Source: Undaria pinnatifida | Lineage: Eukaryota > Sar > Phaeophyceae > Laminariales > Alariaceae | Length of the DNA stretch: 64,000 nt | Assembly (NCBI GenBank): GCA_012845835.1 | Contig: JABAKD010000025.1 | Coordinates: 2,303,653-2,367,652, forward strand | Reading direction: 5' to 3' | Notes under the pieces: model-generated | What the model was told of the DNA's origin: nothing | What the model saw: only the letters and a program-made list of their open reading frames with translations | The model's database searches: none | Position numbers and translations under genes: made by a program | Part shown: positions 1-64,000 of the stretch, one piece after another | How positions within the stretch are numbered: position 1 is the first letter of the stretch | Layout: the number at the start of each line of letters is the position of its first letter

Positions 1-420
1 CGAAGAGGCATCGAATGACAACCCGCTATCCATATAAATGGCTGATTTGTAACTGCTGCGTGTATGTTTCAACGCGCAGAAGGCTGTGCGGTGTTGCTGG
101 CTGATGCTGTCGGCCGTGGCAGGGACAGAATTCCCGCCGTCTCGCTCTCTGTGTGACCCTGCCCTCTTAACCCCCTCCCCAAAAACACTGCCTAATCTCC
201 CACCCGGGCGCTTGTCACTTCCGACCGCAAGGGCCAAGTCCTCCCCCCCATACACTTCCGAAGAAGCATCGAACGACAACCCGCTATCCATATAAATGGC
301 TGATTTGTAACTGCTGCGTGTATATTCCAACGCACAGAAGGCCGTGCGGTATTGCTGCTCAATGCTATCGGCGGTGGCAAGGAAAGAGTCCCCGCCTTCT
401 CGCTCTCTCTGTGGCTTTGC
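1..420. repeat. Tandem repeat, about 258-bp unit
   Basis: A block beginning CGAAGAGGCATCGAATGACA at base 1 recurs with few changes from about 259. Both units carry ATCCATATAAATGGCTGATT, a TATA-like string, followed by a shared GC-rich stretch. The second unit runs to about 420 and the first is cut by the window edge. No gene is seen in it. Confidence 0.85.
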
Positions 421-1165
421 CACTAGTACCCCCCCCCCTCTCATCGACCTTCCGGTTCTACCGTGCACAAAACCTCCTCTTGCGACACGGGTCGCCCCTC
501 TTGTTGTGATCCACGATGTGACCACGTTAGACAACAGCAGGAGGCGCATGCGACCGCTGTAATATTATTGTTACGGCTACTACAGTTTAATTACCTCGCT
601 CGCGACTGAACGTTGACCTTTTCTCGAACCGCGGGTACGAGTGTACGAGTGACTGCAAGAAAGATAGAGGTTACAGCCAAGGGCTGTCTGCCCCCAACTC
701 GCACGAAAAGTAAAATAAATAAATAAATAAAAGAACGAACGAAAAACAGTTGTGCCAACACTGGAATGCTGGCACACAACAATAATACTGTAGGGTCCCC
801 TCCCAACCCCAGCAATTGCCACGCCAAACAGCGTCCCTCCTAAAGCTGTGTTGGTTGGGCTGCAATTTGTGCAGCACCGTTTAGTCTACGCTCTTTGTTT
901 TGCCTTTTTTCACGCGACGTACTTACAGTACAACAAATGCGATCAGCACCAGCACAGCAAGCAGCAGTATCTAGAACCTACTAGGCCAATAGACCGCCAG
1001 AATAAGGCGCGATGTTATTTACGCTCGTTGTTTCACGCGTCTTACGACAGCAGCAGTCTAAATCGCGGAAACGATACACTCGCCAATCTACAGCAGTAAC
1101 TCTCGTGGGTATCTTCTGCTATAAGGTACATAGTCTATTAAAAGAGTACAAGTAGACAGAGCTGA
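421..1165. other. No gene recognised
   Basis: This stretch holds only short ORFs without recognisable content and a short AAAT microsatellite near 711-732. Confidence 0.5.
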
Positions 1166-1250
1166 AACGCAGCTTGCAAAGATGAGTAGTCTATTGACCT
1201 GAAATTCGTCGAACTCACGGCTGACGTCCTTGAAATATATGTCTCTGGTA
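1166..1250. repeat. Dispersed repeat A, divergent copy
   Basis: The segment with GCAGCTTGCAAAGATGAGTA and ATTCGTCGAACTCACGGCTG matches 20838-20915 closely. The start resembles the repeat A core found elsewhere in the window. Confidence 0.65.
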
Positions 1251-2103
1251 TATTTTTTTATGAAATACACTTGATTGAGTACGAGCAAAAAGTACGTCAA
1301 GATTGTACGTAGCGTATCCTGTGATATCTTTTCCGCTCTTTCTCGTCGCGCTTTTATATACAACCAACAGCAGAACGAGCAGCGGACAAGGTGCGGTCAC
1401 CGGCAACACGGCAGCGTCTAGACAGTCAGAGATAAATACGACGAGGCGCAACGCACGATCTTAGGCTTTGCCGGCCGAACGTGATTCCGAAAACAGCGGT
1501 GACGTCGGTGGACCCACTGCTACTGCCAAGGAGACCACGACGATCTTTTGCCAAATGGACTGCTGGGTGATGAAGGTAAATTCCACTCGTACCTCTCTGC
1601 TCCGAGACCACCGACCTAGCTAGCTTCCCCCCCTCCCTCTCTTATCCGTCGATCGACACGAACCGGGCAATCCTTCTTCCTTCGTGCCTCCCTCCACGCC
1701 GCGGAGCAGCTCTCAACCTCCAAAGCCACCACTCGCCTCGCACACCCTCAAGCGTTGATTCGGCTCACTGCGAGGTTCCGCCGCGTTTCGGTACGCGCAC
1801 ACCCTCGCAAGCGGGCGCGGCGTGGTGCGATCGAGAGCTCGCCCAATACCCCACTTCCTAGGCCGGTCGCTGTAGACTGTTGGATTGTCGGGGCTGCCTT
1901 CCTTCTCCCGCACCGCCGCGTCCGTGTCGCACTTTTAACACGATGCGTTCTCGTACGTAACAGGTACCAATATTTTCCTCGATGCGGACGTATCTTTCTC
2001 AGATTTCTCACTTTCTATCCCTTATTTTTTCTTCTCAAATACCCCTACCCTGAGCTCCCGACGGGGACACACGCCTTCAAGACGTGCGCCCCCGCCACCC
2101 CGT
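1251..2103. other. No gene recognised
   Basis: No homology is seen. The 176-codon frame starting at 1755 ends in a long leucine run that comes only from translating the adjacent microsatellite. Confidence 0.5.
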
Positions 2104-2502
<399 letters not shown>

Positions 2503-3120
2503 ATATAGACTTACTTAATTTTGTCTTTCTCAGGGATTGCCCATCCCTGGCCTCTCAGAGCTCCAACTTCCATATTACCTTTCCAGCTTTTCTTTGCTCT
2601 CGAAATACGAAACGCCAATACGAGTACATACCGGTACTACTGCACCAGGTTTGTACATACCATCAGATACTACGCTGTTGGATCACATGCACGCCCAGCT
2701 CAGATTAGTCCGGCTATATATAGCCCAGCAGCGCAGCGTAGCGCCGTGCGGAGCCGTGCGGTGCGGTACCGTGCCCTTCGCTGCGGTGCTGTGTCGCTGC
2801 GCTGTGTGCTTTCTTTCGAACATAGAGCAGTACCGGGTATAATGCGTGTTGTTGTGTACACGGAGTACTACTTTTTTTCCTCTTCTTTCTTTTTCTGCAT
2901 GTATTTGATCTTTCACGGCCCCCTGTTTTTCCCCCCACGCAATTGACCCCCATACATACTGCCGATCAGAGCGTAACACCGGTAACAAGAGAGCACACAG
3001 CACAGCTGAGCACAACAGGGAAATTTGCTCTGCACAAGCAGCTCTTGGCATTATCAAATCGCTGTTCGCACCAAATCATGGGCCTCTTCTTTCTGCCTCA
3101 TTAACATATATTTTTACTTG
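2503..3120. other. Noncoding, with a GTGCGG word cluster
   Basis: No gene is recognised. At about 2728-2810 short GC-rich words related to GCGGTGC and CCGTGCGG recur irregularly. Confidence 0.45.
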
Positions 3121-3180
3121 CATTCTTGACTTGCGCGAGCGTAGCGGGCGGCGTCAGCCGCCCGCGAAGCGGAGGCCTTG
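3121..3180 (+). mobile_element. Helitron 3'-terminus-like fragment
   Basis: A perfect 9-bp hairpin (stem GCGGGCGGC, loop GTCA, 3144-3165) is followed 11 nt later by CTTG and then T. The preceding TTGACTTGCGCGAGCGTA resembles TTGACCTTCTTCGGGCGTA before the hairpin at 16218. I infer a related, slightly degenerate Helitron 3' end directly upstream of the main element. CTTG departs from the usual CTRR. Confidence 0.4.
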
Positions 3181-3187
3181 TATTATA

Positions 3188-3380
3188 TATAATATCACGA
3201 TTCAGCTAATGGCTCCCACATCTTGATTAATGAATGCATCCGGTTCATGCGAGGTTAAAAAAAATCATGTTTTGATATTTGTTGGCCTCTCTCGCCCAAT
3301 AGTCCATTTCACGACTTGAAACCACGCAAGTAAGTGCATTCATCACGTGCACTTTATGGCACCTACGAATGCAATGACGC
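3188..3380 (+). repeat. Helitron leader, repeated at 14130-14308
   Basis: The segment from the ATAATATC string through CACCTACGAATGCAATGACG matches 14130-14308 in the same orientation, with small indels. Shared strings include CATTTCACGACT and TTCATCACGTGCA. It lies between the putative left end and the first recognised helicase exon, so it may be terminus plus leader or promoter. Confidence 0.7.
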
Positions 3381-3821
3381 GTTGCTCGTTATATGCCACC
3401 GACATGAACACCTTCAAATGAGTAGACCTCAGCCGCTGTGGTGCTGCCCAACATCCTCGGCACCACTCTGTATCTCTGTACTCGTTGTGCATGCTTCGAC
3501 GCGCATGGACGTGACATTACATAACACAAACACCGCCACCCTATTTATGCATTCATCAAACGTCGTCACAACATGTCAAGTAGTTACGATTGGCCATGCC
3601 CACTGCAGATTACAGCATTGAGATGCCCCATGCCCGCTGCCGCATACGAGCAAATATGCGGATTTTCTGCAGACAACCTCGCCAATCAAAATTCCGCCGC
3701 ATATTATGTTTACCCGCATCTACACTACGCATCTACGCATCTACATTTCCGCCGCAATCATACGCGGCACCCCGCCAAACCTCTACTGCCCATTCCGATG
3801 CCGTCAACACGACAATACTAG

Positions 3822-6800
3822 AAAGCTCAACAGAACCGACGCAACGAACAAAGGCGACTTCGACGCGCGAGGAGGAACGAAACACTCAATTGTCGCAGAA
3901 ATTCACGTGATGGAAGGAGCGGCGAGGGCGCCCGTCCAACATCAACAGACGTGCGTAGTCCTAACGTGTCCACCTCCATATCTCAGTTCTGGGAATTACC
4001 CCCGCTTCGTCCAAAAGACAACGAAGGACAAAGAGCATTTACGCTGGATGCGCGGAACGAAATCATCAACACCGCACAACGGGCTGCCAACATCATCGTT
4101 GATATTGCTTCACCATGCGAACACTGCGGTGCTCAGTTGTTCAAAGGTGAGTTTTTCAACATTTCATTTCGGGTCTTTCTTCCATTGCTACTTCCTGGCA
4201 TATATCCATGAAACTGTCAAATTCAATCTCTCCTCACGCCGATCATTTATTATCGTCTGTTCCTATAAGACATAGACAACAACTAACTATAGTAGATGAC
4301 ATGTCAACCACCTGTGCTTCTACAGGTGAATCTCGTGGCATTTGCTGCAGTAACGGACAACTGGTCTTGCCACCACTACCACCGCCACCAAGAGAGTTCG
4401 TCCCACTTTATGAAGGGAACGCGGAACGATTTCAAAGATTCCGTCGAATGGATCGCAAATATAACTCATGCTCGAACTTCTGCGCTATGTGCGTCGAAGA
4501 CGGAGAGTTAAAGAAGATGTTTGGGCCTCATTTCCTGTCCGTTCAAGGAAGGTGAGACGTTTAGTCTACACACGGGAATTCACTAATGATTTTTTGTTTA
4601 TTACTCCAGCACAATTTTGCAAGAAATGTGTATGGACTGCGATCCGTGTCCTTACATATCGCGACTACCACTCGATCATACCAACAGGTGTGCACATGAC
4701 ACTTTCTACTGCGAGATCTGTTCGTGCATCCTTATATTTGTTACGCGCAGGACATATCATAACACTCGCAAGAGCGATCACAGCAACATACAATGCAATG
4801 GCTACTGCACGACCCGGCGTACACCTCCGAAGACATCGACGATACAGTGTTGCGAAGACTGTTGAAGGGACTGCGATCCGTTTCCCCTTACATATCGCGA
4901 CTACGACGCGCTCATAGCAACAGGTGTGACTATGACCCTTTCTACTGCGAAATGACACCTACATCTACCTGCTATGCTACCAGCCTATACCATGCTCTAC
5001 TGCCCTGCAACCAACTATATTCTCGCTGTTACTTAAACTATTATGTATCGCGTGCTATTATGTATCGCGTGTTTATTCGTTATACACAGACGCAGACACG
5101 ACACGGTGTCTTTCTCCACACCCATGGATCCGACTCGAGAGATGATTTCCGTCGACACGCGAAGTCGTGGCGTTCTTCCACAAGACCGCAAATCGATGAC
5201 CATCGCACTCACCGGAGACAAGGAATACTTGCATTGCCGTGACCAAGACTACTTTCCCTTAACATTTCCTTTATTGTTGCCCCACGGGAAAGATTGCGGA
5301 TGGCACCCTGACCTCGTGAGCACTACCGGAAGAAAAATCACAATGCTTCAGTGGGTTACACAGTTGTTGCTCACCGAGTCACGCTTTCAAAGACTAGGCC
5401 CCGTCGTCAACGAATTTCTCATCGACGTCTTCAGCTGCATCGAGGATGAACGCCTCGCCTTCCACGCTAACAACCAAGATAAATATACTTCGTCCCTACA
5501 CAACAACGCATCTGGGTAACATCGTCTTCCGCGCCACGTCATCAACGGAACAACATCAACAAACCATTGCATCAAACCCGCATCCTGCACCAGCGGCTTC
5601 GCACATAAAGCGAAAAAAGCGACGGAGGGTATGACCATCCTCCGTCACTTGGGACCTCCGGACTACTTCATCACGATGACATGCAACAAGGTAAACCCTA
5701 TGCTGTATTTGCCTCCGTTTGCATCACCGCACAAAACAGTACATTATCTAATGTCATCCATACCAACGACTTCGTCTCCGGTAATACATGTCTTCTTGAC
5801 GTATCACTGTATGCATTCCAACCATTTACGCCCTCATACACTTATCTCCGCTTTGTGCCTCCTGCAGAACTGGCCGGAGATTGAACGAGAACTTCACCCG
5901 GGACAAACAGCTTTCGACCGACCAGCTTTATGCTCCAGAATATTCAAATTGAAGCTTGACGCGCTCATCAAGGTAACTTCATGCCCGCACTCTGTAGATC
6001 AACATCTTGCGTGGCATATCCACCATGCGCATGCAACTAATTCCCGCTGCGTGATACATATCTATATTGTTTTCTCACTCAACTCTATTGGTTTATTCCG
6101 CCAGGTCCTTCCCAAGGTTCTAGGATCCGTCGTGTACCACCTAGGTGTCATCGAATTTCAGGTGACGTTCGTCTGCATATTACCACACGTCGAAACCAAT
6201 CGCCACGTCGTTCCCTAAATCATAATCTGTCGTCTTCCATCCGGTGTACTCGAATTTCAAATGATTTAGTGTGCATAGTACGACACGTCAACCTTTACCA
6301 CATCCTACCTCCATTTTTTGTCCTACTACCTACGCATGTGCGCCCTTCACGCGTACAGAAGCGAGGTCTTCCACATGCGCACATCATCGTCAAAGGTGCG
6401 ACAATTTCCTTCCGTAAAACCCCTTTGCAAATTCTCTGTGCCGTGCATCCACAACAATCTTGCGTCCATATCAATTTGACACCACGAATAACCACAACGT
6501 ATCGGTCGCCCAACCAAAATGGATTCATCGTCAACCCCAAAATGCACCGTCAACCGTTCTTCTTGCAGTATCCGAAGAACACGCTCCGAGGACCGCCTCG
6601 CGCGTTGACGCCGTTGTCAGAGCTACATGGCCAGACCCTATCACCGAACCTGAACTGCACAACATCGTCAAAACCTTCATGACCCACAAGGACTGCAAAA
6701 AGCATAATCGTGTGTGTTACAGGGAAGGGCAATCAACGTGCTCCAAAAGGTTTCCCAAACCTCCTCAGAGCGTTACAACTTTCGACTCCAGAGGTTACCC

Positions 6801-9800
6801 GCTATACAAACGGTCCGAACAAGACTCCGACGTTGTTCCCTACAATGCCATTCTTCTACTTCTTTTCTTCGCCCACATCAACATCGAAGTGTGCACCATG
6901 GCCAACATCACCTCCTACGTATACGCGTGAGTGCTTTGATAAAATTTCATTGCAATGTGATTCCATTTCCTTTCGAATGTGTCCTACGCATCAACACTGT
7001 TTTCTCCTGACACAAACCTCTTAAATAACGGTCAACCACATTCAAGGTACATTTACAAGCCATCGGATCGTTCGGACTTCGCCATAACGGAATCACGACG
7101 CAACCACGTGGACACCATCAAAGACTGGAAATCACTCAGATTTTTGACAGCGACAGAAGCCGCATGGAAATGCATCATCAAGCAAATGCATTTCCGACAA
7201 CCATGCGCTGAAGGTAAGAATTTCATGAGGTATCGCTTATTCATTCGTCCGCACACATGTATTATTGAACTTGCACCAAACAAAATTGTCATCACACATA
7301 TCCGACCACTTTCAACAATTCAGAGCAACATGGCGTGGATGCATATCACAGACATCCGTGACTCACAACATTCACCAACAAAGTGTGCATTTCCAGGAGT
7401 GCTCTTGCACAACGAACGGGACGCTACACACGTGAGGCGTGACGTGTCAGTTCCCAAGCCCAGTTCATTAGAAAGATACTTCCACCGTCCGCTGGACATC
7501 ATCTTCGACACCATGGACATCATCACCTACCTATCGAATTTCGGCATGTCCTCCTCACCACCTGCGTACGCTGACGGTCACCACTGGGAAGAAAACGATT
7601 GGCCGAACGACAATCACGCACAGCTTGTGTACCGTCGACGAGCTACGTCCAAGGTATGCCCAATTGCGGTTTCTTATCTTTCGAATTTGCCTAACACACC
7701 TTATTCATACATCATTGTTGCTAACAACATACATTTGTCTCCCTCTCAATCTTCATCGTGCTCAGATTACGAAAGTATACTTCTTGGCTGCGCCCAAACC
7801 CACAGAAGGGGACGTGTGGTATTTATGGCTGCTGTTGAAGCGTGGAGGATGTACCCCAAGAAGCTTTCTGGAAGCAAGAACACACCGCGGCACGACATAC
7901 GAGAGTTTCAAAGACACCTGCCGTGCCCGCGGCCTTCTGGATGACCCGTTAACTCAAGAATCATCTCTGTGCTTGCAAGAAGCCATCGACAACAATGCTA
8001 CACCTCGTCAACTTCGGCGTCTCTTCATCCTGCTCGTCGTCGGTGGGAAGCCGGTTGCTGCTGCTTTCGACACATACCACACGCACATGATAGAGCCGGC
8101 ATGGATAGAGAACCACCCGAGCGAGACCGCAAGACTTTTGAAACTGTTACAATGTCTCCAACGGCATCTTCTCGCTGAAGGATGCAAAGGCGTCCAACAT
8201 CTAGGGATTAACGTACCTGAGGGATTTGTTTTGGAGGACTCCGAGCTTCAGAGAGCCCGAGTTGCTCAACTTTTGGATCATCGTGAAAAAGACGTCGACA
8301 CCGTCTTGCGTGCGTTGGCTATGTTCACGGATGAGCAGCGAGTTGTTTTCGATACCATCGTCAACGCTTGCCAATCACACGTTCGACATCAGAGGGCGTG
8401 CCGGCACGGGAAAAACGGTACTGATGAATGCCATTTCTGCCCAAGTTCGGCTTAACAATCATCTCACCGCCCCTGCTGCATCAACCGGTTTGGCATCGTT
8501 GAACCAACCTTTCGGGCTAACCTTCCATCGCACGTGGAGCATACCTGTGCCTGATCCAAGAGACGACTGCGTCGTTAATTCGAAGTTGGATACGTCACCA
8601 AGACTACACCTCATGACTGAAGTGCGACTGGCAACACTTGACGAAGCGCCTTCTCTTCATGTCGCTTCGTACGAAGCCGCATGTCGATTTTCTTCCTGCA
8701 ACGTCAACAACAACGCGTCGTCCGTTTCTCAATCCGCTACAATTCATCCGTTTAACAACGCTTGTAACATCGAACTCGAAGCAGGCCCAACCTACGAAGG
8801 TTAGTGCTTTCAATCCTTCATTACCACCAATCGTTTGCCGTCTTTATCCCGTTGACATATTCCTTAGATATATTCCCCGTCACTATACTCACCTGTGCTG
8901 CCCTCAATACCATCGCTTTCCTCTCACATTCCTTCCTGCGCTGTTGCGTGTGTTCTTCTACGTTATCCCACAGATCACCTTCACATATCCGGTCAACAAT
9001 TGGACGCAGAAGGCCCTACCTACGAAGGTCAATATTTTCAGTCCTACATTTCCACTAATCGTATACCGTATTTTTCCCGTCGGAGATATTCGTTAGAAAT
9101 ATTCCCCATCACCATCCTGACCCGTGTCGCCCTCTATACCATCGCTTTCTTCTCACACTCTTCCTGCGTTGTTGCTTGTGTTCTTCTGCGTCATTCCCAC
9201 AGATCACCTTCACATATCCGGTCAACAATTGGACGAACAACACGCATATGATTCTCCCTTCGACAACATCCACGATAGTAATGGCTCTACTCACAACGGT
9301 ATGTTGCTGGCTTTATTTTGTGTGCTCCTCTATCCTTCGAGTAATCTCTCCATTGAACACCCGGGCAATATATTTCGCTTTCATATTTCACTTTTCTCGC
9401 AGATCACGTTGACACGTGCGACCATATCCTCCATGATGAGCCGTCACGAGAGAGCGATGAAAATTCCTCCAACACCGCCCTGCCTTCAGAACAACGTAAG
9501 TGTCCGCAGCGCGCACACTTTCCACGAGTTTTCTAGCCTCACATACAATACTCCTTGCAGCCATTTTTTTAATGTCATCTTCACACTACGTATCCGTCTT
9601 TCTTTCTTTTTCCTGGACGATTTTGCAGCTATGAAAGGCAAGGTATTTCTGATGGCTGGAGACGCTCGTCACATAGGTCCCGTCGTCGAATTCGGGGGAG
9701 AAGCGGAAACATACCAAGCTTCCATCATGTCCAGCAAGTTCTACCGCGACAACGTACAAGTATTTCACCTCTCCAAAACTATGCGGAATATCGGCGATCC

Positions 9801-10605
9801 TGCCTTTTCCACAATGGTCGACCGTATTGGTGATGGCCTACTTTCTCCCGATGCTGATGGTTTAAAAGAGATTGACGGTGTTAAAACTGAAACAGATATA
9901 GACTCGTCGATCGACTACGTCTTTCCCCCCGAAGTCCTGCGGGATCCGCTCCTTTGTTCCAAGAGGGCGATTATAGCTTCTCATAACGTTACGGTGGACG
10001 ACATCAACGATCTCGTTTTGTCTAGAGTAGAGGGAGAAGTGCACGTCCTTGAAGGTAGAAGCGTTCTCGACCATGAGCATTTGGAGTGTGATCTCAATGA
10101 TGCCTTCTGCATGTCTGACCACCTCTGCACTGTTCATCATAGCGGAGTTCCTTCGCATACACTTAGACTCAAGGTTGGAATTGTCATCATGCTCACCAGA
10201 AACCTTGATATTTCGCAAGGCTTGTGCAATTCTTCAAAGCTTGTAGTGCGTGACATCTCACGATACACGTTGAGAGTGAAGACTTTGACGGATGGGATAG
10301 AACATTTCATACCACGAATAACTTTCGGGTTTATCACGAAGCAAGGTGTTGCGGTAAAACGGATCCAATTTCCCGTTAGATTGTGTTTTGCAGTTACTAT
10401 ACACAGATCCCAAGGACAAACTTTGGACAAGGTTCTCTTCGACAATAGAACGGATGTGTTCATGCATGGTTGCCTGTATGTAGCGTTGTCACGTGTCAGA
10501 GCGGCAAAGGACATACGTATTTTGGTGGAACCGTGCAGAGTGTCCGCGCGTGGCTTTGCTAGGGTCATTAACGTTGTATTCAAAACCTTACTGGCCAATG
10601 TTTAA
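3822..10605 (+). CDS. Helitron Rep/Pif1-like helicase (multi-exon, broken)
   Basis: The product would nick, transfer and unwind DNA for rolling-circle transposition in the nucleus. Recognised exons are 3822-4146 (Arg-rich, then CEHCG), 4326-4551 (CCSNGQ, LPPLPPPP), about 4784-4921 (VSPY), about 5090-5516 (YFPLTFPLLLPHGKDCGWHP, Helitron-like N domain), up to 5690 (DYFITMTCN), 5868-5972 (NWPEIERELHPGQTAFDRP), 6105-6161, 6359-6395 (KRGLPHAHIIVK, the HUH motif), 6569-6926, 7047-7213, an uncertain exon to 7653, 7766-8799, 8974-9027, 9203-9298, 9403-9495 and 9629-10605. Splicing 6926 to 7047 makes the tyrosine-rich block YVYAYIYKPSDR. The helicase part has Walker A GRAGTGKT (8394-8417), Walker B-like ATLDEAP (8631-8651), MAGDARH, SQGQT and ALSRVRAAKDIR. 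Breaks are an in-frame TAA at 5517-5519, a frame change between about 8368 and 8390, and an unresolved reading near 7324. The first exon with the start codon was not identified. Family identity is secure; exact exon ends are partly inferred. Confidence 0.85.
4630..4945 (+). repeat. 234-bp tandem duplication over a helicase exon end
   Basis: The string ACTGCGATCCGT and the following ACATATCGCGACTAC occur at about 4636 and again at 4870, and both copies continue through CAACAG|GTGTG donor-like sites (4687 and 4921). The second copy fits the expected VSPY block of the helicase. The first may be an extra exon or a spliced-out remnant. Confidence 0.7.
6141..6290 (+). repeat. Short tandem duplication of an exon end and donor
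   Basis: GGTGTCATCGAATTTCAGGTGA at the donor of exon 6105-6161 has a downstream relative with GTGTACTCGAATTTCAAATGA near 6244. Flanking strings with CATATTACCACACGTC and CATAGTACGACACGTCAACC also match. The second copy has lost the GT donor. Confidence 0.5.
8790..9240 (+). repeat. 228-bp tandem duplication creating exon-intron units
   Basis: Two consecutive units each contain ACCTACGAAG followed by a GT donor, a pyrimidine-rich intron and an acceptor leading to ATCACCTTCACATATCCGGT. Acceptors lie before 8974 and 9203, and donors after 8799 and 9027. A more diverged third acceptor-exon start (ATCACGTTGACA) is at 9403. These exons fall between the Walker B and GDARH blocks of the helicase, where related proteins have no obvious counterpart. 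Confidence 0.8.
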
Positions 10606-11294
10606 CAAAATCATTGTGTATTCGGTGCTCGGTTTGGACGGATATTTGGACATTCAGTAATGCGTATTCGTGTACATAATCACATAACTTCATGCGTGTC
10701 TTCGACATCCCACTTCGTTGTATCGAACTCGACATGACAGCGCAATTAATACCTCGCCCTGTACGTCACCCATCAGAGCCAACCCGGTGTAAAAGTGCCG
10801 TCTGTGCATTGCTCTTTCTCGGAGTAGTGTTCGTACGTCCTTCTCTCGCAATCGGCGCCTGCGTAGCACACCCTGTCCATTGCAACACTGTTTTCACGCG
10901 TTGCACATTCGTCTCTTTGCAAATAAACACGTCCAAACTGAAACCAAGTAGCAAAAAACAAACGACACCACGCGCGACACTCTCTCCATCGATTGAGCGC
11001 ACGAGCTACAATATATCAATTGCGCTGTCGTGTCGTCTCTTGCGAAAGCGCGGGATCTATTGCATCGGAGACACCTTCGGCCATCTTCATGGTTGCCATC
11101 ATGCCAATAGTTTTTTTACGCGCCGGCCCGAGCGAACGTCAATACAGCGACCAGAAAGCAAGCCCTTCCCCGTAAATTTGTAGGAATCGTTCGTGCAACG
11201 ACACGTCAAGACTTACGTCGCACTCGCAAATGTGTCGACTGTATTCGGCGGACCCCCCTTCCAACAGAATCCGGTTCACATATGACGCTCACTT
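10606..11294 (+). other. Region between the two Helitron genes
   Basis: This stretch separates the helicase stop from the upstream region of the RPA-like gene. Its ORFs, including a 163-codon frame at 10692, show no recognisable domain. It may contain the helicase 3' untranslated region. Confidence 0.5.
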
Positions 11295-11455
11295 TAATAA
11301 AGTCGTGCTTTTAGTGCCCCGCCATACTGTGAACTTCCGCCAATACCTCTTTCCGTTCTTTATTGACATCAAAAAGTCGTTACTTTATAATCCCGCCGCA
11401 TCTTTTTGATTGAACAACAAAAAGTCGTTACTTCTTCTATCCCGCCGCATCTTCG
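11295..11455 (+). promoter_or_regulatory. Repeated upstream motif with TCCCGCC
   Basis: AAAAAGTCGTTACTT followed by TCCCGCCGCATC occurs twice, 48 bp apart (starts 11371 and about 11419). A weaker relative with AAAGTCGTGCTTTT and CCCCGCC lies near 11300. The repeats end about 55 bp before the ATG at 11511. TCCCGCC resembles the core of E2F sites, which control S-phase genes such as RPA, but function here is inference. Confidence 0.35.
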
Positions 11456-11510
11456 ACGCACACCCTGCCTCACCACTCCACATCTCTCTCTCTGTCCGCC
11501 TGGAGCTACC

Positions 11511-14500
11511 ATGCCTTCGGGAATGACGTTGCGCAATAAGAAGCCCGCCAAGGCTGAAAGTACACAGGTCAGTACAATGGTGACTATCCATACGCTTTGC
11601 TTCTCTTCCGCGCGCTGTCACACACGTTCACCTCACCGCAACCTGTATCTAAAACCCTCGCATACCTACCATCGACTATACATACGCTTTGCTTCTCTGC
11701 CGAGCGCTGTCACACACGTTCACCTCACCGCAACCTGTGACTAACACCCTCACATACGGATCCATCCTACTTTCCCAAACTTTTGCCTCTCCCTGCACAT
11801 CCTCTCTGTGCCGTGTATCCACAACGTCCTCGAGTCCATTGTGCTTTCTGCACGTACATCATCCATCGTCAAACCTATTTCTATCACAATCTATGCAGCC
11901 GTCCTCAACACTTTTTCTCCACCTCGCCAAATGTGTATCCTTTTCCTTTGTCAACTCATCGCCTCCAGTACCGTTCACTGTGCAAATCAACCACACGTAT
12001 TTACATGTCCGTCCACACCCCGCCGTCCCTGCGCTTTCAATCATGTACATTCTTCCGCCCTCACCACTGATCCATACGTTAGGTTGCGCAGACAATCATG
12101 TCCAGCACGGGTGCTACACCGACGCGCGCTCCATCTACTCAGGTACTTCAACTTCCTCCAATTGTACTCTCTCTCATGATTTCGCGATTACAGCTCCTGA
12201 TGCCTTCGCATACCTACTTCTTAGACGATCTTTACCTACGTCGCTATTGGATTCGTCCCTCAAAATGTGTACACTCAACTCTATGCCAAACTATTCATTT
12301 CCAACTTTACATTCCATATCCGTTACACAATATTCAGATCAAGCCGGCATCTAAGCGAAAAAAGAAGAAATCTACTCTCGCCCTTGAGCCACCCAACATC
12401 GATCAGGTAAATCTACCTTCCCTCCTTTCCTGCGCACCAATTTCACATTGCTCCTCATATGTCACAGTCGCTCCTTCTCAGCCTCACTGTCTCATTGTAA
12501 CATGCGAAAAAAACTCCCTGTAGCAATGCTTTTAATTATTTCTTCCTTTACCTCGGTCCTGTGCCATACCATCCCTTACAGGACGTGGACGACGAGGACA
12601 ACAACGACGACGGCGACGTCGACTCTCTCACCACATCTAAGAAACGTCGTACAACGAAGGTGATCATGTTCTGATGTTTTGTCACATAATGCGTCCAATT
12701 GATTTCACTTTATCGCTCCTGACTGCGCACACAATCATGTCCAGCACGTATGCTACGCTGGCGCTCGATCAATCTACTACAATACTTACGCCTACTGCAA
12801 TGTACTCTCCCTCATCACTTCGCAATTACTGCCCCTGCCGTGTTGACAAACCTACTTCATATAAAATATTTCGCTACAACGCTATTGGTTTCCTTCCCCA
12901 TGTGTGTACACACGACTCCTTGCCAGCGTATTCATTTCCACCTTTCCCATCCATATTCGTTCACCATCTTCAGAACAAGCCGGCATCTAAGCGAGGAAAC
13001 AAGAAATCTACTCGAGCCCTTCAGCCCTCCACCAACGATCAGGTGAATCTAACTTCACTCCTCGCCTGCACAGCTTGTGACCACAGAGCTGATCTTTCTA
13101 GGGTGAAGAATCAGTACGGACACTGGGTGTGCTGGATGTCGACGAGTAGAAGAACGGTTTAATGTGAAGAACACACACACAGCAATTTCCCCCTACTGAT
13201 CATATGTCACTGTCGCTCCATCTGTACCTCACTGTCTCATCGTCTCATGCATAAAATCACTCACTAAATCATTTTTTTCATGATTTCTTCTTCTTCTTCC
13301 TCCATCACGTACCTTACCATCCTTTACAGGACGACGTCGACGAAGACAACGACGATGAGGACGACGACGACGACAACGACGACGCTTTCACCACATCCAA
13401 GAAAACGCGTAATTCGAAGGTGATCATTTTCTGCTGTTTTGTGAACATAATGCGCCCCACTCATTTCACTTTTTCCTTCCTGACGCCTTTCGAAAGTCGA
13501 CGTTTTATACGATATTTCGCTGCGTTTCAATTGGTGTCGTTCCCAAATAATGTACACACGACTGCATGTGATCCATATTCTACCTTTTGCTTTCCACACT
13601 CGTTCACACGACGACGACGACACGCTCATCACGTTCGACAGTTAACGTAAAACCAAGGTCATCATTTCCTGCTAACTTTTTCCATTTAACCGCCCAACTC
13701 ATTTCAATATATCGCTCTACCCCGCGTCGTTAACACCACCTTTGTACCATTCCTTTTTGTCGCCGCCTCCCTTCCGTTCCTCTTCAGGCCAAACACAAGC
13801 GCTCCTCCACCGCCTCCAAACAAGACCAGCGTGCCAACTCCAAGGTACGCCTCGCGTCCGCAACACACGTCCTCGTGTCATTTCCCATCGCGTTCATTCC
13901 TTCAATGACACTGATATGTCTACCTCACCTTGGTTGATCCTGACCAGGCTAAATCGATCTCCGTGTCCTCATCCAAGGAAGACAAGCGCCTGAAATCCAA
14001 GGTGCGCATTTATACCACACGTCCCTATTACATTCAATGACGTCCCATATCCTGTTGCCTTCATATCCGCTAGCTGCATTTGAAGTACCCTCCTGTATTG
14101 CTGTGTTTGCCTCTTTTGTCACTTATAATATCGATTCGGCTATAGAGTCCCACATCTTTGTTAATTACTGCATCCGGTCATACGATGTTAACAAACAATC
14201 ATTTTTTTATGATTCTTGGCCTCTCACGCCCGATAGTTCATTTCACGACTAGAAACCACTCCAGTGCGTTCATCACGTGCAGTTTGTGGACCTACGAATC
14301 AAATGACGTTTATTTTTCATTACCGCCTTTGCCTTCAATCCATCGTCCAAAACTGTATAGTAACCCTTCCGTCCATTGCCTTTCTTTCCCTGCCCATCTG
14401 CTTCAGGCTGAAAAGGCGCGCCGCGACCTCCTCACTTCTGCTCTCTCCTTCGAGTCTGCGAAAACGTCCTCCTTCGTCCTTCCGACGACCATCTACGCCG

Positions 14501-15518
14501 ACACCCTCGCGTCAAAAGACTTCAAAACCATCGAATATCTCATGGCCAGCACCACGCACAACGATATCTACCCTACCATCATCAGCATCGACTCTGTGAA
14601 CAGCGTCATCAGGTTGGTCTGCAACATCAACGGCTGCCGCTTCACCGTCGATCCGACTCTCCCTATTCCGCCGTGTCGGAAGAACAAGAACTCAGCGTCC
14701 ACGAAGGGCCACGAACAACGCGGCAAGAACCAACTCTCCACGTTCTCCTTCTTCACCGTCGCCGACAAATTTCAAACCGCCGACCAACACCCCCTCGCCA
14801 GCAAGAACCGTGTCAATACTACCGTGTCCTTCTCCACCGAGGTGCGTGTCCTTCCCTACGACACTCATTCTCTAAGTTCTTTTCCGATCATGTTCATCAC
14901 TTCCATCCCAATCAACATGCACTTACAATTTGCCGCCGCCCGTCATCTTTCTTGCCGCGAAAATCACTTCCCCTCAATCAGGTTCTCAACAAGGTGTTTG
15001 GAATGGACGCTGAAGCATATGTCCTAAAGGACAACAAAACCAAGACGAAGATCGTCAAGCAGCTCACCAACCGCGTCTTCCTGTGCGCCATGAAGCGCGG
15101 ACTGTGGACTCAACAAAACACCGTCACGCTTTCCGCCCTTGCGCTCAAGCCCGTCTCGCCCAACGACATCATCCACGGTCACATGTCCGACAACGGCGCC
15201 TTCGTCGACATCCGCAAGCCCATCAAACAAGAACCCATGGATGGGGGCGGCTCCTCCACGTCCAACGCACCCACTAACACCAAGCGCAAGCGCAAGGGTA
15301 ACGGTAAGTCGAAAGACAAAGCCGTCCACCACGACAGCGACGACAACGAGGAGACTTCGTCTGAACCTGATCCTGAAATCATATCCATCGACGACGACAC
15401 CGACAGCGACAGTTCCTCATCCTCTTCCGACGAGGACACGCCGGATTCTGCATCGTCATCCGGCGAGGAAGAAGCTTCGTCATCCAGCGACGAGTCGTCT
15501 TCCGATGACGAAGATTGA
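11511..15518 (+). CDS. RPA70-like ssDNA-binding protein with acidic tail
   Basis: Ten exons splice to about 498 residues: 11511-11567, 12092-12142, 12338-12406, 12582-12659, 12974-13042, 13330-13419, 13788-13844, 13948-14001, 14407-14841 and 14982-15518. Every exon is a multiple of three and every intron is phase 0, starting after a CAG, AAG or GAG codon. The N-terminal exons are short, Lys-rich or Asp-rich and partly duplicated. The last two exons hold the folded part: STFSFFTVADKF and then VLNKVFGMDAEAYVL and FLCAMKRG, which resemble the C-terminal DNA-binding fold of RPA70 (the F-G-M/hydrophobic pattern and the closing beta strands LSALALKPV). Only part of the usual four-cysteine zinc ribbon is visible (CNINGC plus one Cys). 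The tail after about 15230 is Lys/Arg-rich and then a long Ser/Asp/Glu acidic stretch ending at TGA 15516. A role coating single strands during Helitron transposition is inferred. The start at 11511 follows a pyrimidine-rich leader and is the only ATG giving the phase pattern. Confidence 0.65.
11586..11760 (+). repeat. Tandem repeat of about 98 bp in intron 1
   Basis: CATACGCTTTGCTTCTC and TGTCACACACGTTCACCTCA each occur twice in the first intron of the RPA-like gene, about 98 bp apart. Confidence 0.85.
12080..13720 (+). repeat. Tandem duplication of RPA-like exons, about 640 bp
   Basis: A block with three short exons is duplicated. ACAATCATGTCCAGCACG is at 12092 and 12731, KPASKR exons at 12338 and 12974, and Asp-rich TTSKK exons at 12582 and 13330. 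In the second copy the first exon has lost both splice sites (AG acceptor and GT donor), so only two of its three exons are used. A third, decayed piece of the Asp-rich exon and its donor lies at about 13605-13670. Confidence 0.85.
13075..13177 (+). mobile_element. Short retroposon with 6-bp target duplication
   Basis: A 103-bp insertion is flanked by CACAGC on both sides (13069-13074 and 13178-13183). It is absent from the equivalent intron of the first duplicate at about 12435. It ends in TGTGAAGAACACACA. Shorter copies with the same 3' end are at 56027-56110 and 63394-63456. Confidence 0.8.
14130..14308 (+). repeat. Copy of the Helitron leader inside an RPA intron
   Basis: Lying in the 405-bp intron 14002-14406, this segment matches 3188-3380 in the same orientation. 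Both begin near ATAATATC and reach a CCTACGAAT-containing string before AATGACG. Confidence 0.75.
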
Positions 15519-16217
15519 TTCTACCGACGCACCTAAGCTTCTGTTTCACATACCGTAGATGATCGTCTTCTTTAGCCATCAACTTTCTTCCGGCTCATTT
15601 TCACCTGAAGTTTGTCATATGCTATCAGCGTCTCAGTCGTTTCACTTACAACGAGTTCGTAAGCTATCACACGTTTCGTGTACACTACGTAATTATTTCC
15701 AGGTCGACCTTTTCATGTTTTTTTCGCTTTCTTTCGCTGTAGCATAGCAATCGAGATTTGCTGCTTTTTGCCCTTCCACCTTCGGGGCTTTTCCGATTCT
15801 TTCATTCACGATTTCGATTATTTGTTCGAATTAATCACCGTATCATCTTCGTCGCTTTCTTCTTCACCGGGTTCACCGTCATCTTGCTCTCTTCACCATT
15901 GATTTTTATCACGGAGCTATTACACTTACTCCGTTACATAAACAACAGTGCGGCGTCACCGATGTCTCTTTCCGAGTCATTCATCCGCCTGCCCATCCTG
16001 CGTACTTTCCATTGATATTTCATCTAAAATTATACTGATTACACATTCATCGCCCCTGATACGGCCACCGCGTTTCAATTCAGTCATGCCCAAAGTCGCG
16101 GGGATGTATCATCGATGCCACTTCCTCCTTTAATAGACATAACCTGCATCCTCCTCTCTATTTCCCGCACTTCTCATCGTCAATTCATTGATTGACCTTC
16201 TTCGGGCGTATCTCCGG
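15519..16217 (+). other. 3' region of the Helitron
   Basis: Between the RPA-like stop and the terminal hairpin there is T-rich noncoding sequence without a recognisable gene. It probably includes the 3' untranslated region and polyadenylation signals. Confidence 0.5.
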
Positions 16218-16260
16218 GTGGCCGTCCCGCCGCCTACGGCGGGCGGCCACCTTACCCTAG
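16218..16260 (+). other. Helitron 3' end: hairpin plus CTAG
   Basis: GTGGCCG (16218-16224) pairs with CGGCCAC (16244-16250), and CCCGCCG (16226-16232) with CGGCGGG (16237-16243). T16225 is a bulge and the loop is CCTA. CTTACC and CTAG follow, and the next base is T. This is the canonical Helitron termination structure. Confidence 0.85.
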
Positions 16261-16303
16261 TCACTATTATTATCATTATTGTTTTTTTTCATTATTATTA
16301 TTA

Positions 16304-17466
16304 GAGTGTTTGCGAAAGTACGTTTTTAGAAATTTACTTCTTCAAAAATTGTCCCGAAGGCAATATTTGCGGTAAATTTCTGAAAAAAAGGCAAAAATGT
16401 ACTTTGTCGAAGGTAGGTTTTGATCAAAAGTTACGGTAAATTTTGTCTCTCTGTTTCATTGGCCTACAACACACCGAGCATTTGTCCGAGGCAGAACGCC
16501 GCTGCAAGGGTCTATAGCGCCCTAATCAGGACCAGTTTGAAGCACCACGCTGTTGTCACGACACAACACAAGCTACAAATACGAACGCACGGAGGATTGA
16601 GAGGGTAGTACCCTGAGCACGACGCGCAGGCGTAACATCAGAGATATGCAGCAGGCCGGTGATAAACCGTCTGTTGCTGCCCTCTGCGTCCGTGACCAAG
16701 GGTTCAGCGCTTGCTGCAAGCTGTGGTGAACTTCTCGCAGCTGGCGGAGTCGAACGCACGCACGCGGAGAGGAGCCTCAACGCAGAGAGCGACACCACGC
16801 GCCTTGATTGCGGCTATCGTGTGCCGCATCTGGCAAGATAGGACTCGTATCGGTCCATCTGTGCGACAGCAGCCACCGCGCTTCTTCAACATCACCGCGA
16901 CTGAAGCGTGGCATGACTTTCGGTTTAGGGCAGAGGAGCGGAAACTCCTCTGCCCTAAACCGCTGCGTTCACTGCGGATTCTTCGCAGGGTGGTGCTTCG
17001 CAATAACAGGTCCACGTTCCATGGGGAAACTGTGCTCCGCCTTCCCTTCCGTCGCATGAGGAAGGCGTTGCTCTGCTTGTAGCACGTGTAATGAGGTAGT
17101 CCCTGTTCACGAGGAGTTTTTTACGCGCGAGACAGACCGCCATACCTCTGATTTGTAGTCTGTTGGGTGCTTGCATGTACCGTGTTCCAGGTACTGCTGC
17201 ACCTGAAACGAGAGGCTCGAGACTGGAGTACGTACAACGAGTACTCGTATATCGTATAATACTACGAGTACTCGTACTGCTGCTGCTGTACTCGTACGTA
17301 TATTACAATCGCGCACATCCCCGTTTCCCTACTAAATTTCGGAGGCGTCGCCTGCAGGATTTTGTTTACCGCTAGCGCAAACACACCAAAAACTCGGTGG
17401 GAAGGCAATTCACTTTTTTTAGCGGAAGGCAAGTAAATTTTTAGAAACGTATTTTCGCAAACACTC
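16304..17466 (+). mobile_element. TIR element, TA target site, copy 1
   Basis: The ends are inverted repeats of about 37 bp, GAGTGTTTGCGAAAGTACG at the left and its near complement ending CGCAAACACTC at the right, flanked by TA (16302-16303 and 17467-17468). The TA duplication suggests a Tc1/mariner-type mobiliser. No transposase is seen in the 1,163 bp, so it is nonautonomous. Copy 2, in inverse orientation, is 37188-38520. Confidence 0.85.
16921..16962. other. Perfect 18-bp hairpin inside the TIR element
   Basis: CGGTTTAGGGCAGAGGAG pairs perfectly with CTCCTCTGCCCTAAACCG around the loop CGGAAA. The equivalent place in copy 2 (about 37869-37911) keeps the fold with small changes. Confidence 0.85.
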
Positions 17467-17700
17467 TATCGTTATCATTTTTATTTTTTTCATTATTATT
17501 ATACTTATTAATACAACGGCAGCTTGCGCTGCCGGGGTTGTAACGAAGACCACTGATAGGGACAGCTTACGCTAAACCTACAATGGGACTCGAAGGGTGG
17601 CCCAGCTAGCGTTGGGCTGCGAAAGCAACTGATTTAAATCGACACACGACGCGTATGAAAATACGCGGAAGACAAGTGTGGTGAGCTAAAGCTTTATTTT
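17467..17700. other. Noncoding spacer with small hairpin
   Basis: AT-rich start, then CGGCAGC TTGC GCTGCCG, a small hairpin near 17518-17535. No gene is seen. Confidence 0.45.
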
Positions 17701-18695
17701 TCCCCATCCATCCGCCGGAGGATAAAAAATATATATATATATATATATTGAATATTATTTGTGACCTAAACCTCCTAAAAAATCTTCCCCCCCCCCCCCC
17801 CCCTCTTGCTCTCCCTTACTCAAACGCCCCACCAAATATCGAAATCCGCCACATTAATAAACAATTCACGCACAGGATATCACCTCATTATCTTTCGAGA
17901 GCCATCCATGCCGCTGTGGTTCCCCCCCCCCCCCCCCCCCCCGCCTCGAACGCCCCCTTCTTCCCCATCACCCGCACCTTCGCCTAGACCTAGCACCACA
18001 CGTATGACAAACCCCTCACCTAAAGCCCTTCCTCCCCCCCCCCCCGCCCCCCCCCCCCCCCCCGCCCCCACCCCCCACCCTCCCCCCCCAACCCATCCCA
18101 ACCCCCCCCCCTCGAACACTCCACCCTCTCTTTACTCACTGATTGTACGACTTACCCCAGGATATACACGATAAACTGATGTATTATTTCCAAAAATGTC
18201 ACATTTATCCCCTCGAAATAATGTGTAGTTTCCAGGCACATATCGAGCTGCCCCCCCCCCCCCCCCGCCCCAACCCCCCCCCCCCCCCCCCCCGCCCCCC
18301 AATAATAAACTGGTGCCAAAACCGTCAGATTTATCCCCTCGAAAGGATTTATAGCTTACATGCACAAATTACCCCTCCCCCCCCCCCCCCCCCCCCCCCG
18401 CCCCCCTCCAAACCCGCTCGCTTTTGATCAAAACCAGGCCCCCCCTTTCCCTTCACAGCTGTCAGATTTTGTCCCCCTCAGAAACGGGTTTTATAGTTTC
18501 CGCGCACAGACTGACTAAAATCATCCTGTTGACCCTGATAGCTACACTGTAGCTGTAAGGGGAGTCGCCGACCTATATCCTTAATGAGGACACACAACTC
18601 TTAATGCGCGCGATCGGAGTATCACACACAGCTTGCAAAGATGAGTTTCGACGAAATCTTCGATCTCACAGCTGGAGTGTATTTTAATTTTTATA
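17700..18695 (-). repeat. Homopolymer-rich repeat R, inverted copy
   Basis: Long C runs (about 17789-17804, 17923-17942, 18036-18063, 18250 onward, 18375-18400) are separated by conserved spacers such as CCATCCATGCCG, GATATCACCTCATTATC and CCTAGCACCACACGTATG. In reverse complement these match 48120-49350 and 57345-58540. The right part (from 18558) is the repeat A core with GGGGAGTCGCCGACCTATAT. The short Pro-rich and Gly-rich frames are artefacts of the runs. Confidence 0.8.
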
Positions 18696-19561
18696 ATGTA
18701 TAATTTTTTCTTTAGTTTCATCATTAATTACTATTATTATCATTTTTATTTTTGATAATATTGTTATTATTATCAAAAAAAAAATTTCATTATTGCCCGT
18801 CGACAATGTAGCGTAGATACCTTTCCGATCTAAATTGAATATCCTTCCATAAATTGGCAGTAGCACCCAATATGAAGTCAAATGATTGCACTATAATGCA
18901 GTGGTATCTTTCGCCTGCCCGTATTATTGTTGTTTCAACAACAAAGAATCATTGCGTTTTAATGTCGTCATCGCAAAGGTAGTAGTCGATTATACATCTG
19001 GTATTATTTTGAATTTCGGCTGCTACAAGATGTAGGGTCGTTATACACGCAATTAATGGGTCAATCGGTCAATTCGACAGCAGAATTATTTTTATCATAC
19101 AAGAAGCGATCTCGCGTACAGTAGTGGAGATCCATCTGTAGAGGTGATTGGGTAGTCCCGGTCGCTCGCCAGAGTGCCTGTGAACCCGTTTGACAAAGAT
19201 TGGAACAACTGTTCGTTGCTGTAGTGCGAGCATGTATGTGGAGTGGTGCCGGTCGCCGCGATGGTGCTGGTGTTTCCGGTTGGCATATGCATACCGGCAC
19301 TACAGAGGGACAACCGCCGCCTTCCTATATGTACAATAATAGAACATTATTCTTCGAAAAACATGACGCACAAATATGAGGGGAGTCGCCGACCTATATC
19401 CTTAGTGAGGACACGCAACCTGCCACTATGGTGAAAAATAAAATAAAATAATACGAGTAGTAGTATAGCGTAAACCACGCCCAGGAAAAGAAAACTTACT
19501 TACGCACGTAACCACAAGTACCAACAACCCTGACCAAGCCATCCATCCGCAAACCGCAAAC
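18696..19561. other. Noncoding; includes a repeat A fragment
   Basis: An AT-rich segment with ATT microsatellite pieces. 19379-19430 repeats GGGGAGTCGCCGACCTATAT and the following bases of repeat A. No gene is seen. Confidence 0.5.
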
Positions 19562-19720
19562 CATCCACCATACATATGGTAGAGCAGTACTTCCGAAGTA
19601 TAGTGGAAACTACTGAAATAATTTTTTGAAATAGGTACGATGTTAGTTTAAATCAAATTTCCCCACCTAAATAAAGTAAAAATACTTTTAACACCAATCA
19701 TTGTAGTGGAGAAAAAAAAA
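19562..19720 (+). repeat. Dispersed repeat, paired with 20102-20240
   Basis: CCATACATATGGTAGAGCAG through CCCCACCTAAATAAAGTAAA is repeated in the same orientation at 20102-20240, with about 80 percent similarity by eye. Confidence 0.7.
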
Positions 19721-20101
19721 TTGTCAATAAATAAAAGATTAGGGCCCCTCCTATTACAATTTTACCCACATAGTTTAGTACAAATACCAGCAAGCAGATT
19801 TGATCTCGCAGCTGGAGTATATTTTCATTTTTCATAAAATATGAGTTTTGACCCAAAATTCGTCGAACTCATACCTGATAAATAAAATGTTAGAGTGACA
19901 GCGTTTCAATTTGGTGTCCCTCAGAGTTTTTTTATTATTATTATTAAATACAGACTAGTACTTGTATATATTTTTAATTTTTGGGGGGAGTGGCCGACTT
20001 TCATTCTCGAACGCTGTACGAGGTAACATACAAGATAACTAATAACATTCTGTATTCGTACTCCTCCCGATATTAAAGCTGGGGGAAAGAAAAAACAAAG
20101 C

Positions 20102-20240
20102 AACCCGCCTACCATACATATGATGGAGAAGTGCACTGGAAACTACAGTACTGAAGTTAAAAAATAGATGTGATGTTAGGTCTAGCTCAAAAAAATTCCC
20201 CACCACCTGAATAAAAGAGTAAAAATACCATCACTTTACG
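20102..20240 (+). repeat. Dispersed repeat, paired with 19562-19720
   Basis: Second copy, with CCATACATATGATGGAGAAG and a CCACCTGAATAAAAGAGTAA end. The piece between the copies (19795-19895) carries a divergent repeat A fragment ending ATTCGTCGAACTCATACCTG. Confidence 0.65.
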
Positions 20241-20837
20241 GATGGGTATGGCAGGAAATGCGAATGAATGCGAATGATGACTTGCATTTTGTTTCGCCGC
20301 CTGGCAATATTTTCCCGAAGAGAGATTTTTTTGCTGGACGTTGGTATAATACAACGAAATCCCGGAGAGTGGACAAAAAAATGCTTTTGGTTCTTATAAA
20401 ACTACGAAGGCTTGTGTACGAGGGGTCAGCATACAGTCCAAAAACTCCACCAAGCACCAACTGGGCACCTACTCGCGATCGTCAAACAACTCCAAAGATG
20501 GCGAGCAGGACTGCATACACGTCCCAGTTTGTGTGGTTCGGGTAACTTGGGGATTTTGATGGGCATTTTGGCAATCGAATGCACCCTTGGGGTTCGAACG
20601 AAAAAGCAGCATTTTGGCCATTTCAGAATGCCGGTCGGTATTTTTTGCCTCATTTCCTCTTATACCACTGCTGTGCATCGGATGTTTTAGCTAAATCCAG
20701 TCTTGGATTCGCATTTTATGACTGCAGTGTTCAACCATGTTCAACCATACCCATCGGTCTTTACAATTGTAGTGAACAATAAATAGGACCCCTCCTAATG
20801 AAAACTCACCCATATTATAGTATATTACAAGTACCAA
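20241..20837. other. Unassigned segment
   Basis: An open frame at 20258-20545 (95 codons) has no stop but shows no recognisable family and no supporting splice or repeat evidence. I would not call it a gene. Confidence 0.35.
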
Positions 20838-20915
20838 CAACGCAGCTTGCAAATATGAATATTGACCTGAAATTCTTCGAACTCACGGCTGACGTCCTTG
20901 AAATATTTTTATAAA
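20838..20915 (+). repeat. Dispersed repeat A, divergent copy
   Basis: Matches 1166-1250, including TTGACCTGAAATTC and GAACTCACGGCTGACGTCCT. Confidence 0.7.
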
Positions 20916-21199
20916 ATGATATCGTACAGTTTGTCCCTGACAAGGGGGGATGCAGTCCCATGTTCAACAACCGCCTCCTCCTACGCAACAGCAGCGGTAG
21001 CTACCACCAGTGAGAGAGACCGTTCGAGGGACCAGCGGAACTGGATCGTAGTCGTACAATCACTGGTGTGCTCCTCACAGTTCATGAGCACAGAATTGGC
21101 ATCCCTCAGTTTGTTGTCTCGTGCTGTACGAGATACCCTGTACCGGAGACTATATACCTACTACTGCTGCTATAGGCCCAGAAGTCCTCCAAGAACATC

Positions 21200-21400
21200 A
21201 TGAAGAGTCGACAGATGATGGCCTTGTTTCTCGGCGTTGCAGCCACAGCATCGGCGGCAGCAGACCTAAGCGCGACTGAACAAGCGTTCTTAACGGGCAC
21301 GTCTCCTGGGGGGCACGCTGAGCGTCCCACCGCCATCCTGGTGATGGCAGTGGGCAGGTCGGGTTCGTCAATGGTCGGAGAGTTTTTCAATCAAAACAAG
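21200..21400 (+). CDS. Secretory sulfotransferase, first exon only
   Basis: Sixty-seven codons from ATG 21200 to a consensus GTAAGT donor at 21401, phase 0. Residues 1-21 form a signal peptide or anchor (short basic start, hydrophobic MALFLGVAATASAAA). Residues about 48-66, ILVMAVGRSGSSMVGEFFN, match the 5'-phosphosulfate-binding loop of Golgi carbohydrate sulfotransferases (R-S-G-S-S with a hydrophobic strand before it). Such enzymes transfer sulfate from PAPS to glycans in the secretory pathway. No second exon with the FEP-type block was found downstream, so the gene is either interrupted by very long repeat-filled introns or is an orphan exon. Confidence 0.6.
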
Positions 21401-21527
21401 GTAAGTTATGAGGCATATATCGGGACCAATATATTTAGTGTTAATGCCGGTAATTTCTTACTGCTGCTGTGAATAGAGTATGTGTGCGCTGTCTTCACAT
21501 TAAACAGTTCTTCATTTATTTCTGACC

Positions 21528-22078
21528 CAGGCTACGATAGGGGGGTCCCCTCTTGGGCCTTTTATTTCAGTGGCCAGGGGTCACTCGCGCGAGTAACCCC
21601 TTGCGAGTGACCCTTTGATTCCAATGCGATCTTGACCCAGGCTATGGTAGGGGGGTCCCTTTTTGGGCCTTGAATTTCAGTGACGAGGGGTCACTCGCGC
21701 GAGTAACCCCTTCGTTCTTTTGCAATCTTACGTTTTCTTCATGTTTTATATTGACGAAATCAATCCGCAATGCAAAGGTAATCTAAGCTGCTACAAAACA
21801 ACTGCCTAAACCGTTTTCATCCGCGAGGTACAGAGTCACTCGTGCGAGTGGCTCAAACACACCAGTGAAAACGGGGGGACCCCCCCTACCGTAGCCTTGG
21901 TCTATTACGTATGCTTCATGTTTCATATTGACGAAACCAATCCGCAATGCAAAGGTGATCTAAGCTGCCACAAAACAAGTGCCTAAACCATCTTCATCTG
22001 TGGGGTACAGAGCCACTCGTGCGACTGGCGCAAACACACCAGTAAAAACGGGGGTACTTCCCCTACCGTAGCCTTGAT
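21528..22078. repeat. Inverted-end repeat with nested duplications
   Basis: AGGCTACGATAGGGGGGTCC (about 21530) and AGGCTATGGTAGGGGGGTCC (about 21640) are mirrored by CCCCCCTACCGTAGCCTTGG (about 21883) and CCCCTACCGTAGCCTTGATC (about 22060). Both left units contain GTCACTCGCGCGAGTAACC, itself palindromic. Both right units share TCCGCAATGCAAAGGT and CACTCGTGCGA. The layout is A-A-B-B with inverted outer ends, as in a MITE-like element that duplicated internally. Confidence 0.7.
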
Positions 22079-22081
22079 CTT

Positions 22082-22719
22082 CTTAGTTTTTTCTACCCAA
22101 CGACATCATCAGTGCATATGCTTTCAATTTTTTCACAATTATTTTGTTTATGAAAAAGTGAGGATTACGGAAAACGGCCACAGGAAGCAGCCCGGGCTGC
22201 TGGGGTGGAGGTAGGGGGTTGTCCGATTTGCAATCCGAAGGACCATACGATGCGTACAGCATGCTGATATGTTGGTATGATGCTCGCACGCTGCACACCC
22301 TTCCTTGTCAGTTAATGAGATTACCTCTCTCGCGGTTTTGTTAATGATACACGGATGGCCGTTGATGTTTCGCACTCGCTTCAGAGATGGGAAAAAAAGT
22401 TTAGTGCCAAATGAATACTGCTGCCTAAGAGTTGGCGAGTAGCGAGTAGCGGTAACGAGTAGCGTAGAGCGTAAGAGCGAGCATAATAGCGTAGCAATAG
22501 TTCGGTCACCTCGTACCCTGGGGCCTCGTAATACTGTACCATGTACCAGGTAGGTGAAATGTGCTAGGGTGCAGCGGTTTCCTTGGCAACTTCGACGGTA
22601 TCGGAGCGAGTCGGCAAGTTTACAGCATACTATAAGAGATGACGGCTGATCGTGTGTGGGTGTTTTTAAAATTCGGCAATATGAACGTGAAACGAGATAG
22701 ATGAATTGCAAAGGTCGTC
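22082..22719. other. No gene recognised
   Basis: At 22432-22500 GAGTAGC and TAGCG words recur irregularly. The 187-codon reverse frame over 22148-22711 shows no recognisable domain. Confidence 0.45.
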
Positions 22720-22779
22720 AGGGTGCCAGTGCCAGTAGTAATTGGTAATCTGTCAGTTTCCCCGGAGTACCAGTCATGT

Positions 22780-23185
22780 TGAATGCCTCAGTGCCGGGAG
22801 TACTTCGAGCTGAAATGACTGAGTTCTCGAGCGTCCCTATTAATAAAGTACCTCGACCTGAAATCGCGACTCCTTGGAGTACTTCGACCTGAGTGAGATG
22901 ACTGAGTACTCGCGAATCCCTGGAGTACTTCGACCTGAGTGAGATGACTGAGTACTCGCGAGTCCCTGGAGTACTTCGACCTGAGTGAGATGACTGAGTA
23001 CTCGCGAGTCCCTGGAATACTTCGACCTGAAACTGCTGAGTACTTTCGAGTGCCTGGAGTATTTCAACCTGAAATGACTGCGTACTCACAAGAGCCTGGA
23101 GTACTTAAGCTCGAAATTACTGAGTACTCGCGAGTGCCTGGAGTACTTCAGCCTGAAATGACTGAATATTCGCGGTGACTGACTG
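22780..23185. repeat. Minisatellite, 46-bp unit
   Basis: GGAGTACTTCGACCTGAGTG recurs at 22876, 22922 and 22968, with diverged and shorter units on both sides (for example GAGTACTTAAGCTCGAAATT). Each unit contains GAGTACTCGCGAGT, itself nearly palindromic. Reverse frames across it read as a periodic peptide with no evidence of being a gene. Confidence 0.9.
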
Positions 23186-23360
23186 TGTAGTCGCCAGCCA
23201 CAAGGGCACCAGGTGCTATGGAATTAGATCTAAATCTACACATATATTTCTTGTGACTTTATCCATGTATACCCTCTCACACACCCGGGTTCAACAGTTT
23301 CCGCGCACAGATTGGTAAGCATCGCCCCGTTGGCCCTAATATGAGCTACACCGTAGTTCT

Positions 23361-23425
23361 AAGGGGAATCGCCGACCTATACCCTTTTGAAGATACACAC
23401 AGTAATACGCCCGATCGGTAGGGCT
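23361..23425 (+). repeat. Dispersed repeat A fragment
   Basis: GGGGAATCGCCGACCTATAC and CGCCCGATCGG match the repeat A core. The preceding TTTCCGCGCACAGATTGG is the neighbouring part of repeat R. Confidence 0.7.
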
Positions 23426-23520
23426 GGGCCCTGGTCCAGTATGTTTTGCCAGTACTGCTGCCCCGGCAGTGGCCTGTACTGGCAGAGGGGACTGCCAGAG
23501 TGCCAGTACTTTGACTATTT
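23426..23520. repeat. TGCCAGTAC word cluster
   Basis: TGCCAGT, GGCAGT, ACTGGCA and ACTGCCA occur at least seven times in about 95 bp in both orientations, including TTGCCAGTACTGCTGCC and CTGTACTGGCAG. Confidence 0.6.
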
Positions 23521-24427
23521 ACGTACGTTCGACAATAACACCTCCTTAAACAGCGGAAGCCCCTTAAAATTCACGGCGCAAGATCAGAGAGGGCACGCAG
23601 AACAGCTATTAATAGGGAGCGGGAGGCACTGAGGAGACCGTAAACACGATTGGCGAAGCCGCATCAATTGCTGATTGATGGCTTGGGCTGTGTAGATCCT
23701 GAAGGTGCACCTGGAGGAGCCGTGAGTACTCTCCGAGGACTTGCTTAATTGGCAGACCTGCAGGGGGCACTCTGTGTGCCCACTTATAACCTTACACAAG
23801 CCCCTGGAGTCAACCCCCGCCACTGCTGCTGCTGGTGTGGAGGTTTTATCCGCCCCCAATAGAGCACCGGCTGACGCAGTCACAGCGGGAGGCGAAGCAC
23901 TATAAATGGATGTGCACGTGAATCTTTACGTTTCTGAGGCCGCGATTTCGCAAATTGTAGCGATTTGGCTTCGCTCACTTCAAACCTGTTTTTAAACCCG
24001 TGTCACAGTTTTTTCATTTCAAATGTAGGCTGCGCGCTGCGGTGTGCCGTATTTCCGCACGGTTCTGTCGATCAAAACGCTTCGCTCGCTTTTTGTGCTA
24101 TTTTATTTTTTTCTTGATCAATCTACCAGCAAATTCCATCTGAAATGTGGCCCAAAGACGACGTACGTTTTATCTCTAGACTAGTGAAGCCAAAACGCGT
24201 AATAACATGGGTCCGGCAGGGCGCCTTCAACGGGGTCCTCCTGGGGCGCCTCCGGCGGGGCTCCCTCACCTACCTGCCGGGGGGGGGGCAGGGGTCGTGA
24301 TTTCGCCCCTTCGTCGTAACCACCAGTGCACTGGTCGGATTCGGTGTACTGGCATATATATGACGCACGCAGCACATTCTGTATTGGATAGAGCTACCAG
24401 GGCCCAGCCATGACGAGCGGAGTATTA
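23521..24427. other. Noncoding
   Basis: No homology is seen. A GC-rich part at about 24210-24295 reuses GGGGCGCC and GGGGTCC words. Confidence 0.45.
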
Positions 24428-24495
24428 GACACAGCCTGTAAGAGTTTCTACCAAATCTTGATCTTCGATCTCACAGCTGGAGTGTATTTTATTTT
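24428..24495 (+). repeat. Dispersed repeat A fragment
   Basis: The end of repeat A, with GATCTCACAGCTGGAGTGTA. Confidence 0.7.
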
Positions 24496-24639
24496 ATCTT
24501 GTTTTGTTATACTGCTGCATTAGTCTAATCTATTCCTCGCACTTTTTCTTGTTGCAGCCTTTCCTGTCCGATCTTGCATTACATCCTTCAGTGAACACCT
24601 GTCGTTTGTTTTGCTTTGTTTTCTTTTTCTCTCTCGTTT

Positions 24640-24830
24640 TTTCCCACTCTTTTTCTTTTATGGTCTGTCTTGTTTTGTTGTGCTCTCGTGTCTGGTACGC
24701 TATCATTTCACTTGCTTCACTTCGATGGATTGCGACTGTTTGGTTTGTTCTGTTTCACAGTCTGTGACCACAGGATTTGTGTCTCGACGATGAGGAATCA
24801 GCACGGACACTGGGTGTACTGATGATGTCG
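24640..24830 (+). repeat. Dispersed repeat, also at 34750-34950
   Basis: TTTTGTTGTGCTCTCGT, GGTACGCTA and TTTCACTTGCTT, followed by CAGTCTGTGACCACA and GGAATCAGCACGGACACTGG, match 34790-34950 in the same orientation. The last part is related to the short retroposon at 13075. Confidence 0.7.
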
Positions 24831-25454
24831 TTGATGTAATAGAGTGTCAGTATAGCTGGCAATAGATTCGTTGAAACTGCCCGTGGAATCATGGTATATT
24901 GGACCACAAGACGATTCAATATTCTTAGTGGAGAAGATAACCCGTACAATCTAGATAGCTTTTATCACAAGAGCATTCTCGGTAATGGAACGTTCCTCCT
25001 CTGGACAAGATAGATAGAAGTAAGCGCGTTAAGTGCTCATCATGGTAATGTAGAAAATCAAGGAGAACGTTCCTCGTGTACGTTCCATAAGTAAAGGTCC
25101 AGAAGAGAGCATAGCAGCAATGCTGGGGTGAATCGAACTCTGTGGGCCTCACCCCACCCCCATGCTCTCCTCCTCCTCCTTCTCATTTCCTGTCCCCTCG
25201 AGCTTCTCATAGCTCAACGCCAGCAATGAGAAATCTACAAAGAAGAACCGATGCTGTCTCCAAGCGAAGCTGATACCCCTGCGTCTCCTCCCTCTCACCT
25301 TCCGGCACCACGTCTCTTTCGCAGTTGGGTAGAAAGAACCGTTTGAGACAGCACACTGGTTGGGTTGTACTTTGGTAACCGCACAACAAGGATTTGGTTC
25401 ATTTTTACTTTCGGTAATTGTTAGTTTAAGCACTTAATTAATACTCCATAGTAT
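24831..25454. other. No gene recognised
   Basis: Reverse-strand frames at 25149-25433 lack recognisable motifs. Confidence 0.4.
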
Positions 25455-26529
25455 TTACGAGAGCTCCGCATGAGTGCCGGCATTCGCTGGCACCCGTGCT
25501 CCGGGTAGGGCAGGGCAGCACTTCGACTTGTTCGACTCCTTATTCGGCGGAAAATAAAACCGTTACCACACAGCACATAGTCTACGCGTGTAGAATGTAA
25601 AGCAACGCCAAGATATCGATATAGACTTAACAGTGGACTACGTACTTATGCCTTTTAAAATTTCTTGCGTGAACCCGATTCCGAGCTTCATCATACTTCG
25701 ATCGGATAAATCCGAGCCGACGCAGACTGACCCTTTAGTCTGGCCACAAAGAGACGCTTCGAGTGCGTTTCTTGATGTTTTGACCCAACCAAGCATTCAA
25801 GGCCAGCAAGGGGGTGATCATGTATGCTGCATGTTCTCTACGTAGACACTGAGAGGCGTGCACTAAGCCAGCTTTTTCTACACCATGCATGATAGTTTCT
25901 AGATCCGAGGCTCGCAGGTCGACGACTGTCTGTGTATAGTCTGATCGTGCAGAGACTTGCTGACGGTATTCTAGGCGTGAAACACGGTGTCGCTTCCTTC
26001 GTCATTCACTTCCTCGAGTGAGTGCTATTACTATAGTCTAATGCTGCCACTTGTTGCTATCTGTGAGATAGTCGTAGTAGCACCCGATAGCACTGAACCA
26101 AGAATTTGGCAGTTACGAATTCAGGCTCGAGTTTTAGACGAAAATAAAAATACATCTAATACCTGGTCTGACCTATTTGTCTGATCGCTGTGGTCGCTCA
26201 TTGGCCGGGGATCATACATAAAGTAACCGTCATCTGGGAATTATAGGCTCCCATCTCAGGATCATAATCCGTCCACACATACATATACAACTCTGATAAG
26301 CCGGGAACGAACACGGATATCACCCGGATTGATAACTCCCCGCACAGTGTGGAATTAATCCCCAACCCCCTCGACCGGCCGATCTCTGATTGGCTGGAGG
26401 TCGTATGTTATGGAGCCAGCCCCACCCGGGTACAATAGGTTCCCATCTATCTCCGGTCCGGAGATCATCCTATATATTTAAACGTTAGACAAACCGCGGA
26501 AGAAAACCGAGATCTCTCGGGTCGACACG

Positions 26530-26910
26530 GTGTTAGTTATTTAGCAATACCCACTGAACCACACACTACGTGGTTCAGTGGGTGGTGCTATATAACCACG
26601 TAGTCACTACGTGGTTCAGCGGGTAGTAGTGCTATATAACCAACAAAATATATGATTTCCTTGTTTTTCCCGGAAAAAAACAGAAATATGAAGTCGGTGG
26701 GACTCAAACCCACCAGATAGCCAGTGGGTAGTTCTGTACAACCAACATGGCTCCCTCATAGTCCAATGGTTAGAATACATGACTCCCACGCATGAGACCC
26801 GGGTTCAAATTCCCGTCGAGGGAGCCATGTTGGTTATATAGAACTACTCACGGGCCCACGCAGTGACGTGACTACGTGGGCTAGTGGGTAGTGCTATATA
26901 GCTAACACAC
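26530..26910. mobile_element. tRNA-half fold-back cluster
   Basis: About 380 bp present in copy 1 of the long repeat but absent from copy 2, where CTCTCGGGTCGAC runs directly into the CCACGGTGTGGAAACCCC-type sequence (33075-33112). It contains five or six partial copies of a tRNA A-box half (CAGTGGGTAGTGCTATATAAC) in both orientations. 26550-26562 and 26570-26582 form a perfect 13-bp hairpin, extendable to 27 bp with few mismatches. The outer ends TGTTAGTTATTTAGC and GCTATATAGCTAACA are inverted repeats. Confidence 0.7.
26750..26826 (+). tRNA. tRNA-Gly(CCC)-like, probable pseudogene
   Basis: The sequence folds as a tRNA: acceptor strand CTCCCTC with GAGGGAG, D-arm with AATGGTTAGAA (A box), anticodon stem CATG/CATG around CTCCCAC with anticodon CCC at 26785-26787, and T arm GGGTTCAAATTCCC (B box). 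Defects are one additional base in the T arm, a mismatch in the D stem and one at the top of the anticodon stem. The acceptor stem continues without a break into longer inverted repeats: AACCAACATGGCTCCCTC is exactly complementary to the right side, extendable to about 30 bp with few mismatches. A functional gene is possible but unlikely. Confidence 0.6.
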
Positions 26911-27471
26911 CGCCCCTCACGGTGTGGAAACCCCAACTGCGGCTAAATTCGCTGATAGCTTCGGGCTCCCCGGCGCCGCCACACCTTGGAGGACGATGGA
27001 GCCTCACCAACCAATGGGGGGTAGTTTCGTCGCACACGGCAGGGATAGGATCCCATCCCCTGTCCAGAAATCCTCCGAATCTCTACAGCTCCAACAACGC
27101 GAGAACTATGACGATGGTCTCCCGGGTCGATACCTCCCCACACGGCATGTCAATCCCGACCCCATTGGCTTATTCGTGAGTTAAGATATTAGTGGAGTAT
27201 TAGTCCGTTTGGCCACTTGCAAAAGGTTAACAAATAGCTTACCCAAACTAAGCCTTATAACAATTGACTGGTAGGCTTCGCCCCAATAAGCTCACAATTG
27301 TATCGACCGACTCGGGTTTCTCGCGTACTTGCCTATGCGGCAGACATTTGCGATGCGAACGCAACTCGACCATCTATTTGCATGATAGCTCGCACAAAAA
27401 GATGATTTTAAGCATATGTCAGGCTGCCGCGCCGAGCAAGAACGCCCAAAAAGAGGATGAGGAAAACACTT

Positions 27472-27648
27472 GAACAGCAGCAACAACAACAATAACAACA
27501 ACAGCAGCAGCCGCAGCACCAATAACAACAACAACTACTACAACTACAACTACAACTGCAACTACAACTTCAACTACAACTACAACTACAACTACAACTA
27601 CAACTACAACTACAACTACTACAACAACAACAACAACGACGACAACAG
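27472..27648. repeat. CAA/ACAACT microsatellite
   Basis: CAA trinucleotides and an ACAACT hexanucleotide array. The same place in the second long repeat (about 33580-33597) has only GAACAGCAACAACAACGCC, so the array expanded in this copy. Confidence 0.95.
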
Positions 27649-28325
27649 CGCCAAACGCTATATACACGGACGAATTAGAGTGATTTTTATCCAGGGTACA
27701 GGGCCCCCCAGTTATTAGCATATATATATATATATATATTCAAAGCAAAACGACATAATATACTAAAAATGAACTGAAAACTGGCACAACTCGAGCACAA
27801 TAACCATGGCAAAAGGATTTAAATGAGGCCAAAAGAGTGCGTATTCAACTCGCGTTATAATTGAATAATCATGGAATGCTATAATCACCGCTTTTTCGCT
27901 TATGCGACACCGAAACAAGTTGCTGAAAATCCCGTTTCCATTCGCTTATAGGGTGAAAAACCCTAAGCTCACCAATATTTTCGAGGGTTTTCTTGCATAC
28001 TGCTCGACGAGTAGAGCAAATATTCGCCATGCGACCGCCATTCGTACAAAACGCTTGACCTCAGGATATATCGATACGGTTGGTATCCAGAGCGTCAAAG
28101 ATATATAGCCATTCGGGACCTAAGAAGAGCGATCAAATATTCATGTCCCGGCACACTAACGGTCATAAAATGCCCACACAACAGATAAAAAAAGAGCAAT
28201 GAGCGCCTGCTTCTGCTTGTCACACGGTGATCTTGAATCGGAATACCCCTACTTTACGGCTGTAATAAATTGTTTGTTGGTGTAGCTTGTCTGAAAAGCT
28301 GTTCCCAACTTGGTCGGTTATTTTT

Positions 28326-28529
28326 TTAATCCCATTTGCTATCCTTGCATTTCTCTCGCCCTCCCTCCCAGTAGTAGTACAACTCGGATCAGGGGTCACA
28401 TAGCGGGCCCTTCTGCCCCCTCCCCACCACGGTACATATCACATTTTTTATCGCGCGAAGAGTTCATAATTTCTTTCGTCGCCGATTCTCGTCGGATTGT
28501 ACCTACCCACGCTGCTAGGCGTTCTCAGC
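28326..28529 (-). mobile_element. SINE family 1, 3' part, split by LTR element
   Basis: The body matches 38532-38770 and 56566-56790 (CTCCCCACCACGGTAC, CGTCGGATTGTACCTACCCA). The left end is A-rich on the minus strand, like a retroposon tail. The tRNA-like head is missing here and lies beyond the LTR element, at 30677-30814. Confidence 0.75.
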
Positions 28530-28796
28530 TGTAAGGATATTGGGCGGAGACCCAGAGTGCTCCCTGCAGGTCTGCCAATTGAGCAGACCCTCGGAGAGTA
28601 CTCACTTTTAGCCTTTGCAGAGACGTAGCTATATTTGATTCCACCAGAGCCCCGGATGGCTTCTGAGATCGGAAGCCCGTGCCTCCGATCTATTTCCTGA
28701 CTATCCCAAAAATAAAACGCCAACGTTATGATAAGAAATCCATGCAAATTGTCTCAATTTCAATAATTACAGGCCTTTCGAGGACGTATTGTAACA
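28530..28796 (+). repeat. Left LTR
   Basis: 267 bp, TG...CA. It shares CAGAGCCCCGGATGGCTTCT and TGCCTCCGATCTATTTCCTG with the right LTR. Visible differences indicate divergence since insertion. Confidence 0.9.
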
Positions 28797-30407
28797 CTAG
28801 CCCACCCTGATGAGCCGCATATATATGCAGAAATATGGGAAATCTGGGGAAACTCCGGTTCTACGAAATAGACCATGAGTCGAAGATGCGACTGCACAAA
28901 ACCCACTCCCACACCTCTAACGGCCCGGCTATGGAGCCAGGAAAACGCGAAGAAAAGCAGTTGAGGGAAACGCAGACCCTACAACAAGGCAAAAGCCGCA
29001 TACCGCCGGTGTAGCGGCGGGGGGGGGCGGAAAAGGCTCTAGAACCTGCCGCATACCGCCGGTGTAGCGGGGGGGGGCAGGAAAGGCTCTGCGTTAACCC
29101 AACAACAGAACAGGGCCATGACGAGGCGAGCTCCCGTCGATACGGAGGGGAACACAGGCGCTAATACAAGGGAGAAGTCATGCCAAAAACCTCACGCGGG
29201 CCATCGGCATGGCGGGTGGTTAATCGAAAAAGCAACAAATACCCAGGATGGAAGATGGCCGCACTTACAGCCCCGCGAGGGGGAAAGTGTTTAGCCGAAA
29301 ATAGCAAAGTAGAACAAATACACCAATAAAAAGTACAAGATGGCACACACAGGTCCGTTCATGGCCTGTACCACGTTACGCGCCGACAGGGTACCCTGGT
29401 CGCCCCCCGGCTCTGGGCTGCGGAGGGCGTCGGCAGGGCGAAATTGAACAACGACGAAAAGGTGACAGCCTTGCGCCTCAGATAGCGGCGTTTTACCCGA
29501 ACCCCTGGCCAGGCGCGCAAGACAGATGGGCGTATCTACCGAAACCTATGAGATAACGCGTGTAGTGGGAAAAAATGCCAAACCAGAAAGCCCAAACATT
29601 CTGCGAGCACCGCCTGTTCCTTCCCAGGGAGGACCACATGGAAGGAGCCCCGACATGGGGTCCTTGAGCACTGTGCCCGTAGTCCAAGGGGGCCCCGCGA
29701 AGGTCGGTCTGTCTCCGTCAGCAAAGGTGTATGCTGGCCGATGAGCTCTCTTAGCAAGCGAATTCCTCGTGGCTGGTCCCTCGAAGGGTTGATTCCAGTA
29801 CGATTGTCAGTGGCGCGTGGTGCATATGCCTCAGCCCCGTAGCGCAAAAAAAGTACAGGTGGACGGGCGGTCTTGGGGCTTGTGCTGACAGCTTGCGGAG
29901 ATGTGCAGTGCAACACGCTGGCTGAGCGCGGAGCGAACAACTCTGATGGGTGGAGGCTTGGGTAGTTCCCCTGCGGAGTGGTCCATGCAACCAGCTGGCG
30001 GGGAACTGTTGCGACTCAAAGCCGAGACAAGGAGCGTGCTCCTGATGGACGGAGTTTGGGCAGTTCCGCTGCGGAGTGGTCAATGTAACACAGCTGGCCG
30101 GGAATTGATGCGACCAAAAGCTGAGACGAGGAGTGTGTTCCGAAGAGCAGTGTCGTCCGCATGTAGTTTGAAGGTGTCGTCCGTGTGGCACGTGCCCAAC
30201 GACCAACAGGAGGGGCTCCTGACATCTCACTGCTGTTGTGGTCGCCTTTGGAGGATGAAGGGCGCTCCCTCCGTTGAGAAGCCCCCGTGAAGGAACAGGG
30301 GCTGTGGGTTCGATGGAAAGCAAGAGCAAAATCGCTACGAAACAGCTATCGGAGAGTTTGGAGGAACGTTGGCACAATAGCAGCTCAGCCCTAAGACGAC
30401 GCCATAA

Positions 30408-30676
30408 TGTAAGGGCATTGAGCGGAGACACAGAGTGTCCCCTGTAGGTCTGCCGACTCAGCAGGTCCTCGGAGAGTACTCACTTTCTTGACCTTCGTAG
30501 CGACGCAGCTATATTCGATTCCACCAGAGCCCCGGATGGCTTCTGAGATCAGAAGCTCGTGCCTCCGATCTATTTCCTGACTATCCCGAATATAGAACGC
30601 CAACCTTATCATACGAAACCCATCTAAATTATCTAAATTCGGATAATTACAGGCCTTTCACGGCCGTATCTCAACA
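30408..30676 (+). repeat. Right LTR
   Basis: 269 bp, begins TGTAAGGGCATT and ends ATCTCAACA. Homologous along its length to 28530-28796. Confidence 0.9.
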
Positions 30677-30814
30677 CTCAGCAGTTAGTTGGTCCTATTT
30701 TTGTATTTCTCCAAATAAAGTAAATAATCTAGCAACGAACGGTAGTAATTGAATTCAAGCACCAGCGCTAGTAGTATTCCACGGTAACGATTCAATAGAC
30801 CACCGGGGCGACCG
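30677..30814 (-). mobile_element. SINE family 1, tRNA-like head
   Basis: The right part of the SINE interrupted by the LTR element. In reverse complement it begins CGGTCGCCCCGGTGGTCTAT, an A-box-like tRNA head. The left edge CTCAGCAGTTAGTTGG continues the interrupted body. Confidence 0.7.
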
Positions 30815-30837
30815 CTCACTAGAGATGATTAATCAGT

Positions 30838-31880
30838 AATGGGAATCAAGGAGCACATCAACCATCAAGAACACGTAATTGTTTGTCAGCTACGTACCAA
30901 CATGACCGCTTTTCCAGTTGACCGCGGCAAACAACCAAAACAGCAACGGAGACAGAGGCACCACAGCAACAACAAAGTACGCCTTCCACACCGCCTATAC
31001 TTCTCCATAGAGCCTTCTACGGGAAAAACAACACCCCCCAATGCTTTACCTGGACCACTGGTTTTTTACGCGGATACCATCTACGACCTTCGCGTGGTGC
31101 AACATAACAGCAGGAACGGGGTTTTCCCTTGTTTTTCACGTCAAAAAGCCATTCCCTATTTTTTGGTACACCTCCCCATACATGCGACAAGTCAGACAAA
31201 AAGTATGTGTGTGAAATAGAGAACCAGTCAGTGTGTGTGCTCTTACTCGTTCGTGCCTATAATACTTGCACATAAACAAACTATGTCGATTTGCCGGAAC
31301 TACCACCCTCGAGGCCGGGGACGCAGCCACTTGTAATGCCACTGAGTGGCTTTTTCTGGCGCAGTAATCGTGATCACTACCTCCTCGTTTTAGTCGTGCG
31401 TGCGCTTGCCACGTCTAAATCCATTTACGTATGTACCTACGGAAATTCAGTAAATAAATGCACTAATACTATGATACCTGCCGCGGTACCATGGTGAGTT
31501 TTCTTTGGTAAATAATACTTCGAAGTACCTGGTATTTGTTTTGGGACAAAATATTACGCCAATTTGGATGTCATGTCTTGCCAAGTTATACTTTAACAAC
31601 CTCTCCATACATCAAGGCACGAAGAATAACTGGAGATTACCCGTTCAAAATACAATAAATTACGCGCTTCTCGCTTGTCTCGCTCAGCTCCTATCCGCGT
31701 TCACGTCGAGGCGCCGAACGGACAACGCAGGGCGAGGAGCATTGGAGCCGCCCCCCGAAGACGGCGCTAGAACAAAGCGATTTGACTGAGAAATTCAGCA
31801 TCCGAAAATCCCATACTGAGGCCGAGATGAAAAACACCTGACCAAATCCCTGTCTCCTCGAAAAAGAGAAGCATTGCATA
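30838..31880 (+). repeat. Dispersed repeat family B
   Basis: 30885-31500 matches 60885-61260 (CGTACCAACA, CGCAGCCACT, GCTTTTTCTGGCGCAGTAAT, GTGCGTGCGCTTGCCACGTC). The end (31560-31870) matches 35125-35460, and 31608-31690 matches 63005-63080. No coding homology is seen. Confidence 0.75.
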
Positions 31881-31884
31881 TAGT

Positions 31885-34195
31885 TACAAGGGCTCCGCAT
31901 GGTTGCCGGCATTCGCCGGCAACCGTGCTCTGGGTAGGGCCGCGCAGCACTTGGACTTGTTCGATTCAATATTCGAGAGAGTAAAAACCGTTACCACACA
32001 GCACATAGTATACGCGGGTAGAACATAAAGTAATGCCAAGAAATTGATACCGGTATAGACTAACAGTGGACCCCTTGCTACTTGTGTCGTTTCCTCCGTT
32101 TCCCCGTTTCTTGCGTGAGTCCGATTCTGAGCGTCATCATATGTACATTTCGATCGGATAAATCCGAGCCCACGCAGACTGAACCTCTAGTCTGGCCACG
32201 AAGAGACGGGTTCGAGTGCGTTTCTCGACGTTTCGACTCAACCAAGTATGCAGGACCAGTAGAGGGATGGATAAATGTTTGCTGCATGTTCTCTACGTAG
32301 CAACTGACAGGCGCGCACTGAGCCAGCTTCTTCTACTACATGCATGATACCATAATATACTACGCGCGATCGGAGTATCACACACAGCTTACAAAAATGA
32401 GTTTCGACAAAATCTTCGATCTCATAGCAGTGTATTCATATTGTTTTAATATCTAGATCCGAGGCTCGCAGACCGACTGTGTCTCTGTGTGTATATCGAG
32501 TGATCGTGGAGAGACTCGTTGACTGTATTCTAGGTGTGAAACACGGTGTCGCTGCATTCGTCATTCAATTCCTCGTATGCTCTCATAATAATGCTGCTAC
32601 TTGTTGACATAGACCACTCTCGTCTGGTCGATTGAATATTAGCAGTACGCGATAGCACTCAACAAAGAATTTGGTAGTTAAGAATTGCCGGCTCGATCGA
32701 GTTTTAGACGAAAATATCAACATAAAATTCCTGGTATGGCCTTTTTGTCTGATTGCTGGTCGCTCATTGGCCGGAGATCGTACATAAAGCAACAGTCATC
32801 TGGGGAAGAGAGGGTCCATTCTCAGAATCATAATCTATTCACATATATACAACTCCGACAACCCGGAAACGAACACGGATATATCGCCAGGATTGATACC
32901 TCCCCGTACAGTGTGAAAATCCCCAATTCCACCGACCGGCCGATCTCAAATCAGCTGGGGTTCGTACATTATAGAGCCAGCTTCACCCGGAGACGATAGG
33001 GTCCCATCCCCTGTCCAGGGGTCATTCCAAATATGTAAAAGCTGGACAAACGGGGGGAGAAAACCGAGTTCTCTCGGGTCGACGCCGCCCTCCACGGTGT
33101 GGAAACCCCAGTTCCATTGGCCAGAATCGCTGATTGGTTCGAGCTCCACAGCGGCCCCCCACCATAGTAGAAAGATGACAGAGGCTCACCAACCGATGGG
33201 GGGCAGTTCCGTCGCACACGGGGGATATAGGGCCCCATCCCTGGTTCAGAAATCCTCCGAATTGCGACAGCCCCAGCAACGCGGGAACTATAACGATGAT
33301 CTCCGGGTCGATATACCTCCCCGCACGGCCTGTCAACCCCGACTCCATTGGCTTATTTCTCGTGATTGACTGATAGTGTTTGACTCAAAAAGCTCACAAT
33401 TATGTCCACCTAGTCGGGTTTTGTCGCATACTTCTCGCATACGGCGAACATTTGCAATGCGAGCGCAGGTCAATGAGGTATTTGCATGTTAGGTCGAACA
33501 AAAGAGCGATTTTGAACCTATCTGCTATATCAGGTTGACGTGCCGAGCAAGCACGCTCAAAATGAGAATGAGAAACGCTTGAACAGCAACAACAACGCCA
33601 AACGCAATATACATGGACGAATAAGAGCCATTTGAATGCAAGATTCAGGGGCCCCCGGTTATAAGCACTGTTAATTTCAAACAAAAATGGCGTATTCGAA
33701 GAAAAACGACATAATAATATGTGGAACTGAGACTGGCACGACTCGAGCATACTAGCCAACCGTGGCCGAAACAGCAGTGCATATTTGATTCACTGGCAAA
33801 ATGGTCGAATAATCATGGAATACTTGCTGCGCCCGAATAATCACCTCTTTGTCGCTTATGCGGCAATACAAAAAAACGCTGAAATTCCGATTTGATTCGC
33901 TTATTGGGTCAGAAACCTAAGCTCGCTAATATTTTTTGTCGGGTTTTTTTGCATACTACTCGCGTAGGGCAAATAATGCCATGCGACCGCAATTCGTACC
34001 AAACGCTCGACCTCGGCATGAATCTATGCAGTTGGTGCCCAGAGCGTCACGATAAAGACATTCGGGACATGAGAGCGGTCAAATCGCCATGTCCCGGCAT
34101 ACTAACAGCCCTATATATTGCCCACGGCATAGAAGAGTAATGAGCGCCTGCTTCGGCTTGACACAGGGTGATCTTGAATCGAAATAGAATACCCT
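31885..34195 (+). repeat. Long direct repeat, copy 2
   Basis: Same order of landmarks as 25455-28290. It lacks the tRNA fold-back cluster and the expanded CAA array. It contains a repeat A fragment at 32352-32440 (GCGATCGGAGTATCACACAC). Confidence 0.85.
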
Positions 34196-34749
34196 TTCAT
34201 TCTTCTGTCTTTTCTATTTCTTCTATTTTCTAATGGACTTGCGTCTGACGTGCGTTTGCATGGTGATAGGTACCACGAGACATTTGTGCAGAAGATCCCT
34301 CTTTTTAATGGTACTGCTACATCGTCGATTGCCAGGAGATAATCAACAAGATCCCTATTACTCTGTATCATCGGTTAATTCCTGACGAACACGAGACAGC
34401 ATTTTCAAGAAGGTCCCTATATTTTACTATACTGTCACTAATTAAATGCCGGCGCACACGATGTATTGACCAGCAGCAACAACAAAAACAGTCAGTAGCC
34501 AGCGCAAGTATTGCAACCACTACTACCTTGATGATCACACCTAGCTTTAGAAGCGCAGCCACGTTTCGTTTGTGGGGATAAATATACATGAAATTGGTGT
34601 GGGATATTTGTTATGCGGTCCTGAAGGATGGATCGTTGATCGTGGACCAATATACAGTATACGAAACAGCGTTTTGGAGCGGCGACGAAAGATTGACAAA
34701 ACATTGTTTCTCGTACTACTACTGCGATATTTAAAAGTGAACACCATCC
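34196..34749. other. No gene recognised
   Basis: A short pyrimidine-rich stretch near 34200-34230. Short frames only. Confidence 0.4.
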
Positions 34750-34950
34750 GTTGTGTTTATTGCGTATTTTCTGTGGTCTATCTAGCCTGTTTTGTTGTGT
34801 TCTCGTACCCGGTACGCTAGCATTTCACTTGCTTTATACCTTCATTAATTGCGATTGTTTGGTTTACTCTGTCTCACAGTCTGTGACCACATAATATTAA
34901 GTTGTATCTCTCTAGGATGGGAAATCAGCGGCACTGGGTGCAATGGTGTT
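34750..34950 (+). repeat. Dispersed repeat, also at 24640-24830
   Basis: Matches with GTTTACTCTGTCTCACAGTC and TGTGACCACA, then GGAAATCAGCGGCACTGGGT. Confidence 0.65.
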
Positions 34951-35460
34951 GGGTAGGGAACGGCCCCCCACGAAGACAACAAACGCTCGAACAAATATAT
35001 TTAACGTTGAAATTCGATATTGAAAAGCAACGACACAGCAGTCAGTCCCACGATGTGCACAATAGGCAAAACGCTTCGAGGTGTAACCATGAAAAAGTGT
35101 GGTGGGGACGAAATAAGAAGCCAATTTGGATTGATGCCAACTTGGAAATAAATGTTTTCCCATATATGTGTTTTCTTCGTTCAAGCTCTGCATATATATG
35201 CCAAGATCCAAGAATAGCTCGGGCGTATACTGCCCAAAATACAAATTTTTGCGCAATTATATCTTGTCTCACCCAGCCCACGTACCCGATCCCGGCCAGA
35301 TGCAGAACATATACGGCAGGGCGAGGGGCGTTTGAGCCGCCCCCCGAAGGCGGCGCTCGAACGAAGCTGTTTGACCAATAATTCCAGCTCCGAGAATCGC
35401 ATACTGAGGCCGAGACGGAAAACAAATCCTGACCGAATCCCTCCAAAAAACATTGACCAT
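34951..35460 (+). repeat. Dispersed repeat family B, partial copy
   Basis: 35330-35445 (GAGCCGCCCCCCGAAGGCGG, CATACTGAGGCCGAGA) matches 31740-31850. Weaker similarity extends upstream. Confidence 0.65.
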
Positions 35461-36194
35461 GTATATATTTTTTGTATGTTGTTGGGTCTTTCCCTTTCTT
35501 GCTCCCAAAACAAAAACAAACAAAAAAGTCATATTGGAGCCAGTGATAGATCTTCTAGACCTTCTACATCTCTGCTCTAGTACTGACTCGCTTTTGGCTG
35601 CTGTTTCACGCCATGCAGTCTCACATCATCAGTCTAATCTACAAGTGCTTATCACTTTGAATAACTCTTTTTTCGACGGGGTTGGGGAAATACATCTTCT
35701 CCTTCAGGCAAAGTCCAGTTCACCAGCGTTTTCATTATTAGGGGCATTATGACGTTGGGCATCTTTCGCCAACCAAGATAATGTGAGAGCGTTGAGACGA
35801 CCATCCGCAAGAGACGCCTTCTCTCTGCATGAGCCGTACAACGGACGACCAATGAGCGACTAACCCGTATGATAGCGTAATGTTCGGAACGATGGCTGGT
35901 GGAATGAACCCGGCACGAGGTCGACCGGGACAGACTGGGCCCAGTGTCCGGCAGACATCATCATCATTAGGATATTCAAGGCAACCGAGGGGTCCACGAA
36001 TAGCTGCCCGTTACTGTTCGGAATAGAGACTGTGCTATGGTCAAGGTCGGCTAAGAAGAGTGGAAACTGTGGCACCGGGGGCTGGTAGACGCGGCGGATC
36101 GCTTCGTGACGAGATAACACAGGGTCGAGGCGAAGAACTTGAAACGCCTCTCAGAAGGGAGCAGACGCCAAATGCGGCAACCAAGGGAAACTGG
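35461..36194. other. Unassigned; possible short ORF
   Basis: A reverse frame at 35860-36120 (86 codons) has ordinary-looking composition (residues such as FPLFLADLDHSTVSIPNSNG), but no family is recognised and no splice partner is seen. It could be a remnant exon. Confidence 0.3.
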
Positions 36195-37178
36195 AGGGAC
36201 CGGGGGGGGGGGGGGGGGCAGCCCTACTGATACAACAGCTGTGTACTTCGTATATACTGTTTGTCCCGCCCGTCCCCTCCTTTTCCCCCCGATCCCTCTT
36301 GTTCAAACGTCCCACCAAATCAAAACCTTCCTGAGAGTAGTAAACACCACCAGCCAGCTGATATCATCTCATTATCTTTCTAACCATCCATACCGTAGCT
36401 CCAATTCACCCCCCCCCCCCTTTTCTTTTTGTTTTCCCGCCCTTTTGTTCAAACGCCCCACCTTCAATCGAAATCGGCCAGAGTAATGAACACTTGTACG
36501 CAATTGATATCACGTCATTATCTTGCTAGCCATCCATGGCGTAGCTTTCATCCAACCCCCCTCCCCCCCCCCCCCCAAACGCCCCCTCCTTCCCCACCAC
36601 CCGCACCATCGCCTAAACCTAGCACCACGCGTATAACAAACCCTTACATTTATTCGACTTAACGATGTTGGTTTTAAAAACCCTATCTGCCCTCCCCCCC
36701 CCTCCCCCCTTCCCACCGCCACCCCCAACCCCTCGAATGCTCTGCCCTCTCCTCACTGGTTGTACGACTTACAGGATAGGATTTGTATTTTCCACGCACA
36801 GATTGAGCTGCGCCGCCCGTCCCCCCCCCCTTCTTGATTAAACCCAGGTCACCCGCGTGCTTGAAAACTCCGCCCTCCCCTAACCGGTTATTCGACTTAC
36901 AGGATTCACTTGATAAACTGATGCATTTCGTTCCACAGCTGTCAGATTTTGTCCCCCTCAAAAACAGGTTTTACAGTTTCCGCGCACAGACTGACTAACA
37001 CCACTTGTTGACCCGGATAGCTACACCGTAGTGCCAAAGAGAGTCGCCGACCTATATCCTTAATGAGGACGCACAACCCGTAATACGCGCGATCGGACGA
37101 TCACACACGGCTTGCAAATATGAGTTTCTACAAAATCCTCGATTTCACAGCAGCTAGCTGGAGTGTATTTTCATTTTT
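36195..37178 (-). repeat. Homopolymer-rich repeat R, inverted copy
   Basis: C and G runs with the same spacers as 17700-18695 (AATCGGCCAGAGTAATGAAC, CATTATCTTGCTAGCCATCC, CCTAGCACCACGCGTATAAC), ending in repeat A (37038-37178). The TIR element follows ten bases later. Confidence 0.8.
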
Positions 37179-37187
37179 TTAGTATTA

Positions 37188-38520
37188 GAGTGTTTGCAAA
37201 AATACGTTTCTAAAAATTTACTTGCCTTCCGCCAAAAAAGTAAATTGCCTTCCCACCGACTTTTTCGTGTGTTTGCGCTAGCGGTAAACAAAATCCTGCA
37301 GGCGACGCCTCCGAAATTTAGAAGGGAAACGGGGATGTGCGCGATTGTAATATACGTAAGAGTACATACAGCAGCAGCAGTACGAGTACTCGTAGTATTA
37401 TACGATATACGAGTACTCGCTGTACGTACTCCAGTCTCGAGCCTCTCGTTCCAGTTGCAGCATACCTGGTACACGGTATATTACATGCAAGCACCCAACA
37501 GACTACAAATCAAAGGTATGGGGGTCTGTCTATACGTACAGCAGCAGCAGTACGAGTTACTGCTGTATAGTACTATACGATACGAGTACTCATTTGTACG
37601 TACTCCAGTCTCGAGCCTCTCGTTTCAGGTGCAGCAGTACCTGGAACACGGTACATACAAGGACCCAACAGACTACAAATCAGAGGTATGGCGGTCTGTC
37701 TCGCGCGTAAAAACTCCTTGTGAGCAGGGACTACCTCATTACACGTGCTACAAGCAGAGCAACGCCTTCCTCATGCGACGGAAGGGAAGGCGAAGCGCAG
37801 TTTCCCCATGGAACGTGGACCTGTTATTGCCAAGCACCACCCTGCGAAGAATCCGCAGTGCACGCAGCGGTTTAGGGCAGAGGAGTTTCCGCTCCTCTGC
37901 CTGAAACCAAAAGTCATGCCACGCTTCAGTCGCGGTGATGTTGGAGAAGCGCGGTGGCTGCTGTCGCACAGATGGACCGATACGAGTCCTATCTTGCCAG
38001 ATGCGGCACACGATAGCCGCAATCAAGGCGCGTGGTGTCGCTCTCTGCGTTGAGGCTCCTCTCCGCGTGCGTTCGACTCCGTCAGCTGCGAGAAGTTCAC
38101 CACAGCTTGCAGCAAGCGCTGAACCCTTGGTCACGGACGCAGAGGGCAGCAATAGACGGTTCATCACCGGCCTACTGCATATCTCTGATGTTACGCCTGC
38201 GCGTCGTGCTCAGGGTACTACCCTCTCCATCCTCCGTGCGTTCGTTGCTTGTGCTGCTGCTGTGCAAACAGCGGTGCTTGTCCTGTTTGTCCCGTGGTTG
38301 GGGCACTATTAGGCCCTTGCAGAGGCGTTCTGCCTCGGACAAATGCTCGATGCGTTGTAGGCCAATAAAACAGAGAGACAAAATTTACCGCAACTTTTGA
38401 TCAAAACCTACCTTCGATGAAGTACATTTTTGCCTTTTTTTCAGAAATTTACCGCAAATCTTACCTTCGGTACAATTTTTGAACAAGTAAAATTCTAAAA
38501 ACGTACTTTCGCAAACACAC
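37188..38520 (-). mobile_element. TIR element, TA target site, copy 2
   Basis: Inverted relative to 16304-17466 and flanked by TA (37186-37187, 38521-38522). It is 170 bp longer because a block with CAGCAGCAGCAGTACGAGT and CTCGAGCCTCTCGTT is tandemly duplicated (about 37371 and 37540). No transposase is found; the short frames shared by the copies have no recognisable domain. Confidence 0.85.
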
Positions 38521-38531
38521 TATCATTATAT

Positions 38532-38873
38532 TTTTGCATCCCATTTATTTTATCCGCACTACTCTGAGACTCGTCTTGCTCCCTTGCCAGTAGTAACTCA
38601 TATCCAAGGCAATATAGCGGGCCCTTCTCCCCCCTCCTCACTACGGTGCGTGCCTTTATTTTTGTCGCGAGAGGAAATCAGCATTTTTCTTCCCTCGTCA
38701 ACTCGCGTCGAATTGTACCTACCCACACTCGATAGGCGCTATCAGCAGTTTGTTGTAGATCTTTTTTTTTTCATTTTTCCTAATAAAAACAAATCTCGCA
38801 ACAGTGAGAATCGAACTCAAGGATCAATGTTAGTTGTATTCGAAGGTAACCACTAGACCACCGGGGCTACCGG
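38532..38873 (-). mobile_element. SINE family 1, full copy
   Basis: Minus-strand head GCCCCGGTGGTCTAGTGGTT (A box) and GAGTTCGATTCTCACT (B box), then a body shared with 28326-28529 and 56566-56800. The 3' end (left) is A-rich on the minus strand. The tRNA acceptor stem is not closed, so this is a tRNA-derived element and not a gene. Confidence 0.75.
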
Positions 38874-39446
38874 CTTTACGTAGTAGTAGATGAATGCAGA
38901 AACGAAGTGGTAGATAGTGTGGCAAGGTACCTATTCGACCAAAAGGTTTGAAGCATGATGTGCTACGATAGCCCTGAACCCTCTACAGCGAGTGGTAGTT
39001 TCTGTTTTTTTGTTCATTTATGTTGAGGTCAATGGGGGGAGCGCGAAAGCGTCGACTGTTGGTTTACGCCTGCGCACAAGTCTGATGTATGATGTGCATG
39101 GCTGCAAAGAATCTACGGAGATGGTAAAGTAGAACAATTGATATGATTGGCGATCCCAATCAATCTTCGATATGTTCGAGTCGAGCCCCCTTTGGCGCAG
39201 TGTACTAGTAATGCTGCTGTTACTCAGTTCACTATTTTGTTGTCTTCGAGTGTGCAAGTTTAGAGTGGCCTCTGGGACTCCGGTACTTATTTATATATTC
39301 TATCTTCTTGTCTTCTCCTCCGCCTGATAGTCCCTCGTCGGGTACCGAGAGCAATCTCCCCCGTGAGTCACCCTACGCCGGGCATACAGATGGTCGATGT
39401 GCTAGCATGATCATCCGACAAGACAACTTGTGCCTTTGGACGTAGA
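38874..39446. other. No gene recognised
   Basis: No homology or clear repeat is seen in this stretch. Confidence 0.4.
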
Positions 39447-39993
39447 GTGCTCGGACGAGCTCGAGACGAGTATGATTGTCGACTGCAGCGGCTTTTGCGG
39501 AGGATACAGTCTAAATGGAGGGGAACCATATTCTGGGAAGGTTACTCAGTCTCCGAGGACCACAAGGTCGAGACCCAACGCTTAACTGACAAGCGAATGG
39601 CTTGGTTTGCTGCATTGCAAGTACAGGATCTTGCCGAGACAATCCTCCGCGGAGAGGAGCCAGTCGAGGACAATGACAGACGCCCAATGGAACGCTGCAT
39701 TCCCGACGCCTCAAGAGTTCTTAGAGGGAACTCTCCCAAAGATCGTCGGCCAGTTGAAATGCCAACGAAGGCATGGATTCCATGAGCAGCAGCAAGAGCT
39801 ATTCAAAATAATGGCTTCAGTAGTAATGGCGTGGACATTGGAGGATAAGCGATGGCAGGAATTAACGCAAACCAACCCGAGTCGGGAAGGTTGGAAGAGG
39901 ACGCAAAAGTGGCAGAGCAAGAAACGCCGGTGCAGCCGCTGGCCCTCCTGTCGCCACCGGAAAAAATTGGTTGAGATGAGCATGAAGGGGTGA
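39447..39993 (+). pseudogene. Unknown coding remnant in two frames
   Basis: A frame at 39447-39785 (RLQRLLRRIQSKWRGTIFWE, then DKRMAWFAALQVQDLAETIL) overlaps a second at 39607-39993 (AQWNAAFPTPQEFLEGTLPK, VVMAWTLEDKRWQELTQT). Amphipathic composition continuing from one frame into the other suggests one gene with a frameshift near 39660-39690. Its charge pattern would fit a Gag-like protein, but no zinc knuckle or other diagnostic motif is present. Confidence 0.35.
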
Positions 39994-40649
39994 CGGTATC
40001 TAAGAACATGGTGGTTGAGGTTGGAGGAGTGATGGCGTGTGATGGGGGGAAAAGGATGATGGAGTCTATGCAGATGGACAAGGAGAAAGAGCTGCTTCAG
40101 CAGCAGCCGCACCAGCAGCAGCCACAGCTACCTGGTGCTGCCGCCTCGGACACGTAGCCACCCCCGTTGTCAGCAGATCTTGATGAGAGCAACAGCGAGC
40201 GGAAGATCGGAAGCCATGATTTTATGTTTTTTTGTTTTGGGAGGCATAGCAGCAGGGTCGTTCGCGTTTGGAAAAAGCAAAACAAAGGGGGGAGGTCAGA
40301 GAGATCGCGAGCTGGATGAGAGCGATTGAAAACGAGAAGGCATTGGCACGGGTTAGTCCTTCAGCATCTTCGAGGGTTGGGGGCACGAGACGCCTGGTCG
40401 GCGCCTAACCCGTCCGCGGCGAACACGTGTACGCGAAAAGGGGTGACCCGCTACAACCTCCGAAGTCGAAAAGGCACGTATTACTTTCAAGTACCATAGC
40501 AATAGTAGTATCAAAACATGCTTGTTAGTCGAATGATGATATTCTACAACTGGTATAATTAGAGGGTCTCGTAGCGATTACGACTTTTTTGGTTGGCATA
40601 GCGCTTACTCGAGGTAGGGTCGTCGAATGATGCGTACTTCAACTGGTAT
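39994..40649. other. No gene recognised
   Basis: A GCAGCAGCC-rich patch lies near 40095-40130. Confidence 0.4.
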
Positions 40650-41450
40650 AGTTGAGCCATTTCTTATACCGAAGGGTTTTGTCACTCGAAAGCGGCCGTT
40701 TTCGACTGAAGCCCAAATCCATATTTTTTCTTACACAGTCGAAAAAAGCCTTTCTCGACTCAACTTTTTCCGACTAAGGTTTCCAACTACTGGGGGATCC
40801 AGTCGAAAAACTTCAGAACTTTTTCGACTGGATCTGTCGAAAAACTCAGTCGAAAAAGTGTTATACCTGTTTTTCGAACCGATCGCATCGCTCATCCCAC
40901 CAAAAAACACACACCAACACGCCCACACACCCATACCAGGTACCACACAACAGTATCATACAACAGCGCCGACGCTGCCTTCGCTATCACTGCTGTTGCT
41001 TCTCGCCGCAAGTCAGCGTGGCGCACTCCCAGCTCCGCCCGCCAGCAGCGTGTATCACACGACAGCAGTAGCGCGCGTTATCGATGCCATTTCGCCAACA
41101 ACGGTTATGCCTGCTGTAGCTTTAGCGGCTCTCGGCTGAGTGCAACGCCACGAACGTAGCTTTGGCGGCTTTCAGCTTAGCCCAACGCGAACAACCCGCT
41201 TAGATGGAGGTTCGTCGCGCGTGAAGCACGCGTTGCTTGCGAAGAACGCGCGAAGCGCAGATCTGCCAACCAATTTTCGAGTGCCATACAACAGCACTCC
41301 CTCACACCAACCGCCTCTCTCTGGCAAGAGCACAAGAACTATAAAATCGACTTGACTGACTATAAGAAGAAGGACCAGAAGAATACAGTGAAAAAGAAGT
41401 CCAGTCGAAAGGGCCGTTTTCGACTGGCGGAATTCGACTGTAAAGGAAAT
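40650..41450. repeat. AGTCGAAAAA word cluster
   Basis: AGTCGAAAAA and TTTTTCGACT, with single-base variants, occur about ten times in both orientations at 40690-40860, and several more at 41400-41450 (CAGTCGAAAGG, GTTTTCGACTGGCGG). Spacing is irregular, so this is not a normal tandem repeat. Confidence 0.7.
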
Positions 41451-42089
41451 GGCCTTAGCGGTTGATACTCTGCTTATCAAGCGCAACTACGAACTAAAAT
41501 GCTGGACTTTTGGAGGGATGAGCGATTGCTACTCATAGTCCTGATGTTTGACGGGCATATTATAAATAGCGCTTGCCTGTGATAGCCGAACTTTCTGTCG
41601 TACAAGTATGTGATGAGAGTTGGCACTTTGGTTCATTTTCGTTCAACCATTTTCCCTCAGTTCCAAAAAGTCAAGGAAGAGATGGTTACTGCCGAAAGGA
41701 TGCCTTTTGATCCTGGTTGTTGGAAAAGATCACGGTGGTATTGTTTGGTGTATCAGCGGTCTATACTTTTGATGAATGGTATACACGTGGTTTGTGGTCG
41801 TTGTGGTATATTTTTTTTGGGTTGGCCGGGAAAAGTTAACATACCAGGTATGATAAACGCATGCATCCGTGCTTAACCCCTTTAGAGCCCCCAAATCCCA
41901 CCCTATACTAACTTCAAGTAAATTTGTCCCCAAAAAGGGGTTCCAGTAGTGAAGGCGTTAACTTTTCTGTTGCAACAACGAGAGGTGGTGGATTGGGTGG
42001 TTGCGTTTTTCAACACACAACTGAACTTTCAACCCTGCCTGGTGTTATGCCTGCATTGATACAGTACCTGTGGTACCAGGTAGCCTGTC
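41451..42089. other. No gene recognised
   Basis: Short frames only, including one with VHFRSTIFPQFQKVKEEM at 41630, without recognised family. Confidence 0.4.
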
Positions 42090-42398
42090 GCCCCGGTAGT
42101 GTATCAGGTTATCCTCGAGCCTGGTATAGGTCAGTTTCGTGAGTTCGAGCCCGCCGAGTGCATACTCGTATAAATTTGTTGAGACTTTTTCTTTTGCACA
42201 AGTTGACTTGCAGAAAGCGCGAGAGCGTGAGTCAGCAACACTCGATGTAAAATCGACGAGCAGTGGGATTGCTGAACCCTATGCACGATAAAAATTGATG
42301 GCAAGAACCGGGAGAGAGAAGGGGCGACACCTGTGACCACGGCTTGTCCAGAAGCTGGAAAGCAGAAGTGTGCGAAAAAAACAAAAAACAAAAAAAAA
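42090..42398 (+). mobile_element. SINE family 2 with A-rich tail
   Basis: tRNA-like head GCCCCGGTAGTGTATCAGGT with a B box CGTGAGTTCGAGCCC, a body with CGCGAGAGCGTGAGTCAGCA and TGACCACGGCTTGTCCAGAA, then a tail of A runs broken by C. A second copy is at 56957-57250. Confidence 0.75.
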
Positions 42399-43240
42399 GT
42401 GAGAATCGTAGTTTATTGGCGTACTTTCTGGGCGATGGTGGATGATACGATTGTGTTCAACCCCCCCCCCCCCCCCCCTCCCCCTATGCCGTACAAAACC
42501 GAGTGATCAGGGGGAAAGGGTAGACAGATATAAGGCTTATACTATCCACAGGTCATCACACGTCATGACATGTACGAAGGAACGCACAGCAGTAGTACAC
42601 GGGGAAAATATTTGTTTTTGGGAGCGTTTGACAAGGAAATTTGATATTCATATCTTTGAGCTGGTGGGGCGAAAAGAGATATCGATCGTCCACGAGCCGT
42701 CGCGGATTTACCGCGGGACATCGGTGCGCCGTAGTCTTGTAATAAACTCCTGGTGATATGAATTGGAGGTCGAGCTTGCTGGATGCTTGATTTTTTTGAA
42801 CAGGGGAAGTAGGTAGGCATGATGAATGCTGGAGTCCGTAGTTAGTTGAAAGAGCACGTGTCCTAATCAAAATGTCCTGTAATACCAACGCGTGTTGAGA
42901 GCTTGGCATGGACTAAACCACAGCGGAATTAGTTGGACAAAATGTGGCTCAACTCCGGAATGGGGGAGTTTGACTCCGGAGGGGTGGAGTTATATCATAG
43001 CTTATCGTATATTTTAGTTGAAGGCGAAGCTCTTATACTTTATTTGAGTTTGAGGATGGTACTTTTGAGAGTTTGCTGGAATGTAGGGTACCGTGAGCAT
43101 TATCATGACAGTTGTCACGAGCATGAGGGATGTAGAATTGATAATTTTCTCGTACCAATGTCTGATATATGTAACTGTAAAGTATGTACGACGCTCGGCA
43201 GGGATCCTATACACAAGGACACTTTCGTGATCCAAGGGTG
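42399..43240. other. Noncoding, with a 22-bp C run
   Basis: A C run lies at about 42461-42482. Short frames only. Confidence 0.45.
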
Positions 43241-43500
43241 GTCATGGGATCGAATGGGACGCGCATGTGGGACGGGCACGGGATGGGATGAGATGGGACG
43301 GCAATCCCACAGTGATATTTGTGCTGCCCACCCCATCCTATTCCCATCCCATCGCGAATTCCTACCCCATTTGCTCCCACATAGCCGGTAAATCTCCGCT
43401 CCTGTCCCACCTGCTTCCCATCCCAGCACTGGCACAGCTTCTCCCGTCCCAACCCCGCTGTCAACGCAGCTACTCCCGTCCCATGGGACCGCTTGGCGCA
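43241..43500. repeat. ATGGGATGGGA word cluster, fold-back
   Basis: The left part has ATGGGATCGAATGGGACG and CACGGGATGGGATGAGATGG. The right part has CCCCATCCTATTCCCATCCC, CTACCCCATTTGCTCCCAC and CCGTCCCATGGGACC. The words on the two sides are complementary, giving an imperfect fold-back. Confidence 0.65.
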
Positions 43501-44923
43501 AGACTTACCCATCCAAATAGAGCATATTCCTTCAACAAATAGAATGTCGTTTTGTCCCCTACTCCCGCCACAGATACACAGATCGCGACGGTAATGCAAA
43601 GAGGCACATATGTCCTTTCTTTGCATGACTGAATCATAAGATTTATTTGGCGATAAAAATTCCTGACATATCTGTCGCCTGCAAACCATCTTAAAACCAA
43701 AAATACCCCATTTTTTTCCCTGTTGAGCTACTTTTCGCTAGCTCCAAATCATCGAATAAAGAAAGAATAAAGCGTCTCCACTGTCCATTGTCGACATGAA
43801 CGGCTCAAGCCCTCCCAGCTACGAAAACAATTTGATCATCGCAAAAACATTTCGTCTTTCACTCCTCGATTGCGACCAAGTACTTGCAAAATGATACTGC
43901 TGTTGGCAGAACAACCAATCAATCATGAATATGCTCACCCTCCTTTACTTTTTAATTAATCAGAAGACTACTGCCGAAAACACAAGATACTCACAGAATT
44001 TTGTACAATCAGTGCCGCTATCAATACGACACCTCTGTAGTGCACCTCTCAAGGCGCACCTACGCATCATTTTCTCCAAATCGTTATGGTATGTATATCA
44101 GCTCCACCAGGCCCCTTCTGGTCCTGTCCACACCAGAAAACACTACATTTGCTTCGAATGCGCGAAGACTTCTTGATCATGAAAACACACTTCAAAACAA
44201 CCAGGCGAAAACTGTTGCGCATGCCATTCACAACGAGCCTTGGTTCATATTATCTGCGGGTCTCCACCTTCACCGCAAACAAATGATACATCGTATAATT
44301 GTACGGGTCTCCACCATTGAGTGAATAAATAAACGTCCCATTCGACCCAAAATAATATTTCGATTGGACAGGTATATCCATCGTCAATAAATTAACCAAT
44401 TCAACCAGACCTGTCCCCCCCAGCGCGATTTCACCGAACCATAAAGCTCCGGTTGACGAATAAGCAGACCTGCTCGCTCTATGACTCCAAAGCTGTTGCT
44501 GCTGCTTTTCATAAAAATCGTGCGGCCATGCCGCTCGACTTGTTGCCGGGACGAAACCCTACCGATATTTGCTACTGCTGCAGACAGCTCACGATTACCC
44601 CACGCCCGTTCCTACCATGTTACCAGCAGCAGGAAGCACGTGACTATCATGCCGCGCGACTTTGCCTTATCACACCACCCCCCACGTAGGATGCACACGG
44701 CTGATGGCCGTGCACCTTCTCGCGGAAAGTGCAGGTAACCTCATATCTGCTGCCTCCACAACCAACCTTCTGAAGTAGAGTGCGTACGGCAAATAATTTG
44801 CAAAATATATGCCGTGCTACTTAAAATCCCCCGCTCGTCACGTACGAAGGGAGCGCCCACTGTAATGCTCCCATCGCGGGGCTTTCGCTGTTGTACCCCT
44901 ATAGCGCTGTCGCCTCCACAGTA
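43501..44923. other. No gene recognised
   Basis: Several short frames, for example 44453-44689 with CYCCRQ, have no supporting homology. This is where a pol region would follow the Gag-like remnant, but no protease, integrase or reverse transcriptase motif was seen. Confidence 0.4.
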
Positions 44924-46354
44924 TCACCTAAAAGATCCTCCGCAGTCGCATGTACGGCTTCTTCCGGTGATTCGTCCGTGACCATCTGTCAATCGCACAT
45001 ATTTATCTGGCATTATCACCATACGCCGTTCACAGATCGGGGCGGTGCAAGTGTCGTTGAAGTGGCACCGGAAGCACCTCCCCATGTTAACCTTCGGTTT
45101 CCCGGCTCCACCGTTTGAATTGGCGTTACTGTTGCCTTCCTTTCCTTTTCTAGACCATCCCCGACCCCCATGTACCGTTCCACCTTTCTTTTCATAATCA
45201 CTCCCTCCTCCTCTGACGAGCGCAACCGAGTCTGACGAGCCCTTGGAGGTGCCAAGTGTTTCGTACTTGCTGCGAACGACGTTGAGTATCTCCTTGCGAT
45301 CGTATACCTGCTTGACATTCAAGTCTCGAATCTCGAGCACTCGTGTACAGAGTGTTGTCGGCTACGCTGATGCTCGCGGTGTTAAGTTTTCACGCAAGTC
45401 CTCCATCGCTTATAACTTCTCTGCGGGAATATCTTCCTTCCTGGTCGTAAAGTTGTACAACTCTCTCGAATACAGATCCCCTTTTGCGTAACAGGCTTGG
45501 TATCGTACCAATCTACTATCGATTCCCCAACATTCCCTGGGACGCTCACTCCGGTGAATAGTAGCTTGGTCTCCTGTAGTCTACAAAGCTTGAGAAAGAA
45601 ACACCCAGGCAATCAACTTCCGCTCGTACATCGAGGCTGTTTCTCCTTTGGGCATCAGAAAAGTACGGTTGTTTCTTTCGGCCCCAACCTCAACGTACGG
45701 GTCGCTATCAAAGATTGACTCGAATCCATGTAGCTTCGCATAGATTTTCGTCTGCTTCGAGAAGAAGTCGAAATATTCTTTCTCCCGTTCAAGGTATGAA
45801 CAGCCATCTTGGGTTGCCCCAAAAATGGCCGGCTACGAAGAACATCTCGCGCAGTGATTGGGAGCTCACCTGAGGGGCAATCGCCCCAATCTTGCCCCTC
45901 TACCGCCCAGCTGACCTCGAGTGGGGTCAGCCTCCGCAGCATCACCAACTCCCTCCTCCTGGCTCCCAGCGCCATCGTCAGAGCAATCCAAAGATGGCTA
46001 CACAGCATTTATCATTGCTGTATCTGCGACAGGTAACTTTTGCTCCCTGCCGGAAGTTTGCTGCGCCCCGCCTTCTCGGTTGGTTTTCAACAACGCAGCC
46101 GTCATTTCGAACAGTTCTGCGTAAAACGACTTTTGACGCTCCTCCGCGTCTGCGGCTGCTTGCCGTAAACCTCGGAGAACGAGGCCCTGTTCCAAGACTA
46201 CGACCGTAAGACCATCAAGCCCATCACCCACGCGCGTCGGCACCAACGCTCTAGAGTGTTCGGCAGCCCCAAGCAAAGTCGACAAGACACCCGGGAAGTC
46301 GACGATTTGATCATTTAGGTCATTTATTATTACCATCCTGAGGAGAAGGGACAT
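44924..46354 (-). pseudogene. Decayed Gag-like gene, Ty1/copia-type
   Basis: Read on the minus strand from 46354, segments in changing frames give an N-terminal part (DLNDQIVDFPGVLSTLLGAA), a middle EYFDFFSKQTKIYAKLHGFE plus GETASMYERKLIAWVFL, and a C-terminal part with LEIRDLNVKQVYDRKEI and CFRCHFNDTCTAPIC. The last is a C-X2-C-X5-C-X4-C zinc-knuckle-like motif, preceded by a basic Gly/Ser/Asn-rich stretch. Gag proteins bind the element RNA in particles. At least two frame changes break it, and no pol gene follows. The order and style resemble copia Gag, but this is by eye. Confidence 0.5.
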
Positions 46355-46389
46355 GAAAAAAGGTTAGACAGTGCGTTATTCCATACGCG

Positions 46390-47870
46390 CTCAGATGCTA
46401 AGATCCACATACTTCACAGTATGCCAATTCCCCGAACCAGCACGCAACTGTCAAGCCAAAGAGGCATTGCGAACATACCATGGCATGTCCCGTAGGGTGA
46501 GTGATTTAGAACTTCCCATGGGAAGCCCGACACGCTATGAGGTGACCCCTACATAGGACATCCCCTTAGATGTTCATTGGGTGTCCCATCGCGTGTCCAA
46601 TAATATCGCAGGGGACATATCCCATATAAAATCCCGTAGGAAATCCCATAGGAAATCTAATGGGATTCCATGGGACATCCCATACGAAGTCTCACTGGAA
46701 GCATCCCACAGGAAGTTCCACAGGATATCCCATAGGATATCCCATGGGAATAGTCATCCCGTGGAACATCCGATGCGACATCCCACGGGATGAACGATAT
46801 CCCATGGGCGATCTCAAGCTTTGTCCCGGGCCATTCCATTATTTATCCCAGGGGACATCCCACGAGAATTGTTGGATTCCATGCGACGAACGAACCACCG
46901 TGGGCATGGGATGTAATGACTCATGGGGTATCCCATCGGATGAACAACCTCCCATGGGCCATCCCACCGGGCGCCCCGTGGCATGTATGACACCCCATGG
47001 GATGGACGAACTCCCATGAATGAGCGTGAGACGAAATATCCCTCGGGATATCCCATGGAATGAACGACCTCTCATAGGAACCACAAAGGATGTGATATGG
47101 GATATATCGCATGGGATGGCGGACACCCCAATGGACGTAATAATTGAGCTATGGCCAATCCCATGGAGTGGCCCGTAGTATGTACCATGAGACGTTCCAT
47201 GAGACGATCGGCATCCGAAAGTATAGATCATGGATCGTTCCGAGGGTCGTCCAAAGAGACAGCCTACAGGACGTTTGGAATTCCCGTGGGGTATGTTTTC
47301 GTAATGAAGAGATTACGGGGCGTCCTGTGGGACAGCCAAATGGAAAGATCATTGGACAACCCATAGGATTCTCGGCATCCCATGAGACGTCTCATATAAT
47401 GCTTGACATACCGTAGGATGTTTTATGTTGTACTATGAATATTGGAAGTACGACGTCCCATAGTTTATCCCATAGGGCTTTCCAATTGTTTATATCCCCC
47501 ACGGGATGTACCATATGGCAATTTCCTACCAGGTGTGAGACACCCCACGTACATGACTATGACATCTTAAACGACCCATGAGATGCCGCATGTCCCAAAA
47601 GTCGTCCTATGAGATGCCATGGGATATGCCCGTAGAATGTCCAAGACCATAGGATGCCCACACTTCCACAAAACGTCCCATGAGACGCGAAAGACCTGTG
47701 GGACCAGTGCATCCAGTGGGATAACCCTTAGGATCCAATACAACGATCCATAGGATCGTTGCTTCTGTCGGGCGTTCCATGGTTTCGTTGGATACCTATG
47801 TACGGGACGTTCCATTGGACGCGCCATCGGACGTTCCACATGAATCGAAATAATTGCAGTAGAGCAGTAA
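46390..47870. repeat. CCCATGGGA palindromic-word array
   Basis: For about 1.45 kb, words such as TCCCATGGGA, TCCCACGGGA, CCCATAGGA and ATATCCCAT recur every 10-40 bp with no fixed period. Many are self-complementary, for example CATAGGATATCCCATGGGAA around 46731. Frames over it read as Ser/His/Arg-rich peptides and are not credible genes. Density falls after about 47100, where GGGACGT and ACGTTCCAT words dominate. Confidence 0.85.
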
Positions 47871-48119
47871 AAAATTCCTGGTATACATATGCCTATATAA
47901 AAAAAGGAGTATAAAAACATTCGTACTGGATGGTGTTGTCGTCATATGTGTAACATGGTGTCCGGTGGCATGTAAAATAAAGTGGCGACGCATCATACGA
48001 CTACCTCGTAGCATTGTGTGGCGTTACATACATTGTGTGTTGAGCTGGGGCTGCCGTTGCTCGCCGGTAATGATAGTAGATGAACTATTACATACCTTCC
48101 AGTACCGTATAAAATTAAA
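47871..48119. other. No gene recognised
   Basis: Ends in a poly-A run at about 48117-48133 adjoining repeat A. Confidence 0.4.
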
Positions 48120-49350
48120 AAAAAAAAAAAAAATGCACTCCACCTAGCTGTGAGATCGAATATTTGGTCGAAACTCATCTTGGCAAGCTGTGTGTGATAC
48201 TCCGATCGCGCGTATTACGGGTTGTGTGCCCTCATTAAGAATATAGGTCGGCGGCTCCCCTTGCAACTACAGTGTAGCTATCAGGGTCAACAGGGTGATG
48301 TTAGGCAGTCTGTGCGTGGAAACTATCAAACCCGTTTCTGAGGGGGACAAAATATGACAGCTGTGGAAGGAAATGCATCAGTTTATTAAGTGAGTCCTGT
48401 AGTCGAATATCCGGTGAGGGGAGGGGGGAGTTTTTAAGGACGTGGGGGCCCAATTCTGATCAAAAGGGGGGCGGGAGGGGGGGGAGGGTACGGGTGGGGC
48501 AGGTCGATTTGTGCGTGGAAACTATATATATTTCTTGTGGGGGAGGGGAGGAATGTGGCGGGGGGGGGCGAAGGCGGGGGGGGAGGGCTTTATGTCACAT
48601 AGATGTAGGGGTTGGCTATACGCGTGGTGCTAGGTCTAGGCGATGGTGCGGGTGGTGGGTGAAGGAGGGGGCGTTGGGGACGGGGGTTGGTGAGAATTGC
48701 AGCAGCGGCATGGACGGCTCTAAAACGATAAGGAGGCGACATCCAGGGCGTGGAAGTGTTTATTACTCTGGGGGATTTCGATTTTAGGTGGGGCGTTTAC
48801 GCATGAGAAAGCGAGGGAAAAAGAAAAAAAAAAAAAACGGGGAGCGGGTGGGGGGGGGGGGGGGAAGGGTTTCCAAGAGGTTTAGGTCACATTTAATATT
48901 AAAATCAAGGATTTGGTCGACACTGATGTTCGCAACATTGTATGTGATCCTCCGATCGCGCGTATTTATCATATATATATATATATGTAGAGGCCTACTA
49001 TACGCGCGGTGCTGGGTCTAGGCGATCGTGCGGGGTGTGGGGAAGGAGGGGGCGTTGGAGGGGGGGGGAGGGGGGATGAATGAAAGTTACGTCATAGATG
49101 GCTAGAAAGATAATGACGTGATGCCAATGGCTTGTTAATGTTTATTTCTCTGGCCGATTTCGATTGTAAGTGGGGCGTTTGAACGAACTGGGCGGGGAAC
49201 AAAGGGAGGCGGAGGGGAGATGAGTTGGACCTACGGCATGGATGGCTAGATTGATAATGAGATGATATCGGCTGGCTGGTAGTGTTCACCACTCTGGCAG
49301 ATTTTGATTATAGGTGGTGCGTTTAAACATGAGGGATCGGGCGGGGGGGG
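48120..49350 (+). repeat. Homopolymer-rich repeat R
   Basis: Starts with the reverse of repeat A (GATCGAATATTTGGTCGAAA, CTCCGATCGCGCGTATTACG), then CAGTCTGTGCGTGGAAACTA, G runs, TGCTAGGTCTAGGCGATGGT and CAGCGGCATGGACGGCTCTA. Matches 57345-58540 in the same orientation. G runs of five to twelve bases make quadruplex folding likely. Confidence 0.85.
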
Positions 49351-49499
49351 GGGGGGATACAGTACCTGATCAGTACTTTTCATGCACGCAATACGCATAT
49401 ACCTGGTAGCCAATAGCTGGAGTACGTTGATTCTGGGAACGTTATGTTGGTGCTGTAGTCACTTGTATTTACAGGTTCTCGTGTTACCCCAAACAATTG

Positions 49500-49640
49500 C
49501 GAATGTCGGCTTTTTGCGCCGGTTTTCGCCTCCATTATTGCCGTAATCGTTATCGTTATGGCTATCGAGAACTTGGTTATTTCGGTACGGTAACGATAAT
49601 TATCGTTATCGATATCGTTATCGAAGTTATTTTGGCCTTA
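49500..49640. repeat. CGATAACG word cluster
   Basis: CGTTATCG, CGATAA, TTATCG and their complements recur densely, including AACGATAATTATCGTTATCG with self-complementary stretches. Confidence 0.75.
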
Positions 49641-49744
49641 TCGTACCGGAACGTGCTTGGTTTCGATATCCAACACTACTAAACTTCGGGGGCCATATCC
49701 GAGGTATGGGGCATCGATGCGTTGTTTCATCTCTGCACTAAATT

Positions 49745-50020
49745 TATTATCGGCTGAATGGAATCACTGGCAAACAAGCTTGCATACAATTTACATGCAA
49801 ATGAAACAATTGCCTGTGAGTTGCGTGCACGTTACTTGCAGCTTGCACCCGACTCCATGCAACTGTCATACAAGCTTGGAAGCGTGCAAGGTGGTTGTAT
49901 GCAAGCCCGTGAAGAAGCTGAAACGACAGAAAAAAGTTTGCGACAGCTTGCATATAACTTGCATGAAAGTGAAGCGCGACATCTTGCACATTGCATGGAA
50001 ATGAATGAAAAAAATCACGA
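49745..50020. repeat. CTTGCATG word cluster
   Basis: CTTGCAT, TTGCATG, CATGCAA and ATGCAAG variants occur more than fifteen times in both orientations within 270 bp, for example GCTTGCATATAACTTGCATG near 49950. Spacing is irregular. Confidence 0.8.
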
Positions 50021-51445
50021 AGCTCGCTTGGATTTGCCGTACAGCAGTACCGCGGACTGCTGGTCATGAGGTGATTCACAAGAAAATCAGCCTGAAAAAG
50101 TGAGAAAAAAAACTCTCAGCCTAATCGCACCCACTCTAAGTTGTGAAACGCTTGCCCCTTGACCTGGACTAGGACCTGTTTGCTTTGGTGAAAGCAGGCT
50201 CTGTGATACTCTAATACACCAAATACATGAAAGAACAAAAAAAGTAAGCATTCGTGCGGAAATTCTGCACTACTATAAAAAAAAACATATTGGCGACCGA
50301 AAAAATAAAGTTCGTCAAAATAAAGTGTGTTTTCGCGCGCTCCAGAAGGAAGGCATCCTGAACGCGATTTCAGGTTTCTTGTGATAAGGCTGGTGCTGTA
50401 GCATTGCGCGTACAGGTCCTCATATATATAATAGACCTATATCCTTAATGAGGACACACGACCCGTAATACGCGCGATCGGAGTACTACACACAGCTTGC
50501 AAAGATGAGTTTCTACAAAATATTCGGTATCACAGGTGGAGTGTATTTTCATTTTTATATCGTAACATATAATTATATTATTTTCCCGAACTCTCATAGA
50601 AATTACCCATTCTAAATACTTTTTGCGTTTAGTTTCTGTTTTGGTTATTTTTTCAGGTGGATGTCTCTCTTGTCCCCAGTGGGCTGATGGCAGCTTTTTA
50701 TCGCAGTTTGGTTTTACCGCGGCTGATATATTCCGGCCACCCCAGGACCCGACGGCCACATGGTCGCGTCTGTGCCTCCGCGCACGCCGCCCGTCGCAAT
50801 CTGCGAAGTCTCGCGGTCCTGTTCGCTGAGCTCGGCGAGAAATCCCGAACTTGTCTTGGCATCATTTGCTTAAAGCCTAAAGCCCCTTGATTCAAGACAA
50901 CCGCGCCCACTATAGTGATGCAGTCCAGTATGTACTGGGGGCTGCTGTGGAATATCAAGCGAAAGATGTACTGATTTGGCCCAGTATACTGACCGCTCGA
51001 CCAAGTATCTATTTTCAAATATAAAAAACTCAACATCATGCGACAGACAGTAGTAAAGGCAATCAACACAGTCAATTTTGAATCAGTCAATATCAAAGTT
51101 GATAAAGTAGAAAGAATATTGTAATCATGCTCCAACCACCGAGGCCATGGTGATTGATTACGCGTTTGCGCAACAACTAGTAGTCGTGGTTAATCAATCA
51201 CCAATCGCTACTTGATTGCAACCAAGCAGTATATTCGGTATCACGCTCGGCGTACCCTTGGCAGGAGGAATCACGGAAAAGGCCGAAATATCGTCCATAA
51301 TCAAATCACTTTCGCCAGATGACAGACCTCGACTACGTGAGATACTATGGACTCGAAACTAGACTTTTGTTTTATCATCACGAGAAACCGCTCTGTCCAC
51401 GCGGCGGCGATTCTGAAAGGGCCTCTTCCGTCGTTCTTTGTGTGA
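50021..51445. other. Noncoding; repeat A copy at 50430-50555
   Basis: Repeat A is present with GCGCGATCGGAGTACTACAC. A frame at 50657-50890 (GLMAAFYRSLVLPRLIYSG) faintly resembles a LINE fragment, but it is short and its continuation does not match. Confidence 0.5.
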
Positions 51446-51760
51446 TATGAGCGTGACAAGGTGCAGTTAGGTGCGCACCGTTCACCCTCGGTGAGGTCTC
51501 AAGGTATGGTTAAAAAACAGCATTCTTTCGAAATATTATGTGAGCCGTGTCAAGGTGCAGCTAGGTGCGGACCGTGCGCCCTCGGTGAGGTCTCATGGTG
51601 TGGTTAAAAAACAGCACGTCTTTCGAAATAGGTAATTTTTCGGCGCAGTGCTCATGTCGTATAATGAGTAAAGGCCTCTATTTTCAAGTCGAAACGAGAA
51701 CGCCAGGCGTATCAAAACAAAAGGCCTCTATTTTCAAGTCGAAACGAGAGTGCCAAGTGT
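51446..51760 (+). repeat. Two small tandem duplications
   Basis: CAAGGTGCAGYTAGGTGCG and TCGGTGAGGTCTCA recur with a 95-bp period (51456, 51551). AAGGCCTCTATTTTCAAGTC recurs with a 50-bp period (51671, 51721). Confidence 0.85.
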
Positions 51761-52089
51761 ATTCTCGAGATGGCATCGACTCGAAACTTGACAACCTTTG
51801 GTCATCGCAGCTTTCTAGCTGCAGTCCCTCTGCTGCCTTCTGCCAAACCTGTACCGCCTTGTTGGCATTTTACCGTACACCCAGGAAGAAAGGCTGGATA
51901 CAATTTGTCAGGGAGTTCCACTTTACCTGTTTGCGTTTCCAGTTACTCTTGAGTGATGGACGAGAAGGTCCATGGCCGATGGCATGGCACTTCCCTGTGT
52001 GACAACGAACGAAACATTGCATTGCGAACAAACGCACTCCGAGCCTAGGAGGGGAAGTCCTCTGGAGCTGATACCACCGGGCCTGCGGT

Positions 52090-53290
52090 CGCGAGTTAGT
52101 ACAGTTCAATTGAATTGGGTAAGTTATGCTTACTGCCCAAACCTGACCTACTTGCTTTCCGGAAGCCAGAAAGCACTGTTTATCTTGTTAGTGTTGGAGA
52201 CCAGCTGAAAGCAATGGGGGATCCTACAAAAACAGGAGAAGCGCGAGCGCAGGCGATGGCAGAGTCCATTCTGCAAGTTGGGGTAATCTGGGAGGTGGAG
52301 ACTGAGCCGGTGGCCAGCTGAAGCCGGATGTCATGGAGACAATAGGGGGAGACAGACCGCCTATAAATAGGTTGGGTTGTGATACTGTTATCTTCGACGA
52401 TATCCGCGAATTTGTTGTTGCCTACTCGGAGTACGAGCAGCAGATGCTTTTCACAAACTTTAAACCAAGATGGTGGAGACCGGGTGCTCGCGAGGAGGGG
52501 TGAGCTGGGAACTTCGGCGACCCAAAAGATGGTGGCTGGTGAATTCTACCATGGCAAGCCCTGGGTCGACCTCTCCGAGGAGGAGCTACTGCTGGGGCTA
52601 AACCCGTTGCTGGCGTTGATGCGCAGCAGACTAGAGATGAGGATTTTTACCGCCAGATATTCCGCGCGCGGAAGGTGGATGCGGGTATGCTGCTAGACAG
52701 CAGGGTGCTCATGCAAAAACGTGCCTTGCGGAAATACCTTGCTGAGCGCGCTCACGGAGGTGGTGAACCCCGACGGTCGGCAGTACAAGCTGAATCATAT
52801 TAAGGTGATGGTTGAGGCAATAGCGGCGAGAATCAAGCCACCCGAGTTCTACTCCAAGGTACATAGGGAGATGCAATTCAATCTCGTGATGCATGATCCT
52901 GACCCATCGTTCAACGCCACTGCCTAGCAGTGGCGAGATCAAGCCGTAATTGAGGCCAACGACGATGCACGCCGGCGAACGGCAAAGCAGCGAAACGAGT
53001 AGGTCGGTGGCTGTTGCGGGGACCAAGCCGCAGTGAAGTGTTGCTGACAATACGACAACAACGAGTGGTTTGTGTATGGCAAGCAAGATCGCAAGTAGTA
53101 GGACTGCCCCCAAAGCCGCAGGGTAAAACGGGAAAAGGCATCCATGGCCAGAACCACGGTCAGACCCCCAACAAGTAGCAGCAGTCCACAGGCGGGCCCG
53201 CTCAGGATACCCGGAGATAGCCCCAGCGTCTGCCGCCCCTCTTCAGCCAGGTGCAAGGGCGGTGCGGACGAAACCCCCACCAGAACGTAA
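52090..53290 (+). pseudogene. Decayed Gag-like gene
   Basis: Consecutive segments in different frames carry LTYLLSGSQKALFILLVLET-type hydrophobic runs, VIFDDIREFVVAYSEYEQQM, DEDFYRQIFRARKVDAGMLL, DSRVLMQKRALRKYLAERAH, QYKLNHIKVMVEAIAARIKP and AVIEANDDARRRTAKQRNE. Near 53065-53115 a piece aligned to a zinc knuckle has lost its first cysteine positions and contains two stop codons, ending DCPQS. The order (long charged helical part, then knuckle remnant, then Ser/Pro-rich tail) fits a retrotransposon Gag. It has several frameshifts and is not translatable. Confidence 0.45.
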
Positions 53291-55071
53291 TCGCCTAACG
53301 TGAAATACGGCAGTCTTGCCGCGACTGCCTCTCGGTGGTGACGACGATCGGCGTCGAGATGGCCTGGGAAGGACTACAGGGGGCGGAAAACACCTGGAAG
53401 CCGGTGTCCCGCGTGTTCCAAGCCACGCCGGCTGTGCTGAGAAGAGAGCTCAAGGCACTGCGGCTGAAGGCGCATCAGAAACGGTCAGAAACGGGCACTC
53501 GTACATCGGCTTGGGCTGCGTGTGTGATCATATTGTGGCTTGGGGGGAAGGGGGGGCGGATTCTGAGTTAATGATTTTCAATTTCATCAGAGACCATCCT
53601 TTGCAGTAAATTTTGGAGTGGCAAAAATTGTCGTCAGGGAGGTTTCGGGGTATTTGGGCTGTTCTGACCATTTCTGGTCAGAATCATGCCTTATGTGGAG
53701 CTCTTTTTGGAAAAAAAGTTCCTCTGATATTTCACCATCGATCAAATCTGCTGGTTTGGTTAAATTCGGAGCCCAATTTTTGAGAGTAAATTTTACCAAA
53801 CTCAAAAGTGGTCAAATTTGGTTGTGCTTCATACCTCGGAGGCTTTGTACGAGTTATATGGGTTTTAGACTGCTGTAAGGTACGACAGGACTATATATAG
53901 GAGACACGCGACGTATCTACGTATAGACTTGTCCGCAACCACAGCCTACTACTGCTCATGGCACGACTGGGACACAGCACCCTTGCACCGACCAGCACCA
54001 AGAGGGAGATCACCCGTTTATCCTTGCCACCATCGCGTGTGTTGTGGCGGCCCTGCAGCTGCGCTAGGCAAAGTAAAATCGCCTCGTCGAGGGGACGATT
54101 TTGAATCGCACGACGATCAAACTAACCCAACGTCTTTTCCTGACTTCAAAAAGCAAACAGCAGTGGATACAGGCGCTGATGTTCCGTAAGAGAGGTCTTC
54201 TCTCTCCCAGCGACAGTTGAAGCCCTGCAGCTCCTCATTTTTTTATCCGACGACGAAGGAGGAGGGCGACTGAGCGTCGACGGGCGGGGAAGAGACGGAT
54301 TAAACTCTCCCTGAACGAGAACTTTTGTTTTTCAGATCAGCACCGCAAGCTGCGAGGAGCATTTTGTTTTTTGGGAATGGGGAGAAGGGGAACCGATTGA
54401 AATTGGGCGTAATCGAGAGCAAGTGCGAAGGAGCGGGCCGAGTGAGCTAAGGCGATGAGGCGGCCATGAAGAACCACAGCAGGAGGATGGCACACGGAGA
54501 CCCACGACCCGCACGCACACCATCATGAGAGCAGCGATCGTCTTTTTTCAGGATTTTCTTACGAGGCAGTCGTACAACATGTTACTTACGTCACTGATTT
54601 TTGTACTGTTGGTAGAGTTGTACACTCTTCATGGGGAACGACCCCCCGCAATTTTCAATTTTCAGGCACAGGCGTCGTAGGTCGGAGCTGCGCTGCAACC
54701 TGTCAGATAACTCGGAAAGACGGTCATTGCTTTTTGTGTGGTGGCTTTTGGCTCGATTGCCCTTTTTTCACTGCATGTACGCGGGTCGTCACTCTGACAG
54801 CACTCCAGACAGCAGACGCGTTCGTCTGTGCTCACGATTACCGTGTGGTTCGTACATTGCACGCAGCCCAACCGCTGTACCTGGTAGTTTGTAGCCGCGA
54901 GTTGGTTAGTTGTGGGAACGGGGGAACTCTATGCTGTAGTTGAGTGGATACCCGCGGCCTTGTGAGTTCAGTTTGCACATTTTGACTTCATTTGTTTTTT
55001 CGGATCTTCCAAGGGCTCCGGCACCTTTGTGTGACCACGGACTCTACACTTTTGACAAAAGTTAATCTGAG
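53291..55071. other. No gene recognised
   Basis: Scattered short frames. If the preceding Gag remnant belonged to a complete element, protease and reverse transcriptase should appear here, but no motif was seen. Confidence 0.4.
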
Positions 55072-55116
<45 letters not shown>

Positions 55117-55138
55117 CAGCAACAGCAACAACAACAAC
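55072..55138. repeat. CAA microsatellite
   Basis: About 20 CAA units with a few CAG interruptions. Confidence 0.95.
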
Positions 55139-55939
55139 ACATCCGGTAGGAACTTAATGTACGCGTGGTGCGAAGTCTAAGCGATGGTGCGGGTGGCAGG
55201 GAAAGAGGGGGCGGGGGGGAAAGTTGATTTGAGCTTGAAGACTTCTGTGCCCGGTCGGCGAGCTGGTGGTGAAGGGGGATGATTGCCCGTCCTGGTGTGG
55301 GTCACTCGTGGAGTTCAAAATCTGGCGCACCAGGAGTGCTATTCTGAATTGGGTGATTCCCATACGAAACACGAATCGAAACCACGCTAAGACGGCCCAC
55401 GGAACAACTCCATGTTTTTTCTTATGACCGGTTGAAAATCCACCTTCCGTCCATAGACTATGTACCACTTAATTTTTTCTGCATAGGATCCGGTCTGAAT
55501 CTTGAAATTCATGTTTTTTTCTTACTCAGGTTTTCTGCGTCGGGCGCTGATAGTGCCTGACGGGGCCAATGCTGCCGGGTCATGGCCGAGACTGTGTGGA
55601 CGTAGCATATCCGGGGTTGATTCTCCGGTTTTACCGTGGTTGCTGCACTGACATACACATTCCGTGTGTACTCTGGGTTTCGGCGAGTTGCATGAGCAAT
55701 TGGAGGTTTGCTTGAAGATGCATCAAATAGAAAGTAATATAAGACGACAACAACGACAAAAAAAACAACATATACAATAATTTGCCATCGCTCATCATCG
55801 TGTACGACTTGAAAATTTTCTCACTCCCCAGCGTATGTTTTGTTTTTTCGCGTAGGTAGTAGTGCAGCTTACCTTAATGATCATGGAACAGTGAACCTTC
55901 TCTAAAGCCATACCATACGTCGAAGAATATTAGAACGTA
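55139..55939. other. Noncoding; fragment of repeat R near 55165
   Basis: ACGCGTGGTGCGAAGTCTAAGC resembles a spacer of repeat R. No gene is recognised. Confidence 0.4.
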
Positions 55940-56440
55940 CAAGAGCTCCGCATGGGTGCCGGCGTCCATGCTTCGGGTAGGGCAGGGCAGCACTTCGAAT
56001 TGGTCGATTCAATACTTGGTAGGGTATTTCTAGGGTGAAGAATCAGTACGGACAATGGGTGTGCTGGATGTCGACGAGTAGAAAAACGGTTTAATGTGAA
56101 GAACACACACAGGGTAAATAAAGTCACCATACACAATCATAGTCTGCGCGTACAGTATGTAAGGTTATGCCAAGAGTTCGATATAGACTAACAATCAAGA
56201 CAATGTACTACTAGTTAATGTGAGAACAACAACAACTAATAATAGCTACCTTTTTTTAAGTGAATCCGATTCCAAGCTTCATTTTCAGATTTCGATCGGA
56301 TAAATCCGAGCACACGCCGACTGACCCTTTCGTTTGGCGACGAAACGTGTCGAATGCGTTTCTTATTATAGTTTTACTCGATCAAGCATCCGGGGCCAGT
56401 TAAGTGACTGACTATGTCCGCTGCGTGTGATTGGAGAGGT
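55940..56440 (+). repeat. Partial copy of the long direct repeat
   Basis: GAGCTCCGCATGGGTGCCGG, GGGTAGGGCAGGGCAGCACT and TCGATCGGATAAATCCGAGC match 25455-25830 and 31885-32260. Confidence 0.75.
56027..56110 (+). mobile_element. Short retroposon, 5'-truncated copy
   Basis: 84 bp flanked by the perfect 6-bp repeat AGGGTA (56021-56026, 56111-56116). It matches the last 84 or so bases of 13075-13177 and ends GAAGAACACACAC. It sits in the repeat 55940-56440, whose other copies lack it. Confidence 0.8.
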
Positions 56441-56565
56441 TGTACATGGACCTTTTAGCATAATACAACAGCAGTCAGTCCAGATCGAGTCGATCGGTTC
56501 AATTGGCTTGGGTATCGTATTATTACAGCAGCAGTAGACTAATACACTTCACTTCTTTTCTTTTT

Positions 56566-56939
56566 TCCATCCCATTTATTGCGATGCTCACATTACTCTC
56601 GCCCTCCCAATGCAGTAGTATATCTTAGATCCGGGGTCATATAGCAGCGGGCTCCCCTCCCCCCTCCCCACTACGGTACCCGCCCTAATTTTTATCGCGA
56701 GAAGATTTCCGCATTTACTTCCCTCGTCGATTCGCGTCGATTTGTACCTACCCACGTACCTACCCACGCTGTTAGCTAGGCGATTTCAGCAGTTAGTTGA
56801 TCTTTTTTTTCCCATTTATTGCAGCAAATAAATACGGCTAACAAAGCTCACAACGGTTGTTATTTGACTCAAGGACCAACGCTAGTGCTATTGGTAGTAG
56901 TATTCGAGTGTAACCCCACTAGACCACCGGGGCGACCGG
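56566..56939 (-). mobile_element. SINE family 1, full copy
   Basis: Minus-strand head GGTCGCCCCGGTGGTCTAGT; body with GTACCTACCCACGTACCTAC; A-rich 3' side adjoining TTTTCTTTTTTCCATCCC. A small internal duplication of CCTACCCACG is present. Confidence 0.75.
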
Positions 56940-56956
56940 CTCGATATCACTCATTG

Positions 56957-57250
56957 CCCCGGTGGCGTATCAGGTTATGTCCACGAGCCTGGTATTGATC
57001 AACTTCGTGAGTTTGAATCCCCGCGAGTGCGTACTCGTACAATTATTCGTCGTGTGCACTAATTGACTTGCGGAAAGCGCGAGAGCGTGAGTTAGCAATA
57101 CTCGATGAAAATCGACGATCAGTGGGTGCTGAACGCTATGCGCCAAAACAAGTGAAGGCAAAAACCGGGGGGGGGGGAAGAGAAGGACGACACCTGTGAC
57201 CACGGCTTGTATGTCCAGAAGCTGGAAAGTAGAAGTGTGCCAATTTTTGT
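56957..57250 (+). mobile_element. SINE family 2, second copy
   Basis: Head GCCCCGGTGGCGTATCAGGT and B-box-like GTGAGTTTGAATCCCC, then CGCGAGAGCGTGAGTTAGCA and TGTGACCACGGCTTGTATGT. It lies head to head with the preceding family 1 copy. Confidence 0.7.
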
Positions 57251-57344
57251 TTTTTGACCACTAGATAGAAGAGATGACCAATCAGCAGTCAGCAGCAATA
57301 AGGAGCACGTCGAGTACGAAGCAACACAAACGTACTATAAAGAT

Positions 57345-58540
57345 TAGAATACACTCCAGCTGTGAGATCGAATATTTTGTCGAAACTCATCTTGGCAAGC
57401 TGTGTGTGATACTCCGATCGCGCGTATTACGGGTTGTGTGTCCTCATCAAGGATATAGGTCGGCGACTCCCCTTGCAACTACTACAGTGCATCTGTCAGG
57501 GTCAACAGGATGGTGTTAGGCAGTCTGTGCGCGGAAACTATAATACCCGGGACAAAATCTGACAGCTGTGGAAGGAAATGCATCAGTTTATCAAGTGAAT
57601 CCTGTAAGTCGAATATAGGGCGGAGTTTTTGAGGGCGTGGGGGGCTGATTTTGATCAAAAGGGGGCGGGAGGGGGGGAGGGGACGGGTGGGGCAGGTCGA
57701 TTTGTGCGTGGAAACTATAAATCCTTCTTGTGCGGGATGGGGGGGGAATGTGGCGGGGGGGGCGGGTGGCCGGGAGGGAGGGCTTTAGGTCGCATATATG
57801 TAGGGGTTGGCTATACGCGTGGTGCTAGGTCTAGGCGATGGTGCGGGTGGTGGGGAAGGAGGGGGCGTTGGGAGCGGGGGTGGGTGGATATTGCAGCAGC
57901 GGCATGGACGGCTCTAAAACGATAAGGAGGCGATATCCAGGGCGTGGAAGCGTTCATTACTCTGGCGGATTTCGATTTTAGGTGGGGCGTTTAAGCAAGA
58001 AAAAGCGAGAAAAAAAACAAGAAAAAAGGCTTTTCAAGAGGTTTAGGTCACATAGACTATGATATTGAAATACACTCCAGCTATGAGATCAAGGATTTGG
58101 TTGACACTGATCTTTGCAACATTGTGTGTGATCCTCCGATCGCGCGTATTAATCACATATATAAGGGCTTGCTATACGTGCGGTGCTGGGTCTAGGCGAT
58201 CGTGCGGGGTGTGGGGAAGGAGGGGGCGTTGGAGGGGGGTAGGGGGGATGAATGAAAGCTACGTCGTGAATGGCTAGAAAGATAATGACGTGATATCAAT
58301 TGCTTGGAAGTGTTTATTACTCTGGCCGATTTCGATTGCAAGTGGGGCGTCTGAACGAACTGGGCGGGGAACAAAAGGGGGGCGGGGGGGCGGAGGGCGA
58401 TGAGTTGGAGCTATGGCATGGATGGCTAGAAAGATAATTAGATTATATCAGCTGGCTGGTATTGTTTACTATTCTGGTAGATTTTGATTTTAGGTGGGGC
58501 GTCTGAACAAGAACAGGGATCGGGGGGGAGGGGGGGGGGG
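57345..58540 (+). repeat. Homopolymer-rich repeat R
   Basis: Second direct copy of 48120-49350, starting with reverse repeat A at 57347-57480 and containing a second repeat A fragment at 58068-58150. Shared spacers include CATGGACGGCTCTAAAACGA and GGATTTCGATTTTAGGTGGG. Confidence 0.85.
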
Positions 58541-59099
58541 AAGCGAGCGTTTCAGAATGTGACGCTTGCAGCAAGAAGACACCCCTTTATATCACCCGCC
58601 TGGTAATGTTTGTTATTCTAGAAGGTTTGATGTCACATGTAGTATGCAACCCAGTTCTTAGGTGTAGTAAACAACCTGTTAAAAGCTTCATAATTTGTTT
58701 TTGTACGTGGATCGAAAGGTAGGATATTTCAATCGATAGGTACAATCATGTAGATACCATTATTTTCTGACATCGCTAATTATAAGAAAGAGACACATAT
58801 TGCCAAATACAACAGGCGGGGTGATGTGGTCATGCAATGTCACCGCCATTGAGAACGAAAGGGAGAAATGCGAATCGTTATTGTTTTGAAAGGAACGCTT
58901 AGTAGTGTACACGCGCTCAATTACGTTACTTCGTTAGTCGTACTTCGCTTGGCATAGTTTGGGAGGCGATCATGCAGACGGTATGTACGGAATACCTTAC
59001 GTAATAAGTTGGTACTGCGCGGTTTACCGCAATTATAATTTTAACATATCTGGCTGTACCTCCTTTTCACCTTATTTTTGTCTCACATATATTATATAA
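58541..59099 (+). repeat. Spacer X, repeated at 59715-59945
   Basis: 58800-59075 matches 59715-59945 (TACAACAGGCGGGGTGATGT, CAGGCGATCATGCA-like, CCTTACGTAATAAGTTGGTA). No gene is seen. Confidence 0.6.
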
Positions 59100-59640
59100 A
59101 TTAAAATACACTCCAGCTAGCTGTGAGATCGAATATTTGTCGAAACTCATCTTTGCAAGCTGTGTGTGGTACTCCGATCGCGCGTATTACGGGTTGTGTG
59201 TCCTCATTAAGGATATAGGTCGGCGACTCCCCTTGCAACTACGGTGTAGCTACCAGGGTCAACAGGGTGATGTTAGGCAGTCTGTGCGCGGAAACTATAA
59301 AACCTGTTTCTGAGGGGGACAAAATCTGACAGCTGTGGAAGGAAATGCATCAGTTTATCAAGTGAATCCTGTAAGTCGAATATCCGGTGAGGGGACGGGG
59401 GAGTTTTCGAGGACGTGGGGGCCTGATTTTGATCAAAAGGGGGGCGGGAGGGGGGGGAAGGGGGGAAGGGTACGGGTGGGGCAGGTCGATTTGTGCGTGG
59501 AAACTATAAATATTTCTTGTGGGGGAGGGGGAATGTTGGGGGGGGGGGGGGGGGGCGGGGGCGGAAGGGGAGGGCTTGAGGTCGCATAGATGTAGGGGTT
59601 GGCTATACGCGGGGTGCTAGGTCTAGGCGATGGTGCGCTC
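59100..59640 (+). repeat. Homopolymer-rich repeat R, partial
   Basis: Begins with reverse repeat A and stops after the GTCTAGGCGATGGTGCG spacer. With the following copy of spacer X, this makes a tandem R-X-R-X arrangement over 57345-59945. Confidence 0.8.
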
Positions 59641-60606
59641 ACATATATATATACTATTTTACGCCTATGATTTTTGCCGTTCCGATGTAGGGCTCTGAGG
59701 TCGCCAACTCTAATACAGAGATACATCTTACAAATACAGCAAGCGAGGTGACGTGGGCATGCGATGTCACCACTAGTGAACGCGAGGGTGACTTTACTTT
59801 GTTAGGCATATGCTACTTCGTTTGGTAGAGGTTGTCAGGCGATCATGCACCCGGCCGGAGGCACGAAATACCCTGCGTAATAGGTTGGTAGTGTAGTCTA
59901 CGGCAGTGTTAACATAACTGTCTGTACTTCTTTTTCACAATGTTATCATCTAGTGTACGATTATACGCCCTGTTTTGTCCCCACTGTCGTCGAAGATGTT
60001 GTGGTCCTGCAGACGTCGCGTCCATGTCTGGTGCTCTTGTTAGTGGTGCTCATGAAAACATGCCCTAGCGTGTAGTAGATGATGGCCGAGTGGTGTTCCT
60101 TTCCTTTACATCAAGCCAGGTATGTCAACGCAACCGCTTGCTTGAAAACGACAAATAAAATTCCGCACACACCTGATACAGAGGAGAAGCGGCCCGAAGA
60201 TTGTTCAGTATACCGACGGTCAGGAACAGGTTATCGAGCAGCGCACTTCATTTTTGCTACCGCTCCTCACTCCACCTATAACAATACGGGCATGGGTTGG
60301 ACCCAGTTCGCTGATGCCCAAAACCAATTGCAAAGGAGGTGATGTGATGGGTGAATGCTACATTGATGGGCGCTGCTACGATTACCTCGTCTCTTGTTAT
60401 GTTTGTTCTTGGGTTCTTGTTGAACCTGTTATTTGGCAACAAGCAGGTTTGACGTATTTTAGGTGTGTGCAGAGACTATATGTAGACTATGCGATGCTTC
60501 TGAGTCGTAGGGACCTCAATGTGGAATCCAAGGTACATGGGTTCCATCTCTTGACTCGGTTTCGTACGTAGACATGTACCGGTATGTGGTTTTAGTGTGT
60601 GGGCAT
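59641..60606. other. Spacer X copy, then no gene recognised
   Basis: 59715-59945 is the second copy of spacer X. The rest has only short frames (for example 60079-60342) without recognised family. Confidence 0.45.
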
Positions 60607-60850
60607 TTTTAGTTGATGTTCTAGACTTCGTTATCTTGTTGTTTTAGAGTGGTGTTTGCAAATACATATATTTTTGTGTCCGCGTGGTTGTTTTAGTTAA
60701 TGTTCTAGACTTCGTTATTGTGTTGGTGTTTTCAAACACATATTATTTTGTGTCCGCGTGGTTGTTTTAGTTGATGTTCTAGGCTTTGTTATTGTGTTGT
60801 TTCAGAGCGGTGTTTTTGAACACGTACTAGTTTGTGTTTGCCTGGTTGTT
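60607..60850 (+). repeat. Minisatellite of 74-85 bp, three units
   Basis: TTTTAGTTGATGTTCTAGAC begins units at 60607, 60691 and 60765, each followed by GTGTTTKCAAAYACATATW and TGTGTCCGCGTGGTTG-like strings. Confidence 0.85.
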
Positions 60851-60884
60851 GCTATACGTGTATGTTTTGGGTGATGTACTTATT

Positions 60885-61345
60885 TCTCAGTTACGTACCA
60901 ACACACGACCGCTTGCACTTGACCGGCAAACGATCACAGCAACGGAATCAGGGACCACAGCAACAACAAAGCACGCCATCCTACTGTCTACTTACCACCA
61001 CCTTCGTGTGGCGCAGCTTAACAACAGAAGGAGGAAGTTGTATATAATATAACCCTCGAGGCCCCATGAACGCAGCCACTCGCAATGCTGCTATGGAGCT
61101 TTTTCTGGCGCAGTAATTGTAATCACTACTACCTCCTCCTCGTTTAGTCATGCGTGCGCTTGCCACGTCTATATTCATGTACATGTACCTACCGAAATCC
61201 AATAAACAAATGCACTACTATGATCCCTACCGCAGTATCATGGGGATTTTATTACAGTATTCGTATCATTCATTTGTTTTAGCACAAAATACTATGCCAA
61301 TTTGAAAGTAATGTCTTGCCGAGTTTATTTTATCAACCTCTCCAT
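60885..61345 (+). repeat. Dispersed repeat family B
   Basis: Matches 30885-31600, with a 200-bp shorter middle (no counterpart of 31010-31280). Confidence 0.75.
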
Positions 61346-61689
61346 GTTGTTGTTTGTTGTTGTTGTTCTCACATTAACTCGCATAATCAAGTCCGTGGTC
61401 ACAGGACAGGCTCCAGTCACTCTGGAGCTGAGGAATACCCCAGGGAAAACACACACAACCCAAGTTGGTACACGCATATGTCACAGCTGACGCAATTCAT
61501 GCCTCCACCAGAAAATATAAAAATGAAATCGGGAGTCAGTCTACGATGTGCCAGGTCCAGGCCGGTGCATACGTCTCACTACTCACGCCTGGAGAAACCA
61601 AATATTCCGATTGCCACCCAAGTAAGACTACCACGTATATATTACACGTAGTATCTATCACTACGCATACGCACGACAGGCATAAGTCA
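61346..61689. other. No gene recognised
   Basis: Includes TGTTGTTGTTTGTTGTTGTT near 61347. Short frames only. Confidence 0.4.
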
Positions 61690-61890
61690 ATTGGAGAAAA
61701 AGAAACAAAGGAGAGAAAAGAAGATAAAGGAAAGGAAAGGAAAGAGAAGAAAAACGAAACAAGACGAAAAAGGCAAGCAAATAGAAGAAAAAGACAAGAA
61801 AAGCAAGAAAAGACAAGACAAGAAAGCAAGGAAAGAAGAAGAGAAAAAAAGAAAAAAAGAAACAGAAGAAGAAAAAAACAAAAATGTCAT
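61690..61890. repeat. Polypurine (AAG/GAA) tract
   Basis: About 200 bp of nearly pure A and G on the plus strand. The Lys/Glu-rich forward and Phe/Ser-rich reverse frames are composition artefacts. Confidence 0.9.
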
Positions 61891-62059
61891 ACTAGCAGAC
61901 CCTAGGAACTGGCTAAGGATGGCATTGGGCTAACAAAGGGTATCACGTCCATCATCAATGGCACCTGGGAGAGAACGCAACATACATGGCGAAGAAGTCA
62001 GGGCGGTCTTATGCTATCTTGTGACGGCCATCAGAAGGCCCACAACTTTCAATACGATG

Positions 62060-63011
62060 ATGGCCAACCCCAGACTTCAGTCTCTTGGGCATGACGCTCC
62101 CCCTTCCGCCCCTCCCCCCTTCCTCCCTTTTCCCCCTCCCCCCTCCCCCCCTCCCCCCTCCCCCCCTCCCCCAGTCCCCTCCCCGCCCCCCCCCCTTCCC
62201 CCTCCCCCCGGCCGCTTAGAGATGCCAACGGTGGATGACGCTGCCGCAGCCTCTGCGCGTCGCTCTGCAGCTTTGCGTCTCTCCGTTTCATGCCAATTCC
62301 GCATGAACAACTTGGCTCCCTCCTCTACTCTTCGAGACTATCTGCCAGCCTTCTGAGCAGCCTTTCGCCCTCCTTTGAATTTCATTTCAAAGACCGACAT
62401 ATCCTCCTTCAGATGATCCATCCAGTCTTTCTCTTGCCCCCCTGAGTAGCCCTTACCCCCAACAACTCCCCAAACATCACCCTCTGTGGCAGACGCTCCT
62501 CCCCCATGCGTGCCACGGATCCCGCAAACAAAATCCTCCGTTTGCGCACTATCACCTCAACGCTCTCGGAATCTGTCTGGGCAAGCGCGTCGGCGTACGA
62601 TAAGGTGTGGTCGTCGCGCTTCCGTTTCCGCCATCCAAGGTATCGGAGGAGCATGGAGCGGTGAACCCGTCGTAGCCTGTCATAGTCAGGCTTCTTCGGG
62701 CTCCACGTCATGCAACCGTACAGCAGTGTCTCGACCACCTCAGCTTTCAGCAACCGCACCTTCAATCGTAAAAACACACCCGGGCGATCATAGATTTCCA
62801 TCTTGTACCGCTAGAAGCACGCCCAGGCCCTCTGAAGACGCCGCGTTATTTCAGTGCTAAGGTTTCTGTCTGCGGTGATAGCCCCCCCCAAGTATACAAA
62901 CTCGATTGTTTGTTTGTAAACCTGGCCGGCTGCATTTATCGTGAAGGACACCTTCCCCCAGCTTTTGGTTTCCAGGCACATTATCTCTGTTTCCATGTAT
63001 ACGTACATCAA
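62060..63011 (-). pseudogene. LINE reverse transcriptase C-terminal remnant
   Basis: Minus-strand reading gives FVYLGGAITADRNLSTEI and RRLQRAW, an in-frame TAG at about 62814, then VVETLLYGCMTWSPKKPDYD, VHRSMLLRYLGWRKRKRDDH and a C-terminal ERDWMDHLKEDM-like block in another frame, then LFMRNWHETERRKAAERR. These are the landmarks after the polymerase active site in non-LTR retrotransposons (YLG...I, LLYG..TW, R.LG...). The catalytic palm motif is not in the window copy, so it is 5'-truncated as well as broken. Confidence 0.7.
62095..62215. repeat. CCCCCT-rich low-complexity tract
   Basis: Tandem CCCCTCC words on the plus strand. The minus strand is G-rich and could form quadruplexes. It sits inside the LINE remnant, near its 3' end. 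Confidence 0.9.
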
Positions 63012-63120
63012 GACCCGAAGAATAACTGGAGAGTACCAACGTGTTCAAAATACAAAATTTTTGGGCGCTTCTTGGTTGGACGCGGCCTTCGAACAAAGTG
63101 ATTTGAACGAGATATACTAC
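63012..63120. repeat. Fragment of repeat family B
   Basis: CATCAAGACCCGAAGAATAA and GTTCAAAATACAAAATTTTT match 31610-31690. Confidence 0.6.
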
Positions 63121-63393
63121 AGCACTGCCCACTGAGCTATACTTGATCACTTGACTCATTAGCTCAGTGGCTAGTGCTACTTCGTGCATATATATATTAT
63201 AAAAATTAAAATACACTCATATATATATGCTAAACTACCAAAATAACCATTCATGATGTCGTCAGGGCGAACGCTCGAAAAGATAAATATGAAGTCCGTA
63301 AGAATCGAACGCACAACACATAGCACTACCTACTGCTGTCACTTGACTCAGTAACACTCACTCGCATGACTCAGTAGCTTAGTGGGTAGTGTT
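63121..63393. repeat. tRNA A-box fold-backs
   Basis: AGCACTGCCCACTGAGCTA (63121-63139) and TAGCTCAGTGGCTAGTGCT (63160-63178) are inverted repeats with two mismatches. 63321-63335 and 63378-63393 form a second fold-back. A minus-strand B box, GAATCGAAC, lies at 63302-63310. The same parts occur at 26530-26910. Confidence 0.65.
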
Positions 63394-63456
63394 GGACACT
63401 GGGTGTGCTGGATGTCGACGAGTAGAAGAACGGTTTAATGTGAAGAACACACACAC
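63394..63456 (+). mobile_element. Short retroposon, most 5'-truncated copy
   Basis: GGACACTGGGTGTGCTGGAT to GAAGAACACACACAC, identical in order to the end of 13075-13177. No clear target duplication was identified. Confidence 0.7.
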
Positions 63457-63590
63457 GACATATTTAATGAGGACACACAACCCGTAATACGCGCGATCGG
63501 AGTATCACACACAGCTTGCAAAGATGAGTTTCGACAAAATATTCGTTCTCACAGCTGAATGAAGTGTATTTTGATTTTTACAATATTTAA
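63457..63590 (+). repeat. Dispersed repeat A
   Basis: AATGAGGACACACAACCCGT, GCGATCGGAGTATCACACAC and GCTTGCAAAGATGAGTTTCG match the core. Confidence 0.8.
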
Positions 63591-63649
63591 TATAGACTAT
63601 ATTCTAAACCACCATAAGAATCATTCATAATGTCGTCAGGGCGTACGCT

Positions 63650-63740
63650 TAAAAAAGACAGATATGAAGTCGGTAAGAATCGAACGCACGACACATAGCA
63701 CTACCCACTGCTGTCACTTGACTCAGTAACACTCACATGA
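63650..63740 (-). repeat. tRNA-like element, second local copy
   Basis: ATATGAAGTCGGTAAGAATC and GAACGCACGACACATAGCAC match 63288-63335 and, weakly, 26686-26710. On the minus strand this gives a B box (GTTCGATTC). Confidence 0.65.
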
Positions 63741-63924
63741 ATGGGTTATATATTATGCAAAAAAACAACCAAACATGTTTTCAGTTCGTTAATTATTTAT
63801 CACCGACTTCGTAAGAGCGATATCCGGAGCTATCCTCTCTCCACGTACAACAGTTAGTCGTACTAAGAAGAACACTAACAACTATCATAACCATTCTAAA
63901 CGTCTCCAGCGCGCACACGCCTGA

Positions 63925-64000
63925 ATACCAAACATTATCTGGATGGGAATCGTACTCACGACACATCCTTCGTTGGCTATGCTGTTAAGCACTGTACCCA
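63925..64000 (-). repeat. tRNA-like sequence cut by the window edge
   Basis: On the minus strand it reads GGGTACAGTGCTTAACAGCA, then GAGTACGATTCCCATCC, the spacing of a tRNA T arm. The start is outside the window, so gene or repeat cannot be decided. Confidence 0.4.

Follow-up and report, generated by a model that had tools for sequence, protein, structure and literature searches.

Helenus (TRIMp3) is a class of mini-LTR elements with an RNA polymerase III (Pol III) promoter. Its members carry tRNA-like LTRs, a primer-binding site (PBS) and a polypurine tract (PPT), measure 311–1263 bp and are flanked by target-site duplications (TSDs) of 4 or 5 bp, with 5 bp in fungi and plants (Kojima 2024, PMC10886601); the words ‘palindrom-’, ‘inverted’ and ‘hairpin’ are absent from its main text. 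Cassandra, also a TRIM, shares with the elements studied here a non-autonomous nature and a small-RNA promoter in the terminal repeats, but its promoter is that of 5S rRNA and its LTRs are ordinary, whereas here a tRNA is concerned (PMC10886601). Among DNA transposons, Ginger2/TDD elements have terminal inverted repeats (TIRs) of ~50–180 bp, with 260 and 297 bp in TDD-4 and TDD-5, both of which make 5-bp TSDs (PMC2836005, PMC10045372); the word tRNA is absent from PMC2836005. In HIV-1 circles, tRNA-primer sequence is documented at LTR–LTR junctions and is kept there if RNase H is defective (PMC5618025).

Our study concerns a block of inverted tRNA halves in a 64,000-nucleotide (nt) stretch of the Undaria pinnatifida genome (hereafter, the window). 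The block is genuine: it was inserted precisely and belongs to a large mobile family. Its inverted tRNA halves are almost certainly hairpin ends that form part of the structure of a small mobile element. The nearest known kind is the Pol III-promoter mini-LTR elements (Helenus/TRIMp3), with which the family shares terminal tRNA-like Pol III boxes, a 5-bp TSD, the length range and solo terminal repeats with a TSD. It differs in that the terminal repeat is a palindrome holding only the A half of the tRNA, the B half being internal, and in that the two ends are not consistently direct. Because a PBS and a PPT are also absent from ordinary copies, as judged by eye, we do not file the element as a Helenus member, although it may work like one. 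A sequence-only reading had regarded the block as belonging to no recognized class; the halves do belong to a real, non-SINE insertion with a fixed 54-nt geometry, but tRNA-like Pol III terminal-repeat elements had already been described (Helenus, TRIMp3; PMC10886601).

In the open PMC literature, covered by titles and the starts of abstracts, there was no precedent for tRNA-half palindromic termini or for a tRNA at an end–end junction. The TGTT/AACA elements of PMC5659011 were rejected as a precedent, since they concern other LTR ends. A scan of viral contigs for exact CAGTGGGTAGTGCTATATAACC gave no match.

A precise insertion with hairpin ends

The alternating orientation of A-halves (tRNA 5′ halves with the A box) that the sequence-only reading had noticed is borne out by a motif search. 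With at most 3 mismatches, CAGTGGGTAGTGCTATATAAC matches five times in the block, on both strands (26536−, 26576+, 26722+, 26833− and 26882+), compared with 0 in 100 shuffles; the sixth and last match in the window is at 63690−. Alignment of 26361–27100 with the paralogous repeat at 32901–33300 leaves a single large gap of 382 bp, in agreement with the earlier view of the block as an insertion. This gap is the sum of a 377-bp element and a 5-bp duplication, and we therefore read 26531–26907 as one insertion. The junctions are GTCGA / CACGG [TGTTAG ... CTAACA] CACCG / CCC, against GTCGA CGCCG CCC at the unoccupied site. The duplication is imperfect, and its four equal letters of five would be weak alone; the ends of the element are fixed because the gap size is exact (Table 1).

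As RNA, the 377-nt block has a folding energy of −171.7 kcal/mol (z = −11.35 versus 100 shuffles). The acceptor stem of the tRNA-like sequence indeed continues into a flanking inverted repeat, with 38-nt arms at 26720–26757 and 26818–26855 that are 89% complementary. Within the block, the core fragment is matched by nhmmer from 26719 to 26655 on the minus strand (E 5.1e-11). The hairpins also give weak Rfam matches to microRNA families, all under gathering scores, which we read as generic hairpin similarity.

Table 1 Features of the inserted element, its target site and related sequences
Feature	Position	Strand	Basis or remark
Whole element, TGTTAG...CTAACA ends, 377 bp	26531..26907		Gap versus unoccupied repeat copy
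Left target-site duplication CACGG	26526..26530		4/5 letters equal to right copy
Right target-site duplication CACCG	26908..26912		
Unoccupied target site CGCCG, paralogous repeat	33083..33087		
Left terminal palindrome: two A-halves, the first inverted, around a short centre	26531..26598		Inverted repeat 27 nt, 89%
Second A-half and partial palindrome centre, ending AACCAACA	26600..26645	+	
Core fragment: tRNA 3′ half (B-box region GGTTTGAGTCC) followed by CCGACTTCATATTTC	26646..26719	−	
A-half, ends at element terminus ...CCAACA	26720..26747	+	
tRNA module: TGGC, tRNA 26752–26824, CCA 26825–26827	26748..26827	+	Rfam match
Right terminal palindrome, 80 nt	26828..26907		
Related element, cut by window end, outside the insertion	63693..64000	−	nhmmer 109.3 bits, E 8.5e-33			

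A high-copy family with inverted ends

We searched the genome (511,146,479 bases, 68 contigs) on both strands with a 21-mer A-half motif, allowing at most 3 mismatches, and obtained 1390 + 1482 matches, compared with 10 + 10 for a control. The 94 loci fetched derive from 100 listed of the 2872 matches, 7 matches of a junction search described below and two 10-kb stretches near the window (L086 and L087) that contain no copy. The listed matches are exact copies of the motif on contigs C1, C2, C13 and C18–C27, and the sample is non-random. Geometry and final TSD counts use 88 of the 94 loci plus the window, with L006, L037, L067, L088, L090 and L091 dropped as overlaps or near-duplicates; the palindrome survey dropped L006, L037 and L067, the four-arm sets and the listing of ends dropped L006 and L037, and an earlier TSD count dropped L006.

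These 88 loci and the window hold 316 A-halves. Neighbours at most 1.5 kb apart form 108 outward, 55 inward and 65 same-strand pairs, with starts exactly 54 nt apart in 48 of the 108 outward pairs and a spacing of 246–255 nt in 24 of the 55 inward ones. The two spacings together define the typical unit as an 80-bp palindrome, a ~225-bp core and a second palindrome, and complete copies show this order, with the tRNA 3′ half and B box in the core and TG...CA at the ends. The inversions are the family's own architecture: in a search of the genome in both orientations, with spacing tabulated in the fetched loci, as the sequence-only reading had proposed, the inverted pairs recur at a set distance. 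Palindromes are exactly 80 nt long in 49 of the 83 surveyed in the fetched loci, and in these 49, 87.5% of cells pair in register, compared with 26–42% after the partner has been shifted by 1 to 3.

The A box lies in the palindrome and the B box in the core. A B box follows within 45 nt of the A-half's terminal CA, in the core, for 48 of the 316 A-halves; a rearranged T-arm is seen in 57, and the remaining 211 lack both. Just inside the termini sits the tRNA 3′ half with its B box, and in the fetched copies the core is found in either orientation with respect to the ends. Rfam searches, covering 12 of the 94 loci, show an A-half and following B-half that together match RF00005 with 36.6 bits in L039 (gathering score 29) and a match in L048 that scores 24.1 bits, under the gathering score. 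As the terminus CCAACA stands where the anticodon arm would be, with the D arm on one side and the T arm on the other, we read each end as a tRNA-like 5′ half plus its inverted copy. Scans of the genome for tRNAs may report pieces of the family as tRNA genes, as the window copy and L039 pass the Rfam gathering score.

L043:794–1320 is a nearly complete inverted self-duplication flanked by an exact 5-bp TSD, and its four arm ends carry the private letters TGTTCG/CGAACA. The composite element within 467–1407 of L084 contains GGTTCAAATCCCACATCTCCACCA, by eye like another tRNA 3′ end with CCA. In the window, relatives of the family lie at 63098–64000; their A and B boxes are less far apart (GTGGGTAGTGCTATGTGTCGTGCGTTCGATTC) than those of the main family.

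Target-site duplications and the relation of the two ends

For left and right ends 30 bp to 2.5 kb apart, 15 of 169 combinations (14 loci) are flanked by an exact 5-bp TSD, against a shuffle mean of 0.43 and maximum of 3, and the same combinations include none (0/169 each) with an exact TSD of 4 bp or 6 bp. The earlier count gave exact 5-bp TSDs in 14 of 220 pairs and four equal letters of five in 11 of 220, where we estimate ~3 by chance; in that count three further loci, L005, L044 and L084, had all five letters equal despite deviating end letters. The family consists of non-coding mobile elements in high copy number; they end in TG...CA, were inserted by a 5-bp staggered cut and have palindromic termini of tRNA 5′ halves. 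Such a stagger together with such ends is what integrase-type enzymes make.

The flanked elements span 77 to 941 bp, and several of the longer ones have at least three palindromic units and more than one core inside one TSD pair. Others comprise little beyond one palindrome: L061 (109 bp) and L026 (77 bp, inside a local duplication) have exact TSDs, and L081 (80 bp) and L032 (106 bp) have four equal letters of five.

True LTRs are expected to be direct and near-identical. In 16 flanked elements, among them the window copy with its 4/5 TSD letters, we compared the outermost 80 nt at one end with those at the other; L026 and L061, too short for two separate ends, were excluded. The direct relation is better by at least 4 points in six (L021, L053, L058, L063, L084 and L094), the inverted relation is better in four (L005, L030, L043 and L093), and the two are within 3 points in the other six. 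Fifteen two-palindrome pairs, mostly without a TSD, comprise 3 direct, 5 inverted and 7 tied cases. When arms are compared within 18 four-arm sets, all six pairings are about equally alike (means 21.3–22.5 of 26), and L038 has two quite different palindromes inside a perfect duplication. With such mixed relations, the ends follow the prediction for neither plain LTRs nor plain TIRs.

Fresh copying of one palindrome arm from the other was considered and dropped. Among the 83 palindromes, the 39 that lack the search seed share private letters 15 times, against 9.8 for shuffles, of which 5.5% reach 15. Letters at positions 15 and 66 assort independently in 49 palindromes (CG 23, CT 10, AG 10, AT 5 and CC 1). 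The arm–arm score of 11.95 versus 9.3 shuffled mixes palindromes of different lengths and is therefore unreliable.

A tRNA between two ends

The covariance model that the sequence-only reading had suggested running reports a tRNA (RF00005) at 26752–26824, with 37.5 bits against a gathering score of 29; ARAGORN, run on the window with the bacterial code, reported none. The module consists of TGGC, a 73-nt tRNA and CCA, and abuts a conserved element terminus at each end (...CCAACA before it, TGTTGG... after it). A genome-wide search for such junctions gave 2 + 5 matches, compared with 0 + 0 for the control. Of the 7, two come from the window copy and one, in L089, is another genuine case; the remaining four are ordinary left ends with a flank that fits by chance, among them L092, L093 and L094, which have exact 5-bp TSDs.

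L089 belongs to a sister family, with the A-half TGGCCTAGTGGATAGCGCTATATAACTAAC, and has the same arrangement of a tRNA between ends. Its tRNA scores 32.3 bits and shows 64 identities with the window module over 80 columns, with CTC (Glu) in the anticodon column where the window has CCC. The earlier assignment to tRNA-Gly(CCC) holds up for the tRNA likeness; the Gly identity came from the anticodon letters only, and on the CTC of this one sister copy we take both modules to be, probably, tRNA-Glu(CUC)-like copies rather than a Gly(CCC) gene. The recurrence of this arrangement in a sister family, with Glu(CUC), suggests that the tRNA and CCA between the ends are a copied reverse-transcription primer. 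As at HIV-1 circle junctions (PMC5618025), primer sequence would be lodged between two element ends; the present case differs in comprising nearly all of a tRNA, in lying in a genomic copy and in having an inverted A-half beyond the tRNA. The A-halves on either side of the window tRNA agree in 24 of 28 letters, and the 4 that differ leave recent fold-back copying unsupported at this site. CCA is mirrored by TGGC across the stem, so it could belong to an extended stem and need not be the tail of a mature tRNA.

Possible routes of copying

We give an even chance to the family being, as a whole, an LTR-retrotransposon-type retroelement that combines Pol III transcription, reverse transcription, integrase insertion and a retained primer tRNA. 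Transcription by RNA polymerase III would lead from the A box, in the middle of the palindrome, into the core, and the reverse transcriptase and integrase of an LTR retrotransposon would copy and insert the element, as has been proposed for the Pol III-driven TRIMs (TRIMp3/Helenus). The window tRNA with CCA would be a copy of the primer left where two element ends join, and cDNA folded back on the acceptor stem may have extended that stem into the flanking A-halves. This retroelement reading draws on the fixed 5-bp TSD with TG...CA ends and the precise insertion in the window, on the resemblance of the short one-palindrome copies with TSDs to solo LTRs, on the LTR-like direct relation of ends in 6/16 flanked elements, on the tRNA score of joined A- and B-halves in L039, on the two diverged families in which tRNA and CCA lie precisely between element ends, and on the primer sequence documented at HIV-1 LTR–LTR junctions (PMC5618025). 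If it is true, Pol III-driven mini-LTR elements extend to a palindromic, tRNA-half-ended form, and the window preserves, as a fossil in the genome, a primer tRNA trapped between two element ends, which would reveal the tRNA that serves for priming.

Several observations weigh against it. By eye, across 232 listed ends including flanks, no TGG-type PBS follows ordinary 5′ ends, where internal sequences begin AAA[G/T]ATATGT or close; this type occurs only at the two tRNA junctions (window and L089). Nor does a PPT precede the 3′ ends in the listed copies, as judged by eye, where the core ends ...CAAACATATATTT or similar. The inverted ends (4/16) and ties (6/16), the equal arm pairings, the core lying both ways and the rarity of tRNA-bearing junctions (7 genome matches, reducing to the window copy and L089) count against it as well. 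The same lack of PBS and PPT, together with the four elements with better inverted ends, would suit a cut-and-paste foldback MITE moved by a Ginger2/TDD-type transposase, with the tRNA halves as cargo turned terminal inverted repeats. The likeness to Ginger2/TDD would lie in TIRs, the ends here being palindromes, and, for TDD-4/TDD-5, in the 5-bp TSD (PMC2836005); the TGTNR 5′ end also fits but is common to Ginger1 and Gypsy LTRs and so is undiagnostic (PMC2836005). However, the direct end match is better in six of the flanked elements, and a transposase leaves the tRNA with CCA exactly at termini in two families unexplained. For the copying route, the LTR-retrotransposon thus stands at an even chance, and a DNA-transposase mechanism is possible at somewhat lower probability. 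We consider it rather unlikely that the elements form a group bridging TRIMs and foldback transposons, in which self-complementary tRNA-5′-half ends would be Pol III promoters, integrase ends and self-priming hairpins all in one, flip between copies and sometimes have the primer tRNA copied whole between them.

Flip-flop terminal palindromes are known from parvovirus-type ends. By analogy, the terminal palindromes here could flip by hairpin resolution during single-strand replication, with an integrase inserting the product, and both end relations in the flanked elements and the near-complete inverted duplication of L043, with its private arm ends, would fit. We judge this improbable, given that no replication gene was seen, that arms can be mixed by nested insertions, recombination and age, and that positions 15 and 66 assort independently. 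An ordinary tRNA-derived SINE with accidental inversions would share A and B boxes, small size and high copy number. LINE-driven SINE insertions have longer, variable TSDs and a 3′ tail, whereas this family has integrase-type TSDs of exactly 5 bp and palindromic TG...CA termini, which is not LINE-type insertion, and its neighbouring outward halves keep their fixed offset; we rejected chance inversions in a SINE, an outcome that the sequence-only reading had named as its own refutation, on this geometry and these TSDs, and consider it very improbable. Least probable is a genuine tRNA gene amid a degenerate tRNA array. The Rfam match over the gathering score would favour it, but the tRNA lies inside a precise insertion, ARAGORN is silent and the halves are those of a dispersed family; the 382-bp insertion gap led us to discard such an array.

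Other features of the window

An open reading frame at 9124–10605 encodes Pif1 helicase domains (PF21530, PF05970), two open reading frames upstream of it have no Pfam match, and we read 5043–10605 as a Helitron-like region. A separate repeat, TGTTATAAGGCTTAGTTTGGGTAAGC..., LTR-like by eye, lies on the minus strand at 27181–27262 and recurs in L084, L064 and L023; by eye, its copies in L084 lie within the composite element there. Long C-rich tracts occupy 17788–18435, 36548–36751 and 62095–62161, and the window holds many direct and inverted repeats longer than 100 bp.
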